Part shown: in pieces, positions 1 to 64,000 of the stretch
Numbering within the stretch: the stretch's first letter is position 1
Layout: each line of letters starts with the position of its first letter
Origin: Planotetraspora silvatica
GTDB lineage: Bacteria; Actinomycetota; Actinomycetes; Streptosporangiales; Streptosporangiaceae
Assembly: GCF_016863315.1 (NCBI RefSeq)
Contig: NZ_BOOQ01000002.1
Location: 62,001 to 126,000, forward strand
Direction: 5' to 3'
DNA: 64,000 bases
The notes under the pieces: model-generated
Databases searched by the model: none
Told to the model about the DNA's origin: nothing
Seen by the model: the letters and a program-made list of their open reading frames with translations, nothing else
Made by a program: the position numbers and the translations under genes

Positions 1-3
1 TCC

Positions 4-855
4 ATGGGACGTATCCGGGCATGGGGCGCAGTTGCGGCACTCGTCTTGGCGGCCGCCTGTTCAGCTCAGGCTACCGAATCGGACCAGCCCCCGGCCGGGG
101 TTTCCGTGTCACTGAACCAGTGGCGCAGCGGCGAGGCCGCCCACGCGATCGAGGTGTCCGTCCGGAACGACACCACGACGCCGGTGCGATTCCAGGACGT
201 GCAACTCGTCACCGCCTCGTTCGTGAAACTTCCCCCCGAGCGGGTGGACACGACACTCGGCCGGACTCCCCGGACCGACCTCCGGATCCCGTACGGCCAG
301 GCCCGCTGCGATCCGGCACGGATCCCCGCGGTCCAGCCGGCGACGGTGATCGCCCACATCCAGGTGGGAAACGAGCCGCTCCGGAAGGTCACCTTCACCA
401 TCCCGCACCCCGACCGGACATTGAGCGGGCTGGTGAACGCCGAATGCGGGGCCTTCATCCTGCGGGAGTCGGCTGACGTCACGTTCGGCGATTCCTGGAC
501 ACACGAGGGCAAGGTGCTGAACGGGGTCCTCCTCGTCACGAGGAAGAACGGCAACGAGGCGGTCTCGATCGACGACCTCGGCGGCACCACCCACTTCAAC
601 ATCCTGCCGGTGTCGGGCAAACGCCATCCGGTCGTGGTGCTCGAGCCGGGGGTCCGGAGCCTGGAGATCCCTGTGGTGGTCACCCCCGCGCGTTGCGACC
701 CGCACGCGTTCGGCGAGGCCAAGAAGGCGTACCTGTTCCCCGTCTGGGGCACCGTGGCCGCCGGGGAGACCTACTGGCTGATCGCCACTCCGTCGAAGCA
801 GACGCAGGCGACCATGTTGTCGTACGCGGAGGACACCTGCGGCATCTCCAGTTGA
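4..855 (+). CDS. Predicted secreted lipoprotein, function unknown
   Basis: A 283-residue protein with a lipoprotein signal: basic N-terminus, hydrophobic stretch and a lipobox ending LAAAC, which makes Cys19 the likely lipidated residue. The remainder is a soluble, strand-rich domain with four later cysteines (in RCDP, ECGAF, RCDP and TCG) that could form two disulfides outside the cell. I do not recognise the family. The ATG at 4 is only three bases into the window, so its ribosome binding site and promoter cannot be judged and a start further upstream is not excluded. It faces the S8 protease gene tail to tail, with a repeat array between them. Lipidation would depend on Lgt, which is also encoded in this window. 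Confidence 0.75.
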   Translation: MGRIRAWGAVAALVLAAACSAQATESDQPPAGVSVSLNQWRSGEAAHAIEVSVRNDTTTPVRFQDVQLVTASFVKLPPERVDTTLGRTPRTDLRIPYGQARCDPARIPAVQPATVIAHIQVGNEPLRKVTFTIPHPDRTLSGLVNAECGAFILRESADVTFGDSWTHEGKVLNGVLLVTRKNGNEAVSIDDLGGTTHFNILPVSGKRHPVVVLEPGVRSLEIPVVVTPARCDPHAFGEAKKAYLFPVWGTVAAGETYWLIATPSKQTQATMLSYAEDTCGISS

Positions 856-898
856 TCAGCGGGCCATATCCCCCAGGGCCCCGCCCCCCTTTTGGGTG

Positions 899-1303
899 GT
901 GATCATGCACAGGTTCGGTGAACGGCCCATTGACATGCACAAACCCCAGCCGTGATCATGCACGAGTTCGGCAAAATGGCCCTGACCTGCGGATTCCGCT
1001 TCCGTGATCATGCACGGATTCGGGAAAGCGCCCCACCACCAGGGCGAATTCAACGCGTGATCATGCAACGAGCCCGCCATTGCATGATCACGGCCGATAT
1101 CGGCCCAGGTCGACGACCCGATCGCCGAACGTGTGCATGATCACGCCCGCGGTTTGACCAGGTCACGCGGCAAGATCCCGAATCCGTGCATGATCACGGA
1201 CCGGGTTCGCCCACGTCCACGGCACACTCGCCGAACTCGTGCATGATCACGAACCCGGGAACCTTAGGTCACCAGACCTTTCCCCGAACCTGTGCATGAT
1301 CAC
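899..1303. repeat. 53-bp phased inverted repeat array (array 1)
   Basis: The 456-base gap 856-1311 between two convergent genes is filled by this array. The head GTGATCATGCAC starts at 899, 952, 1004 and 1057 on the plus strand. Its reverse complement starts at 1080, 1133, 1186, 1239 and 1292. Steps are 53, 52, 53, then 53 four times. Heads extend to GTGATCATGCACRNRTTCGG, and some units also share a tail like TGACCTGGnCAAACC. The innermost pair (1057-1068 and 1080-1091) is a perfect 12-bp inverted repeat around an 11-nt loop. Outer pairs carry matching triplets: 899/1292 AGG, 952/1239 GAG, 1004/1186 GGA. The first units met by each flanking gene's transcript read in the same sense as that transcript. 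Function unknown; a REP/BIME-like 3'-end element is my inference. Confidence 0.9.
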
Positions 1304-1311
1304 GCCCGATT

Positions 1312-2949
1312 TCAGGGGGTGACGGTGGCGGCTTGGGCGGCGTTGGCTATGCCGTGGCCGAAGAAGCCGTTCTTCTCCTTGGTCCCCTCACACGTCTGCG
1401 TGGCCGTGCCGTACTTGAAGGCGCGCGGCGTCGGGCAGGACGTCTGGGTCGCCGACGCGTACAGGAGCTTCTCCACCTGGTTCGGGTCCATGGCCAGACC
1501 GCCCTTGCCGGGCACGCCGAACCGGCTGATGATGATCGCCGCGATTCCCGTCACATGCGGGGCGGCCATCGAGGTGCCCTCGAGGTACTGGTAGTAGGCG
1601 CACGTCCCCCCATGGCAGTCGCGCACGACGGACGCGTCGACCGGGTTGCCGCTGGCGTCGATCTGGTGCCCGGCCTTCAGCACGGCGGTCGGGGCCGCGG
1701 CGAGGATCTCCCTGCGCTCCCCGATCAGAGAGGTCCCGCTGTCGAAGATGTCGCCGCCCGGCGCAGCGATGTCGGTCTGCTCGACCCCGTAGTCGGAGTA
1801 GGCCGCCTTCTGGCCGCTGGGCCCCACCGAGGAAACCGCGATGACTCCGGGAAGCTCGGTCGGCACGTTGAGGCAGGTGTTGTCGACCGTGCGCTCCTTC
1901 TCGGCCCCGAGCGGATAGTCGGGACTGGCCGTGTCCTTGCTCGGCCTGCCCAGGTCGGAGCCGCTGTTGCCGATGGCGGTGACCATGGTGACGCCGCGCT
2001 GGTGCGCGTAGGCGACGGCCCTGCGCATGCCGACGAGGATGCCGCGCTGGGCCAGTTGGTCGGCCCGCGAGTCCTGGGGGCTGGCCGCGCAGTTGAACGT
2101 CCAGGGGTCGACGTAGAAGCTCATGTTGACCACGTCGACACCCACGTCGCCCGCGTAGGCCAGGGCGTCCATGGTCGGCTTGAGGAAGAAGTAACCGGAG
2201 TCGGTCCCGGCCCTCAGATTGACCAGCGACACGTCGGGCGCGACCCCGGCGACGCCGATGCCGTTGATCGGCGAGCCGATGGTGCTGGCCACATGGGTGC
2301 CGTGCCCGTCGTCGTCCTCGTCGGCGGGGTCCTTGCAGCCCGCGACCTCGCAGGCGCCGTCGAACTTCTTGCCGTTGACGTCGTTCGGCAGGTCGGTGAC
2401 GAAGTTGCGGCTCAACTGCCGGTTGAAGTTGGCCGCGATGTCGGGGTGGTTGCCGTCGACCCCGGTGTCGATGATGCCCACCAGCACCTGGTGGTTGCCC
2501 CGCGCCTTGGCGTACGACCCGGTGGGCGTGGCGCCGATCATCTTCATGTCCCACTGCCGGTCGGACAGCGGGTCGCCGGCCACGGCCTTCGCTCCCCCCG
2601 ACGTCTTCGGCGGAGGGGCGGCCATCGGCATGTCGGCGGCGGAGCCGATGGGGAGGTCGGGCGTGACGCCGACGACGGAGGGGCTGTCCGCCAGCGGTTC
2701 CGGAGCCGGGGCGCGCACGATGAGGTAGCCGAGCCTGTCGTCCTGGGACTCGATCACGCCCCCCGCGGCGGTGACCGCACGCGAGGCCGTGTCACGGGCG
2801 CCGTCGGCGTAGAAGACCAGGTAGTCGCCGCCCTTGCCGGGTGGGATGGACTTGGGGACCGGCATCGAGACACCGGCCGTGGCAGCGCTCGCGACGCCCA
2901 CCAGTGCGATCGAAAACAGTGCCTTCGCGACACGCCCCCGTGATTTCAA
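1312..2949 (-). CDS. Secreted S8 (subtilisin-like) serine protease
   Basis: A subtilase of about 545 residues. An export signal lies in the first 30 residues (VAKALFSIALVGVASAATA), followed by an I9-like propeptide (YLVFYADGARD to IVRAP) and the catalytic domain. The triad motifs are present: DTGVDGNHPDI (Asp, about residue 160), GHGTHVAS (His, about 217) and GTSMAAPHVTG (Ser, about 459). I prefer the TTG at 2949 because GAGGAGG lies just upstream at good spacing; an in-frame ATG at 2976 would add nine residues but its GAGGG is too close. An insertion of about 50 residues with two Cys lies between the Asp and His motifs. Expected role: extracellular protein breakdown after autoprocessing. The stop is nine bases from the last unit of repeat array 1. 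Confidence 0.93.
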   Translation of the reverse strand: MKSRGRVAKALFSIALVGVASAATAGVSMPVPKSIPPGKGGDYLVFYADGARDTASRAVTAAGGVIESQDDRLGYLIVRAPAPEPLADSPSVVGVTPDLPIGSAADMPMAAPPPKTSGGAKAVAGDPLSDRQWDMKMIGATPTGSYAKARGNHQVLVGIIDTGVDGNHPDIAANFNRQLSRNFVTDLPNDVNGKKFDGACEVAGCKDPADEDDDGHGTHVASTIGSPINGIGVAGVAPDVSLVNLRAGTDSGYFFLKPTMDALAYAGDVGVDVVNMSFYVDPWTFNCAASPQDSRADQLAQRGILVGMRRAVAYAHQRGVTMVTAIGNSGSDLGRPSKDTASPDYPLGAEKERTVDNTCLNVPTELPGVIAVSSVGPSGQKAAYSDYGVEQTDIAAPGGDIFDSGTSLIGERREILAAAPTAVLKAGHQIDASGNPVDASVVRDCHGGTCAYYQYLEGTSMAAPHVTGIAAIIISRFGVPGKGGLAMDPNQVEKLLYASATQTSCPTPRAFKYGTATQTCEGTKEKNGFFGHGIANAAQAATVTP

Positions 2950-3115
2950 CGATCCTCCTCGATCCGGGCCCGGCATCCCTCACAAGTGCCCGCTATCCAG
3001 CGCGCGATTCAACCACCTTGCAGGGATACTTCCCGTTTTGTACGGCTAACGCCCCCGCCGCCGCGACCAGGCACAGGCTCCGGGACCCTACCCCTCCCCG
3101 GCGAAAAGCCCGACC

Positions 3116-3215
3116 GTGATCATGCAAAGACTCGTCCTGACCGGCCGACGTCCGGCGAACCGGGCCGTGCCGGCGAGGTCCCGTGCGCGATCGCCCCCAC
3201 GATCACGCACGGGTC
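3116..3215. repeat. Single and degenerate copies of the 53-bp repeat (array 2)
   Basis: One clear head, GTGATCATGCAA, starts at 3116 and is followed by a tail-like CTGACCGG. Two weaker matches lie nearer the gltD stop: GTGCGCGATCGC at 3183 resembles an inverted head, and ACGATCACGCAC at 3199 resembles a forward head with three transitions. The remnant sits in the gap between the gltD stop (3223) and the start of the S8 protease gene (2949), which are transcribed in the same direction. It looks like a decayed or minimal array. The first match is convincing; the two others are tentative. Confidence 0.6.
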
Positions 3216-3222
3216 CCCGGCG

Positions 3223-4707
<1,485 letters not shown>

Positions 4708-4719
4708 CTGGTGTGCCCC

Positions 4720-9243
<4,524 letters not shown>

Positions 9244-9400
9244 CTAGTCACTCCCGTCGTCATCGTCTGTTCGAAACAGAGGGACGACGTTGGCCCTGCT
9301 GCAATTATGGTACGTAGAGATTACCGCACCCTGCCGGAATAGTCCCCGTGGGTCCGCTTCGCGAATCTTCATTGGTTAACACGATGGATACAGTTGCCGC

Positions 9401-10966
9401 ATGGCGGCTCATGAGGCGATCGATCAGCTCTTGACCTCGGCGGGCGTGGACAGCCGCCGTCTCCGCAGGGCCCTCGGCCTTCTGGGCGGCGGCGACTGGT
9501 GGACTCTGGCCGATCTCGTCCGGGAGACCGCGACGTCACGGCGTTCCATCGAGTCGCTGCTGCGTGAGCTCCCCCTTGAGCGCACAGGCGACCGCCTCCG
9601 ACTGCCGGCCGATCGCGCCAGACGTTATAACGAAGCCCTCGGTCGCGATATTTCGGGCCTGACGGATCCGGTCGCCGGCCTGGCCGGAGAGCACGCCGAC
9701 ACCCTCGAGCGGCTGAGGGACCTGATCGCCGGTGCCCCGCGGGGCCGCCACACACTCGACCACGTCGCCGCGACCGCCGACACGGTCCTGCGCCGGGCCC
9801 TGCTTCTCGGGGCCCGCTTCTGGCTTCCGGGCGCCAGGCTGCTCTGCGTGGGCGACCACGACCTGACCTCCCTCGCCGTACGGATGATCCATCCGGATGT
9901 GGACGTCACGGTCGTCGACATCGACGAGCGGATCCTCGGCTACATCGACGCCCAGGGCCTCGGCGTCAGGACCCGCTGGGCGGACCTGCGCCTGGGCCTC
10001 GCCCCGTCCGCGCGCGGGCAGGCCGACCTGGCGATCACCGATCCGCCCTACACACCCGACGGGATCGGCCTGTTCGTGGCACGCGCGGCCGAGGGGCTGC
10101 GGGACCGCGACCACGGCCGGATCCTCCTGGCCTACGGGGCTTCCGAACGCACCCCCATGCTGGCCCTCAAGGTACAGAACACCTTGTCTGACCTAAATCT
10201 TCTTAATGAAGCGATATTTCCGGACTTCAATAGGTATGACGGTGCCGAGGCCATCGGCAGCGCCGCCGACCTGTACATTCTCCGGCCGACGACCAAGACG
10301 TGGCCGGCCGTCTCCGCCCGGGTCGACAGGCTCGCCACCGCGATCTACACCCAGGGCCCCCAGTCCGTCGAGGCCGCCTCTCCGGCGGGTGCGCCGGCCG
10401 GAGAGGATCCGGCGGAGTTCGCCCCCGCCCTGCTCGCCGGGGAATGGCCCCGCGAACTGCTGCCGAAGGTGCCCAGGACGAGGCTGTCCACCCTGCTCGC
10501 CAAGCCGTACGCCGCCGCGCCGGAACGGGTGGCCGTGGCCGTGCCCGCCGGGCTTGAGGCGGCCCTCCCCCGGTTGCTGCTCGCGACCCGGGCCAGGCAC
10601 GTGCGCGTCCTGCTCGCCGGCCGGCCGGACGACCTGCCCGCGCTGACAGAGGGGGTTCGCCCCGTGTACGACGTCACCTGCCGGTCCGCCGGCGCGGGGG
10701 CCGTCCTCGACGCCGTACGGCTGCCGCTCCCGGACGCCGATGCCGCGCGGATCGTCCGGCGGATCCTCGACAGCGCGCACGGCAAGGTGGCCAACACCTG
10801 GCGCGAGGCGCTGGCCGAGACGGCCGGGCTGACCAGGAAGGAGGCCAGGGCCGTGGTCGAGGAGGCCGCGCCGTGGGCTGGGGATCTCACCGCGCTGGAA
10901 CTGCCTCTTCACCGCCTCGCCGGGCTCCCCGCCGACGTGTCGGCGACACTGGCCGGGGCCCGTTGA
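9401..10966 (+). CDS. bpsA: BpsA-like branched polyamine synthase (DUF43) with extra C-terminal domain
   Basis: Residues 1 to about 340 match the N4-bis(aminopropyl)spermidine synthase family. A winged-helix-like N-terminus (WWTLADLVRETATSRRSIES) is followed by a Rossmann aminopropyltransferase core with GDHDLTS, VVDIDERIL and the catalytic-loop motif TDPPYTPDG. In thermophilic archaea BpsA adds aminopropyl groups from decarboxylated SAM to spermidine, making branched polyamines. Residues about 340-521 are an additional alpha/beta region (PERVAVAVPAGLEAALPRLLL and onward) that I do not recognise and that lengthens the protein well beyond the archaeal enzymes. It is divergent from gltB and convergent with the next gene, four bases beyond its stop. 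No strong ribosome binding site precedes ATG 9401. Family assignment is good; substrate in this organism is inferred. Confidence 0.8.
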   Translation: MAAHEAIDQLLTSAGVDSRRLRRALGLLGGGDWWTLADLVRETATSRRSIESLLRELPLERTGDRLRLPADRARRYNEALGRDISGLTDPVAGLAGEHADTLERLRDLIAGAPRGRHTLDHVAATADTVLRRALLLGARFWLPGARLLCVGDHDLTSLAVRMIHPDVDVTVVDIDERILGYIDAQGLGVRTRWADLRLGLAPSARGQADLAITDPPYTPDGIGLFVARAAEGLRDRDHGRILLAYGASERTPMLALKVQNTLSDLNLLNEAIFPDFNRYDGAEAIGSAADLYILRPTTKTWPAVSARVDRLATAIYTQGPQSVEAASPAGAPAGEDPAEFAPALLAGEWPRELLPKVPRTRLSTLLAKPYAAAPERVAVAVPAGLEAALPRLLLATRARHVRVLLAGRPDDLPALTEGVRPVYDVTCRSAGAGAVLDAVRLPLPDADAARIVRRILDSAHGKVANTWREALAETAGLTRKEARAVVEEAAPWAGDLTALELPLHRLAGLPADVSATLAGAR

Positions 10967-10970
10967 CCTG

Positions 10971-11882
10971 TCAGGTGGCCGGCGGGGGAGGCTGGGACTC
11001 CTCGTATCCTCCGGACCCCGGAGCGGGCTCGCTGGGCGGCGGTTCCGACGGCTGCGCCGTGTCGTCTCCCTCGTCCCCTCCGGCGGGGGCCGCGGGCAGC
11101 CCGGCGACCGCGACCACGCGGCGGTAGAGCGCCTTCTCCGACTCCCGGACCGCCAGCCCGAGCGTGACGAAGTCGTCTTTGCGCCCCGGCTCCGCGCCGT
11201 CCGCGCGGCCGATCCAGGCGAGGCCGACGAAGTGCCCCATCGCCTGACCGCTGGCCTCCGTGTACCCCTGGAACTTCGCCTTCTCCGACTCCAGCGGCAG
11301 GACCCAGCCGTCGTGGTGCAGGGCCTTGAGGTTGTCGACGAGTTCGTTCGCGGCGTCCACGTCGGCCAGGTTGAACATCGCGTACTGGGCGACGTAGTCG
11401 CCGTCGGCGGTCGCGTACAGCCCGCGGACGGCCTGCTCACAGCCCGCGTCGGCCAGCGCTCCCGCCAGGCCGCCCCACACGGTGCCGCCGCAGTTGTCGT
11501 CCAGGCTGCTGGCGATCCGCTTGAGGACGATCCTGCCCGACGTGAGCGTCTTGGCGCCGAAGACCTCCTTGGCCGTGAGCGGCGCCGCGTCGGCCTTCCT
11601 GTCGGCGATCGGCCCGAACTGCTTGGGGGACGGCCATGCCTGGTAGAGGTCCGGCCGGGCCTTCCCGAAGGGGTCCGACCCCTGCTCGTCCGGCGCCGCG
11701 GCGCTCCCGGTTATCGAGGTGGCCAGCAGGACCAGGCCCAGCGCGGTCGCGAGGGTGGCGGTGATCGACCCGGTCCACACCAGGACGCGCCGCTGACTGT
11801 CGGTCATCCCCGACTCGGCGGGTGGTGCCGAGTCGGCCCATCTGTCCCGGGAACCGGACGTCCGGCGCTTTCGCCTGGTCAT
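10971..11882 (-). CDS. Membrane-anchored protein of unknown function
   Basis: A 303-residue protein. A short basic, cytosolic N-terminus leads to one membrane segment at about residues 32-54 (VLVWTGSITATLATALGLVLLATSI), then an external domain, and a Pro/Glu/Ser-rich tail (about the last 35 residues). Two cysteines (DNCGG and GCEQ) could pair in the outer domain. I do not recognise the family. The start at 11882 overlaps the stop of the upstream transporter gene by four bases (ATGA); longer upstream readings would run back into that gene. It is the last gene of the leftward lgt group and ends four bases from the convergent polyamine synthase gene. Confidence 0.7.
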   Translation of the reverse strand: MTRRKRRTSGSRDRWADSAPPAESGMTDSQRRVLVWTGSITATLATALGLVLLATSITGSAAAPDEQGSDPFGKARPDLYQAWPSPKQFGPIADRKADAAPLTAKEVFGAKTLTSGRIVLKRIASSLDDNCGGTVWGGLAGALADAGCEQAVRGLYATADGDYVAQYAMFNLADVDAANELVDNLKALHHDGWVLPLESEKAKFQGYTEASGQAMGHFVGLAWIGRADGAEPGRKDDFVTLGLAVRESEKALYRRVVAVAGLPAAPAGGDEGDDTAQPSEPPPSEPAPGSGGYEESQPPPPAT

Positions 11883-12598
11883 GAACCGCCGGCTCCGATG
11901 AGCGTGCCAAGCCCCCAAGTCAGACTCGCAGCCAGGCCGCCGACGAGGAGCTGGCGCAGGCCGCTGAACCACCAGCTTCGCGCGGTCACCCTGGAGACCA
12001 GCGCGCCGGCGGCGAACAGAGCCAGCATCGACGCCACTGCCGGGATCCACAGGACCGTCAACCCAAGGAGGTACGGCACGAGCGGGATGAGCGCCCCCAC
12101 GCCGAACGAGACGAAGGACGAGGCCGCCGCGAGGACCGGCGAGGGCAGGTCCTGCGGGTCGACGCCGATCTCCGCCCGCGTGTGGACCACGAGCGCCTGC
12201 TCCGGATTACGGGAGATCTGCCTGGCGACCTCCCTCGCGGTGTCCGGCTCCACGCCGCGCTGGATGTAAAGCTGCGCCAGCTCGTCCTCCTCCGACTGAG
12301 GATTGCGCTCCAGCTCTCGCCGCTCGATGTCGATCTCGGCCTCGGCCAGCTCCCGCTGGCTGGCGACCGACACGTACTCGCCGCCCGCCATGGAGAACGC
12401 GCCGGCCGCGAGGCCGGCGACGCCCGCCAGGGAGATGATCTTCGTGTCGGCGGTTCCTCCCGCGACACCCGCGATCAGGGCGAAATTGGAGACCAAGCCG
12501 TCCATCGCGCCGAACACCGCAGGCCTGAGCCACCCACCGGTGACGTCCCGGTGCTGGTGATGGATCTCGGCCCGCGCCCCCGAGCCGCCTTCGGTCAT
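11879..12598 (-). CDS. VIT1/CCC1-family iron/manganese transporter
   Basis: A 239-residue membrane protein of the VIT1/CCC1 family, which moves Fe2+ or Mn2+ out of the cytosol. Family marks are RPAVFGAMDGLVSNFALIAGVAGG in the first membrane segment and AGAFSMAGGEYVSVASQRELAEAEI in the second. A charged cytosolic metal-binding helix region follows (RRELERNPQSEEDELAQLY), then three more hydrophobic segments toward the C-terminus. It overlaps lgt by four bases upstream and the next gene by four bases downstream, so the three are translationally coupled. The metal cannot be told from sequence. The link with lgt is positional only. Confidence 0.9.
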   Translation of the reverse strand: MTEGGSGARAEIHHQHRDVTGGWLRPAVFGAMDGLVSNFALIAGVAGGTADTKIISLAGVAGLAAGAFSMAGGEYVSVASQRELAEAEIDIERRELERNPQSEEDELAQLYIQRGVEPDTAREVARQISRNPEQALVVHTRAEIGVDPQDLPSPVLAAASSFVSFGVGALIPLVPYLLGLTVLWIPAVASMLALFAAGALVSRVTARSWWFSGLRQLLVGGLAASLTWGLGTLIGAGGS

Positions 12599-13905
12599 CT
12601 CTGGCCGGCCTCCCGGTCAGGTACGGCCTGAGCCTCGCCTGCCGCCCGTTCGCCGTCCTGACCGTCCTGACCGTCCTGCCCGTCCTGACCGGCCGCCGAA
12701 GCGGGGACGGGAGCCGTCACGGGCGGGGCGATGTCGGACTCGTCCGCCTGGTCCCGCTGGTGCGCCGGGTCGACGCCGTCCGCCTCGTCAGCGGCCTCCG
12801 CTGCGTCGGACGCTGTGTCGGCCGCCGTGCCCGCCGCCGCGTCGGATGCTGGTTCCGCAGCTGGTTCGGCCGCTGTGGCGGACGCCGGTTCGGCCCCTGC
12901 GCCTTCAGCCAGGTCCGCCGCCGTGTCGCCCGCCGTCTCCCCGGCCGGTTCGCTCGTGAAGGCGGCGACCTTGGTCTGACCGGCCGCTAATTCGGAACCG
13001 TCCGCCCGCTCCCCCGCGGATCCGTCCTCGCTCGCGTCTCCCGCGGCGTCCGCTGCGGGCTCGTCACCGTCGGCCGGAGCCACGGGGGCGTCGAGGATCT
13101 CCTCGCCCTTCTTGTTCCTGGCGAACCAGAAGTACGCCACGGCCAGGATGAAGATGACCACCGAGGTCCACTGGTTGAGCCGGAGCCCGAGGATGTGGTG
13201 CGCGGGATCGACCCGCAGCCCCTCGATCCAGAACCTGCCCAGGGTGTATCCCGCGACGTACAGCGCCAGCAGGCGGCCGTGGCGCAGGGTGAACCGCCTG
13301 GCCAGCAGCACGAGGACGCCCGCGAGGGCGAGGTCCCACAAGGACTCGTAGAGGAACGTCGGGTGGTAGGTCTCCACGCCGGCGATCGCGCCCGGACGGC
13401 CAGGATCGATCTCGAGGCCCCACGGCAACGTGGTCGGGCTGCCGAACAGTTCCTGGTTGAAGTAGTTGCCCCACCGGCCGATGGCCTGGGCCACCGCGAC
13501 CGCGGGGGCGAGGGTGTCGGCCACCGCGGTGAAGGAGATCCCGCGCCGCCGGCAGCCGATGTAGACACCGAGCGCACCGAGCGCGATCGCGCCCCAGATG
13601 CCGAGGCCGCCCTTCCAGATGAAGAGCGTGTCGATCGGCCGATTGGGCGCTTCGGATCCGAAGTACAGCTGCCAGTCGGTGATGACGTGATAGAGACGCC
13701 CGCCGACCAGGCCGAACGGCACGGCCCAGACGGCGAGATCGGTGATCGTTCCAGCTGCGCCGCCGCGGGCGCGCCAACGGCGCTCGCCGATCCAGACGGC
13801 GACGATGACGCCGAGCACGATGCACAGCGCGTAGGCCCGGATCGGGATCGGGCCGAGATCCCAGACGCCCTGTGACGGACTGGGAATCGAGGCGAGGGGT
13901 GGCAT
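12595..13905 (-). CDS. lgt: Prolipoprotein diacylglyceryl transferase with long C-terminal extension
   Basis: Lgt transfers diacylglycerol from phosphatidylglycerol to the lipobox cysteine of prelipoproteins in the membrane. The signature GRWGNYFNQELFG and the conserved HPTFLYESLWDL and GRFWIEGLRVD segments are present, with about seven membrane segments in the first 285 residues. I chose ATG 13905 (MPPLASIPSP), the usual family start; upstream in-frame codons encode an unlikely Cys/Arg-rich stretch. After the last membrane segment comes a cytosolic tail of about 150 residues, very rich in Ala, Glu, Asp and Gly, with near-tandem ADTAA/AGD units and four DGQ units near the end. Such tails are variable in actinobacteria. 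Substrates here include the lipoprotein at the window start and the importer's binding protein. Confidence 0.95.
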   Translation of the reverse strand: MPPLASIPSPSQGVWDLGPIPIRAYALCIVLGVIVAVWIGERRWRARGGAAGTITDLAVWAVPFGLVGGRLYHVITDWQLYFGSEAPNRPIDTLFIWKGGLGIWGAIALGALGVYIGCRRRGISFTAVADTLAPAVAVAQAIGRWGNYFNQELFGSPTTLPWGLEIDPGRPGAIAGVETYHPTFLYESLWDLALAGVLVLLARRFTLRHGRLLALYVAGYTLGRFWIEGLRVDPAHHILGLRLNQWTSVVIFILAVAYFWFARNKKGEEILDAPVAPADGDEPAADAAGDASEDGSAGERADGSELAAGQTKVAAFTSEPAGETAGDTAADLAEGAGAEPASATAAEPAAEPASDAAAGTAADTASDAAEAADEADGVDPAHQRDQADESDIAPPVTAPVPASAAGQDGQDGQDGQDGERAAGEAQAVPDREAGQR

Positions 13906-13970
13906 GTCAGGTGACGTTACCGTAAGTCCGCCCGCCCTCGGTGCACACCGCGGAGTACAGGTACCGAAGC

Positions 13971-14717
13971 TCACTTGGCCGCATCGAGAACGGCCTCCCG
14001 CAGAGCGCTCGGCACGAACGCGGTGGTGCCCAGACTCTGCCCGTCCAGCATGACGGTAGGCGTCCCGGGCAGCTTCTGAGTGGCGATGACCTGGGCGGAG
14101 TACTGCTGGTGGGCGGCGACGTTCTTCTGGTCGCGCACGCAGCTCTCGAAGTCCGCGCCCGTGACGCCGACGTCACGGCCCCAGCGGACCAGGTCGTCGA
14201 CGCCGAACCCGACCGACGTCTCGCTCGGCTGTTCCTGGTACAGCCTGTCGTGGTACTTGAGCCACTGGGCGCCGTCCGTCACGCACCGGGCCGCCGAGGC
14301 CGCCCGTAGCGAGTTCGACATCGTCGGCTCCTGTTTGAAGATCGTGAGCAGGTGGTAGACGACCTTGGCCTTGCCCTCGGCGGCCAGGTTCTTCAGCGTC
14401 GACCCACTGGTCAGCTCCAATTGCTTACAGGCGGGGCACTGGTAGTCCTCGTAGACGTCGACCACGGGCGCGGTGACTCCTGGCCTCGCCATGACGACCG
14501 GGCCGTCCGGCTGGATCTCGACCGGCGCGAGAGCGCCCGTGACCTCCTCCGACGCGCTCTGCCGTACCGACCACCAGGTGACCGCGCCGGCGACCACGAC
14601 GATCACGCCGATCGTGGTCAGCATGGTCGTGCGCTTGCGCTGCTCCTGTTTGCGGACCGCCTCGCGCTGCGCCGCGGCCCGCGCCTTGGCCGATGCCTCC
14701 CGTGCCCTCTTACTCAA
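13971..14717 (-). CDS. Membrane-anchored DsbA-like thiol oxidoreductase
   Basis: A 248-residue protein: a very basic N-terminus (SKRAREASAKARAAAQREAVRKQ), one membrane segment at about 32-49, then an external thioredoxin fold with CPAC at about residues 94-97 and the cis-proline loop GTPTVML. Thioredoxin_4/DsbA-like proteins of this kind oxidise or reshuffle disulfides in exported proteins. I take the TTG at 14717 as start: GGGGGG precedes it at suitable spacing, the usual SKRARE N-terminus follows, and further upstream the frame is antisense-like. The next upstream gene encodes a MauE-type membrane protein, a family known to supply redox equivalents to such partners. A hairpin at 14766-14790 separates the two. 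Confidence 0.88.
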   Translation of the reverse strand: MSKRAREASAKARAAAQREAVRKQEQRKRTTMLTTIGVIVVVAGAVTWWSVRQSASEEVTGALAPVEIQPDGPVVMARPGVTAPVVDVYEDYQCPACKQLELTSGSTLKNLAAEGKAKVVYHLLTIFKQEPTMSNSLRAASAARCVTDGAQWLKYHDRLYQEQPSETSVGFGVDDLVRWGRDVGVTGADFESCVRDQKNVAAHQQYSAQVIATQKLPGTPTVMLDGQSLGTTAFVPSALREAVLDAAK

Positions 14718-14765
14718 GCAAGCCCCCCGTGGCTGCTCCGCCGGCCATCCAGCGCCGGCCTCAGA

Positions 14766-14790
14766 GAGGTCGCGGTGAGCCCGCGACCTC
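14766..14790 (-). terminator. Perfect 10-bp hairpin between mauE and dsbA-like genes
   Basis: GAGGTCGCGG and CCGCGACCTC form a perfect 10-bp stem around a 5-nt loop, one base past the mauE stop codon. No U-run follows on the transcribed strand, so it may attenuate transcription or protect the mauE mRNA end instead of acting as a full intrinsic terminator. Confidence 0.5.
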
Positions 14791-14791
14791 G

Positions 14792-15367
14792 TCAATCCGT
14801 ATCGCTGCCGTCCTCGTCGTCCTCGTCGCCGTCTGCTGGGCCGGGTTCGCGCGAACCGGCCAGACCGAGCGCCGAGTCCATCGCGAACCGGCCGGGGGGC
14901 TTGTAGACGATCCAGGCGGCGCAGAGCAGGAAGCCGGCGTCGCGCAGAAGCTCCCAGATGTATCCGGGGTCCTGATCCGCGCCCACCGTGCCGCCGCCGC
15001 CGAAGCAGCCGCAGTCTATCCGCAGGCCACGCGCCCACGCCGAAGAAATGCCGACGATGAAGGCCACCATCAGCACTCCGCCCACGACGGCCGAGGGCCG
15101 GGTGAGCAGGCCGAGGACGAGCAGGATTCCGACGATGATCTCCACGATCGGCAGGCCGTGCCCCACCACTGTGGCCAGGGTGTCCGGCAACAGCTCATAG
15201 GCCTTGACCGCCTGCACCGAGACCGCGGGCGCGCCGATCTTGATCGCGCCCGCGACGAAAAGAGAGACGCCGAGCACGAGTCTCGCGACGGTGGTCACCC
15301 AGGAGAGCGCCGTGACCACGGACCGTAATGGACTCAACACCGGCCTGCCCGATGCCAACTGAACCAT
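14792..15367 (-). CDS. MauE/DoxX-family membrane protein, redox partner of the DsbA-like protein
   Basis: A 191-residue protein with four hydrophobic segments and the MauE-type motif IDCGCFGG at about residue 117. Members of the MauE/DoxD group are thought to pass electrons across the membrane to thioredoxin-fold partners. I chose ATG 15367 because GAGGGAG lies five bases upstream; longer readings run into the trpA region. The C-terminus is short, acidic and cytosolic (GDEDDEDGSDTD). It precedes the DsbA-like gene on the same strand, which supports a two-protein thiol redox module. A 136-base gap with a hairpin separates it from trpA, so it probably begins its own transcription unit. Confidence 0.8.
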   Translation of the reverse strand: MVQLASGRPVLSPLRSVVTALSWVTTVARLVLGVSLFVAGAIKIGAPAVSVQAVKAYELLPDTLATVVGHGLPIVEIIVGILLVLGLLTRPSAVVGGVLMVAFIVGISSAWARGLRIDCGCFGGGGTVGADQDPGYIWELLRDAGFLLCAAWIVYKPPGRFAMDSALGLAGSREPGPADGDEDDEDGSDTD

Positions 15368-15474
15368 CGTCTCCCTCGTCCCGCTCGGCAACCCCGGGTG
15401 AACAATATCGGGACCAGCACAACATGTGACGGATAAGAGCACGGTAAGCAGGGGTTTTACCGGCCCTACCGAGA

Positions 15475-15495
15475 GGCGGGCCGGAAATGCCCGCC
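15475..15495 (-). terminator. Hairpin downstream of trpA
   Basis: GGCGGGC and GCCCGCC form a perfect 7-bp stem with a 7-nt loop, just past the trpA stop at 15504. It is G/C-only and lacks a U-run, so termination is plausible but unproven. A second, weaker dyad with GGGCCGG lies just downstream. Confidence 0.4.
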
Positions 15496-15503
15496 ATTGC
15501 GCC

Positions 15504-16298
15504 TCAGCGCCGGACGCCTCGCGCCAGCTCGTACGCGAGCTCGCGAACCTCGGCGAGTCCCGTCTTCTCGTCCGGCGCGTCGAGGAGGCGCCTGATGAAG
15601 GCCGAGCCGACGATGACCCCGTCCGCGTAGGCGGCGACCTCCGCCGCCTGCCGGCCGTTGCCGACACCGAGCCCGACGCAGACCGGCAGGGAGGTGTGGG
15701 ACCTGGTCCGCTTCACCAGCCCTTCGGCGGCGGAGCCCACGGATTCCCTCGCGCCGGTCACGCCCATCAGGGAGGCCGCGTAGACGAATCCGGTGCAGCA
15801 GGACGCGACCCGGCTGATCCGCTCGTCCGGCGAGCTGGGCGCGACCAGGAAGACGGTGTCGATCCCCGCCTCCTTGCTCGCCGCGAGCCACGGCCCGGAC
15901 TCCTCCGGCGTGAGGTCGGGCGTGATCGTCCCCGCCCCGCCCGCCGAGGCCAGGTCGCGCGCGAAGCGCTCGGCCCCGTAGCGGTCGACGGGGTTCCAGT
16001 ACGTCATCACGAGCGTGGCGGCACCCGACGCGGCCACCCCTTCGACGGTGCGCATCACGTCACTGATGCGAGTGCCGTTCAGGAGAGACCGGTGCACCGC
16101 GTCCTGGATGGTGGGCCCGTCCATGAGCGGATCGGAGTACGGCAGGCCGATCTCGATCACGTCGCAGCCGGCCTCGACCATGGCGGTCGCGGCGGCCACG
16201 GCCCCGTCCTTGCTGGGGAAGCCCGCGGGCAGGTATCCGACCAGAGCGGACCTGTTCTCGGCGCGCGCCTTCTCGAAGACCGTCTGGAGTGTCGTCAT
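15504..16298 (-). CDS. trpA: Tryptophan synthase alpha subunit
   Basis: TrpA cleaves indole-3-glycerol phosphate to indole and glyceraldehyde 3-phosphate, and indole is channelled to TrpB. The TIM-barrel motif CDVIEIGLPYSDPLMDGPTIQ carries the catalytic Glu and Asp. The phosphate-binding region (GVGNGRQAAEVAAYADGVIVGSAFIR) is intact. The ATG at 16298 has GAGG seven bases upstream and gives the usual MTTLQTVFEKA start (264 residues); a TTG four codons earlier is less likely. It starts 18 bases after the trpB stop and is the last gene of the trpC-trpB-trpA unit. Confidence 0.97.
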   Translation of the reverse strand: MTTLQTVFEKARAENRSALVGYLPAGFPSKDGAVAAATAMVEAGCDVIEIGLPYSDPLMDGPTIQDAVHRSLLNGTRISDVMRTVEGVAASGAATLVMTYWNPVDRYGAERFARDLASAGGAGTITPDLTPEESGPWLAASKEAGIDTVFLVAPSSPDERISRVASCCTGFVYAASLMGVTGARESVGSAAEGLVKRTRSHTSLPVCVGLGVGNGRQAAEVAAYADGVIVGSAFIRRLLDAPDEKTGLAEVRELAYELARGVRR

Positions 16299-16316
16299 CG
16301 GTTGCCTCAACGGATG

Positions 16317-17591
16317 TCAGAGGTTGAAGTACTTCATCGCGGTGCCCATGTCCTTGTCGCCACGGCCGGAGAGGTTCACCAGGATGGTGGCCTCGGGGCC
16401 GAGCTCACGGCCGAGCTTGAGCGCTCCCGCGAGGGCGTGCGAGGACTCGATGGCCGGGATGATGCCCTCGGTTCGGGCCAGGAGGGAGAAGGCCTCCATC
16501 GCCTCGGCGTCGGTGACGCCGTGGTAGACGGCGCGGCCGGAGTCCTTGAGCCAGGCGTGCTCGGGACCGACGCCCGGGTAGTCGAGGCCGGCCGAGATCG
16601 AGTGCGACTCGATCGTCTGGCCCTCCTCGTCCTGCAGGACGTAGGTGCGTGAGCCGTGCAGCACGCCGATGCTTCCCTTGGTCAGCGTCAGTGCGTGCTC
16701 GCCGTTTTCGGCGCCCCGCCCGCCGGCCTCGTAGCCGTGGAGCTGGACGTTCTCGTCGTCGAGGAAGGCGTGGAAGATGCCGATGGCGTTCGACCCGCCG
16801 CCCACGGCCGCCGCTACCGCGTCGGGCAGCCTGCCGGTGAGCTCCAGGACCTGGCGGCGGGCCTCGACCCCGATGATGCGGGCGAAGTCACGGACGATCT
16901 CGGGGAACGGGTGCGGCCCCGCGACCGTGCCGAACAGGTAGTGGGTGCGGTCGACGTTGGTGACCCAGTCGCGGAAGGCCTCGTTGATGGCGTCCTTGAG
17001 GGTCTGGCTGCCGTTGGTGACCGGGACGACGGTGGCCCCGAGCAGCTTCATCCGCGCCACGTTGAGCGCCTGACGCTCGCAGTCGACGGCGCCCATGTAG
17101 ATGACGCACTCGAGCCCCATCAGCGCCGCGGCGGTGGCGGTGGCGACGCCGTGCTGGCCCGCTCCCGTCTCCGCGATCACGCGGGTCTTGCCGAGACGCT
17201 TGGTGAGCAACGCCTGGCCCAGCACATTGTTGATCTTGTGGGCGCCGGTGTGCGTGAGATCCTCGCGCTTGAGCAGCAGCCGCGCGCCGCCGGCCTGCTC
17301 CGCGAAGCGCGGCACCTCGGTGATCGTCGTCGGCCTGCCCGCATACGTGCGCAGCAGGTGGTCGAACTCCCGGATGAAGCCCAGGTCCGTCTTGGCCTTC
17401 TCGTACTCCGCGGCCACCTCGTCGAGCGCGGGGATCAGCGCCTCGGGCACGTAACGGCCGCCGAAGACGCCGAACTTGCCGCGGATGTCGGGGTCGTCAC
17501 CCCGGACGCCGCCACCGGCCAGGTCGGCGGAGGTGATCAGGACCCCCTCCGCCCCCGTCGTCCGCTCTTCTCGATGAACGCTGTCTGTCAC
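16317..17591 (-). CDS. trpB: Tryptophan synthase beta subunit
   Basis: TrpB is the PLP enzyme that condenses indole with serine. [13 protein letters not shown] contains the PLP lysine, and the glycine-rich phosphate loop VGGGSNAIG and the [15 protein letters not shown] segment are present. Length (424) is slightly above average because of an N-terminal extension of about 35 residues. The GTG at 17591 is preceded by GAGAGG and lies two bases past the trpC stop, so coupling with trpC is tight. The small trpM gene often found between trpC and trpB in Streptomyces is absent. Confidence 0.97.
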
Positions 17592-17593
17592 GA

Positions 17594-18412
17594 CTACCTC
17601 TCGGATCCCGTGTCCAGGCGTGAGGCCGGATGCGCTCCGGCCGTCACCAGATCGTTGACGGCGGCCCGGGGGTCACGCCCCGTCACGAGGCTCTCCCCCA
17701 CCAGCACCGCGTCGGCGCCCGCCCGGGCGTAGGCGAGCAGGTCGTGCGGGCCGCGCACACCCGACTCGGCGATCTTGATGACGCCGTCGGGCACCTTCGG
17801 CGCCAGCCGGGCGAAGACCTCACGGTCGACCTCGAGGGTCTTGAGGTCCCGCGCGTTCACCCCGATGATCTTGGCCCCCGCCTCGACGGCCCGGTCGAGC
17901 TCTTCCTCGGTGTGCACCTCGACCAGCGGCGCGAGCCCGATCGACTCCGCCCGCTCGATGAGCGACACCAGGGCGTTCTGCTCGAGGGCGGCGACGATCA
18001 GCAGGGCGAGGTCCGCGCCGTAGGCCCGGGCCTCCCACAACTGGTAGGAGGTGACGATGAAGTCCTTGCGCAGGATGGGGATGTCCACCGCCGCACGGAC
18101 GGCGGCGAGGTCGTCGAGCGTGCCGCCGAATCTGCGCCGCTCGGTCAGCACGCTGATGACGTGCGCTCCGCCCGCCTCGTAGTCGGCGGCGAGGGCGGCG
18201 GGGTCGGCGATGGCGGCCAGCGCGCCCTTGGAGGGGCTTGAACGCTTCACCTCGGCGATCACCGAGACCTTGTCGCCTCCGAGCGCGGGGTAGGCGTCCC
18301 GGGGCCCCGGCGCGCGCGACGCTCGCTTCTTGAGCTCCTCGATGGGCACGGTCCGCTGCCGCTCTTCGAGGTCTTCTCGCACGCCCAGGATGATGTCCTC
18401 GAGAACACTCAC
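17594..18412 (-). CDS. trpC: Indole-3-glycerol phosphate synthase
   Basis: TrpC closes the indole ring from CdRP. Family marks are [13 protein letters not shown], the catalytic [22 protein letters not shown], the [11 protein letters not shown] loop and the IAESGV segment. The GTG at 18412 follows GAGGAGGAC, a strong ribosome binding site, and gives the standard N-terminus [15 protein letters not shown] (272 residues). It heads trpCBA; 144 bases separate it from the DUF2752 gene upstream, in which I see no convincing leader peptide. The preceding step, PRA isomerase (TrpF), is presumably done by PriA, encoded 19 kb away. Confidence 0.97.
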
Positions 18413-18556
18413 GCGTCCTCCTCGCCCTCGGCTCGGATCCCGCGCGAAATACCAGTCCGCTCGCTCACGCGTAAGGGTCCCTCCGGTCGGCTGCGCTCCC
18501 TGTCTTGCCTTGCGATGCTATCGGCCCGGCTCGCGCCGCTCCGCCACTGGGTCTCG

Positions 18557-18988
18557 TCAGGGTGCGAGGAATTGGCCGAAAGGTGTGTTCCGTACGACCC
18601 CGAACACAAGTACGACGACGAACAAACCCCAGATGTACGCGGGATGCGCCAGGCTCGTGCGCGCAGGGCGTCCCTGCCATGATCGTAACGTCCACCGGCC
18701 CCACCAGAAGAGGAGGAACGGGAGGGTCGCGACAGCCAGCGGATTGAGCCCGAGAGCAGACCCGATATCGGCGTGTCCCAGGGCGTGCATCGCCCGCAGC
18801 GAGCCGCACCCGGGACAGTACAGGCCGGTGAGGAACAGGAACGGGCAGGTCGGATAGTGACCGGACTGGTTCGGGTCGACGGCGCCGACATACGCGAACG
18901 CCGCGCCTGTGATCGCCGCCACGCCGAGCGGCGCGAGCATGGACCGAAGCCGGTCCACCCTCCGCCGCTGGCGGACGATCTGCGTCAT
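18557..18988 (-). CDS. DUF2752 membrane protein
   Basis: A 143-residue membrane protein of the DUF2752 family. The signature CPFLFLTGLYCPGCGSLRAMHAL, with its paired cysteines and the GxxR element, is complete. About three to four hydrophobic segments are visible. I chose ATG 18988, which removes a stretch that only overlaps the neighbouring CD225 gene in another frame. Function is unknown; the gene is a common passenger of actinobacterial trp clusters. It lies five bases after the CD225-family gene on the same strand. Confidence 0.88.
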   Translation of the reverse strand: MTQIVRQRRRVDRLRSMLAPLGVAAITGAAFAYVGAVDPNQSGHYPTCPFLFLTGLYCPGCGSLRAMHALGHADIGSALGLNPLAVATLPFLLFWWGRWTLRSWQGRPARTSLAHPAYIWGLFVVVLVFGVVRNTPFGQFLAP

Positions 18989-18993
18989 GCCCG

Positions 18994-19413
18994 TCAGTAT
19001 GACGAGGTGGGGTAGGACGTGCCGAGGCTGACCCCGATCACCACGAAGACGATGATGTACAGCACGGAGAAGGCGATGCCGGTGATCACCGCCGCGATCC
19101 ACCACTTCTTGGCCGACTCCGAGGAGGCGAGGGCGCCCTGGTAGTCACCCGCCGCCCACTTGGAGTTGACCTGGCTGGAGTAGACGATCGACACGATGCC
19201 CAGCGGAAGGCAGCAGAGGATCGTGGTGATGATCGCCATGGCCAGGTGGTTGTTCGGCGGCGTGGGAGGCGCGCCGTACCCGCCCGGAGGGGGGTAACCA
19301 CCGGGGGGATAGTTTCCGCCGGGGGGCGGGTAACCCCCGGGAGGGCCGTAGCCTCCGCCGGGCGGCGGCGTCCCCTGACCCCCCGTGTCGCCCGGCTGAT
19401 TTCCGTAGCTCAT
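18994..19413 (-). CDS. CD225/dispanin-family membrane protein
   Basis: A 139-residue protein. The first 50 residues are a Gly/Pro/Tyr-rich repeat region (PPGGYPPPGG units), likely cytosolic and disordered. Next is a CD225/dispanin domain: NHLAMAIITTILCCLPLGIVSIVYSSQVNSKWAAGDY, then ESAKKWW and a second membrane segment. Dispanins include eukaryotic IFITM restriction factors; bacterial members have no settled role. The CC pair in the first membrane segment matches the position palmitoylated in IFITMs, although palmitoylation is not expected here. AGGGGAG precedes ATG 19413. It sits inside the his/trp group between the trp-associated membrane protein and the DUF2752 gene. Confidence 0.87.
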   Translation of the reverse strand: MSYGNQPGDTGGQGTPPPGGGYGPPGGYPPPGGNYPPGGYPPPGGYGAPPTPPNNHLAMAIITTILCCLPLGIVSIVYSSQVNSKWAAGDYQGALASSESAKKWWIAAVITGIAFSVLYIIVFVVIGVSLGTSYPTSSY

Positions 19414-19524
19414 CGATGCTCCCCTGAGATCATTCGTTGCGGCCGGAAGCCTATCGACGGCGACGCCCGATCTGGAGGAAACCTCAAGGTTGTGGACAAG
19501 TTGTGATCTGGGGCCAAAACGGCG

Positions 19525-20208
19525 CTAGGAATCGTGAGACTGCCGGGGCTCCAGGGTCGGGTCGGCTCCCTCGTCCAGGGCCTCCCACAAGGCCCGTTCT
19601 CCCGTGGCCTTGCGAGGGCGCGCGCTGCGCCGTTCTCCCGACGATCCGGTACGGCTCCCGCCGTCGGCGCGGTCGTACCGGCTCGACATGCCGGGCCATC
19701 TCGTGCTCCTGACGACGGCCACCACCCCGGCGGCCACCAGCACGAGCCCACCAGCGATGGACAGCAGGGGCCACCCCCACACCAGGGACTCCGAGACGGG
19801 CCTGCCGCTGGACATCATCGACGAGGTCGCGTGCTCGCGCGCCGCGGCCGCGATCGCCTCCGACCGCGTGCCCGTCCAGCTCGCCGCCGCGACCGCGACG
19901 CCGCACAGGCCGATCACCACGGCGATCGCCCGCCTGGCCAGGCCACGGGTGGCGAGCACGGCGACCGTGGCCGCCAGGGCCGCCAGGGTGGCCGGCGTGA
20001 GGGAGGCGACGATCTCGGTTCCCGTGACGGCCACCTTGCCCGGTCCGAGCGCGCCGGCCTGCGACTGGAAGGTCACCGTCGCCCACGTGCGCCCGGCGGC
20101 CACCAGCACCAGCCCGGCGCCCACCGCACACGTGATCAGCCAGGCCATCAGCGCGCGCCGTGCCGTACGAGCCGGGCCGGGCGCGGGCGTCCCGTCCTGC
20201 GCGGTCAT
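19525..20208 (-). CDS. Trp biosynthesis-associated membrane protein (Trp_oprn_chp family)
   Basis: A 227-residue protein with about four membrane segments ([77 protein letters not shown]) and a charged cytosolic tail. It matches the family found in actinobacterial trp operons whose role is unknown. The ATG at 20208 overlaps the hisI stop by four bases, so translation is coupled. trpE, commonly next to this gene in related genomes, is not here. Confidence 0.85.
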
Positions 20209-20555
20209 GCGTTCTCGCTTACCTCGAGCACGTCCGCATCGAAGCAGGTGCGGTCGCCGGTGTGGCAGGCGGCCCCCACTTGGTCCACCTTGAGCAGAAT
20301 CGTGTCGCCGTCGCAGTCGAGCGCGACGTGCCTGACCCACTGGACGTGACCCGAGGTGTCGCCCTTCACCCAGTACTCCCCGCGGCTGCGGGACCAGTAG
20401 GTCGCCCGGCCCGTGGTGAGCGTGCGGTGCAGCGCCTCGTCGTCCATCCAGGCGAGCATCAGCACCTCGCCGGTGTCGTGCTGCTGCACGATCGCGGGCA
20501 CGAGCCCGTCAGTGGTGCGCTTCAGCCGTCCGGCGATCTTCGGGTCGAGTGCCAT
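20205..20555 (-). CDS. hisI: Phosphoribosyl-AMP cyclohydrolase
   Basis: HisI opens the purine ring of PR-AMP, the third step of histidine synthesis. Zinc-enzyme marks are [23 protein letters not shown] (metal-binding Asp/Cys) and [13 protein letters not shown] (Cys ligands). The protein is 116 residues from ATG 20555; an in-frame start nine codons earlier (20582) is possible but would add unusual residues. HisE is not fused to it. The other his genes of the window lie more than 15 kb away, beyond an accessory region, whereas hisF-hisI adjacency is common in actinobacteria. Confidence 0.95.
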
Positions 20556-20590
20556 GTGCCCAATTCTGCCGCATGCGGCCATCGGGGCAC

Positions 20591-20760
20591 GTCAGCCCAG
20601 CAACTGTCGGCTCACGTCCGCCGACCGGCGCATCACCGGCCGGAGCCAGTCTTTCCCGAAGCAGTCGAAGACCTTCTCCTCGGTGGTGAATCCCGGGCTC
20701 CCGTAGAGTCAGATGGCGATACGGTTGTCCGATCTCGGTCATTTCGACCGCCTCATCCGT
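20591..20760 (-). pseudogene. Possible decayed gene fragment upstream of hisI
   Basis: On the minus strand one frame reads ADEAVEMTEIGQPYRHL, then meets CTGACTCTACGG, after which a different frame continues as YGSPGFTTEEKVFDCFGKDW and ends at a TGA near 20591. Both halves look like coding sequence, so a frameshifted remnant of about 50 residues is possible. I cannot name a family, and chance coding is not excluded. Confidence 0.25.
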
Positions 20761-21295
20761 TGCGCTTGGCCCTGCGAAACACCTTTGAAATGAAGTCCGC
20801 GTTTGAAGTCACGCTTTGTACGAATGGCTGTCCGGCCATGAGCGTGTCCACGTAGGAGACGAACGGCGGGGCGAAGAACGTGCGGGCGGCCGGCCACACT
20901 TCACGGAAATCAGCGAGGGCGAAGTCGGCCTCGAGAACCTTGCTCCACGCCGTCCAGACGTGTTCGGGCAGGAGGCCCGCCTCATGGTTCAGGTAGTTGA
21001 ACTCGTGGAGCTCGATCTCCACGATGACATACAGCCTCTTCTTGTTCCTGCTGCGCGTGGAGGCTCCGTAGCCCCGCTGTGAGAGATGCCACGCAAGCAG
21101 ACGGGGGTCATTCCAGAGGAAGGGAATCCTCGAACTGGCGGTCGCCTGCACCTGGGCCTGAAACACCGTTTGACGGAGCGAGGAAGCGAGAGATGCGTTC
21201 TGCCGGCTCAGCGCGCGCACCTGCAGAATATTCAGAACAAGGGCGACGACGACTGCGACGAGGGAAACTGCTTGAAACCAGTCACCTGGACTCAT
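20753..21295 (-). CDS. Hypothetical protein with N-terminal membrane anchor
   Basis: A 180-residue protein. One hydrophobic N-terminal segment (WFQAVSLVAVVVALVLNILQVRALS) is followed by a short coiled-coil-like stretch and a soluble domain with several Trp and aromatic residues (FLWNDPRLLAWHLSQRGYG; FREVWPAARTFFAPPFVSYVD). The layout resembles DUF6082-type actinobacterial proteins, but I am not sure of that match. The gene and its upstream 120 bases are visibly richer in A/T than the rest of the window, which suggests transfer. A possible promoter on the minus strand upstream is TTGCAG, 19 bases, then GATAAA (about 21350-21385). Confidence 0.7.
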   Translation of the reverse strand: MSPGDWFQAVSLVAVVVALVLNILQVRALSRQNASLASSLRQTVFQAQVQATASSRIPFLWNDPRLLAWHLSQRGYGASTRSRNKKRLYVIVEIELHEFNYLNHEAGLLPEHVWTAWSKVLEADFALADFREVWPAARTFFAPPFVSYVDTLMAGQPFVQSVTSNADFISKVFRRAKRNG

Positions 21296-21416
21296 GACGT
21301 CTCAGCCCCCACATGACGGTCAAAGTCGTCTATAAGGACCAACAACCTAATTTATCAGGCTCTGATCTCTTATTGCTGCAATCGTGACTATTTTGTAGCA
21401 GGCCTTCGTGAAACGC

Positions 21417-22139
21417 TCAGACTTTCGCCGTGACCAGGGAGAGCGGCAGGTCGCGCACGGGCCGTACGGCGAAGCCCTCCGCGCCGCGGTAGAGGGATCC
21501 GGCGACCCATCGCGCGGTGTTCGAGGCGACCACGCGGCCGCTCGCGTTGACGAGGAACGCCGGGGCGGAAAGCTCACGAAGCGCGGGGAGCACCGCACCC
21601 TCGAAACGGCGGACGAACACGTCGGCCGCCGCGACGCCGACGAACGCGCCGTCGAGGACGACCGGCACCGAGAGCGTGAGGCTGTATTCGTCCGTGCACA
21701 GATAGTCGACGTACGGCCCGCAGATCGTGTGCCCGGCGCCGGAGAGCGGGCCGGTGTACCAGTCCCAGTGGGTGTAGTCGTAGAAGGCGCTGCTCGACGG
21801 GTCGAGGTCGCGCAGCAGTTGGACCGGGGCGCCCGAGGGGTTCTCCTGCCACCATTCGAGGTACCAGTGAGCGTCGGCCAGCAGGCCCGGCGCCGCGATG
21901 AACCCGATGCCCGCGATGAGAGCCGCGACGCCGTTCCCGTTCAGGTGCGCCCACAACGACGGCCGCAACCCGGCGAGGTCGGCGGCCACCGGCCGGCGGC
22001 CCCGGCGCCGCACGCACCGGGCAGACGCGTCGCGCACCTCGCGCAGAGTCCCGAACACGCCCTCGATCGCGTCCCCGACGCGGGTGAGCACCCCCGCGAC
22101 GGCGGGGCTGTGGTGGCCGGCGCCCACATCTGTGATCAT
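21417..22139 (-). CDS. Cache-domain sensor protein without a membrane segment
   Basis: A 240-residue protein with a small-molecule-binding cache fold: HWYLEWWQENPSG, the aspartate-rich DLDPSSSAFYDYTHWDWYTGP, YLCTDEYSLTLSVPVVLDGAFVGVAAADVFVRRFE, and a second half with LVNASGRVVASNT. Most cache domains are extracellular parts of receptors. Here I see no signal peptide or clear membrane anchor, so it appears cytosolic. It starts three bases past the GntR gene stop, and its ribosome binding site (CAGGAG) overlaps that stop, so the two are co-translated. Sensor of the imported amine or a relative is my inference from the neighbouring importer. Confidence 0.75.
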   Translation of the reverse strand: MITDVGAGHHSPAVAGVLTRVGDAIEGVFGTLREVRDASARCVRRRGRRPVAADLAGLRPSLWAHLNGNGVAALIAGIGFIAAPGLLADAHWYLEWWQENPSGAPVQLLRDLDPSSSAFYDYTHWDWYTGPLSGAGHTICGPYVDYLCTDEYSLTLSVPVVLDGAFVGVAAADVFVRRFEGAVLPALRELSAPAFLVNASGRVVASNTARWVAGSLYRGAEGFAVRPVRDLPLSLVTAKV

Positions 22140-22142
22140 TTC

Positions 22143-22883
22143 TTACTCCTGGAGCCCCAGCCGAAGCTCGATGAGATGTTCTATCGCGTCGAGCACGTGC
22201 CGCTCGGCGTGGGCTCTGGCCTGGTCGCCGTCGCCGATCTCGATGGCGTGGGCGATGGCGTGGTGCTGTGCGGCCATCTCATCGTGCCCGCCCAGCGCCT
22301 CGTGAGACAGCCAGAGCAGAGGTCCGACGTCGGCCTGTAACCGGATCTCCTCCTGAGTGAGTCGTGCGGACTGCGAGGCCGCCGCCACCTCGATGTGGAA
22401 CCGGCCGTCGAGTCTCCGAAGCTGAGCGATCATGCCAGGGGGCACCCGCGCGGCGACCGCGGCCATCTCGTCGAGGGAACGCCGGAGCGGCGCGACGTCG
22501 GCGGGCAGTGAGCGCTGGGCGGCCAGCCGCGCCGCCGCCCCCGCGATGGCCGTGTAGTGGTCCCCCAGATCGCGCAACTCGTCGACGGCGAACAGGCGCA
22601 GGCGGGTGGACACGTCGATCTCGGAGGGAGCGCGGACGAAGCTGCCGCCGCCGCGTCCGCGCCGGGTCTCGACCATCCCCTGCTGGCGGAGGGCCATGAG
22701 GGCCTCCCGGAGGGTGACCGTGGAGACGCCGAGGCTCGCGGCCAGCTCGGCCTCACTGGGAAGCTGCTCCCCGTCGGCGAGAAGGCCGACGGCGATCGCG
22801 TCGGCGAGGCGGCGGACGACGACGTCGACCCGGGCCGTGCTGTCCACAGGCGAGAAGACGGCGAGCCGGGCGGCGTTCACCAT
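22143..22883 (-). CDS. GntR-family (FadR/FCD-type) transcription regulator
   Basis: An N-terminal winged helix (VVRRLADAIAVGLLADGEQLPSEAELAASLGVSTVTLREALMALRQQGMVETRRGRGGG) is followed by an all-helical FCD effector domain with the expected histidines (RFHIEVAAASQSARL; EMAAQHHAIAHAI; HAERHVLDAIEH). FCD domains bind organic acids, often with a metal. I prefer ATG 22883 (MVNAARLAVF), which has GGTGGGGA upstream; a GTG at 22949 would add 22 residues. It is divergent from the importer ATPase gene and coupled to the cache gene, so control of the importer is likely. Confidence 0.9.
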   Translation of the reverse strand: MVNAARLAVFSPVDSTARVDVVVRRLADAIAVGLLADGEQLPSEAELAASLGVSTVTLREALMALRQQGMVETRRGRGGGSFVRAPSEIDVSTRLRLFAVDELRDLGDHYTAIAGAAARLAAQRSLPADVAPLRRSLDEMAAVAARVPPGMIAQLRRLDGRFHIEVAAASQSARLTQEEIRLQADVGPLLWLSHEALGGHDEMAAQHHAIAHAIEIGDGDQARAHAERHVLDAIEHLIELRLGLQE

Positions 22884-23029
22884 GCCGTCCCCACCGCCTT
22901 CGCCGTCCCAGCTGAGAGCGAGCCGATCGGCCGCTGCCGGCCGCGCCACCCCCGGGCCGGCGCTCCGCTGCGCCAGAAGTTAACACGGTGAATCCGGTCC
23001 GGGACTTTACGGGAAACATTTAACCCCAT

Positions 23030-24109
23030 ATGTTTTCGGCCATGCCAGACCAAGCAGTCAGCCTCCGCGGCCTGCGCAAGAGCTTCGGGAGCGTCGAGGC
23101 GGTCGCCGGCGTGGACCTCGATGTCGCCGACGGGGAGTTCTTCGCGATGCTCGGGCCGTCCGGTTCGGGGAAGACGACCGTGCTGCGGATGATCGCCGGA
23201 TTCGAGTCACCGACGGCCGGGACCGTCGAACTGGCCGGCCGTGACGTCACCCGGCTCGCACCGTTCGAGCGCGACGTGAACACCGTCTTTCAGGACTACG
23301 CCCTGTTCCCGCACATGAGCGTGCTGGAGAACGTGGAGTACGGCCTGCGGGTGAAGAAGGTGGCCAGGGCTCCGCGGCGGGAGCGGGCCCTGGAGGCCCT
23401 GCGCACGGTGCGTCTCGAAGGCTTCGAGAAACGGCGCCCGGGCCAGCTGTCGGGAGGCCAGCGCCAGCGTGTGGCGCTGGCCCGCGCCCTCGTCAACCGT
23501 CCGCGCGTGCTCCTGCTCGACGAGCCCCTCGGGGCGCTCGACCTCAAGTTACGCGAGGAGATGCAGGTCGAGCTGAAGGCGATCCAGCGCGAGGTCGGCA
23601 TCACCTTCCTGTTCGTCACCCACGACCAGGAGGAGGCGCTCACGATGAGCGACCGGGTCGCGGTGTTCAACCAGGGCAGGATCGAGCAGATCGGCACTCC
23701 GGCCGAGATCTACGAGCGGCCCGCCAGCGCGTTCGTGGCCGGCTTCGTCGGCACGTCGAACCTGATCTCCGGCGAGGCGGCGCGGGCCGTCCTCGGCAAG
23801 GAGGGCACCTTCAGCGTCCGGCCGGAGAAGCTGCGGGTGGTCGCGGGTGACGGCGAGACACCGGGGCCGGACGAGCACAGCGCGTCGGGGACGGTGTCCG
23901 AGGTGGTCTACGCCGGGCCGGCGACCCGCTTCGTCGTCGACCTCGACGCCGGCGTGCGGCTGATCGCTCTGCAGCAGAACCTGCAGGTCTCGTCCATGGA
24001 CGTCATGGGCCTGCGGGGCACCAGGGTCAGCCTCGTGTGGCACCGCCGGCACGAGTTCGCGATCGCGGACGTGAGCCTGGCCGTACCCCGGGAAGCGGCA
24101 CACCCATGA
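23030..24109 (+). CDS. Spermidine/putrescine-type ABC importer, ATP-binding protein
   Basis: A PotA-like ATPase of 359 residues. Walker A is GPSGSGKTT (about 42-50), the Q-loop is [11 protein letters not shown], the signature [15 protein letters not shown], Walker [14 protein letters not shown], and the switch His is in [10 protein letters not shown]-terminal TOBE-type regulatory domain follows (about 240-359). Two starts are possible, ATG 23030 and ATG 23042 (MPDQAVSL); neither has a strong ribosome binding site. It opens the importer cluster, divergent from the GntR gene. Substrate class is inferred from the binding protein and permeases. Confidence 0.93.
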
Positions 24110-24177
24110 CGCCCGCCGGCCGCGTTCCGGACATCGCGCGGCGAGTCATGAACCGTCATCGAACAAGGAGAACCCCC

Positions 24178-25404
24178 ATGCGATCCCCCCACCGGCGTAT
24201 CCGCCGGCACAGTCTCATCGCCACCGCCGCGCTGGCGCTCGCCGCCGTGGCGGGCTGCGGCGGCGGTTCGTCCACGACCGGCTCGGCCCCCGCACCGGGG
24301 AGCACCGGTTTCACGCCGCCCAAGATCGAGGCGCTGAAGTCCCTCGGGCAGGGCGAAGGCCAGGTCAACCTGGTGGCCTGGGCGGGGTACGCCGAAGACG
24401 GCTCCAACGACCCGAAGGTCGACTGGGTGCATCCCTTCGAGCAGGCCACCGGCTGCAAGGTCAACACCAAGACCGCCGGCACCTCGGACGAGATGGTCAA
24501 CCTGATGAAGACCGGCGAGTACGACGCCGTGTCCGCCTCGGGCGACGCCTCGCTGCGGCTGATCGCCTCGGGCACGGTCGCGCCGGTGAACACCGACCTC
24601 ATCCCCAACTACAAGGATGTGTTCGAGGGCCTCAAGCTCAAGCCGTGGAACTCCGTGAACGGAGTCCCCTACGGCGTGCCGCACGGCCGTGGCGCGAACC
24701 TCCTGATGTGGCGGACGGACAAGGTCACGACGCCGCCGGACTCGTGGAGCGTCGTGTTCGACGGGGCCTCGCCGTACAAGGGGCACGTGACGGCGTACGA
24801 CTCGCCGATCTACATCGCCGACGCGGCGCTGTACCTGATGTCCACCAAGCCCGAGCTCGGCATCAAGGACCCGTACGCGCTGGACGACAAGCAACTCCAG
24901 GCGGCGGTCGACCTGCTGAAGCAGCAGAAGACGAACATCGGCGAGTACTGGTCCGACTACACCAAGGCGGTCCAGAGCTTCAAGAGCGGCGACACCGTGG
25001 TGGGGACGACCTGGCAGGTCATCGCCAACCTGACCGAGGCCGAGAAGGCGCCGGTCCAGGTGACGCTGCCCAAGGAGGGCTCGACCGGCTGGTCGGACAC
25101 CTGGATGGTCGCGGCCAAGGCCCAGCACCCCAGCTGTGCGTACAAGTGGATGGACTGGATCATCTCCCCCAAGGCCAACGCCCAGGTGGCGGAGTGGTTC
25201 GGCGAGGCCCCGTCCAATGCCAAGGCGTGTGACGAGACGTCCGACAAGACGTTCTGCGACACCTTCCACGCAGCCGACGAGAGCTACTTCTCCAAGGTCC
25301 ACTACTGGACCACGCCGATCGCCCAGTGCCTCGACGGCCGTACGGACGTCAAGTGCACCGACTACTCGGAGTGGACCCGAGCCTGGACCGAGATCAAGGG
25401 CTGA
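24178..25404 (+). CDS. Spermidine/putrescine-type ABC importer, substrate-binding lipoprotein
   Basis: A PotD-like binding protein of 408 residues. A twin-Arg-rich N-terminus, hydrophobic stretch and lipobox AAVAGC make Cys27 the lipidated residue. Fold marks of this class are VNLVAWAGYAEDGSND, DAVSASGDASLRLIASG, YGVPHGRGANLLMW and VGTTWQVIANLTEAE. AAGGAGAA precedes ATG 24178. The mature protein would capture the ligand outside the membrane. A 451-base gap holding repeat array 3 separates this gene from the permease genes on the same strand, which is unusual inside an importer operon. Ligand not proven; polyamine or a related cation is likely. Confidence 0.92.
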   Translation: MRSPHRRIRRHSLIATAALALAAVAGCGGGSSTTGSAPAPGSTGFTPPKIEALKSLGQGEGQVNLVAWAGYAEDGSNDPKVDWVHPFEQATGCKVNTKTAGTSDEMVNLMKTGEYDAVSASGDASLRLIASGTVAPVNTDLIPNYKDVFEGLKLKPWNSVNGVPYGVPHGRGANLLMWRTDKVTTPPDSWSVVFDGASPYKGHVTAYDSPIYIADAALYLMSTKPELGIKDPYALDDKQLQAAVDLLKQQKTNIGEYWSDYTKAVQSFKSGDTVVGTTWQVIANLTEAEKAPVQVTLPKEGSTGWSDTWMVAAKAQHPSCAYKWMDWIISPKANAQVAEWFGEAPSNAKACDETSDKTFCDTFHAADESYFSKVHYWTTPIAQCLDGRTDVKCTDYSEWTRAWTEIKG

Positions 25405-25439
25405 CCCCTGTTAGGCCGTTGTTTGGCCGTTGTTTGGCC

Positions 25440-25792
25440 GTGATCATGCACAGGTTCGGAAGCAGGCCGACTGACCAGGCCAAACCCCGGGCGTGATCAT
25501 GCACAGGTTCGGCGGCAGGTCCACTGACCAGGCGAAATCCAGTTCGTGATCATGCGCGGGTTCGGAGATGCGCCGGCCCAGCTGGGAGAACACAGTTCGT
25601 GATCATACACTCGGCGACGGCGTGCATGATCACGAACGGCATCGCCGCAAGCCGGACGGCACGTGCGCGAACTTGCGCATGATCACGGCATGCATCACCG
25701 CAGCCCAGCCCGGATGATCACGAATGTGTGCATGATCACGGCGGGGGTTGGGGCAGGTCGCACGGGGTGCCCGCGAATGTGTGCATGATCAC
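25440..25792. repeat. 53-bp phased inverted repeat array (array 3)
   Basis: The gap 25405-25855 holds this array and little else. Forward heads start at 25440, 25493, 25546 and 25599; inverted heads start at 25622, 25675, 25728 and 25781. Every step is 53 bases. The innermost pair (25599-25610 and 25622-25633) again leaves an 11-nt loop, exactly as in array 1, here with one mismatch. The first two forward units share most of their 53 bases, including ACTGACCAGGC and AAA. The array begins 36 bases after the binding-protein stop and ends 64 bases before the first permease start. Two runs of TTGGCCGTTG precede it. Confidence 0.9.
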
Positions 25793-25855
25793 GCGCGAGA
25801 CATGCGCGCGAGATGTGCGCGCGAGAGGGGCGTGGAGAGTGAGGGAGACGGACGC

Positions 25856-26731
25856 ATGACGGCGAGTGGTGTTTTGGGGGATGAGGAGGCCGCGGGCCTT
25901 CGGCGGGGGGTGGCGGCCTTCTTGCACAGGCACGCCCGCGTACGGCTGTCGCTGCTGCTATCGGCCCCCCTCGCCTGGCTGGGCCTGGCGTACCTGGGCT
26001 CCCTGGCCGCCCTGTTCGTGACCGCCTTCTGGTCGACCGACACCTTCACCGGCGACCTGGTCAAGGTCTTCACCTGGGCCAACTTCCAGGACCTCGTCAC
26101 GGGTGAGGTCTACCGGACGGTCGCCCTGCGCTCCCTCTGGGTCGCCGCCGCGGTGACGGTCATCGACCTGGTGATCGCCTTCCCCATGGCGTTCGCGATG
26201 GCCAAGCTCACCTCGCCGCGTGCCCAGCGGTGGCTGGTGATCCTCGTCCTCACTCCGCTGTGGGCCTCCTACCTGGTCAAGGCGTACGCCTGGCGGGTGT
26301 TGCTCTCGTCCGACGGCATCCTCGGCTGGGGGTACGGCCTGACCGCGACGATCGCGACTCTCTCCTACCTCTGGTTGCCGTACATGATCCTGCCGATCTA
26401 CGCGGGCCTCGAAAGGCTGCCCAACGCCCTGCTGGACGCGTCCGGCGACCTCGGAGCCCGCGGCTGGCGGACGTTCAGGACCGTGGTGTGGCCGCTGACG
26501 TTCCCGGCCGTCGTCGCGGGTTCGATCTTCACGTTCTCGTTGTCGCTGGGCGACTACATCACCGTGAAGATCGTCGGCGGCAAGTCGCAGCTCATCGGCA
26601 ACGTCGTCTACGACAACATCGGCGCGGCCAACAACCTCCCCTTCGCCGCGGCCGTGGCCACCGTCCCGGTCCTGATCATGCTGGTCTACCTCGCGGCCGT
26701 CCGCCGTACCGGCGCGCTGGACAACCTGTGA
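25856..26731 (+). CDS. Spermidine/putrescine-type ABC importer, permease 1
   Basis: A PotB-like permease of 291 residues with six predicted membrane segments. The cytosolic EAA-like loop that contacts the ATPase reads DASGDLGARGWRTFRTVVWPLTFPAVVAG. I chose ATG 25856, preceded by GAGGGAG; in-frame codons further upstream come from the repeat array. It lies 13 bases before the second permease gene, so these two form one translation unit. Expression relative to the binding protein may be set by array 3 between them. Confidence 0.93.
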   Translation: MTASGVLGDEEAAGLRRGVAAFLHRHARVRLSLLLSAPLAWLGLAYLGSLAALFVTAFWSTDTFTGDLVKVFTWANFQDLVTGEVYRTVALRSLWVAAAVTVIDLVIAFPMAFAMAKLTSPRAQRWLVILVLTPLWASYLVKAYAWRVLLSSDGILGWGYGLTATIATLSYLWLPYMILPIYAGLERLPNALLDASGDLGARGWRTFRTVVWPLTFPAVVAGSIFTFSLSLGDYITVKIVGGKSQLIGNVVYDNIGAANNLPFAAAVATVPVLIMLVYLAAVRRTGALDNL

Positions 26732-26744
26732 AGAAGGAGACGCG

Positions 26745-27542
26745 GTGAATCTGTCCCGTCCGGCCCGCCTGCTGCTCAGGGCCGCACTGGTCCTCGGCCT
26801 CGGCGTCATCTACGTGCCGCTGGCCGTGGTGATCCTCAACTCCTTCAACTCCGACCGCACCTTCGGATGGCCGCCCCCGGGGCTGACGTTCCAGTGGTGG
26901 CATTCGGCGTGGAACTCCAGCGGTGTCCGCGACGCCCTGTGGACTTCGGTCCAGGCGGGGCTCGGCGCCACGGCGATCGCCCTCGTCCTCGGCACGATGG
27001 CCGCCTTCGCGGTGCAGCGGTACCGGTTCTTCGGCAAGAACAGCGTCTCGCTGCTCATCGTGCTGCCGATCGCCCTGCCGGGGATCGTGACCGGCATCGC
27101 GCTGAGCAACACCTTCCACACGGTCCTGGGGATCCCCCTCGGAATGCTGACGGTGATCGTCGGACACGCCACCTTCTGCGTGGTCACGGTCTACAACAAC
27201 GTGCTGGCCCGCCTGCGGCGCATGGGGCTGGGGCTCGAGGAGGCGTCGGCCGACCTGGGCGCCGACACGTTCACCACGTTCCGTCTGGTCACGTTCCCGA
27301 TGATGCGGTCGGCACTGCTCGCGGGCGGTCTGCTGGCCTTCGCGCTCTCGTTCGACGAGATCATCGTGACCACGTTCACCTCGGGCGCGGGAGTCAGGAC
27401 CCTGCCCATCTGGATCTTCGAGAACCTCTTCCGCCCGAACCAGGCCCCCGTGGTCAACGTGGTCGCCGCCGCTCTCATCGTCGTCTCGATCGTCCCCATC
27501 TACTTCGCCCAGCGGCTTTCAGGCGAGACCACCACGCACTGA
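26745..27542 (+). CDS. Spermidine/putrescine-type ABC importer, permease 2
   Basis: A PotC-like permease of 265 residues with six membrane segments. The EAA-like loop is EEASADLGADTFTTFRLVTFPMMRSALLAG, and SFDEIIVTTFTSG is typical of PotC. The GTG at 26745 has AAGGAGA upstream. It ends immediately against the stop of the convergent ABC exporter gene with no spacer (TGA at 27540-27542, then TCA), so any terminator must lie inside a coding region. Confidence 0.93.
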   Translation: MNLSRPARLLLRAALVLGLGVIYVPLAVVILNSFNSDRTFGWPPPGLTFQWWHSAWNSSGVRDALWTSVQAGLGATAIALVLGTMAAFAVQRYRFFGKNSVSLLIVLPIALPGIVTGIALSNTFHTVLGIPLGMLTVIVGHATFCVVTVYNNVLARLRRMGLGLEEASADLGADTFTTFRLVTFPMMRSALLAGGLLAFALSFDEIIVTTFTSGAGVRTLPIWIFENLFRPNQAPVVNVVAAALIVVSIVPIYFAQRLSGETTTH

Positions 27543-29354
27543 TCAGGAGGAATGGGTGGCCGACGTCCAGGAGTCGTAGAGGTCCGCGTAGACGCCGGGC
27601 TCCTGGACCAGGACGGCGTGGGGACCCCGCTGGACGATGCGCCCGTGCTCGAACACGACGACCTCGTCGGCCGCCTGCGCGGTCGACAGCCGGTGGGCGA
27701 TGGAGACGGCGGTGCGGCCGCGGGTCACGCCGTCGAGGGCGCGGGCCAGCCGCACCTCGGTGGCCGGGTCGACGGCCGATGTGGCCTCGTCCAGCAGCAG
27801 CAGGTCGGGATCCGCCAGGTAGGCCCGGGCGAGCGCCACGAGTTGCCGCTCCCCCGCCGACAGCGACTCCCCGCGCTGGCCCACGGCCGTGTCCAGCCCC
27901 GCGGGCAGGCCGTCGACCCAGTCGGCCAGGCCCAGTTCGGTCACGGCCAGCCGTACGTCGTCGAGGGTCGCGGACGGGCGCCCGAAACGGATGTTCTCCG
28001 CCAGGGACGAGTCGAACAGGAACCCGTCCTGAGGGACCATCACGATCCGTTCCCGCAGGGAGGAGAACCGCACCTTCCGCAGGTCGACGCCGTCGACGAG
28101 GATCCGGCCCGAGGTCGGATCCATGAGCCGGGTGAGCAGCTTGGCGAACGTCGTCTTGCCCGATCCGGTCTCGCCCACGATGGCCACGCGGCTGCGCGGC
28201 CCGATCTCCACCGCGACGTCGTGGAGCACGGGGGCGCCGCCCGGATAGGCGAAGCCGACGTTCTCGAACTCCACGGAGATCGGCCCCCGCGGCAGCGTCG
28301 CGCCGTCCGCGGGGTCGGCGACGTCGGCGGGTGTGTCGAGGACGCCGAGGATGCGCCGCCATCCGGCGATGGCGTTCTGCGCCTCGTTCAGCACCTCGGT
28401 CGCGGTCTGCAGCGGGCTGATGAACAGGGTGATCAGGAAGAGGAACGCGATGAGCCTGCCCGGCGTGATGGAGCCGGAGACGCCGAGCTCCACTCCTGCC
28501 ACCACGACTCCCGCGACGGCGATGGCGGCGACCAGCTCGGTGATCGGGAACGTGAACCCGATGATCTTCTGGGCCCTGGTCTGCGCCTTGCGCTGCTCGT
28601 CGACCGCCGTGCCGATGCGCGCGGCCGTACGGTCCTCCGAGCCGTAGGCCCGGATGACGGCGCTGCCGACGACCGACTCGCTGACGCCGGCGAGGACGTC
28701 GCCGGTCCGCTCGCGGACGCGGATGTACGCCCGGGCGACCAGCCGCTGGAACCGCGGCAGGGCGATGACCAGCGGCAGGAAGCACGCCCAGACCAGCAGG
28801 GTGAGCTGCCAGGAGTAGACCGCCATGAGGACGGTCGCGACCAGCAACTGCCCGAGTGCGACGATGACGAGCAGGCCGCCCCACTGCATGAACGTGCTGA
28901 TCTGGTCGACGTCGCTCGTCACCCGCGAGACCAGCGCGCCGCGCCGCTCGGTGTTCTGAGTGAGGACCGACAGGTCGTGCACGTGGCGGAAGCCCTTGCC
29001 CCGCAGGGTGGCGAGGCCGGACTCGGTCGATTTGTAGAGCCTGACGTTCATCAGGTAGCCGCACAGGGCGGTCAGCAGCACGGCGACGGCGCACAGGGCG
29101 GTCGCGTTCCGGATGAACGGCACGTCGGGCACGTCGCCGAGCCCCCGGTCGATCACCTGCTGCACGGCGATGGGGACGATGACCTTGCCGAGGGTCGCCA
29201 GCACGGCGAGGCACACCGTGCCCAGGAGCCCGTTGCGGAATTCGGGCGACAACCGCAGGCCGTGCCGGATGGTCTCGAACGCCGTCCGCTCGGCGGCCTG
29301 GAGGCCGCCCGGCTTTTCGCCCTCGGTCGTCGTCTCCTCTGTCACGGCGGTCAT
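27543..29354 (-). CDS. Heterodimeric ABC exporter, subunit with canonical Walker B
   Basis: A type I ABC exporter half-molecule of 603 residues: six membrane segments (about 45-330) fused to a nucleotide-binding domain. Walker A is GETGSGKTT, and Walker B LLLLDEATSAVD keeps the catalytic Glu. The switch His is in SIAHRLST. The signature is LSAGERQ, a departure from LSGGQ. The ATG at 29354 overlaps the upstream exporter gene by four bases. Read with its partner, this subunit supplies the hydrolysing Walker motifs and the degenerate signature. Such pairs export drugs, lipids or peptides; the substrate cannot be told. Confidence 0.93.
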   Translation of the reverse strand: MTAVTEETTTEGEKPGGLQAAERTAFETIRHGLRLSPEFRNGLLGTVCLAVLATLGKVIVPIAVQQVIDRGLGDVPDVPFIRNATALCAVAVLLTALCGYLMNVRLYKSTESGLATLRGKGFRHVHDLSVLTQNTERRGALVSRVTSDVDQISTFMQWGGLLVIVALGQLLVATVLMAVYSWQLTLLVWACFLPLVIALPRFQRLVARAYIRVRERTGDVLAGVSESVVGSAVIRAYGSEDRTAARIGTAVDEQRKAQTRAQKIIGFTFPITELVAAIAVAGVVVAGVELGVSGSITPGRLIAFLFLITLFISPLQTATEVLNEAQNAIAGWRRILGVLDTPADVADPADGATLPRGPISVEFENVGFAYPGGAPVLHDVAVEIGPRSRVAIVGETGSGKTTFAKLLTRLMDPTSGRILVDGVDLRKVRFSSLRERIVMVPQDGFLFDSSLAENIRFGRPSATLDDVRLAVTELGLADWVDGLPAGLDTAVGQRGESLSAGERQLVALARAYLADPDLLLLDEATSAVDPATEVRLARALDGVTRGRTAVSIAHRLSTAQAADEVVVFEHGRIVQRGPHAVLVQEPGVYADLYDSWTSATHSS

Positions 29355-31171
29355 GCCACGATCTCCTCGTCGGTGTCGAGCGCGGCCCGGTCGGCCTCCT
29401 CGCGCTCGTATGCGGTGACCAGGTCCCGGTAGCCCGCGCAGCGCTCCAGCAGCAGCTCGTGGGGGCCCTGGTCGACGACCCTGCCGTGTTCCAGGTAGAC
29501 GACCTCGTCCGCCAGGGCGATCGTCGCCATCCGGTAGGCCACGACGATCACCGTCGAGCCGGCCGCGCCCTCGCGCAGGCCGTGCAGGATGCGCTTTTCC
29601 ACCTGGGGGTCCACGCTGGAGGTGGCGTCGTCGAGGATGAGCAGCCGGGGCGTGCGGACGATCGCCCGGGCGAGCGCGATCCGCTGCCGCTGCCCGCCCG
29701 ACAACGACGTGCCCCGCTCGCCCACGTGCGTGTCCACTCCGGACGGCAGCGCGCTGACGAACCCGTCCGCCTGCGCCAGCCGCAGGGCCGCCCACACGGT
29801 CTCGTCCGGCACGTCCCGGCCCAGCGTGATGTTGCCGCGGACGGTGTCGTCGAACAGGAACGTCTGCTGGAGCACCAGGGCCACCGCGTCGCTCACCCCG
29901 CCCCGCGCGACCTCGCGCAGGTCGGTCCCGTCGATCCGGACGGACCCGTCGGCGGGATCGATCAGCCGCCCGAGCAGCAGGGTCAGCGTGGACTTGCCCG
30001 AACCCGTCGGTCCCACGACGGCGACGGTGCGGCCCGGCGCCACCTCGAAGGTCACGTCGGTGAGCACGGAGGCCTCGGGGAGGTAGCGGTAGCTCACCCC
30101 GTCGGCCCGCACGCCCGCGGGGCTCTCGCCGGCCAGGTCCGCCGTGCCGTACTCCATGGACCCGGTGGCGTCGAGGACGTCCTGCACCCGGGTCCAGCCG
30201 ACGACGCTGCGGGGAAGCTCGGCGAGCACCCAGCCGAGCGCCCGGACGGGGAAGGCGAGGAGAGTGAAGAGGTAGGCGACCTGGATCAGGTCTCCGGCGA
30301 CGACGTCGCCGGCCTCGAGCCGCATCGCGCCGACCAGCAGCACGGCCAGCACACCGATCGTCGGCAGTGCCTCAAGGAGCGGGTCGAACAATCCGCGCAC
30401 CCGGCCGACGGCGACGTTGGCGTCGCGCAAGTCGTCGGCGCGCGCCTGGAACCGGCGGGCCTCCGCGTCCTCCCTGCCGAGCGTCTTCACGACGAGCGCG
30501 CCGTCGAAACTCTCGTGCGCCACCTCGCTCACCTCGGCCCTGAGCTGCTGCGCGCGCATCGCGAGGGGGGACAGCCTGCGCTGGTAGATCAGGTTCAGCA
30601 CGGCGATAGCCGGAAATATCAGGAAACCGACGACGGCGAGGACGGGGTCGATGAGCAGGATCGCCCCCGCCGCCGTCACGAGCATCACGATGACGCCCAC
30701 CGCCATCGGAAGGGGCGCGAGCGGCGCCCAGGCCGCCTCGACGTCGGAGTTGGCGTTGGACAGCAACTGACCCGTCGGGTGCAGGTGGTGCCAGGAGAGC
30801 GGCAGCCGCAGGTACTGCCGGGTCACCGCGCGCCGCGAACGGGCCTGCATCCGGTACTGCATGACCCCGGCGAGGATCCGCCTGCCCATGATCCCGGCAG
30901 CCTTGAACACCGCGACGCCGACGATCAGCAGCGCCGCCGAGACCAGCGCGCCGGTGTGGGCACGGCCGTCGCGGAAGGCGGGCAGCACGACGTCGTCCGT
31001 CGCCCGGCCGAGGGCCCATGAGGAGCCGACGGTCATGATGCCGTAGACCGCGCTCGCGAGCACCGCGCTGGTGAAGATGCGCGGCTCGGCCCTGATCGCC
31101 ATGCCGATGACCCGCAGACCTCGGGTCATGACGGATTTACTCGGCCGCGCGGGGGAGTCCTTCGACGGCAC
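29351..31171 (-). CDS. Heterodimeric ABC exporter, subunit with degenerate ATP site
   Basis: A type I ABC exporter half-molecule of 606 residues, the partner of the next gene. Its own signature [13 protein letters not shown] is canonical, but Walker B reads LLILDDATSSVD with Asp replacing the catalytic Glu, and the switch His is Tyr (VVAYRMAT). Its Walker motifs should therefore bind but not efficiently hydrolyse ATP, as in TM287/TM288-type heterodimers. Start could be 31171 or Met15 (31129). It is first in a two-gene leftward operon and divergent from the TIGR03085 gene. Confidence 0.92.
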   Translation of the reverse strand: MPSKDSPARPSKSVMTRGLRVIGMAIRAEPRIFTSAVLASAVYGIMTVGSSWALGRATDDVVLPAFRDGRAHTGALVSAALLIVGVAVFKAAGIMGRRILAGVMQYRMQARSRRAVTRQYLRLPLSWHHLHPTGQLLSNANSDVEAAWAPLAPLPMAVGVIVMLVTAAGAILLIDPVLAVVGFLIFPAIAVLNLIYQRRLSPLAMRAQQLRAEVSEVAHESFDGALVVKTLGREDAEARRFQARADDLRDANVAVGRVRGLFDPLLEALPTIGVLAVLLVGAMRLEAGDVVAGDLIQVAYLFTLLAFPVRALGWVLAELPRSVVGWTRVQDVLDATGSMEYGTADLAGESPAGVRADGVSYRYLPEASVLTDVTFEVAPGRTVAVVGPTGSGKSTLTLLLGRLIDPADGSVRIDGTDLREVARGGVSDAVALVLQQTFLFDDTVRGNITLGRDVPDETVWAALRLAQADGFVSALPSGVDTHVGERGTSLSGGQRQRIALARAIVRTPRLLILDDATSSVDPQVEKRILHGLREGAAGSTVIVVAYRMATIALADEVVYLEHGRVVDQGPHELLLERCAGYRDLVTAYEREEADRAALDTDEEIVA

Positions 31172-31373
31172 GCCGGGTTTCCTCTCGGTCGGGGACCATC
31201 TGGCCGCCCGCTCCGAGCGCCAGCGAATCGGACGTTACCTACCCCGGCGCGCACACGAATCGGCCTCTCGACCGACGCCACACCAAGCCTTTAGTCCTAG
31301 ATATTCCTTATCATCACGATCAACCGGATTATTCCTTGACTGGCCTGGTGATCGCGACGCGGGTGATCGGGGC

Positions 31374-31379
31374 TAGGCT
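31374..31379 (+). promoter_or_regulatory. Candidate -10 box of a leaderless transcript
   Basis: TAGGCT is followed by exactly six bases and then the GTG start at 31386. This TANNNT-n6-start spacing is typical of leaderless actinobacterial genes, and no ribosome binding site precedes the GTG. A TTGACT at 31336 is too far away to be its -35. Confidence 0.4.
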
Positions 31380-31385
31380 GCCCTC

Positions 31386-32018
31386 GTGAGTTTTGTACGG
31401 GACGAACGTGCGGCCATCTCCACCACTTTGGACGAGCTCGGTCCCGATGCTCCCACGCTCTGCGAGGGATGGACGACGGCCGATCTCGCCGCGCACCTCG
31501 TGCTCCGTGAGCGCCGGCCCGACGCCGCGGGAGGCATCGCGCTCAGTTTCCTGTCCGGCTACACCGGCTCCGTCCAGAACCGCCTCAAGAACGGCCGGCC
31601 CTATGCCGAACTCGTCGAGTTCGTACGGCAGGGCCCGCCGATCTGGTCCCCGTACCGCATCCCCGGCATCGACAAGGTCGTGAACTCCGTCGAGTTGTTC
31701 GTCCACCACGAGGACGCCAGGCGTGCCCAGCCCGGCTGGGAGCCCCGCGTGCTGCCTCCGGAGGCCGAGGAGTCGCTGTGGCGGCAACTCAAGAGCGGCG
31801 CCCGCCTCTTCCTGCGCAGATCGCCGGTCGGCGTCCTGCTCCGGCGCACCGGCGGCGGCGAGGTGACGGCCGGGAAGACCGCGCCCGAGGTGGTCGTCAG
31901 CGGCGAGACCGGCGAGCTGATCCTGTTCGCCTTCGGCCGGGCCGAGCACGCCCGGGTGACCTTCGAAGGCGACGAGGGCGCAGTGCGGCGGCTGCGCGAG
32001 ACGCCACTGGGCATGTGA
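31386..32018 (+). CDS. TIGR03085-family DinB-like metal-binding protein
   Basis: A 210-residue protein of the TIGR03085 family, related to mycothiol-dependent maleylpyruvate isomerase N-terminal domains. Marks are ARDERAAISTTLDELGPDAPTLCEGWTTADLAAHLVLRERRPD-like order, here starting FVRDERAAIS, with the His of LAAHLVLRE, and VELFVHHEDARRAQP further on. The DinB four-helix fold would place these histidines around a metal. Enzymatic role is unknown. The GTG at 31386 probably starts a leaderless message. It is followed by two tiny membrane protein genes on the same strand. Confidence 0.85.
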   Translation: MSFVRDERAAISTTLDELGPDAPTLCEGWTTADLAAHLVLRERRPDAAGGIALSFLSGYTGSVQNRLKNGRPYAELVEFVRQGPPIWSPYRIPGIDKVVNSVELFVHHEDARRAQPGWEPRVLPPEAEESLWRQLKSGARLFLRRSPVGVLLRRTGGGEVTAGKTAPEVVVSGETGELILFAFGRAEHARVTFEGDEGAVRRLRETPLGM

Positions 32019-32104
32019 CACGGTAAATCGATCTAGACGGAAATCACGCGTAACCTTGGCGCGATGCGGCAGCATGAGGGCAGTGCCTCATGGTTGGAGC
32101 CCCG

Positions 32105-32269
32105 ATGAACGCCAAGAAGATAATCACCTATGTGGTCGTCGCCTTCGTGATCTTCTACCTGTTCACCCAGCCCACGGCCGCAGCCGCCGCGGTCAGGGGC
32201 CTGTTCGGGGGCGTCAGCACCGGCGCGGAACGCCTCTCGTCGTTCTTCACGACGCTCGTGAACAGCTGA
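32105..32269 (+). CDS. Small membrane protein, first of a tandem pair
   Basis: A 54-residue protein (start MNAKKIITYVVVAFVIFYLF, end TTLVNS). One membrane segment covers residues 6-21 and is followed by a short amphipathic tail. GGTTGGAG lies upstream of ATG 32105. It is paralogous to the next small gene: both share the order KK, hydrophobic segment FYL, QP, AAA, STGA/NTGA, FFTT. It is too short for many gene finders. Function unknown. A small hairpin (ATGAGG/CCTCAT) sits in its leader. Confidence 0.75.
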   Translation: MNAKKIITYVVVAFVIFYLFTQPTAAAAAVRGLFGGVSTGAERLSSFFTTLVNS

Positions 32270-32383
32270 CCCCGCGCCTTCTCAGCGGATGGGATGGTAG
32301 GGGCTCGTGGCCTCCCGGCTAGTTATGATCTTCCGTGTCGCCGGGTACAAACAGCCGGGAAACTGACTGCAGGAGGCCCCCCA

Positions 32384-32545
32384 ATGCAGGTCAAGAAGGT
32401 TCTTACGTACGCGGCCATCGCGTTCGTGGTCTTCTACCTCTACAACCAGCCGCGAGCCGCAGCCGGCGCCGTCAACGGCGTGTTCGACACGATCAACACC
32501 GGCGCCACCCGTCTGGCGACCTTCTTCACGACGGTCCTGCAGTGA
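32384..32545 (+). CDS. Small membrane protein, second of a tandem pair
   Basis: A 53-residue paralogue of the preceding gene (start MQVKKVLTYAAIAFVVFYLY, end TTVLQ). It has a strong ribosome binding site, AGGAGG, eight bases before ATG 32384. One membrane segment is predicted at residues 6-20, with a tail containing INTGATRLATFFTT. Separate ribosome binding sites and about 114 bases between the two copies suggest both are translated. Conservation of the tail as well as the membrane segment argues for a specific role, perhaps as a partner of a larger membrane complex; this is inference. Confidence 0.75.
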   Translation: MQVKKVLTYAAIAFVVFYLYNQPRAAAGAVNGVFDTINTGATRLATFFTTVLQ

Positions 32546-32679
32546 TGTGACCCCGGCCGGTGTGCCGAAGGGGATTCCGCACACCCGGCCTTCTCTCCAC
32601 CCCGCCCACCGCGCCGAAAAGACGGCGCGGTGGCGTGGCGGCACTTCCGCCGTCGGCTCTCCCGTGTTACGCAGACAGG

Positions 32680-34086
32680 ATGGGAGACCGCCACAGCGCC
32701 GCCGTCGCTCCACCACAACTCGATCCCGCGGCCCGCAGGATTCTCGAACGTGTCGAGGTCGACGGCATCGAGCTGGTCCGATTCCTCTACGCCGACCACG
32801 GCGGAGTCATCCGCGGCAAGGCCTCGGGACGCTCCCGCCTCCCCGAACGGATCGGCACGGGCATCGGCCACACGGTGGCGATGATGGCGATGTCGATGCT
32901 CGACCATCTCCAGCCGGTCGAGGGCATGGGACCGGTGGGCGAGGTCCGCATCGTCCCCGATCCCGCGACCTTCGTGCCGCTCCCCTACGCGTCCGGCGCG
33001 GCGGCGATGCTCTCCGATCTCCGGCAGCTCGACGGGAGCCCGTGGGCGGCCTGCCCGCGGACGTTCCTCAAGGACGCCGTCGCCCTGCTCGGCTCGCAGG
33101 GCCTCACCCCCGTCGCGGCCTTCGAGCCCGAGTTCACACTCGGCCGGCGGCTCCCCGATCCGACGGGCGGTCCCGACCGGCTCGTCCCGATCGACGACAG
33201 CCTGTGCTACGCCGCGGCCGGGTTCGACCTCGCCCACGACTACACGATGGCGCTCGTACGCGCGCTGGAGGCGCAGGGGCTGCCGATCGAGCACTACTAC
33301 CCCGAGCTGGGAGCCGGCCAGCACGAGCTGTCCATCCGGCCCGCGACCGCCCTCAAGGCCGCCGACAACCACGTGATCTACCGGGAGACCGTCCGCGGAG
33401 TGGCCTTCCGGATGGCGATGTGGGCCTCGCTCGCGCCCAAGCCGATCGCCGACCAGGCCGGCAACGGCGCCCACCTGCACGTCTCACTCTGGGACGCCGA
33501 TCTGGAGCGCAACCTGTTCGCCGACGGCAAGGGCGGCCTGTCGGTGCTCGGCCGGCGCTTCATCGCGGGCGTCCTCGCCCACCTGCCCGGCCTCGTGGCA
33601 CTGACCTGCGCGAGCGTCAACAGTTACCGGCGCCTCCGGCCCCGCACCTGGGCGAGCGCGTACACCTGCTACGGCACGGACAATCGCGAGGCGGCGGTCC
33701 GGATCTGCTCCCCCATGGGCGGAAACGTCGAGGCGTCGACGAATCTCGAGATCAAGCCCTCGGATTCGTCGGCCAACCCGTACCTGTCGCTCGGCGCCGT
33801 CCTCCACGCGGGGCTGGACGGCATCCGGCGGGAGCTCGACCCCGGAAAGGCCGTCATGGTGGACCCCGACACGCTGAGTGCCAAGCAGCGGGCCCGTCTG
33901 GGCTGTGAGCGGCTCCCCGCGTCCCTCGGTGAGGCTCTGGACGCCCTGGAGGCCGACCGGCTCCTCATGGACGCCCTGGGGCCCTTGCGGGGCGCCGCCT
34001 ATCTGGCCGTCAAACGGTCGGAGGCCGCGGACTTCGCCGCCCAGGACGTCGCGTACGAGACCTTCCAGCACCTGCGGGCGTTCTGA
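32680..34086 (+). CDS. Glutamine synthetase-like enzyme (possible gamma-glutamylpolyamine synthetase)
   Basis: A 468-residue member of the GS superfamily. Metal and substrate motifs are FEPEF (148-152), HYYPELGAGQHELS (about 207-219), NGAHLHVSLWD and NSYRRLRP. In the C-terminal motif NLEIKPSDSSANPYL, Glu357 is kept but the usual Arg two residues later is Lys359. The adenylylation Tyr region of true GlnA is not evident. Similar proteins in actinobacteria ligate glutamate to polyamines or other amines. The polyamine-type importer 5 kb upstream supports that, but indirectly. ATG 32680 has a weak ACAGG upstream. A hairpin terminator follows at 34112-34142, then a LacI-type regulator gene. Confidence 0.85.
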   Translation: MGDRHSAAVAPPQLDPAARRILERVEVDGIELVRFLYADHGGVIRGKASGRSRLPERIGTGIGHTVAMMAMSMLDHLQPVEGMGPVGEVRIVPDPATFVPLPYASGAAAMLSDLRQLDGSPWAACPRTFLKDAVALLGSQGLTPVAAFEPEFTLGRRLPDPTGGPDRLVPIDDSLCYAAAGFDLAHDYTMALVRALEAQGLPIEHYYPELGAGQHELSIRPATALKAADNHVIYRETVRGVAFRMAMWASLAPKPIADQAGNGAHLHVSLWDADLERNLFADGKGGLSVLGRRFIAGVLAHLPGLVALTCASVNSYRRLRPRTWASAYTCYGTDNREAAVRICSPMGGNVEASTNLEIKPSDSSANPYLSLGAVLHAGLDGIRRELDPGKAVMVDPDTLSAKQRARLGCERLPASLGEALDALEADRLLMDALGPLRGAAYLAVKRSEAADFAAQDVAYETFQHLRAF

Positions 34087-34111
34087 CCCGCCGTCCGGCC
34101 TCCGGCTCGTA

Positions 34112-34142
34112 CCCCCGCATGTGCGGGCCGCGCACGCGGGGG
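34112..34142 (+). terminator. Long GC hairpin after the GS-like gene
   Basis: CCCCCGC at 34112 and GCGGGGG at 34136 bracket an inner dyad (GTGCG with CGCAC), giving about 13 pairs with one mismatch and one G-U pair around a short loop. It begins 26 bases after the GS-like stop. There is no T-run, so efficiency is uncertain. Confidence 0.5.
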
Positions 34143-34223
34143 CGCCCGCCGCCCGGCCGGCCCGTGGAAAGGCGCGCCCCCGGGCTGGCGCGGCCCCCTG
34201 GGGCTCCGTTTTAATCGGCTTCG

Positions 34224-35249
34224 ATGAATCCGATCGGCATCAGGGAGGTCGCGGCCCACGCCGGCGTCTCCCCCGGCACCGTCTCCAACGTGCTCAATCG
34301 TCCGGAGAAGGTCGCCGCCGCCACCAGGGAACGAGTCCAGCGGTCCGTACGGGAGCTGGGATTCGTCCGGCACGGCTCCGCGTCGTCGTTGCGGGCGGGG
34401 CACAGCAGGACCATCGGGCTGTCCGTGATCGACATCGGCAACCCCTTCTTCACCGATGTCGCCGCCGGGGTCGAGGACATGGCGAGCGAGCTCGGGTACG
34501 CGGTGATCCTCGGCAATTCCGCGGGGAACCTCGCGAAGGAGGAGCGCAACCTGCTCGTCCTGTCCGAGCAACGCGTGCGGGGAGTGCTGATCACTCCGTC
34601 CGGAGAGGACCCGGTCCGGCTCGACCGCATCCGCGAGCGCGGCATCAACCTCGTCCTGGTCGACCACCCGGCCCACCGCCCCGACCAGTGCTCGGTCGCC
34701 GTCAACGACGTGGCGGGCGGCCGCCTCGCCGTGGCCCACCTGCTCGAACGGGGAGCGCGCCGCATCGCCTACCTGAGCGGCCCCTCCTCCATCCGGCAGT
34801 GTCAGGACCGCCTGGAGGGAGCGCGGCAGGCCGTGCTGCGGGCGGGCCTGGACCCGGCCGTCGCACTCGCCGAGCTGACGATGCCCAGCATGAACGCCGG
34901 GTGCGGGCAGCAGGCCGCCGAGGCGCTGCTGGCGTCGGGAGCGCTGCCGGACGCCGTGTTCTGCGCCAACGACCTGCTGGCGCTGGGCCTGCTGCGCGGG
35001 CTGCTCCAGGCGGGCGTGCGCGTGCCCGGCGACATGATGCTGATCGGCTACGACGACATCGACTTCGCCGCCGCCTCGGCCGTGTCGCTCAGCTCGATCA
35101 CTCAGCCGACGTACCGGCTCGGCCGCATCGCCACCCAGTTGCTGCTCGACGAGTGCGACAACCCCGAGGCGCACACGCACCAGCAGATCATGTTCCAGCC
35201 GACGTTGGTCGTCAGGGAGTCGACGAGCGCGCAAATCGCCACCTCGTAA
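34224..35249 (+). CDS. LacI-family transcription regulator
   Basis: A 341-residue LacI/GalR repressor. The helix-turn-helix is IREVAAHAGVSPGTVSNVLNRPEKVAAATRERV-like at residues 5-37, with the hinge helix ending near residue 58 (SSLRAGHSRTIG). The periplasmic-binding-protein-like core follows (LSVIDIGNPFFTDVAAGVEDMA; RRIAYLSGPSS; DAVFCANDLLALGLLRGL; IGYDDIDFAAA). Ligands are usually sugars, but no sugar operon is adjacent; the closest targets would be the GS-like gene or itself. I see no clear LacI palindrome in the 137 bases upstream. ATG 34224 gives the usual N-terminus. Confidence 0.92.
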   Translation: MNPIGIREVAAHAGVSPGTVSNVLNRPEKVAAATRERVQRSVRELGFVRHGSASSLRAGHSRTIGLSVIDIGNPFFTDVAAGVEDMASELGYAVILGNSAGNLAKEERNLLVLSEQRVRGVLITPSGEDPVRLDRIRERGINLVLVDHPAHRPDQCSVAVNDVAGGRLAVAHLLERGARRIAYLSGPSSIRQCQDRLEGARQAVLRAGLDPAVALAELTMPSMNAGCGQQAAEALLASGALPDAVFCANDLLALGLLRGLLQAGVRVPGDMMLIGYDDIDFAAASAVSLSSITQPTYRLGRIATQLLLDECDNPEAHTHQQIMFQPTLVVRESTSAQIATS

Positions 35250-35411
35250 TCGGTGGGCAAGGACAACGAACCGTCAGCCCGTGGAATGGAATGCCGTTCG
35301 GTTCGCTCTGTTTCCGGTTGATTCGCCTAGACGGAATTCGATGCCCGGGCCGACGATGGAAGAGCAAATCCCCGATCGCCGCCAAGCGGCCCTGATCGGA
35401 TAGGAGAAAGC

Positions 35412-35801
35412 ATGAACGGAAAGCGTTTCCCAGCTCTTCTGGGGCTGGCCCTTCTTCCCGCCATCGCCTTCGGGTCGGCGCAGACGGCCCAGGCCGCCAC
35501 CCACGACCCCGGCACCTCGTCGGTCGCCGACACGGCGTCCGACACGACGATCGGCACCGCTCACAGCGGGACGTCCCGCACCATGAGCGACCGGATGCGG
35601 ATCCCGTCGCTCGACCCGGTGGCCGAGGACTCCGAGGAATCCGAGCAGCAAGAGGCCACCACACCGGAAGAGATCTCGCAGGGCCAGTCCAGCACGGACG
35701 AGTCCCTCACGGGCGAGCCCCTGCAGCAGCAGTCCATGCGGGGAGAATCGATACCTCCCCGCGAGGAGCCCAGGAACCGCTGGTCGGACCAGAGCGGGTG
35801 A
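35412..35801 (+). CDS. Small secreted acidic protein, unknown
   Basis: A 129-residue protein with a typical signal peptide (KRFPALLGLALLPAIAFGSAQTAQA, cleavage likely after AQA at about residue 28). The mature part is short and low in hydrophobics, rich in Ser, Thr, Glu, Gln and Asp (EDSEESEQQEATTPEEISQ), and probably unstructured. AGGAGA precedes ATG 35412. I recognise no domain. Base composition is more A/T than its neighbours. An intrinsic terminator lies 70 bases downstream. It closes the plus-strand part of the accessory region and converges with hisF. Confidence 0.7.
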   Translation: MNGKRFPALLGLALLPAIAFGSAQTAQAATHDPGTSSVADTASDTTIGTAHSGTSRTMSDRMRIPSLDPVAEDSEESEQQEATTPEEISQGQSSTDESLTGEPLQQQSMRGESIPPREEPRNRWSDQSG

Positions 35802-35870
35802 CACACCCGCACCAGCCCGGCGAACAGTGAAACCAAGCGCCGCGGAAAAAGCGGCCACATGAATGGAGAT

Positions 35871-35905
35871 GCGGCCTCCAGTGAATCTGGAGGCCGCGTT
35901 TCTCG
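35871..35905 (+). terminator. Intrinsic terminator between the small secreted protein gene and hisF
   Basis: GCGGCCTCCAG and CTGGAGGCCGC form a perfect 11-bp stem with loop TGAAT, followed on the plus strand by GTTTCTC. It is the best intrinsic terminator on the plus strand in this window and also lies beyond hisF on the other strand. Confidence 0.75.
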
Positions 35906-36000
35906 CATATTCGGTGAATTTCCAGGAATCGCACGAGACCACATCTCCGCCGCCCGGAAATCAAACTCCCCGAGCGGCAAAGAGCCGTTTCACCCCTGCC

Positions 36001-36771
36001 TCAGCGGACGGGATGACCCGCGGACCGCAGCGTCTCCTTCACCTCGTGGATCTTGAGCTGGCCGAAGTGGAACACCGACGCGGCGAGGACGGCGTCCGCC
36101 CCGGCCTCGACGGCCGGCGCGAAGTCCTCCAGCCTTCCCGCGCCGCCCGAGGCGATCACCGGGACCGTCACGGCCGCGCGGACGGCTCTGAGCATCTCCA
36201 GGTCGTAACCCGACTTGGTGCCGTCGCCGTCCATCGAGTTGAGCAGGATCTCCCCCACACCGAGCTCCTGGCCCCGCGCGGCCCACTCGACGGCGTCGAG
36301 TCCCGTGCCGCGGCGCCCGCCGTGGGTGGTCACCTCGAAGCCGGACGGCGTGGGCGGACCGTCGACGACCCGGCGGGCGTCGACGGACAACACCACGCAC
36401 TGGGAGCCGAACCGCCGCGACGCCTCGGTGAGCAGTTCGGGCCGCGCGATGGCCGCGGTGTTGATGCCCACCTTGTCGGCGCCGGCGCGCAGCATACGGT
36501 CCACGTCCTCGACCGCCCGGATCCCCCCGCCGACGGTCAGCGGGATGAACACCTGCTCGGCCGTACGGCGGACCACGTCGAGCATGGTCTCCCGCTCACC
36601 CGAAGACGCGGTGATGTCGAGAAATGTCAGCTCATCCGCGCCTTCGGCGTCGTAACGGCGGGCAAGCTCGACCGGGTCCCCCGCATCACGCAGGTTCTCG
36701 AAGTTGACGCCCTTGACCACCCGCCCGGCGTCCACGTCCAGGCAGGGGATGACCCGCACCGCGACCGTCAT
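36001..36771 (-). CDS. hisF: Imidazole glycerol phosphate synthase cyclase subunit
   Basis: HisF (256 residues) takes ammonia from HisH and converts PRFAR to IGP and AICAR. The TIM-barrel motifs are complete: [27 protein letters not shown] (catalytic Asp11 equivalent), [27 protein letters not shown] (second catalytic Asp) and [11 protein letters not shown]. The start overlaps the ridA stop by four bases. It is the last gene of the leftward his operon in this block; hisI, its common next gene, is displaced by about 15 kb. Confidence 0.97.
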
Positions 36772-37175
36772 GGCGACCGCTCCCCCCGGTAGGCCTCGAC
36801 CTCGACCTCGACCAGCATGCGGGAGTCCACCAGGCCGGCGACCTGGACACTCGTGCAGGCGGGCCGTACGGTCCCGAACACCTCGCCGTGCGCGCGGCCG
36901 ACGGCCTCGAAGTCGGCGGCGTTCACGACGTAGAGGCGCGTGCGGACGACCTCGGCGACCGAGACCCCCGCCTTCTCCACCGCGTCGAGGGCGATGGAGA
37001 TCGCCGTCAGCGTCTGGTTGTAAGCGTCGCCAACGTGCTGGATCTCTCCGCCGACGGTGGCGGTGCAGCCGGACACGTGGATGTGGGGGCCCGCGACGAC
37101 CGCGCGGGCATAGCCGTACCGGTCCTCCCAGGGACCGCCGGACGAGATCCGGGTGAAGGTGACACGCTCACTCAT
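36768..37175 (-). CDS. RidA/YjgF-family enamine/imine deaminase
   Basis: A 135-residue Rid protein: [30 protein letters not shown] at the start, [39 protein letters not shown] in the middle and [26 protein letters not shown] at the end. Rid proteins hydrolyse reactive enamines from PLP enzymes and protect branched-chain and other pathways. ATG 37175 overlaps the priA stop by four bases; its own stop overlaps the hisF start by four. Its place between priA and hisF suggests a housekeeping role in the his pathway, but no his intermediate is a proven substrate. Confidence 0.9.
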
Positions 37176-37897
37176 CGCGCGCTCACCGCCGCGAGCGCCT
37201 CTTCCAGCGTGAACGCCTGGGCGTACAGCGCCTTGCCGATGATGGCGCCCTCGACGCCCTCGGGGACGAGGGTGGCCAGCGCGCGGAGGTCGTCGAGCGA
37301 CGAGACGCCGCCGCTGGCGATCACGGGCCGGTCGGTCCTGGCGCAGACCTCGCGGAGCAGATCGAGGTTGGGACCGCGCAACGTGCCGTCCTTGGTCACG
37401 TCGGTGACGACGTACCGCGGGCAGCCCTCGGACTCCAGACGGTCGAGGACCTCCCACAGGTCGCCCCCCTCCTGCGTCCAGCCGCGTGCGGCGAGGGTGG
37501 TCCCCCGGACGTCGAGCCCCACCGCGATCTTGTCGCCGTACTCAGCGATGATCTTGGCGCACCAGGCGGGGTCCTCCAGGGCCGCCGTGCCGATGTTGAC
37601 ACGACGGCAGCCGGTGGACAGCGCGGCGTCGAGCGACGCGTCGTCACGGATGCCCCCCGACAACTCGACCTGCACGTCCAGGGCGCCGACGACGGAGGCG
37701 AGCAACTCGCGGTTGTCACCCCGGCCGAACGCCGCGTCCAGGTCGACCAGATGGATCCACTCCGCACCGGCCTCCTGCCAGGCCAGCGCCGCGGCGAGCG
37801 GATCCCCGTACGAGGTCTCCGTCCCTGCCTCACCTTGCACCAGGCGGACCGCCTGGCCGTCCGCGACGTCCACAGCAGGGAGCAAAACGAGCGACAT
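37172..37897 (-). CDS. priA: Bifunctional HisA/TrpF isomerase (PriA)
   Basis: A TIM-barrel isomerase of 241 residues: [29 protein letters not shown] (general base Asp), [61 protein letters not shown] (general acid Asp) and VIASGGVSS. In actinobacteria lacking trpF this protein isomerises both ProFAR (His) and PRA (Trp). No separate trpF is present near trpC here, which fits. The motif [11 protein letters not shown] resembles PriA more than strict HisA. It starts three bases after the 112-residue membrane protein stop. Confidence 0.95.
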
Positions 37898-37900
37898 TGG

Positions 37901-38239
37901 TCACGACCTCCGGTCGAAGACGATGGTGACGAGCACGGGGATCAGCAGTGTGGAGAAGATCAGGACGCCGAGCCGGGCCATCCAGCCGTCGAGCAGGAGC
38001 CAGGCGAGCACCTGGACGATGAACCACAGCAGCGCGAGAACGCCGTTCTCCGTGCGGCGCCTTCGCGCGAGCCTGCCCTGCTGCCGGGCCACCCGGACCG
38101 GCCGCGGCAACACCGCGGTGACGCGGCCGCGCAACTCGCGCCGCCTGGCCGCTCTGGCCTCACGCACGGCGCGAGCGGCGGCGAGGCGCTCGCGCTCGGC
38201 TTCACGCTCCGCCCTCCGCCTGGCCCGCTCCTTGCTCAT
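37901..38239 (-). CDS. Small basic membrane protein in the his operon
   Basis: A 112-residue protein. The first 65 residues are strongly basic and helical with many Arg, Ala and Glu (ERARRRAEREAERERLAAARAV), then two hydrophobic segments follow (VLALLWFIVQVLAWLLLDGW; LGVLIFSTLLIPVLVTIVF). Related genes accompany hisH and priA in other actinobacteria, with no known function. It begins 34 bases past the hisH stop and ends three bases before priA. The basic part may bind nucleic acid or lipid head groups; this is speculation. Confidence 0.75.
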   Translation of the reverse strand: MSKERARRRAEREAERERLAAARAVREARAARRRELRGRVTAVLPRPVRVARQQGRLARRRRTENGVLALLWFIVQVLAWLLLDGWMARLGVLIFSTLLIPVLVTIVFDRRS

Positions 38240-38273
38240 CCTGTCTCCCGTCCCGCCCTACGGCTAGCCCGGC

Positions 38274-38915
38274 TCACAACGTGCGCAGCCAGTTGCCCAG
38301 CAGCGCGGCTCCGGCGTCGCCGGACTTCTCGGGGTGGAACTGGGTGGCCATCAGGGGCCCGTTCTCCACGGCCGCGACGAACGGCACGCCGTGCTCGGCC
38401 CAGGTGACCAGCGGCTGGTTGAAGCCGGGGCCGGCCGTGAGCCTCCAGTCGCGCACGCCGTAGGAGTGGACGAAGTAGAAGCGGGTGCCCGCGTCGAGGC
38501 CGTCGAACAGCACGCTCCCCGCCGGTGCGGCGACCGTGTTCCAGCCCATGTGCGGGAGCACGGGGGCGTCGAGGCGCTCGACGGTGCCGGGCCACTCGCC
38601 GCAGCCCTCGGTGTGGACGCCGTGCTCGACGCCCTTCTCGAACAGAATCTGCATCCCGACGCAGATTCCGAGCACCGGGCGCCCGCCCGCGAGCCGGCGG
38701 CCCACGATCTGGTCGCCGCGCACGCTCTTGAGACCCTCCATGCAGGCGGAGAAGGCCCCGACGCCGGGAACGACCAGGCCGTCGGCCTCCAGCGCGGCGT
38801 CCCAGTCGGCGGTCACCGTCACGTCGGCGCCCACCCGGGCCAGCGCGCGCTCCGCCGAGCGGAGGTTGCCCGATCCGTAGTCGAGGACCACGACACGTCT
38901 GCCTACTGCCACCAC
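38274..38915 (-). CDS. hisH: Imidazole glycerol phosphate synthase glutaminase subunit
   Basis: HisH hydrolyses glutamine and passes ammonia to HisF. Class I amidotransferase marks are [17 protein letters not shown], the nucleophile motif [14 protein letters not shown] (Cys), and the His/Glu pair in [10 protein letters not shown]. Length is 213 residues from GTG 38915; an adjacent GTG at 38912 is equally possible. AGGGG lies four to seven bases upstream. The start overlaps the end of an upstream 50-codon gene by 13 bases, so translation is probably coupled. Confidence 0.95.
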
Positions 38916-39054
38916 ATCACCCCTGCCGTGATCGCCAGCGCGGCCCCGACGCCGGTCAGCGCCGCGAGCACCTTGAGTTTCTGCCGTATGGCGGAGTAGA
39001 CACCTCCGAGGAGGAAGAGCCCAATGAAGATCATGCCACCCGAGGCGAAGGTCA

Positions 39055-39055
<1 letters not shown>
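38903..39055 (-). CDS. 50-residue membrane protein between hisB and hisH
   Basis: An open frame of 50 codons starts at ATG 39055, sharing its A with the hisB TGA (TGATG overlap), and stops with TAG at 38905-38903 inside the hisH start region. The peptide begins [20 protein letters not shown] and continues with a short basic turn (SAIRQKLKV) and a second hydrophobic stretch ending GVMWWQ, giving two membrane segments. Its perfect fit between two operon genes, with coupled start and stop, argues it is real although very short. Function unknown. Confidence 0.7.
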
Positions 39056-42028
<2,973 letters not shown>

Positions 42029-42034
42029 CGTCCT

Positions 42035-42040
42035 AGTCTA
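42035..42040 (-). promoter_or_regulatory. Candidate -10 box of the his operon
   Basis: On the minus strand TAGACT is followed by AGGACG and then the hisD GTG, the same TANNNT-n6-start spacing seen before the TIGR03085 gene. The AGGA could instead act as a short ribosome binding site. No convincing -35 is visible. Confidence 0.4.
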
Positions 42041-42156
42041 CGGATGACCAGGGACAGATCCCGTTCTGCCCACTATGCGGGACACCGTGTTTCGCGGACG
42101 GGAACCGGGCGCCCCGAGCTGCGCGATCTTCCACGGTGCCTCCTCGGCCCATCGAA

Positions 42157-42185
42157 GGCGGCCGGTCGGTGACGCACCGGCCGCC
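42157..42185 (-). terminator. Hairpin after the ThuA-lectin gene
   Basis: GGCGGCCGGT and ACCGGCCGCC form a perfect 10-bp stem with a 9-nt loop, 28 bases past the stop of the ThuA-lectin gene and before the hisD promoter. No U-run follows; it may insulate the his operon from read-through. Confidence 0.55.
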
Positions 42186-42213
42186 CTCCGTGTTCACTGT
42201 GAGTCCCCGTGGG

Positions 42214-43524
42214 CTACGCCCTCTGGGACAGCTGGAACGACTGCGCCGCCGTCCCGTTGCAGGTGTACTGCTGGAGCTGGACGGAGTCGGCGGCCGAGGC
42301 GCCGGGCACGTCCAGGCACTTGCCGCTCAGGCGGTTGACGAAGTGGTAGTAACCGCCGCCTTCCGAGACCGCCTGCCACTGCTGGTTGTTGCCCCCGCCG
42401 TACGCCCACAGCTGGAGCGGGGCGCCGTCGGCCGTCGACACGTTGGTCACGTCGATCACCTGGGCGCTGTTGTTGCGGTTGTTCAGCCGGGCGAACCCGC
42501 CGCTGGTCGGCTGGACCTGGAACTGCTGGGCGGAGGTGCCGTTGCAGGCGTACTGCTGGATGGCGGTGCCGTTCGCCGAGGCGGCCGCCCGGGCGTCCAC
42601 GCACTTGCCGTTGGCGCGGTTGGCCAGGCTGTACCACGCGGTCGGCGAGATCGTGTCCGGCGGCGGAGGAGGAGTGCTCCCCCCGCCCAGCCACAGCAGG
42701 CTGTCGATGACGAACCGGTTCTGGGTGTCGCTGGCGAACGTGGACGACAGCCGGGTGTTGGTCGAGTAGTTCATGGCGTTGTGGCCGAAGTTGGCGTACA
42801 CCATCTTGTAGTTCTTGTTCGTCCACATGATCGGGTAGTAGCCGCTGTACCAGGTCTGGTTGGGGTCCGTCCCGACCGGGAAGCTCGACTGGTCGATGGA
42901 CCCGAGGATCTTGATGTTGGGGTTGTTCCTCAGGTCGTTGTTCCAGCTGTACCACTCGCTCACGGACGAGGTGAACGTGGCGGGCAGGCGCGCCGTCGTG
43001 GGATGGCCGGCGCCGCCCTCATTGCGCACGACGACCGATGTGGGGCCCCACGTGTTGGACTTGAAGGCCCCGGTGCCCAGGAACTCGTTGTGGTACCAGG
43101 ACCAGCTCCCCGGGTTGGTGTTGAACGCCGACACGTGGAACCCCATCCACGCCCCGCCGCCCCGCATGTACTGCTCGAACGCCGACCGCTGGGCGGCGGT
43201 CTGCGGCAGGTCGTCCAGGAACATGACCACCTGGTACTGCGCGAGGGTGGCGGCGTTCAGCTGGTTCCAGTTGGTGGTCGAGGTGTAGGAGAAGTTGTTC
43301 TGCGCGGCGGCCTGGGGGAACCACTGGTTCGCCTCTTTGGTGAAGTCGATGTGGGCCGCGTCATAGGTGCCGCTGTAGAAGGCGAGCACCTTGAACTGAG
43401 GGGCGGCGGCCGCCCGCGCGGGGACGTGGGCGGGGACGGCGGAGAGCCCCAGCGCGACGGCGAACACGGCGAGCAACCGGGTCCACGTGCGCGTCACCCC
43501 CATGTCGTGCCTGGTCATGAGCAT
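42214..43524 (-). CDS. Secreted ThuA-domain protein with ricin-type lectin domain
   Basis: A 436-residue exported protein. A signal peptide (RTWTRLLAVFAVALGLSAVPAHVPARAAA) precedes a ThuA/trehalose-utilisation-like domain of about residues 45-275 (FKVLAFYSGTYDAAHIDF; GGGAWMGFHVSAFN; GYYPIMWTNKNYKMVYANFGHNA). A proline linker (TPPPPPD) leads to a ricin B beta-trefoil (about 290-436) whose three QxW-like repeats end QQFQV, QQWQAV and QSFQLS. Such proteins act on plant or other polysaccharides outside the cell, with the lectin tethering them to sugar. AGAGGATC precedes ATG 43524. A 15-base palindrome upstream is a good operator candidate. Confidence 0.9.
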   Translation of the reverse strand: MLMTRHDMGVTRTWTRLLAVFAVALGLSAVPAHVPARAAAAPQFKVLAFYSGTYDAAHIDFTKEANQWFPQAAAQNNFSYTSTTNWNQLNAATLAQYQVVMFLDDLPQTAAQRSAFEQYMRGGGAWMGFHVSAFNTNPGSWSWYHNEFLGTGAFKSNTWGPTSVVVRNEGGAGHPTTARLPATFTSSVSEWYSWNNDLRNNPNIKILGSIDQSSFPVGTDPNQTWYSGYYPIMWTNKNYKMVYANFGHNAMNYSTNTRLSSTFASDTQNRFVIDSLLWLGGGSTPPPPPDTISPTAWYSLANRANGKCVDARAAASANGTAIQQYACNGTSAQQFQVQPTSGGFARLNNRNNSAQVIDVTNVSTADGAPLQLWAYGGGNNQQWQAVSEGGGYYHFVNRLSGKCLDVPGASAADSVQLQQYTCNGTAAQSFQLSQRA

Positions 43525-43620
43525 GATCCTCTGTTCGATGACGAAGGTCCGGCAGGAGCGGGGCCCGTCCGCCTACGGGCACGGCGATATCCGGATCAGG
43601 ACGATGATCTGTTCTCTGTC

Positions 43621-43635
43621 GACTTGAGTCAAGTC
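43621..43635. promoter_or_regulatory. Perfect palindrome between divergent genes (operator candidate)
   Basis: GACTTGA-G-TCAAGTC is a perfect 7-1-7 palindrome, 96 bases before the ThuA-lectin start and 58 before the YbaK start. Its odd spacing and short arms suit a dimeric regulator. No regulator gene is adjacent, so the binding protein is unknown. Confidence 0.55.
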
Positions 43636-43693
43636 ATGTGAAATGGACGGTAAGGAGAAGGGCCCGGCCGCGCGGATCGCTAGTCTGTCCGGC

Positions 43694-44191
43694 GTGAGCA
43701 AGACCAGGAGCAAGGGCGGCCAGGGCACTCCGGCGACGGTCGCCCTCACGCAGGCGAAGGCGGAGTTCACCCTCCACCCCTACGATCACGACCCGAACGC
43801 CCAGGCGTACGGCGAGGAGGCGGCCGACGCGCTCGGCGTGCCGTACGAGCGGATCTTCAAGACGCTGGTCGCCGAGACGGAGGCGGGCCTCGCCGTCGCG
43901 GTGGTCCCCGTGGCGGGCAAACTGGACCTGAAGGCCTTCGCGGCGGCGCTCAAGGGGAAGCGGGCGGCGATGGCCGACGCGGTCAAGGTGGAGCGGGTCA
44001 CCGGCTACGTGGTCGGCGGGATCAGCCCGCTCGGGCAGCGCAAGAAGCTGCCCACGGTGATCGACGAGTCGGCGCTCGGCTTCGAGACCGTCTACTTCTC
44101 CGCGGGCCGCAGGGGCCTGCAGATCGAGACGGCACCCGCCAATCTCGTACGGCTCACGCAGGCGGTCACCGCCCCCATCGCGAAGACCTGA
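43694..44191 (+). CDS. ybaK: YbaK-type aminoacyl-tRNA editing protein (Cys-tRNA(Pro) deacylase)
   Basis: A YbaK/ProX-like editing domain: EFTLHPYDHDPNAQAYGEEAADALGVPYERIFKTLVAE, then AVVPVAGKLDLKAFAAALKGKRAAMADAVKVERVTGYVVGGISPLGQRKKLPTVIDE and YFSAGRRGLQIETAP. The lysine, the GGISP loop and the length (165 residues) match YbaK, which clears Cys misacylated on tRNA(Pro). I use GTG 43694 (VSKTRSKGG); ATG 43643 would add 17 residues with no ribosome binding site. It is followed on the same strand by an amidase gene. Confidence 0.92.
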   Translation: MSKTRSKGGQGTPATVALTQAKAEFTLHPYDHDPNAQAYGEEAADALGVPYERIFKTLVAETEAGLAVAVVPVAGKLDLKAFAAALKGKRAAMADAVKVERVTGYVVGGISPLGQRKKLPTVIDESALGFETVYFSAGRRGLQIETAPANLVRLTQAVTAPIAKT

Positions 44192-44273
44192 GCCTGTCGA
44201 CTGTTGCCATCGCCTCCGCCCGCTCCCCCACCCGAGACTCGTAGCCGAAGGACGACGGAACGGGGGCACGAAC

Positions 44274-45695
44274 GTGACCGAACTGGTGGACCTGACCGCG
44301 ACGGAGATGTCGGCGCTGCTGCGCGAGCGGGCGGTGAGCGCCGTGGAACTCGCCGAGGCGCACCTGAGGCGGATCGACGAGGTCGGCGACCAGGTCAACG
44401 CCATCGTCACGCTGGTGGCCGAACAGGCGCTCGACCACGCGGGGAAGGCCGACGCCGACCTGGCGCGCGGTCACTGGCGCGGCCCGCTGCACGGCCTCCC
44501 CGTCGCGCACAAGGATCTGGTCGACACGGCGGGAGTCAGGACGACGTACGGCTCACGCGTCTTCGCCGGCCACGTGCCCGACCAGGACGACCTGCTGGTG
44601 CGCCGGGTCAGGGACGCCGGCGGCATCATGATCGGCAAGACCAACACCCCGGAGTTCGGCACGGGGTCGCACACGGTCAACGAGGTCTTCGGGGCGACCC
44701 GCAACCCCTACGACCTGTCCAAGAGCGCGGGCGGCAGCAGCGGCGGCGCCGCGGCCGCACTGGCGAGCCGCATGGTGCCGCTGGCGGACGGCTCGGACAT
44801 GGGCGGCTCACTGCGCAACCCCGCCTCCTTCTGCAACGTGGCGGGGCTGCGGCCGACCCCCGGTCGCGTGGTGTCGGCGTCCACGGAGGCCGCCTGGTAC
44901 ACGCTCAGCGTGTCCGGCCCGATGGCGCGCACGGCGGCCGACCTGGCGCTTTTCATGACCGCCATCGCGGGCTTCGACCCGGCCTCGCCGTACGCGATCA
45001 GGGAGGACGGGTCGGCCTTCGCGGCCCCGCTGGAGCATGACTTCACGGGGGCGCGGATCGCGTTCAGCCCCGACCTCGGCGGGCTGCCCGTCGATCCGGA
45101 GACCGCACGGGTGACCGCGGAGGCCGCGGCCGTGCTGACCGGCCTCGGCGCCAAGGTGGAGCAGGTCGGTCTCGACCTGTCCGACGCCGAGGACGCCTTC
45201 CGGATCTACCGCTCGTGGTACTACGCGCTGGCGCTGGGCGACCTGCCCGAGGCGGGCCCCAACATCACGTGGAACGTGGAACAGGGCCGCAAGGTCACGG
45301 GGGCCGACCTCGCCAGGGCCGAACGGCTGCGCACCGGGCTGTTCCACCGGATGAACGCCTTCTTCGGCGAATACGACTTCCTGATCGCACCGGTCAGCCA
45401 GGTGCCGCCGTTCCCGGTGGAGGATCCGTACGTCCTGGAGATCGACGGCACGCCGATGCCCGACTACCTGGCGTGGATGCGGTCCTGCTACTGGATCAGC
45501 GTGCTCCACGCGCCCGCCATGTCGGTGCCCTGCGGTTTCACCTCGGGGGGGCTGCCCGTCGGCGTGCAGATCGTCGGACGGCCGTGGGCCGACTTCGACG
45601 TCCTGCGACTGGGCCACGCTTTCGAGCAGGCGACGGGCACCTGGCGGAGGAAGCCGGAGCTCCCGGGCTCTCAGGCCTGTCCCCGCAGCCGGTAG
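44274..45695 (+). CDS. Amidase signature-family hydrolase
   Basis: A 473-residue amidase signature enzyme with an intact Ser-cisSer-Lys triad: Lys80 (LPVAHKDLVD), Ser155 (SAGGSSGGAAAALA) and Ser179 (DMGGSLRNPAS). It hydrolyses an amide; the substrate (for example an aromatic amide) cannot be told. GatA is unlikely because gatB and gatC are not adjacent. The GTG at 44274 starts MTELVDLTATEM. Its last 25 bases overlap the end of the convergent membrane protein gene. Confidence 0.92.
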   Translation: MTELVDLTATEMSALLRERAVSAVELAEAHLRRIDEVGDQVNAIVTLVAEQALDHAGKADADLARGHWRGPLHGLPVAHKDLVDTAGVRTTYGSRVFAGHVPDQDDLLVRRVRDAGGIMIGKTNTPEFGTGSHTVNEVFGATRNPYDLSKSAGGSSGGAAAALASRMVPLADGSDMGGSLRNPASFCNVAGLRPTPGRVVSASTEAAWYTLSVSGPMARTAADLALFMTAIAGFDPASPYAIREDGSAFAAPLEHDFTGARIAFSPDLGGLPVDPETARVTAEAAAVLTGLGAKVEQVGLDLSDAEDAFRIYRSWYYALALGDLPEAGPNITWNVEQGRKVTGADLARAERLRTGLFHRMNAFFGEYDFLIAPVSQVPPFPVEDPYVLEIDGTPMPDYLAWMRSCYWISVLHAPAMSVPCGFTSGGLPVGVQIVGRPWADFDVLRLGHAFEQATGTWRRKPELPGSQACPRSR

Positions 45696-46159
45696 GTCAG
45701 CACGAACTCGAGGATCCAGAAGACTCCCGTCGCCACGACCGGCCACGCGAACAGCACGCCGTGCGCGGTCAGGCCGAGCGACGTCGACGTCGTCAATCCG
45801 CCGGCGGCGGAGGCCTGGATCGTTCCCTTCGCCGAACTCCCGACGAGTGAGGCGACGTAGGAGGCCAGCAGCCCCCCGCCGGCCACCCCCAGGACGGCGG
45901 ATATGGGGCGCGTGCGCGTCAGGAAGTACGCTCCGGCGCCGCAGACGAGGCCGCACACCGCGCCGATGACGGCGAACCAGCCGTCGGCCGCGATGAGCGA
46001 CTGGCCCTCGAGATCGGCCGGCTGCGGTCCCACGTCGGTCAGGACGTACTGGGTGGTGGGCGCGACCGCCGACCACACGAAACCGGCCACCACCCCCACC
46101 ACGACCAGCACGAGAACGGTCGCGACCAGCGTCGTCAGATTGCCCCTCAAATGCCGCAC
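45671..46159 (-). CDS. DUF2567-like membrane protein, function unknown
   Basis: A 162-residue membrane protein with about four hydrophobic segments (LTTLVATVLVLVVVGVVAGFVWSAV; AVIGAVCGLVCGAGAYFLT; AVLGVAGGGLLASYVASLVG; GVLFAWPVVATGVFWILEFVLTY). The first loop has TTQYVLTDVGPQPADLEGQSLIAADGWF. This layout resembles actinobacterial DUF2567 proteins, a match I hold loosely. It ends 25 bases inside the amidase gene on the opposite strand and is divergent from murA. Confidence 0.7.
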   Translation of the reverse strand: MRHLRGNLTTLVATVLVLVVVGVVAGFVWSAVAPTTQYVLTDVGPQPADLEGQSLIAADGWFAVIGAVCGLVCGAGAYFLTRTRPISAVLGVAGGGLLASYVASLVGSSAKGTIQASAAGGLTTSTSLGLTAHGVLFAWPVVATGVFWILEFVLTYRLRGQA

Positions 46160-46183
46160 CGTCCAGATGGTACCTACATGATG

Positions 46184-46201
46184 ATCGGGGGAAGCCCCGA
46201 T
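46184..46201. promoter_or_regulatory. Short inverted repeat upstream of murA
   Basis: ATCGGGG and CCCCGAT with loop GAAG lie 36 bases before the murA GTG, in the divergent promoter gap. It could be an operator or a 5' leader hairpin. Confidence 0.35.
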
Positions 46202-46236
46202 ACCCTTGCTCCACCAGCCACCGGCGAGGAGTAGGT

Positions 46237-47559
46237 GTGAGTGTGCAAGGGAACGGCCGCGAAGAGGTGTGGCGGATCGACCCCTCGGGTCCCCTCCGGG
46301 GTGACGTCGAGGTGCGCGGGTCCAAGAACGCCGTGTCCAAGCACATGGTCGCGGCCATGTTGGGGAACGGCCCGAGCACGCTGCACAACGCCCCCGAGGT
46401 CGGCGAGGTCGGCCTGACGGCGGCCATGCTGGAGGCGCTCGGCATCCATGTGGAGATCACCCCCGGGGAGATCACCATCGAGCGGAGCGACGAGATCAGG
46501 CCCCGCGTCCCGGAGGAGTACACCGGGCTCAACCGCATCCCGATCCTGATGCTCGGCCCGCTGCTGCACCTGGCGGGCGAGGCGTTCGTCCCCCTGGTGG
46601 GCGGCGACCCGATCGGGCGGCGCCCGGTCAACTTCCACGTCGAGGCGCTGCGGTCGATGGGCGCCGAGATCGAGGTCGGCGAGACCGGGATCACCGCCAA
46701 GGCCACGCGCCTGCGCGGAAGCAGGATCACGCTGCCCTACCCGAGTGTCGGCGCCACCGAGACGATCCTGATGACCGCCGTACTCGCCGAGGGCAAGACG
46801 GTCATCAAGGGCGCGGCGATGGAGCCGGAGGTCGTGGAGCTCGCGCTGTTCCTCCAGCGGATGGGCGCGATGATCGAGCTCAGCCCGGACCGGCGCATCG
46901 TCATCGAGGGCGTGGAGCGCCTCCACGGCGCCTCCACGTGGCTCGCCGGCGACCGCATCGAGGCGTTCTCGTACCTGGTGGCGGGACTCGTCACCAAGGG
47001 CGAGGTGCGGGTGCACGGGTGCCCGCAGGACCGGCTGGTCACCGCCATCACGACCCTGGCGCGGATGGGCGCCCGGTTCGAGATCAACGACGACTGGCTG
47101 ACGGCCTCGGCACCGGACGGCCTGCGCGCCGCCGCGGTGCAGACCGACACCCATCCCGGGTTCATGACCGACTGGCAGACGCCGCTGATGGTGCTGTTCA
47201 CGCGGGCCGAGGGCATGTCGGTGCTGCACGAGACCGTCTTCGAGAACCGGCTGGTCTACGTGCCCGCCCTGCAGAAGATGGGCTGCGAGATCGAGGTCTT
47301 CGCGCAGTGCCTGGGCGGGCCGGCCTGCCGCTACCACGACACCAACGCGAAGCACTCCGCCGTGGTCCGCGGCGTGTCCGAACTGCGCGGCGCCGACGTG
47401 ACGCTTCCCGACATCCGGGCGGGATTCTCGGCCGTGCTGGCGGCCGCGGTGGCCGAGGGCACCTCCACGTTGCGGGGGGTCAACCACATCGAGCGGGGCT
47501 ACCACCGGCCGTTCGAGCAGTTCACCTCTCTCGGGCTGAAGATCAGCAGGGGAACGTAA
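46237..47559 (+). CDS. murA: UDP-GlcNAc enolpyruvyl transferase (MurA), divergent, Cys-to-Asp
   Basis: An EPSP/MurA-fold enzyme of 440 residues. Lys30-Asn31 (RGSKNAVSKH), the catalytic base Asp312 (GFMTDWQTPL) and the C-terminal Arg (LPDIRAGFS) are kept. The loop Cys of E. coli-type MurA is Asp124 here (LVGGDPIGRRPV), as in the naturally fosfomycin-insensitive mycobacterial enzyme. An unusual stretch near residues 352-375 (EVFAQCLGGPACRYHDTNAKH) is inserted before the last sheet. CGAGGAG precedes GTG 46237. It may be a second MurA or a specialised paralogue; the PBP gene downstream favours a cell-wall role. Confidence 0.85.
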   Translation: MSVQGNGREEVWRIDPSGPLRGDVEVRGSKNAVSKHMVAAMLGNGPSTLHNAPEVGEVGLTAAMLEALGIHVEITPGEITIERSDEIRPRVPEEYTGLNRIPILMLGPLLHLAGEAFVPLVGGDPIGRRPVNFHVEALRSMGAEIEVGETGITAKATRLRGSRITLPYPSVGATETILMTAVLAEGKTVIKGAAMEPEVVELALFLQRMGAMIELSPDRRIVIEGVERLHGASTWLAGDRIEAFSYLVAGLVTKGEVRVHGCPQDRLVTAITTLARMGARFEINDDWLTASAPDGLRAAAVQTDTHPGFMTDWQTPLMVLFTRAEGMSVLHETVFENRLVYVPALQKMGCEIEVFAQCLGGPACRYHDTNAKHSAVVRGVSELRGADVTLPDIRAGFSAVLAAAVAEGTSTLRGVNHIERGYHRPFEQFTSLGLKISRGT

Positions 47560-47566
47560 AGTTTTC

Positions 47567-47594
47567 GCGGCCGGAGTTTGCGACACTCCGCCGC
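47567..47594 (+). terminator. Hairpin between murA and the PBP gene
   Basis: GCGG-C-CGGAGT and ACTCCG-CCGC pair with one bulge around TTGCGAC, just after the murA stop and 17 bases before the PBP start. Partial termination or attenuation between the two genes is possible. Confidence 0.35.
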
Positions 47595-47610
47595 GTCGCA
47601 CTGTTAACCC

Positions 47611-50226
47611 GTGACCTCTCGCCTCCTCAGCGCCGCCGTCGCGCTGGGCGTGTCCGGTGCGCTGGGCGGCGTCCTGGTCGCGGGACTGGTCCTGCCGCTG
47701 GTGGGCGGGGCCGGGGTCGGCGTGAAGGGGGTCGCGTCCACCTTCACCGACCTGCCCCCGCCTCCCCGCGAGGAACCGCTCCCGGAGATGACCCGGCTGC
47801 TCGATCGCAACGGCACGCAGATCGCGCAGTTCTACTACCAGAACCGGCAGTCGGTGCCCCTCACCCAGGTCGCGCCCGCCATGCAGCAGGCGATCGTCGC
47901 GATCGAGGACGCCCGCTTCTACGAGCACGGTGGGCTCGACATCAAGGGCACCCTGCGGGCGCTGATCACCAACACGCAGGCCGGCGGGATCAAGCAGGGC
48001 GGCTCGTCGCTGACCCAGCAGCTCGTGAAGAACATCATGCTCACCCAGGCCGAGTCGGAGCACGAGCGTGCGCTGGCCCGGGTCAAGAACATCCAGCGCA
48101 AGATCACCGAGTTGCGGTACGCGCTGGCGATGGAGAAGAAGTACTCCAAGAAGGAGATCCTGGAGCGCTATCTCAACATCGCCTACTTCGGCGCGGGAGC
48201 CTTCGGCGTCCAGGCCGCGGCGCAGCGGTTCTTCGACACCGACGCCGCGGACCTGACGCTCGCCCAGGCCGCCACGCTCGCGGGGGCCGTGCGGACGCCG
48301 TCCGACACCGACCCCGCCCTCGGCGACGAGGAGCAGGCGCGGCTGCTGGAGCGGCGCAACATCGTGCTCGACCGGATGGCCGACCTGAAGATGATCACGC
48401 CTGCCGTGGACAAGTCCACGGCGGCGAGCCCGCTCGACCTGCACATGCGCGGCGAGCCAGGAGGGTGCGGCGGCAGCGCCTACCCCTTCTTCTGCGTCTA
48501 CGTGGAACACGAGGTGCTCACCAATCCGGCCTTCGGCTACACCCGGGCCGATCGTGAACGCCGCCTCCAGCGGGGCGGGCTCACCCTGTGGACCTCGATC
48601 GATCCGATCGCCCAGAAGTCCGCGCAACAGGCCATCGCCGAACGGGTCAGGCCGGAGGACACCCAGGTCGCCGCCGAGACCATGGTGGAGCCCGGCACCG
48701 GCCTGATCAGGGCGATGGCCGCCAGCAAGCGGTACGGCCGCAACCCGCGCAACCGGAACTCCGGCCCGAGCACCACCTACAACCTGGCCGCCGACCGGGC
48801 GCACGGCGGCGGCGACGGCTTCCAGGCCGGGTCGACCTTCAAGGCGTTCACCCTGGCCACCGCGCTGTCGCAGGGCTGGCGGTTCGGGGAGGGCTTCCAG
48901 ACCCCGGGGGCCTTCGTGCCCTCCAGCGGCTTCCGCAACTGCGCGGGCAAGCCGGTGAACGATCCGTCGGCCACGATCTACAACGCGAGCGGAGAGGGCA
49001 CCGGCGGGCCGTACAGCCTGGAACTGGGCACCTGGAAGTCGGTCAACATCTTCTACATGAAGCTCGAGCAGGCCGTCGGGCTGTGCAACGTCGTGAAGAC
49101 GGCCAAGGCCCTCGGCATCACCCGGGCCGACGGCAAGCCGCTGCAGGAGGTCCCCACCTTCACGCTGGGGGTCAACGAGATGGACCCCACCACGGTGTCC
49201 GCGGCGTTCGCGACGTTCGCCGCGCGGGGGCGCTACTGCCAGCCCATGGCGATCACCGACATCGTGGAGCGGGACGGGAGCCGGACGCAGATTCCGCCGA
49301 GTTGCACGCAGGCGCTCGACCCCGAGGTCGCCGACGCCGAGAACCACGTGCTGTCCGGCGTCTTCACCCAGGGGACGATGCGCGGCCAGTCGATCGGACG
49401 TCCGGCGGCCGGCAAGACCGGCACGAACAACGGATACACGTCCGCCTGGTTCGCCGGGTACACGCCCAACCTCGCCGCGGCCGTGAGCGTCGGCGACATC
49501 CGCGGCTCCTACCGCTACCCGCTCACGGGCGTCGAGATCGGCGGCCAGTCCTACGGCGCCGTGCAGGGCGCCTCCCTCCCCGGGCCGATCTGGGTCGACT
49601 CCATGTCCGCGGCACTGCAGCACATCGAGCCGTCCGGTTTCGTCCCCCCGGACATGTCCCGGTTCGGCGGAGGCTTCACACCCGGCCTGAGGGAGTCCCT
49701 CGACGAGGATGACCGGCGCAGAGGCCGGGACGGCGACCGGGACGGCGGCCGGGACCACGGGGACGGCACGGACCGGGCCACGGGCGAAGGGCCCGGCGGC
49801 GCAGACGGAGGCGCGGACGCACGGCCACACGGCCGGCACGGCGCATGGCCGAACGGCTGGCAGGGCGGCCCGCGTGGCGGCCGCCCCGACATCCGGCACG
49901 ACCGCCGCCACGCCGGCCCTCGCGGCCACGCGCGCGCAGACCGCCCCGGCGCCTCACACAGGACCACACCCGGGGGGCATCGCGACGCCGGCCGTGCCGT
50001 GGCCCCAGCGCCCGGCGGCGACGCCGTCCAGGCGACCAGCCCGCCGCGAGCCCCGCATGCGGCCCCCACCAGCCGGCCCCACCCCAGCCGGCCCCACCCA
50101 ACTCAGCCCCACACCAGTCAGGCCCACACAGCTCAGGCCCACATCACTCGGGCCCACAAACAACCGGCACCCGCCCGCCCTCACCCTCGCCGTGATCATG
50201 CACAGGTTCGTGATCACGGCACCTGA
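47611..50226 (+). CDS. Bifunctional class A penicillin-binding protein
   Basis: An 871-residue peptidoglycan synthase. An N-terminal anchor (about 5-35) is followed by a glycosyltransferase domain with Glu99 (IEDARFYEHGG) and GGSSLTQQLVKN, then a transpeptidase with Ser408 (AGSTFKAFT), SVN and KTGTNNG (about 600). The C-terminal 170 residues are low complexity: first Arg/Asp/Gly-rich, then Thr/Pro/His-rich. The last codons come from repeat array 4, whose first unit encodes RDHAQVRDHGT and supplies the stop. The GTG at 47611 starts MTSRLLSAAV. It follows murA by 51 bases, suggesting a cell-wall pair. Confidence 0.92.
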   Translation: MTSRLLSAAVALGVSGALGGVLVAGLVLPLVGGAGVGVKGVASTFTDLPPPPREEPLPEMTRLLDRNGTQIAQFYYQNRQSVPLTQVAPAMQQAIVAIEDARFYEHGGLDIKGTLRALITNTQAGGIKQGGSSLTQQLVKNIMLTQAESEHERALARVKNIQRKITELRYALAMEKKYSKKEILERYLNIAYFGAGAFGVQAAAQRFFDTDAADLTLAQAATLAGAVRTPSDTDPALGDEEQARLLERRNIVLDRMADLKMITPAVDKSTAASPLDLHMRGEPGGCGGSAYPFFCVYVEHEVLTNPAFGYTRADRERRLQRGGLTLWTSIDPIAQKSAQQAIAERVRPEDTQVAAETMVEPGTGLIRAMAASKRYGRNPRNRNSGPSTTYNLAADRAHGGGDGFQAGSTFKAFTLATALSQGWRFGEGFQTPGAFVPSSGFRNCAGKPVNDPSATIYNASGEGTGGPYSLELGTWKSVNIFYMKLEQAVGLCNVVKTAKALGITRADGKPLQEVPTFTLGVNEMDPTTVSAAFATFAARGRYCQPMAITDIVERDGSRTQIPPSCTQALDPEVADAENHVLSGVFTQGTMRGQSIGRPAAGKTGTNNGYTSAWFAGYTPNLAAAVSVGDIRGSYRYPLTGVEIGGQSYGAVQGASLPGPIWVDSMSAALQHIEPSGFVPPDMSRFGGGFTPGLRESLDEDDRRRGRDGDRDGGRDHGDGTDRATGEGPGGADGGADARPHGRHGAWPNGWQGGPRGGRPDIRHDRRHAGPRGHARADRPGASHRTTPGGHRDAGRAVAPAPGGDAVQATSPPRAPHAAPTSRPHPSRPHPTQPHTSQAHTAQAHITRAHKQPAPARPHPRRDHAQVRDHGT

Positions 50227-50362
50227 CCTGCCCGCCCACCGACCGTGATCATGCACATATTCGCGATCAAGCCCTCCGACCTGCACACTCGTCCATCGTG
50301 ATCATGCACGGATTCGCGATCAACGCCCGCGACCTGCGCGGACGCACTTCGTGATCATGCAC
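50192..50362 (+). repeat. 53-bp phased repeat array, forward units only (array 4)
   Basis: Heads GTGATCATGCAC start at 50192, 50245, 50298 and 50351, all on the plus strand at exact 53-base steps. After the head, units share TTCGyGATCA and GACCTG. No inverted arm is present: the last unit ends 17 bases before the stop of the convergent MerR gene. The first unit lies inside the PBP reading frame. This looks like half of the structure seen in arrays 1 and 3. Confidence 0.9.
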
Positions 50363-50378
50363 GGCCGGCGGCCGGGGC

Positions 50379-51293
50379 TCAGCCGTGCACACGCAGCGCG
50401 TCGACCACCCACTCCACAGGGGGGACGGCGGGCGGGGACGGCTCCCGGCCGTTCACGGCGTCCAGCAACTGCCAGTACCGCTCCACCCGGGCGTCCGCGA
50501 GCGGTTCCAGCCACTGGCGGAGCCCGGCTCGCGCCGGGGCCGGCAGATCGGGGGGAACGATGCGGTCCAGGACGGCCTTGCCCTCCGGGGACCCGGGCAC
50601 GATCCCGTCCGCCAGCGCCCGCCCCGCGAACCGGACGGCCAGCGCGCGCACGTCGTAGGCGGACTCGGGCCGCCCTCCCGCCGCTCCCCCGGCCACCATC
50701 TGCCTGATCTTGCGCTGGAAGTCCTCGTCGCCGACGAGTTCGGCGAGCTCGATCCAGGCGTCCACCTGCTCGGGGGCCGGGTCGTCGGGCAGCTCGCGCA
50801 TCCACTGGGCGATGACAGCGGCGTCCGCGTCGAGGCCGGCCCCGGCGGTCACCCGGTCGACGAAGTCATCGATGATCTGCCGGCGTTCGCGCACGGACAG
50901 CAGGGCCAGTTTGTGCATCAGCAGCGTCTCCTCGGTCGTGCCGCCGCGTTTGGCGACCGTGCTCAGCACGGCCCGGCGCAGCCGCAGGGTGCGGATCTCC
51001 GCGTCCAGCGCCCTGACATGGGCCTGCGCCACCTCGGCGACCGAGGCCTGCCGCAGGAGGATCTCCCGGACGGCCTCCAGCCCCACGCCGAGATCGCGCA
51101 GGGTCCTGACGAGGTCGGCGCGGGTGACCGCCTCGGCGTCGTAGAGGCGGTACCCGCCGGCGGACCGGCCGGCGGGTGGGATCAGGCCGATGTCGGACCA
51201 GAAACGGATCGTGCGTACCGAAAGCTCAGTACGGCGAGCGAGTTGCCCGATCGTGTAGAGCCGTGTCTCCTCGCTCACACGACCAGCCTGCAC
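50379..51293 (-). CDS. MerR-family transcription regulator
   Basis: A 304-residue regulator. The N-terminal MerR winged helix is clear (LYTIGQLARRTELSVRTIRFWSDIGLIPPAGRSAGGYRLYDAEAVTRADLVRTLRDLGVGL), then a coiled-coil dimer helix (EVAQAHVRALDAEIRTLRLRRAVL) and a long helical effector region of about 190 residues with several Trp. Metal-binding cysteines are absent, so a small organic ligand is more likely than a metal. Start is GTG 51293, or GTG 51278 (VSEETRLY). It precedes no obvious target and is convergent with the PBP gene. Confidence 0.9.
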   Translation of the reverse strand: MQAGRVSEETRLYTIGQLARRTELSVRTIRFWSDIGLIPPAGRSAGGYRLYDAEAVTRADLVRTLRDLGVGLEAVREILLRQASVAEVAQAHVRALDAEIRTLRLRRAVLSTVAKRGGTTEETLLMHKLALLSVRERRQIIDDFVDRVTAGAGLDADAAVIAQWMRELPDDPAPEQVDAWIELAELVGDEDFQRKIRQMVAGGAAGGRPESAYDVRALAVRFAGRALADGIVPGSPEGKAVLDRIVPPDLPAPARAGLRQWLEPLADARVERYWQLLDAVNGREPSPPAVPPVEWVVDALRVHG

Positions 51294-51311
51294 CCTCCAG
51301 CCGCTGGAACC

Positions 51312-54300
51312 TCAAGTCCCGGGATCAGGCTCCGACGTGCGGCCCCCGGTCTCGGTCGTGGAATCCGTGAAATCCGCGAGGTCGGGCGTGGTCACCTCCA
51401 TCGCGATGATCTTCGCGACGTCCTCCCGCCTGTCGATCCGGCCCTTGACGAAGACGATCGCGTCCTCGGCGAGGATCGTGGCGTACAGCCGGTACGCCGA
51501 AGGGAAGATCATCACTTCGATGGCTCCCTCCAGGTCCTCCAGCATGGCGAGGACCCAGGTGTCGCCCTTCTTGGTGACCTTCCGCTGCAGGCCGTACAGC
51601 AGGCCGCCGACGGTGACGATCTGACCGTCGGGCCGGTCCTCGGACAGCAGCGCGGCCACCGAGCAGTCGGCGCCGGACGCGAGGATGTGCTCGACGCCGA
51701 GCAGCGGGTGGTCGGAGACGTACAGCCCGAGCATCTCCCGCTCGAACCGCAGCAGCGTGGTCTTGTCCCACTCCCCCGGCGGGATCCGCACGTCGAAGGT
51801 CCGGTCCTCGTCCCCCTCGACGGCACCGAACAGCGAGTCCTGCCCGATCGCCTCGTTCCTCTTGATGTCGATGATCGCGTCCACGGCCTGCTCGTGGACC
51901 GTCAGCAGGCCCTTGCGGACGTGGTCGAAGGAGTCGAAGGCGCCCGACTTGATCAGGGACTCGATGACGCGCTTGTTGCAGACGATCGCGGGGACCTTGC
52001 GCAGGAAATCCTTGAAGTCGGTGAAGCGGCCCCTCTCCTTGCGGGCGCCGATGATCCCGTCGACGACGTCGCCGCCGACGTTGCGGATGGCCGACAGGCC
52101 GAAGCGGACGTCGGTGCCGCGCGGGGTGAAGTCGGAGTCGGAGTCGTTGACGTCCGGCGGGAGGACCTTGACGCCCATGCGGCGGCACTCGTTGAGATAC
52201 AGCGCCGCCTTGTCCTTGTCGTCCTTCACGGACGTGAGCAGTGCGGCCATGTACTCGGCCGGGAAGTGGGCCTTGAGGTAGGCGGTCCAGTACGAGACCA
52301 GGCCGTACCCGGCGGCGTGGGCCTTGTTGAAGGCGTAGTCGGAGAACGGCAGCAGGACGTCCCACAGCGACGTGATCGCCGCGGCCGAGAAGCCGTTGTC
52401 CCGCATGCCCTTCTCGAAGAACTCGAACTGCTCGTCCAGCTCGGACTTCCTCTTCTTGCCCATCGCGCGGCGGAGCAGGTCGGCGCCGCCCAGGGAATAG
52501 CCCGCGACCTTCCGCGCGATGGCCATGACCTGCTCCTGATAAACGATCAGGCCGTACGTCGTGCCGAGGATCTCCTCGAGCGGCTCCTCGAGCTCCGGGT
52601 GGATCGGGGTGATCTCCTGCTGGGCGTTCTTACGCAGCGCGTAGTTCGTGTGCGAACCGGCGCCCATGGGGCCCGGCCGGTAGAGCGCGAGGGCGGCCGA
52701 GATGTCCTCGAAGACGTCGGGGCGCATGACGCGCAGCAGGGAGCGCATGCCGCCGCCGTCGAGCTGGAAGACGCCCAGGGTGTCGCCGCGGCTGAGCAGC
52801 TCGTAGGTGATGCGGTCGTCGAGCGGCAGCTTGAGCAGGTCGATCGGCTCGTCGCCGTTCAGCCCGATCATTTTCAGGCAGTCGTCGATGATCGTGAGGT
52901 TGCGCAGGCCGAGGAAGTCCATCTTCAGCAGGCCGAGCGTCTCGCAGGTCGGATAGTCGAACTGCGTGGTGATCGCGCCGTCGGAGTCCCGCCGCATGAT
53001 CGGGACGTTGTCGACGAGCGGCTCGGCCGACATGATGACGCCGGCGGCGTGCACGCCGGTCTGCCGGATCAGGCCCTCAAGGCCCTTGGCCAGGTCCATC
53101 GTCGCCTTGACGTCGACGTCCTCGTCGTACAGCCTGCGCAGCTCGCCGGCCTCGCCGTACCGCGGATGGTCCTTGTCGAAGACGCCCGACAGCGGGATGT
53201 CCTTGCCCATCACCGCGGGCGGGAACGCCTTGGAGACCTTGTCGCCCAGTGCGTACGGATGACCCAGGACGCGGGCGGCGTCCTTGATGGCGGCCTTCGC
53301 CTTGATGGTGCCGAAGGTGGCGATCATGGCGACCTTGTCGGCGCCCCACTTCTCCGTGACGTACCTGATCACGTCGGCGCGCCTGCGCTCGTCGAAGTCG
53401 ATGTCGACGTCGGGCATGGACACGCGCTCGGGGTTGAGGAACCGCTCGAACAGCAGGGCGTGCGGGATCGGGTCGAGGTCGGTGATGCCCATGGCGTAGG
53501 CCACCAGCGAGCCGGCCGCGGAGCCACGTCCCGGCCCCACCCGGATGCCGTTCTCCTTGGCCCACATGACGAAGTCAGCGACCACGAGGAAGTAGGACGG
53601 CCACCCCATCTGGAGGATGACGCCCATCTCGTACTCGGCGCGGACCCGGCGCTCCTCGTCGAAGCCCTCCGGGTAGCGGCGCCGCATACCCGCCCACACC
53701 GTCTCGCGGAAGAACTCCTCCTCGGTCTTCCCTTCGGGAGCCGGGAAGCGCGGCATCAGGTTCTTGTGGCCGAACATGTCCGACGGGTCGACCTTCTCGG
53801 CGACCACCAGGGTGTTGCGGCAGCCTTCCTGCCACAGGTCGGAGGAGTCGACGGCCCGCATCTCGTCGGCCGACTTGATGGAGTAGCCGCTGCCGTCGAA
53901 CCTGAACCGATCCGGGTCGGCCAGTCGCCTGCCGGTCTGGACGCACAGGAGGGCGTCGTGGCTCGCCGAGTCCTGCTCGTAGGTGTAGTGCGAGTCGTTG
54001 GTGACCAGCGGGGGGATGTTCAGCTCGCGGCCGATCCGGATCAGGCCGTCCCTGACCCGCCGCTCGATGTCGAGCCCGTGGTCCATGATCTCCAGGAAGT
54101 AGTCGTCCTTCCCGAAGAGCTCCTGGAACTCGGCGGCGGCCTTGACCGCCTCGTCGTACTGCCCCAGGCGAAGGCGCGTCTGCACCTCGCCGGACGGGCA
54201 GCCGGTGGTGGCCATCAAGCCCTCGGAGTTCTCCGCCAGGAGATCGCGGTCCATCCGGGCCCACTTGCGGACGAACCCCTCGGTGTACGCCCGGGAACTG

Positions 54301-54656
54301 ACGCGCATGAGGTTGCCCAGGCCGACCCGGTTCTTGGCCCAGATCGTCATGTGGGTGTAGTGGCCGCCGGCGGAGACGTCGTCGCCCTTCTGGTGCGGCT
54401 CGCCCCACATGACCGGCTTCTTCTGGAACCGGGACTCCGGCGCGACGTACGCCTCGATGCCGAGGATCGGCTTGACCCCGGCGGCGAGTGCCTGCTTGTA
54501 GAAGTCGTAGGCCCCGTGCATGTTGCCGTGGTCGGTGATCGCGATCGCGGGCATGCCCTGGTCGCCCACGTGTTTGAACATCTGCGTCAGCCGGGTCGAC
54601 CCGTCGAGCATCGAATACTCGGTGTGGACGTGCAGATGGACAAACGAATCGCCCAT
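51312..54656 (-). CDS. dnaE: DNA polymerase III alpha subunit
   Basis: The replicative polymerase, 1114 residues. An N-terminal PHP domain (FVHLHVHTEYSMLDGSTRL) is followed by the Pol III palm with catalytic aspartates in MPDVDIDFDERR (about 413-422), the GPGRGSAAGSLVAYAMGI motif, a tandem helix-hairpin-helix region (GLSAIRNVGGDVVDGI) and an OB fold (VTVGGLLYGLQRKVTKKGDTWVLAMLEDLEG). The protein stops about 65 residues after the OB core, earlier than I expect for actinobacterial DnaE1. I use ATG 54656; four codons upstream another Met is possible. Confidence 0.96.
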   Translation of the reverse strand: MGDSFVHLHVHTEYSMLDGSTRLTQMFKHVGDQGMPAIAITDHGNMHGAYDFYKQALAAGVKPILGIEAYVAPESRFQKKPVMWGEPHQKGDDVSAGGHYTHMTIWAKNRVGLGNLMRVSSRAYTEGFVRKWARMDRDLLAENSEGLMATTGCPSGEVQTRLRLGQYDEAVKAAAEFQELFGKDDYFLEIMDHGLDIERRVRDGLIRIGRELNIPPLVTNDSHYTYEQDSASHDALLCVQTGRRLADPDRFRFDGSGYSIKSADEMRAVDSSDLWQEGCRNTLVVAEKVDPSDMFGHKNLMPRFPAPEGKTEEEFFRETVWAGMRRRYPEGFDEERRVRAEYEMGVILQMGWPSYFLVVADFVMWAKENGIRVGPGRGSAAGSLVAYAMGITDLDPIPHALLFERFLNPERVSMPDVDIDFDERRRADVIRYVTEKWGADKVAMIATFGTIKAKAAIKDAARVLGHPYALGDKVSKAFPPAVMGKDIPLSGVFDKDHPRYGEAGELRRLYDEDVDVKATMDLAKGLEGLIRQTGVHAAGVIMSAEPLVDNVPIMRRDSDGAITTQFDYPTCETLGLLKMDFLGLRNLTIIDDCLKMIGLNGDEPIDLLKLPLDDRITYELLSRGDTLGVFQLDGGGMRSLLRVMRPDVFEDISAALALYRPGPMGAGSHTNYALRKNAQQEITPIHPELEEPLEEILGTTYGLIVYQEQVMAIARKVAGYSLGGADLLRRAMGKKRKSELDEQFEFFEKGMRDNGFSAAAITSLWDVLLPFSDYAFNKAHAAGYGLVSYWTAYLKAHFPAEYMAALLTSVKDDKDKAALYLNECRRMGVKVLPPDVNDSDSDFTPRGTDVRFGLSAIRNVGGDVVDGIIGARKERGRFTDFKDFLRKVPAIVCNKRVIESLIKSGAFDSFDHVRKGLLTVHEQAVDAIIDIKRNEAIGQDSLFGAVEGDEDRTFDVRIPPGEWDKTTLLRFEREMLGLYVSDHPLLGVEHILASGADCSVAALLSEDRPDGQIVTVGGLLYGLQRKVTKKGDTWVLAMLEDLEGAIEVMIFPSAYRLYATILAEDAIVFVKGRIDRREDVAKIIAMEVTTPDLADFTDSTTETGGRTSEPDPGT

Positions 54657-54789
54657 GAGACCCCCCACTCCGACGCACTGTCCGGGTCGCTCGGCACGCC
54701 GTGCGCCCTGCCGATCAGAGCCTGCGCGTGATCGCGAACCCGTGGGACTCAGGTGATTCAGATCCTATCCGCAGCCGGAAGATGCCAGG

Positions 54790-55707
54790 TCAGCGACGTG
54801 AATCCTCCTCCGCGACCCGCAGTCCCGCCTCGATCACCGCGTTCATCACGGGAGCCAGCCGCGCCTCACCGAGGCTCGGCGCCCGCCGCGCCATCGCGGC
54901 GACGAGGCGGCGCTCGCGGTCCATGTCCCGTCCCCGGAAGCCGCCGACCGGCTTGAGCCGCTGGACGGTCCCCGCCAGGGCGATCCTGCGCTCCAGCAGG
55001 GTCGCCAGGGCCGCGTCCACCCGGTCGATCGCCGCCCGCGCGGCACTGACGCTTCCAGGGGCCTCCGGCCGTACCAGTGCTCCGACGACGGAGGCGGCCT
55101 CGTGCGCCGCTTCCGCCACCTCGGACGTGGCGCCGCAGGACAGGAGCAGCCCGTCGGCGCCGGCGGCGACCGCCGCCGGTGCGAGCGCCGGGTCGTCCCC
55201 CAGGTCGGCGAGCACGGGCCGGCCGGAGCGTTCCGCCGCCGCCCGCATGAGCGCGAGGTCCAGCGTGGTGCCGCCCAGGTGGGTACGGCTCCCGCTCTCG
55301 CAGAGCACCACCTGGTCGTTGCCCTCCGCCGCGCAGTAGTCCGCGATGGCCAGCCACTCCTCCAGCGTCGCCGCCTGCCCGCGCTGCACCACGACCGGCA
55401 GGCCGACCCGCGCCACCGCCTGAACCAGGCGGAAGTCCTGCATCCACGCGGCGCCGATCACGACCCCGTCGGCGTGCCCGGCCACCGCGCCCAGGTCGGC
55501 GGCCGAGAACGGCTCCACGAGCAGCGGCCCCGGCCATCCGGCCCTGGCCTTCCCGATCACCTCGTCCGCGCTGCTGCGGCCGTGATGACCGCGCAGGCTC
55601 ACCCATCTGGCGTCGTCACCGCCGATCACCGCGACGGGCGTGCCGTCCCCGATGGACAGAGTCCCGATCCGTACGGCACGGCGGCCGAGTTGTGTCGCCT
55701 GCGACAT
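54790..55707 (-). CDS. DAHP synthase-like (probably inactive) domain fused to chorismate mutase
   Basis: A 305-residue fusion. Residues about 15-235 align with the type I-beta DAHP synthase barrel: DGVVIGAAWMQDF (for the usual IGARNMQNF), VGLPVVVQRGQAATLEEWL, QVVLCESGSRTHLGGTTLDL and VLADLGDDPALAPAAVAAGADGLLLS. The metal ligands are lost: no GPCS cysteine, no DPSH histidine, no EVH glutamate, and the LLKRG lysine is Gln. The last 75 residues form an AroQ chorismate mutase (AAIDRVDAALATLLERRIALAGTVQRLK; DMDRERRLVAAMARRA). AAGGAG precedes ATG 55707. A probable attenuator and leader peptide lie upstream. I infer a mutase with a regulatory pseudo-synthase domain. Confidence 0.8.
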   Translation of the reverse strand: MSQATQLGRRAVRIGTLSIGDGTPVAVIGGDDARWVSLRGHHGRSSADEVIGKARAGWPGPLLVEPFSAADLGAVAGHADGVVIGAAWMQDFRLVQAVARVGLPVVVQRGQAATLEEWLAIADYCAAEGNDQVVLCESGSRTHLGGTTLDLALMRAAAERSGRPVLADLGDDPALAPAAVAAGADGLLLSCGATSEVAEAAHEAASVVGALVRPEAPGSVSAARAAIDRVDAALATLLERRIALAGTVQRLKPVGGFRGRDMDRERRLVAAMARRAPSLGEARLAPVMNAVIEAGLRVAEEDSRR

Positions 55708-55749
55708 GTCCGCTCCTTGGTGGGCCGGCCGTTCGCACCGGCTCGTCGA

Positions 55750-55782
55750 CAACGAAAAAGGCAGAGACGTGGCGTCTCTGCC
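55750..55782 (-). terminator. Attenuator terminator before the chorismate mutase fusion
   Basis: On the minus strand GGCAGAGACG-CCA-CGTCTCTGCC forms a perfect 10-bp stem and is followed directly by TTTTTCGTT. It is a textbook intrinsic terminator placed 43 bases before the gene's ATG. A second pair just upstream, at 55785-55795 and 55835-55845 (11 bp, perfect), links it to the leader peptide coding region. Confidence 0.8.
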
Positions 55783-55809
55783 TTCAGCCGGCTCCAGGTG
55801 ATCGCTAGC

Positions 55810-55869
55810 TCACGAACGCGCGACCGGCCCTCCCGGAGCCGGCTGCGTAAACACGTGATACCTGACCAT
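55810..55869 (-). CDS. Candidate attenuator leader peptide
   Basis: A 19-codon frame, MVRYHVFTQPAPGGPVARS, starts at 55869 and ends with TGA at 55812-55810. It lies just upstream of a terminator hairpin ahead of the chorismate mutase fusion. Tyr and Phe codons (UAU at 4, UUU at 7) occur early. Codons CAG CCG GCT CC (55845-55835) are fully complementary to the segment at 55795-55785 before the terminator. A ribosome stalled at the Tyr/Phe codons would leave this pairing free; how that bears on the terminator needs folding. Ribosome-mediated attenuation by Tyr or Phe is my inference. Confidence 0.6.
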   Translation of the reverse strand: MVRYHVFTQPAPGGPVARS

Positions 55870-55975
55870 GCGTACGACCCTACCAGCCGGTCTCCACGAG
55901 ATTGAAATGATCTGTCTCATATATCGAAATCCGGATAGATGACACCGCGTGGTCTGGTCGAACCATTTGCCATCC

Positions 55976-55986
55976 GTGGGACGATT
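55976..55986 (+). promoter_or_regulatory. Upstream element shared by the two kinase genes (copy 1)
   Basis: GTGGGACGATT lies 22 bases before the first kinase ATG and recurs at 63651, 24 bases before the second kinase start. Similar spacing to both starts, followed in each by a G-rich ribosome binding site and TCAG just before the start codon, suggests a shared promoter or ancestral 5' region. Confidence 0.45.
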
Positions 55987-56007
55987 TGGGGTTCGGGAGG
56001 AGATCAG

Positions 56008-58332
56008 ATGCCGCAAGCGGAAGGCCGGCTCGTCGGAGGCCGGTATCACCTCGAGGAGCCGATCGGCCGCGGGGGCATGGGAATCGTCTGGCGGGCCCAT
56101 GACCAGCTGCTCGATCGTGCCGTCGCGGTCAAGGAGGTCCGCTACGACAGCGCGATGGGCGACGAGCTCAGCGATCTCAACCGGCGGACCATGCGCGAGG
56201 CGCGGGCCGCGGGCCGCCTGACCCACCCGAACGTGGTCGTCGTCCACGACGTGATCGAGGAGGACGGCCGCCCCTGGATCATCATGCAGCTCGTGATCTC
56301 CCGGTCCCTCGGGCAGACGATCCGCGAGGACGGGCCGCTCTCCCCCGAGCGGACGGCCGAGATCGGGCTGCAGATCCTGGACGCGTTGCGGGCCGCCCAC
56401 GCCCAGGGTGTGCTCCACCGAGACGTCAAGCCGGAGAACGTGCTGCTCACCGAGGACGGGCGGGTCGTCCTGACCGACTTCGGCATCGCGCGCCTCGAGG
56501 CCGACTCCACCATGACGCGCACCGGGATCATCGGCACTCCCGCATTCATCCCCCCGGAGCGGCTTCGCGGCGGACCCGCGCAGCGGGAGTCCGACCTGTG
56601 GTCGCTCGGGGCGACGCTCTACACCGCCGTCGAGGGCAAGCCGCCCCACGACCGGGGCATGGCCATGGCCACCATGCACGCCGTCCTCACCGACGACCCC
56701 ACCCCCGCGATCCGGGCCGGGCGGCTCGGGCCGGTGCTGATCCGCCTGCTCGCCAGGGAACCGGCCGACCGGCCCGGCTACGACGAGATCGTCCGGCTGC
56801 TCAAGGCGGCGTCGCGCCCCGCCCCCGTCACGCCGTCTCCCGCCCTTCCCGAGGTCGTCCCTCCCAGTGGGCCCGTCGCGGAAGCCGTACCCGCGCCGCC
56901 TCGGCCATCTGTGAAGAACACCTCGCCGCCGGAAGCGGCATCGGACCCTGCGGCGCCCCCTGACGGCCCTCCCGCGGACGAGGAGGCGGGCACGGCCCCT
57001 GCGGAACCGCCCGCTTCCGGCGCGGTCCGCACTCCGGCTCCGGGCGAGCGGGCGGCGCAGGTGGACGGGGAGCCGGAGAGTGCCCCGGGCCCCGGCAAGG
57101 CCTCCTCCGCGGGCTCTCCCCCGGAGGCGGAGGACACGCCGGCGTCCGAGGAGATGCCGATGACACGGGCCGTTCCGCGCGGGACCCCGGCGACCGGGAG
57201 CCGGGCCCCCGCCCCCGCGCGTCCCACGCCATCGGTTCACCCCACTCCGCCGGAGCGCGCCACACCCTCGGCTCACCCCACACCGCCGGAGCACCCCGCA
57301 CCCTCGGCGCGTCCCGCGGCCCCCGCCGGGTCCGCGCCCTCGCCCTCGCCCGATCCGGAGGGGCCGGCCGCGCCTCGTTCCGCTCCGCCCGGGGCGTCCC
57401 CCTCTCGCGGCACTCCCCCGCCACCGGGGTCACCCTCGTCGTTCCCCCTTCTCACCCACGACCCCGCCCCCGTGGGCGTACCTCCACGGGAGACCGTCGA
57501 GAGCCGGCTGAACCAGGCACCCCCGAGGCAGCGGACCGAGCCGGTCTCCGACTGGGGTGGGCGGCCCGGCTGGGGTCAGCCCGTGTCCGCCCCCACCCAG
57601 CGCGGAACGGCGTGGCAGGCCGAGCCTCCCGCCTCCGCGGAGCGGTGGCGGCCCTCTCCTCTGGTCAAATGGGCCCTCGTGGTGATCCCGGTGCTGGTGA
57701 TCATCGCCGCCATCGCGGGATACCTCGGACTCCGGGAAGGCGAGCGCACCTCGGGCCGGCCCGAGGGCGACGGGCGCAAGGCCGCCCCCGCGGCGAGCGG
57801 GAGCGCCACACCGCCGCCGTCGCCTCCGGCCACGACCTCCGCGTCCGGCAAACCCCCGGCCTCGCCGAAGCCGACGACCTCACAGCCCACGGGCGTCCCG
57901 GCCGGCTGGCATCGCTACAAGGACAAGACGGGCTTCTCGATCGCCCTGCCCAAGGGTTGGAAGGTCGACCGTCGCGACGGTTCCAACGTCTGGTTCCGCG
58001 GCCCCGACCGTGCCTCCACCCTGCAGATCGGCATGACCAGCACGCCCAAGTCCGACGCGGTGAAGGACTGGAAGGCCCAGGAGAAGTACTATCCCTCGCG
58101 ATTCCCGGGCTACCGGCGCGTGAGCCTCAAGTCCGTTGACTACTTCAAGGAGGCCGCCGACCTGGAGTTCACCTGGCGGGCCGGCAGCGGGAAGACCCAC
58201 GCGATCAACCGCGGCTTCGTCACCGACAAGCACCACGGATACGCCCTCTTCTGGCAGACCCCCGACAGCCGCTGGCAGAAGGACCTGCACGACTTCACGA
58301 CGTTCGCCGCGACGTTCCAGCCCGCCACCTGA
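56008..58332 (+). CDS. Membrane Ser/Thr protein kinase (PknB-like)
   Basis: A 774-residue Hanks-type kinase. The catalytic domain (about 10-275) has the GRGGMGIVWRA loop, Lys42 (AVKEV), HRDVKPENVLL, DFGIAR and an activation segment with TMTRTGIIGTPAFIPPE. A long Pro/Ala/Ser/Glu-rich linker (about 275-545, with PTPPEHPAPS-like repeats) leads to one membrane segment (about 551-575) and an external domain of about 145 residues (WHRYKDKTGFSIALPKGWKVDRRDGSNVWFRGP), which is not PASTA. GGGAGGAG precedes ATG 56008. The external domain could sense an envelope ligand; the secreted peptidases downstream are possible context. Confidence 0.92.
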   Translation: MPQAEGRLVGGRYHLEEPIGRGGMGIVWRAHDQLLDRAVAVKEVRYDSAMGDELSDLNRRTMREARAAGRLTHPNVVVVHDVIEEDGRPWIIMQLVISRSLGQTIREDGPLSPERTAEIGLQILDALRAAHAQGVLHRDVKPENVLLTEDGRVVLTDFGIARLEADSTMTRTGIIGTPAFIPPERLRGGPAQRESDLWSLGATLYTAVEGKPPHDRGMAMATMHAVLTDDPTPAIRAGRLGPVLIRLLAREPADRPGYDEIVRLLKAASRPAPVTPSPALPEVVPPSGPVAEAVPAPPRPSVKNTSPPEAASDPAAPPDGPPADEEAGTAPAEPPASGAVRTPAPGERAAQVDGEPESAPGPGKASSAGSPPEAEDTPASEEMPMTRAVPRGTPATGSRAPAPARPTPSVHPTPPERATPSAHPTPPEHPAPSARPAAPAGSAPSPSPDPEGPAAPRSAPPGASPSRGTPPPPGSPSSFPLLTHDPAPVGVPPRETVESRLNQAPPRQRTEPVSDWGGRPGWGQPVSAPTQRGTAWQAEPPASAERWRPSPLVKWALVVIPVLVIIAAIAGYLGLREGERTSGRPEGDGRKAAPAASGSATPPPSPPATTSASGKPPASPKPTTSQPTGVPAGWHRYKDKTGFSIALPKGWKVDRRDGSNVWFRGPDRASTLQIGMTSTPKSDAVKDWKAQEKYYPSRFPGYRRVSLKSVDYFKEAADLEFTWRAGSGKTHAINRGFVTDKHHGYALFWQTPDSRWQKDLHDFTTFAATFQPAT

Positions 58333-58344
58333 ACCGGACGGCCG

Positions 58345-58887
58345 TCAGGCCGTGAGGTCCTTGTGGTAGATGAAGTAGTCGCAGGGGGTCGCGAGCAAGG
58401 GTGCGAGACCCGGGTAGTCCTCGTCGAGGTTTCCGGCGCGCACGCGCCGGTACCCGATCCTGGGGTACCAGCTAGCGAGGAACTCCTTCGACGGATGGCT
58501 CCACTCGCGCGGGACCAGCAGTTCCAGTTGCATGGTGGCGAGCCCGCGTTCCCTGCTCGTCCGCTCGGCGAAGCGGACCAATTCCCTGCCGATGCCGACG
58601 CCCCGGTGCCGGGGATCGGCGGCGAGCATTCCGAACTCGCCCACGCCGCCCTCGAGACGCTGAATGCGCACCGAACCCACGATCTCGCCGTTCAGGCGGG
58701 CCACGGCGATCTCACCGGCGCCGATCAGCTCCACGACCTCGTCCGCGGTCGTCCGGGCCGAGCGCTCGGCCCACATGCCCTCCTCGGCGACGGTGTAGAC
58801 CTCGTTGACGAGTGAGGTGATCCGCTCGACGAGCGTCTCGTCGGCGCCCGACGAGGCGGGCAGCAGTTCGATCTCGATGGCACCCAT
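58345..58887 (-). CDS. GNAT-family N-acetyltransferase
   Basis: A 180-residue GNAT enzyme. Motif A with the acetyl-CoA pyrophosphate loop is GEFGMLAADPRHRGVGIGRELVRFAE; motif B includes GLATMQLELLVPREW, and the C-terminal strand has WYPRIGYRRVRAG. The substrate amine is unknown. I chose ATG 58887 (MGAIEIELLP), preceded by CGGGAG; ATG 58947 would add 20 residues of low-quality sequence. It is convergent with the kinase gene, 12 bases away, and stands alone. Confidence 0.88.
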   Translation of the reverse strand: MGAIEIELLPASSGADETLVERITSLVNEVYTVAEEGMWAERSARTTADEVVELIGAGEIAVARLNGEIVGSVRIQRLEGGVGEFGMLAADPRHRGVGIGRELVRFAERTSRERGLATMQLELLVPREWSHPSKEFLASWYPRIGYRRVRAGNLDEDYPGLAPLLATPCDYFIYHKDLTA

Positions 58888-59005
58888 GGAGGCTCCCGCG
58901 CGAAGGGCGATCGTCGCCGGGCTCACCGTACGGCGATGCCCGGGCATTCTTGCTGGTCACGAACCCTATCCCACCCGGCGAAACGGGCGGACGACCCCAT
59001 GACGA

Positions 59006-59031
59006 ACCCCCGCCTCGATCGAGACGGGGGT
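59006..59031 (-). terminator. Hairpin downstream of the M1 peptidase gene
   Basis: ACCCCCG and CGGGGGT enclose the palindrome CTCGATCGAG, with one mismatch between the two parts, so about 11 bp can form. It lies about 40 bases past the M1 peptidase stop. No U-run follows. Confidence 0.5.
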
Positions 59032-59072
59032 CGCCGTACGTGTCGGTCCTGCCAAGAGGCTGGCCTGCGCGC

Positions 59073-60521
59073 CTACCAGGTGGTGGGCTTGCCCTTCTGG
59101 AAGAGCCACACGTCGAAGAAGTTCGTCAGGTCCATGCCGGAGACCTTCTCCGCGCTGCTGATGAACTCGGCGGTGCTGGTGTTGCCGTACCGGTTGGTGG
59201 CGGCCCACTTCTTGACGAGCTTGAAGAAGGCGTCGTCGCCGATCTTGCCGCGGAGCGCGTGCAGCGTCATCGCGCCGCGGTTGTAGGGGACGTTGCCGAA
59301 CATGTCGACAGGACCGGGGTCGGTCGTGACGGTCTGCCAGAACGACGACGTCGCCGCACGCCCGTAGTTGCTCGTGCTGTTGAACGTCTGGTCCACGGTG
59401 GCGCCACCGGTGTGCTCGGTGTACATCCACTGGGAGTACGTCGCGAAGCCCTCGTTGAGCCAGATGTCGGACCAGCGGCTGAGCGACACGCTGTCGCCGA
59501 ACCACTGGTGGGCGAGCTCGTGTGCCATCGTGCCGACGCCCGGGGCGCTGGAGAAGATCGGCTTGGTCTGGCTCTCCAGGGCGTAGCCGACGTCGGGGGC
59601 CCGGTCGATGATCGCGCCCGCCGTGTCGAAGGGATAGGGGCCGAAGATCGAGGAGAAGTACTCGACGATGTCCGGGATCTGGGCGACGGCGGCGGCCGAC
59701 TGGGTGACGAGCCGCGGGTCCACCGCCGTGTAGATCGGCAGGCCGCCGGACGTCTTCGACTTGGTGACGGTGAAGTTCCCGATCGTCACCGTGGACAGGT
59801 ACGTCGCCATGGGCTCGCGCGAGTCCCACACGAACGTCGTCCAGCCCTTCTTCGTCTTCTGCGACTCCAGCCGGCCGTTGCCGACCGCGGTGACGCCCTC
59901 GGGGACGGTCGCGTGGAAGGTGAAGGTGGCCTTGTCCGTCGGGTGGTCGTTGCCCGGGAACCACGCGGGAGAGCCCTGCGGCTCGCCCGGCACGAACACG
60001 CCGTCGTCGGTGGGCACCCAGCCCTCGATGGACTCGTCGGGGTCCGTGACGACCGGAGGCGTGCCCTTGTACTTCACGACCACCGTGAAGTGGCGCCCCT
60101 TGCCCAGGTCGTGCCGGGGGGTCACGACGAGTTCCTGGCCGCTGCGCTCGAACGCCGACCGGTGCCCGTCCACGGTGAGGGACGTGATCTCCGGCCCGCG
60201 GAAGTCGAGGTCGAACCGGTTCAGGCCCTGGGTCGCGACCGCGGTGATCGTCGTCGTCGCGTCCATGATCCGGGTGGCGGGGTCGTAGGTGAAGGCGATG
60301 TCGTAGTGCTTCACGTCGTAGCCGCCGTTGCCGGCGTCGGGGAAGTAAGGGTCCCCGACGCCGGCGGCGCCCGCCGAATAGTGCGGCTTGCCAGGCCCTC
60401 CGTGATCCCGGTGATCCCCGTGGTCTCCGGACGAGGCGAAGGCCGGCTGCGCCCCCTGGGCGATCAGCAGGCCGAGCAGCGCGGCCGAGGAGGCCGCGGC
60501 GCCGAGACGTCGCGATGTCAT
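59073..60521 (-). CDS. Secreted M1-family zinc aminopeptidase
   Basis: A 482-residue exported metallopeptidase. The signal peptide (RLGAAASSAALLGLLIAQGAQPAFA) precedes a His/Asp/Gly-rich segment and the M1 N-terminal beta domain (YDVKHYDIAFTYDPATRIMDATTTI). Zinc ligands are in TMAHELAHQWFGDSV (His and His, about 333-337) and WLNEGFATYSQW (Glu, about 356). The protein is short for M1 and lacks the C-terminal helical domain, as in other secreted actinobacterial members. GGAAGGAA precedes ATG 60521. It follows the M14 peptidase gene on the same strand, 93 bases away across a strong hairpin. Confidence 0.94.
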   Translation of the reverse strand: MTSRRLGAAASSAALLGLLIAQGAQPAFASSGDHGDHRDHGGPGKPHYSAGAAGVGDPYFPDAGNGGYDVKHYDIAFTYDPATRIMDATTTITAVATQGLNRFDLDFRGPEITSLTVDGHRSAFERSGQELVVTPRHDLGKGRHFTVVVKYKGTPPVVTDPDESIEGWVPTDDGVFVPGEPQGSPAWFPGNDHPTDKATFTFHATVPEGVTAVGNGRLESQKTKKGWTTFVWDSREPMATYLSTVTIGNFTVTKSKTSGGLPIYTAVDPRLVTQSAAAVAQIPDIVEYFSSIFGPYPFDTAGAIIDRAPDVGYALESQTKPIFSSAPGVGTMAHELAHQWFGDSVSLSRWSDIWLNEGFATYSQWMYTEHTGGATVDQTFNSTSNYGRAATSSFWQTVTTDPGPVDMFGNVPYNRGAMTLHALRGKIGDDAFFKLVKKWAATNRYGNTSTAEFISSAEKVSGMDLTNFFDVWLFQKGKPTTW

Positions 60522-60536
60522 GCGGTTCCTTCCATC

Positions 60537-60567
60537 GGGTCCGGCCGGGGAAGGCCCGGCCGGACCC
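60537..60567 (-). terminator. Perfect 13-bp hairpin between the M14 and M1 peptidase genes
   Basis: GGGTCCGGCCGGG and CCCGGCCGGACCC pair perfectly around GAAGG. The structure ends 15 bases before the M1 start codon. It may reduce read-through from the M14 gene or stabilise its mRNA; no U-run is present. Confidence 0.55.
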
Positions 60568-60614
60568 GTCGTGCGTGTGTTCTCGAGAGGGTGGATCTTC
60601 TGTCGGCGGCTGTG

Positions 60615-63434
60615 TCAGCCGACGACGGAACGCAGCGGGATCTGCTCGGTGCGCAGGGCGCTGACGAGGTCGCGGAGGAACGGGTGCTCGTCGGCCGCGA
60701 GTCCCTCCGGGTTCGGGATGGTGATGTAGGCCGAGCCGTTCGCCTCCGCCGTCTGCGCGGTGTCCGTGTACCGCCTGACGACGGCCTCGGTCCTGGCCAG
60801 GTCGGAGCCGGCGACCTCGATGCTGATCGGCCGCCACTGCCCGCCGAGATCGGCCGGCTCGGGAGCCTCGGCGGCCGCCGACCGCAGAGCCTCCACACCG
60901 GCCAGCGGAGCAACGGTGCGCTGCGCCGCCGCGGCCGCCGGAGCCTCGGGCTCGAGCAGCGCGTTGGCCACGAGGTGGATGCCGTTCTCGTTGTAGGCGC
61001 GGAAAAGCGGATTGTATGCGAACAGCACGGCGTGCCCGGTGCCGGTCGGCTCGTCGACGAGCGAGACCGTGCCCTTGAGGACGTCGGCCCCGACCGTGTA
61101 GCCGTTGGACCAGAACGTGTCGTCCGCCGGGTAGGACAGGACGTTCGTGCCGGTCTGGCTCGGGTTCAGGATCGGGTCGCTGTTGTTGAACTGGAAGTCC
61201 TCGGCCGGGCGGCCGAGCGCAACCGGAGTGCCGTTCGCCACGTCGACCCGGAAGTGCGAGCCGATCACCTGGTAGCCGGTCGGCTTGGCCTTCTCCGTGG
61301 TGGAGGTGAGGCCGGCGGATCGGGCGAGCCGGGTGCCCTCGTTGCGGAGCCCGACGTAGGTGCCGCCCGCGGCCACCCACGCCTTGAGGTTGGCCAGGCC
61401 TTCGGCCGTCAGGCCGCCGGTCGAGCTGTTGCCGTCCGGGACCACCAGGGCGGTGCGCCCGGTGAAGGCGGGGGTGTTGCCGTTGATGTCCGCCGCGGTC
61501 ACCTGCGTGAGGTTGAGGCCCCAGTGGTCGCCCAGCACGTAGCGCGCCTCGCCGTACGAGCCGGAGGTCGTGGAGATGCCGGTGCCGGCGAACAGGCCGG
61601 TGTCGGGCAGGCTCAGCGGGGTGCCGGAGACCGGCTTGGAGCTCGCGCCGACGGTCACGCCGAGCGGCCGGGCCAGGTCGTCCAGATCGTGCTCGCTGAT
61701 CTCGCGGGCGGACAGGCTGACCCGCCCGGTCGTGAGGTCACGCGAGACCGGGACTCCCGAGCCGAGCAGCCGGAAGGTGAGCTCGGACGCGGCGGCCGAG
61801 TCCATCGGGTAGGTGTAGGAGCCGTCCTTGTGGGCCCGGCCGTCCGTGCCGCCGTCGATGCGCTTGACCCGCTCCGCCTTCGGGGACAGCGTGTCTCCGG
61901 TGGCGATGGTGTCGATCCCCATCAGCAGCGGGTTGCTCCACGAGGAGACGTCGTAGAAGTACGGGAAGGGAACGTAGGGGTCCTCGGCGAGCAGCGCCTG
62001 AATCCAGTGCTTCTGCGGCTGGTTCATCGGGATCCAGTACGCGCCCTCGGGAACCGTCAGGTTCTTGGCGGACCGGCCTCCGAAGACCCGCGCGTTCGGG
62101 ACCTTCAGCGAGCGCTCGACCTTGTAGACCTCGACGTCCATGCCGCGAAGCCGTTCCACGAGCTTGCGCACGTCACCGAGCTGACGGTCGGGCAGCAGGA
62201 AGTACGACTTGATCTTGACGTCGGGCACCGGGAACTGGACGGTGTTCGTGGGCTGCACGACCTCGTTGGGCTCGAGCGTGCCCGCGGCGCCCTCCTTGAG
62301 CGCGGTCTGCCAGATGTCGTAGTACCCGCCGAGGATCTCCCGCTTGTTGTCCGCGGCCCAGCCGGTGGTGGCCCACTGGGTGTTGAACTGCTGCTGGACC
62401 CGGTCCTCGACGGCCGAGGAGCTGCCCTTTTCGAAGGTCATGCCCGCGGCGCCGAAGCCCGTGGCCGGCGCGGTGTCGCCGTAACCCATGTAGAACAGGT
62501 CGTACGTCGCGTAGTTGAAGTAGCACTCCGTGGTGACCGCGCCCGCGCACGCGCCGTTGTACCCGAAGCCCGCGGCGTTGGCCGCCCCGATGCGGTTGAT
62601 CCAGTCGACCGGCTGGTCGGCGATCTCGTGGTGGATCGGGTCGGCGTTCGGCGGGAAGAAGTACTGCCGCCCGCCCATCTCGTGGGCGTCGACGAAGATC
62701 TGCGGCGGGTAGTCGCGCAACATCGCGACCTTGCCGTCGGTCTCCGGCTGCGTCCGGGCGAACCAGTCGCGGTTGAGGTCGAAGCCGCGGTCGTTCGTCC
62801 TGCGGTTGGCGTCGCGCCCGTCGGGGTTCTGGGTCGGCACGATGACCGTGACGAGGTTGTCGTTGCGCTTGGTCACGTCGCAGGACAGACCGGACGACAA
62901 CTCGTACAGCGTCTTGAGCGCGGCGTCGGCGCCGCTCGTCTCACCGCCGTGAACGTTCCCGGCCACCCAGACGATCGCCGGGGTGTCCTTGGCGATGCGG
63001 GCCGCCTTGTCGGGCCGCAGGGAACGCGGGTCGCGCAGCGACTTGACCTGCTCGGCGATCTCGGCCAGTTCCTTGCGGCCCATGTGGTCCTTGCCGGACA
63101 CGATGGCGTACGGCAGTGCCTGGCCGGTGAAGCTGTGCGCGATCGTCCCGGTGACCACGCGGTCGGAGGCGCGTCCCACCGCGTCGACGTACGCCCTGAT
63201 CTCGCCTGTCGTGACCACCCGGGACTGGCCCTTGCCCAGGGGGAACCCGAAGAACGACTCGGGGCTCGGCACGGAGGCCAGATGGGCGTTCGGATCCTGG
63301 CTGCATTTCGGCCCGTGTGTATTCGCGCTTGCCGACGGGATGAACGGCAGTGTGAACGCCGTCAGCGCGATGACCGCGACACTTGTGGCCTTGCCGAAAG
63401 GAAATCTTCTGTACGACGCCGTACTCGGCCGCAC
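60615..63434 (-). CDS. Secreted M14-family zinc carboxypeptidase
   Basis: A 939-residue exported peptidase. After the signal peptide (ATSVAVIALTAFTLPFIPSASA) comes an M14 catalytic domain: zinc His/Glu in GNVHGGETSG (about 163-166), RTNDRGFDLNRDWF for substrate carboxylate, the third ligand His in VDAHEMGG (about 246) and the catalytic Glu region AGMTFEKGSSS (about 335). The rest (about 400-939) holds a ThuA/GATase-like alpha/beta region (LKAWVAAGGTYVGLRNEGTRLA) and a C-terminal domain of unknown role. AGGAGG precedes GTG 63434. It is transcribed ahead of the M1 gene and divergent from the second kinase gene. Confidence 0.93.
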   Translation of the reverse strand: MRPSTASYRRFPFGKATSVAVIALTAFTLPFIPSASANTHGPKCSQDPNAHLASVPSPESFFGFPLGKGQSRVVTTGEIRAYVDAVGRASDRVVTGTIAHSFTGQALPYAIVSGKDHMGRKELAEIAEQVKSLRDPRSLRPDKAARIAKDTPAIVWVAGNVHGGETSGADAALKTLYELSSGLSCDVTKRNDNLVTVIVPTQNPDGRDANRRTNDRGFDLNRDWFARTQPETDGKVAMLRDYPPQIFVDAHEMGGRQYFFPPNADPIHHEIADQPVDWINRIGAANAAGFGYNGACAGAVTTECYFNYATYDLFYMGYGDTAPATGFGAAGMTFEKGSSSAVEDRVQQQFNTQWATTGWAADNKREILGGYYDIWQTALKEGAAGTLEPNEVVQPTNTVQFPVPDVKIKSYFLLPDRQLGDVRKLVERLRGMDVEVYKVERSLKVPNARVFGGRSAKNLTVPEGAYWIPMNQPQKHWIQALLAEDPYVPFPYFYDVSSWSNPLLMGIDTIATGDTLSPKAERVKRIDGGTDGRAHKDGSYTYPMDSAAASELTFRLLGSGVPVSRDLTTGRVSLSAREISEHDLDDLARPLGVTVGASSKPVSGTPLSLPDTGLFAGTGISTTSGSYGEARYVLGDHWGLNLTQVTAADINGNTPAFTGRTALVVPDGNSSTGGLTAEGLANLKAWVAAGGTYVGLRNEGTRLARSAGLTSTTEKAKPTGYQVIGSHFRVDVANGTPVALGRPAEDFQFNNSDPILNPSQTGTNVLSYPADDTFWSNGYTVGADVLKGTVSLVDEPTGTGHAVLFAYNPLFRAYNENGIHLVANALLEPEAPAAAAAQRTVAPLAGVEALRSAAAEAPEPADLGGQWRPISIEVAGSDLARTEAVVRRYTDTAQTAEANGSAYITIPNPEGLAADEHPFLRDLVSALRTEQIPLRSVVG

Positions 63435-63650
63435 CTATGCCTCCTGGAGGGGCGGGGGACGGCGCATCCTCAGGCGAGAACCCGCCATCCTCGGAGAAAT
63501 GACACCGCTGTGGTGCCGGAGAGAGCCGATAGTGATCGTATTCGGAGGTAATAAAACGGGCAAGAGGGGCAGAACTTAACAAAGTCGCAGAATGAAATGT
63601 GCGGTTTTCGGGCATGATCAAGTGCCCTTTCCGGCCCGTCCGCAGGTCTT

Positions 63651-63661
63651 GTGGGACGATT
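63651..63661 (+). promoter_or_regulatory. Upstream element shared by the two kinase genes (copy 2)
   Basis: Second copy of GTGGGACGATT, 24 bases before the GTG of the truncated kinase gene. The rest of the 250-base divergent gap (63435-63684) holds an A/T-rich stretch and GGGCA-TGATCAAG-TGCCC at 63610-63627; I see no gene in it. Confidence 0.45.
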
Positions 63662-63684
63662 CAGGAGTTTCCGGAAGGGGTCAG

Positions 63685-64000
63685 GTGAACGACGGACGTC
63701 GCATCGCGGGCAGGTATCACCTGCTCGAAGCCATCGGGCGCGGCGGCATGGGGATCGTCTGGCGTGCCCACGACGAGGTGCTCGACCGTACGGTGGTCGT
63801 CAAAGAGGTGCTCCACCGCACGGCTGACGAGCAGGAGCGCGCGGCGTTCAACCAGCGGACCGTCCGCGAGGCACGGGCGGCCGGCCGCCTGTCCCATCCC
63901 GGCGTGGTCGTCGTCCATGACGTGATCGAGGCGGACGGCAGGCCCTGGATCGTCATGCAGTTCGTCCAGGGACGGTCGCTCGGCGCGGTGCTTCGCGAGT
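63685..64000 (+). CDS. Ser/Thr protein kinase, N-terminal part (cut by window end)
   Basis: The first 105 codons of a second Hanks-type kinase, running off the window. It has IAGRYHLLEAIGRGGMGIVWRAHDEVLDRTVVVKEV with the ATP-binding Lys, then REARAAGRLSHPGVVVVHDVIEADGRPWIVMQFV. Identity to the kinase gene at 56008 is high across this part, so they are paralogues. AAGGGG precedes GTG 63685. Whether it carries the same linker, membrane segment and external domain cannot be seen. Confidence 0.9.
   Translation, partial: MNDGRRIAGRYHLLEAIGRGGMGIVWRAHDEVLDRTVVVKEVLHRTADEQERAAFNQRTVREARAAGRLSHPGVVVVHDVIEADGRPWIVMQFVQGRSLGAVLRE

Follow-up and report, generated by a model that had tools for sequence, protein, structure and literature searches.

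Introduction

Repeats that occur in high copy outside genes are commonly attributed either to hairpin formation or to past transposition. In E. coli, REP elements between malE and malF stabilize the upstream mRNA and thereby raise the amount of binding protein over permease. The DNA uptake sequences of Neisseria and Haemophilus have a short fixed core in high copy, often arranged as inverted pairs at gene ends, and the TTF-I Sal boxes and Reb1 sites of eukaryotes are tandem roadblock terminators, in which protein sites just downstream of genes determine where transcripts end.

Here we analyze a 64,000-nucleotide stretch of the Planotetraspora silvatica genome (NCBI RefSeq assembly GCF_016863315.1, contig NZ_BOOQ01000002.1, positions 62,001 to 126,000; hereafter "the window"), in which an importer operon carries an array of repeats after its binding-protein gene and before its permease genes. 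The family to which this array belongs shares a short fixed core, high copy number and inverted pairs at gene ends with DNA uptake sequences, which lack 53-bp phased multi-unit arrays. The likeness to TTF-I Sal boxes and Reb1 is one of analogy only: the sites are oriented, repeated and downstream of genes, but the organisms and sequences differ and a factor for the arrays is putative. Like intrinsic terminators and intercistronic hairpins, the arrays begin just past stop codons, and they occupy the positions of hairpins in an array-less relative; unlike intrinsic terminators, the array unit has no hairpin with a U-tract, and the single one-arm array that was folded has no special RNA structure. 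The arrays also resemble the REP and BIME elements of E. coli and others, which are likewise extragenic, present in high copy at gene ends, accompanied by inverted neighbors and able to sit within operons. According to PMC3733652, however, REPs are palindromes of 20–40 bp that carry a GTAG or CGTC tag and are tied to RAYT transposases, whereas the array unit is 53 bp long and has three separated blocks.

We found no account of these 53-bp arrays in the literature searched, which included the accessible parts of PMC3733652, PMC7509114 and PMC12306157; the terms Planotetraspora, Microbispora and Streptospor are absent from the accessible text of PMC12306157, and actinobacteria and streptosporang from that of PMC3733652. 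This phased array family, which spans several genera and alternates with hairpins at gene ends, is of greater interest than the role in one importer from which this work started. Its strict motif is kept across genera while the spacers drift, and it occupies sites at which hairpins of the terminator type occur in a relative. Sister species that have the same genes with the array present or absent provide a natural replacement experiment. Two questions thereby become testable: whether arrays of bound protein can set bacterial gene ends in the way that RNA hairpins do, and how one gene-end mode gives way to another. The importer operon is a clean test case for unequal expression of the genes of one operon.

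Results and Discussion

A 53-bp repeat array within an importer operon

The array lies inside an ABC importer operon assigned with Pfam (Table 1), 3' of the binding-protein gene and 5' of the permease genes, where the original prediction had placed it. The four forward and four inverted units claimed there were recovered with the core CGTGATCATGC, all of their same-strand steps being exactly 53 bp; the forward core at 25598 has one mismatch. The outer end of the forward arm is 34 bp past the stop codon of the binding-protein gene, and an extra degenerate inverted core occurs at 25712, 18 bp from the next core. The prediction had also spoken of one array recurring, and the window does contain two further arrays and a lone core.

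Table 1. Coordinates of the importer genes and repeat features in the window.
Feature	Position	Strand	Remarks
Further array of the family	898..1304	.	convergent genes on either side
Lone exact core	3115..3125	+	the one exact core in 885 kb that is not part of an array
ABC importer ATPase (ABC_tran, TOBE_2)	23030..24109	+	Pfam
Solute-binding protein (SBP_bac_8)	24178..25404	+	Pfam
Entire gap from binding-protein gene to permease genes	25405..25855	+
Forward arm, importer array	25439..25608	+	cores at 25439, 25492, 25545, 25598
Central head-to-head palindrome of the two innermost cores	25598..25634	.	26 bp start to start
Inverted arm, importer array	25624..25793	-	cores at 25624, 25677, 25730, 25783
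Permease 1 (BPD_transp_1)	25856..26731	+	Pfam; our own gene caller prefers a later start, 25910
Permease 2 (BPD_transp_1)	26745..27542	+	Pfam
One-arm array, four cores	50191..50360	+	+ strand gene 47611-50226 has its 3' end inside the first unit (our own gene call)

The importer ATPase passes the cut-off for the PotA (polyamine) subfamily, and no substrate model for the binding protein or the permeases reached its cut-off among the matches listed. The binding protein is 99% identical to its counterpart in P. mira. A separate promoter had been named as the alternative explanation for permease expression. Our scan of 25300-25900 yielded no sigma-70-like promoter, a result confined to that class because the scan model is not that of other actinobacterial promoters.

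The array is present in all six Planotetraspora examined (the window and five loci among the best 80 importer loci) and in the importer gap of none of the 75 other loci. Core number ranges from 4 to 9 across the six species, and the central palindrome is kept in every one, with a spacing of 26 bp in five and 25 bp in the sixth.

Units are phased and arms are polarized

Each 53-bp unit has three conserved blocks: CGTGATC(A/T)TGC, TCG at about columns 17-19 and GACCTG at about columns 34-39. The consensus order is CGTGATCATGC, ACaGgTTCG, GACCtG and the next core. The distances between blocks are roughly one, two and two helical turns, which would place all three on one face of the DNA. Neighboring units on the same strand are 53 bp apart, or about five helical turns, in 159 of 177 cases from 885 kb of this genome and a 382-kb contig of P. 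mira; in the same sequences, 26 bp is the commonest spacing of head-to-head centers (5/19). The 885 kb contain 20 arrays, 12 with two inward-pointing arms, seven with one arm and one irregular (346755).

Arms are polarized from the gene side inward. We compared 81 arms with at least three units each, taken from several Planotetraspora. The core is followed by ACAGG in 48 of the outermost units, but in only 24 units at the second position and 12 at the third, and units at the inner end have little in common beyond the core. A hairpin within the unit, with columns 13-16 pairing to 35-38, was considered and rejected, as variation among 338 distinct units does not follow it convincingly. The strong covariation signal between columns 16 and 35 is probably confounded by the mix of units with and without the body, and P. 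thailandica has AGAAG in place of ACAGG while ACCTG is unchanged.

Several units of the array at 50191-50360 contain a second CGTGATCA or CGCGATCA copy 18 bp past the core, and the same is seen at 25712-25730 in the importer array.

Arrays are abundant and favor gene 3' ends

Exact core pairs 52-54 bp apart occur 655 times in this 8.66-Mb genome (335 + 320) and a reversed control pattern not at all, so the pattern is beyond chance. Counts in the other Planotetraspora are 729 (P. thailandica), 571 (P. kaengkrachanensis), 641 (P. mira) and 132 (P. phitsanulokensis), and the control gave 0 in all five genomes. In the 885 kb read for arrays, about 10% of the genome, 120 of 121 exact cores lie within arrays and none inside genes; 30 anagrams of the core served for comparison and gave a mean of 0.4 and a maximum of 3. 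Extrapolation from the 20 arrays in this portion suggests roughly 200 per genome. The low number of exact pairs in P. phitsanulokensis, against 571-729 in the other four genomes, stands apart and indicates ongoing loss or shortening of arrays in this species.

Genes were called with a simple caller of our own, and single flank assignments may err. Convergent gaps hold 10 of the 20 arrays compared to 112 of 594 intergenic regions (Fisher p = 0.002), and divergent gaps hold two, a count subject to the same possible caller error. Of the 32 arms, 22 start at a gene 3' end, from 67 bp before to 68 bp after the stop codon, nine face a gene 5' end and one does neither; this preference was significant relative to the sides of intergenic regions of at least 100 bp (p = 0.0016). 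P. mira, whose arrays are mostly orthologous to those of this genome, has 14 of 19 arms at gene 3' ends. An offset of -5 recurs in 5/22 and 3/14 of these arms in the two genomes, respectively, so that the TGA of CGTGATC is the gene's own stop codon. Ten array neighbors, chosen from 32 proteins, have metabolic, tRNA-processing, cell-wall and regulatory functions (including DAHP synthase, ThiI, lumazine synthase, NlpC/P60, AsnC and Smr) and include no importers. The array family is not importer-specific.

Core sequences are conserved while spacers drift

A segment shared with P. mira carries 11 arrays on each side, in the same order and place when paired by hand. Core columns differ between the species at 20 of 741 sites (2.7%) and spacer columns at 297 of 2204 (13.5%), and this contrast indicates that the cores are kept by selection. 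The 300-bp flanks differ at 441 of 6214 sites (7.1%), a value raised by some misaligned flanks. An alignment of the whole segment, with 77% of 400 kb covered, puts divergence at 5.7% for third codon positions and at 5.2% for other intergenic sites. The spacers (for example at 25450-25782 in the window) therefore change faster than either neutral proxy, at about 13-16% versus 5-6%, and without the two conserved blocks that they contain they differ by 15.6%. Misaligned units cannot account for all of this divergence, because arrays with equal unit numbers also differ by 5-15%.

Arrays alternate with gene-end hairpins

In relatives without the array, the importer gap is -34 to 140 bp long. At sixteen of the 75 array-less loci the gap measures 59-140 bp and has a raw folding energy between -36 and -79 kcal/mol; these loci come from seven Microbispora, four Microtetraspora, two Planobispora, two Streptosporangium and one Sphaerisporangium MAG. 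Gaps of -34 to 15 bp are found at 55 loci, and two loci end too early. At one further locus the 120-bp gap looks like a missed start codon, and at another the gene after the binding protein is on the opposite strand. M. rosea has arrays elsewhere (28 pattern matches), yet it retains a folding gap at the importer. The occurrence of importer hairpins in four array-less genera besides Microbispora suggests that, relative to the hairpin, the array is likely a newcomer at this site.

We then compared gene ends at large, scoring as hairpins those folds below -18 kcal/mol. Convergent ends in this genome have a hairpin in 71% of cases without an array (n = 194) versus 50% with one (n = 20, p = 0.019), and the corresponding values for P. 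mira are 76% (n = 70) and 30% (n = 10, p = 0.003). At codirectional ends, the proportions without and with an array are 57% (n = 316) and 12% (n = 8) in this genome, and 54% (n = 118) and 25% (n = 8) in P. mira, although the hairpin energies do not differ significantly (p = 0.18 and 0.32).

Orthologous ends show the same contrast. At 13 ends with arrays in Planotetraspora, hairpins were found at 11 in an array-less Microbispora (G190) and at three in Planotetraspora; with a cut-off of -22, the counts are 6 and 0. The difference is significant by paired Wilcoxon test over ends (p = 0.0034) and with each of the nine arrays counted once (p = 0.012). No hairpin difference was seen at 114 orthologous ends without arrays (p = 0.31), and the two groups of ends differ from each other (p = 0.006). 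The same comparison with M. rosea offered one array end with an ortholog (n = 1), which agrees. Hairpins are mostly not displaced past the array, because there is little room beyond it. Array 180364 is the exception, with a strong hairpin (-34.8) on its far side, and the leftover sequence at array 62898 and at the importer array reaches about -17. We conclude from these comparisons that the array probably stands in for the 3' hairpins of relatives.

A role in organizing the chromosome or relieving supercoils, of the kind suggested for BIMEs and gyrase, would account for the preference for convergent gaps, where supercoils gather, and for the strict DNA-register spacing. Such a role alone does not predict the loss of hairpins at the same ends, and single-arm arrays are oriented by one gene, the outer end lying at the 3' end of a gene in 10 of 14 cases. 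We regard it as improbable.

A putative DNA-binding factor at gene ends

The reading that we prefer, with slightly less than even confidence, is that the arrays are gene-end elements on whose phased units a putative DNA-binding factor forms a boundary that replaces the 3' hairpin. Units would be stacked about five helical turns apart, inward from the stop codon and often facing a mirror-image arm, and a sequence-specific factor, most likely a DNA-binding protein, would occupy them in register. The bound array would then serve as the gene boundary where relatives rely on a 3' hairpin, whether it halts or slows RNA polymerase or shields the end of the transcript. The importer array occupies the position of a gap that folds strongly in relatives, and so probably restricts read-through toward the permeases. 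Against this model we count the arms that face gene 5' ends (9/32), the arrays in divergent gaps (2/20), the lack of significance at codirectional ends and the hairpin past array 180364. No binding factor was found in the roughly 10% of the genome read, with RAYT as the one protein family tested.

The predicted resemblance to the malE-malF boundary held in part. The folding gap of relatives and the loss of hairpins at array ends support a boundary at the importer, but the feature is not specific to importers. A malE-malF-like stoichiometry role for this array, giving higher binding protein, is a reasonable hypothesis. Identity with REP elements, by contrast, was not borne out. The unit consensus has no GTAG or CGTC tag, seven of the 12 genomes with arrays, that of P. 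silvatica among them, gave no RAYT match (Y1_Tnp, PF01797), and the one-arm array that was folded scored z = -0.6. RAYT matches were found in five of six array-less Microbispora, and an origin from REP/RAYT was rejected, as these transposases do not track the arrays.

The arrays might still act as REP-like stabilizers of RNA, with the two-arm hairpin blocking 3' exonucleases so that binding-protein mRNA outlasts permease mRNA. If transcribed, the whole importer gap, including both arms, would fold at -243 kcal/mol (z = -7.6), and the corresponding gap of relatives also folds strongly. However, seven of the 20 arrays have one arm, and the only one of these folded shows no special RNA structure, as noted above. 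A single arm of the importer array folds slightly better than shuffles (z = -1.7; 10 of 200). Mirrored spacers are barely more complementary (0.56) than spacers of the same arm (0.55) or unrelated ones (0.52), and conservation lies on core sequence and step instead of pairing. Two G-U pairs allow the sense core to self-pair; the CGTGATCTTGC core of genus g55 does so less well. We consider RNA stabilization unlikely.

For the putative gene-end factor, recognition at the DNA level is favored because cores are equally intact in the antisense arm (20/22 in the importer arrays of six species, antisense to both genes) and the sense arm (16/18), because the step is about five helical turns, and because the one-arm array that was folded has no special structure. 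We allow for recognition at the RNA level, with which the two-arm fold, the slight excess of the arm over shuffles and the self-pairing of the core are compatible. No Rfam covariance model matched at its gathering score in the whole window, and a search of 25300-25900 for intrinsic terminators (hairpin plus T run) turned up a single weak site of 5 pairs at 25414, ahead of the array. A C-rich, Rho-type signal is weak: the excess of C over G in arms, read in sense, is +0.047 versus -0.004 (p = 7e-4), and arm GC is 0.61 versus 0.68.

Distribution in related genomes

A general unit pattern was used to survey 297 sampled genomes of the family, with a threshold of at least eight matches. Thirteen genomes reached it: all five Planotetraspora, Planotetraspora sp. 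A-T 1434 (counted as a separate genus in the genome collection), both g55 genomes and five of 15 Microbispora. Unit length and blocks are kept across these genera while the letters change: P. thailandica has AGAAGTTCGG after the core, the Microbispora core is mostly CGTGATCTTG, and the g55 core CGTGATCTTGC occurs with CTCGCA. Arms, each counted once, lie at a gene 3' end in 17 of 21 cases in Microbispora, 3 of 4 in sp. A-T 1434 and 16 of 27 in g55. Planotetraspora, Microbispora sp. H13382, M. rosea and g55 share one array behind the same gene, which encodes a [2Fe-2S] protein with a Fer2_2 domain; we interpret this protein as being of the xanthine-dehydrogenase type. One further array locus of another genus (in G209) also had orthologs among the sequences compared, and the orthologous ends in this genome carry no array.

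The arrays might also be a selfish or passive repeat family that accumulates at gene ends without a function for the host. In favor are their patchiness in Microbispora (5/15 sampled genomes at the threshold) and the variable copy number of the importer array, from 4 to 9 cores. Such a family would not readily explain why cores are held while spacers drift, why Planotetraspora, two Microbispora and g55 have one array in common behind the same gene, or why, in the segment that this genome shares with P. mira, all 11 arrays sit at corresponding sites; RAYT transposases do not track the arrays either. We regard this explanation as quite improbable. In its broader form, the preferred gene-end reading would make the arrays a lineage-specific system, in which a DNA-binding factor on phased, oriented 53-bp arrays sets transcript ends and which has been exchanged with hairpin terminators in several actinobacterial genera; we consider this possible, though doubtful.

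Besides the 13 array-rich genomes, 37 of the 297 have one or two matches each, and in a sample of the phylum, 9 of 395 other genomes have a single match each. These low-count matches are taken as mostly chance, with exceptions. Two viral contigs also matched the pair pattern, and a phage or plasmid origin was rejected, both being taken as unrelated: one has two imperfect units in other surroundings and the other an 18-bp tandem repeat with 37% GC.

Two species of genus g82, that of Microtetraspora niveoalba, have a single similar unit with TATAGCATGGCTGACCTGCACACCC, which is probably one conserved site outside the array-rich genera given its presence in both. At one locus of genus g33, two neighboring copies that resemble the unit lie about 52 bp from each other and start with GTGATCCCA in place of GTGATCATG; they may be distantly related to the array family.
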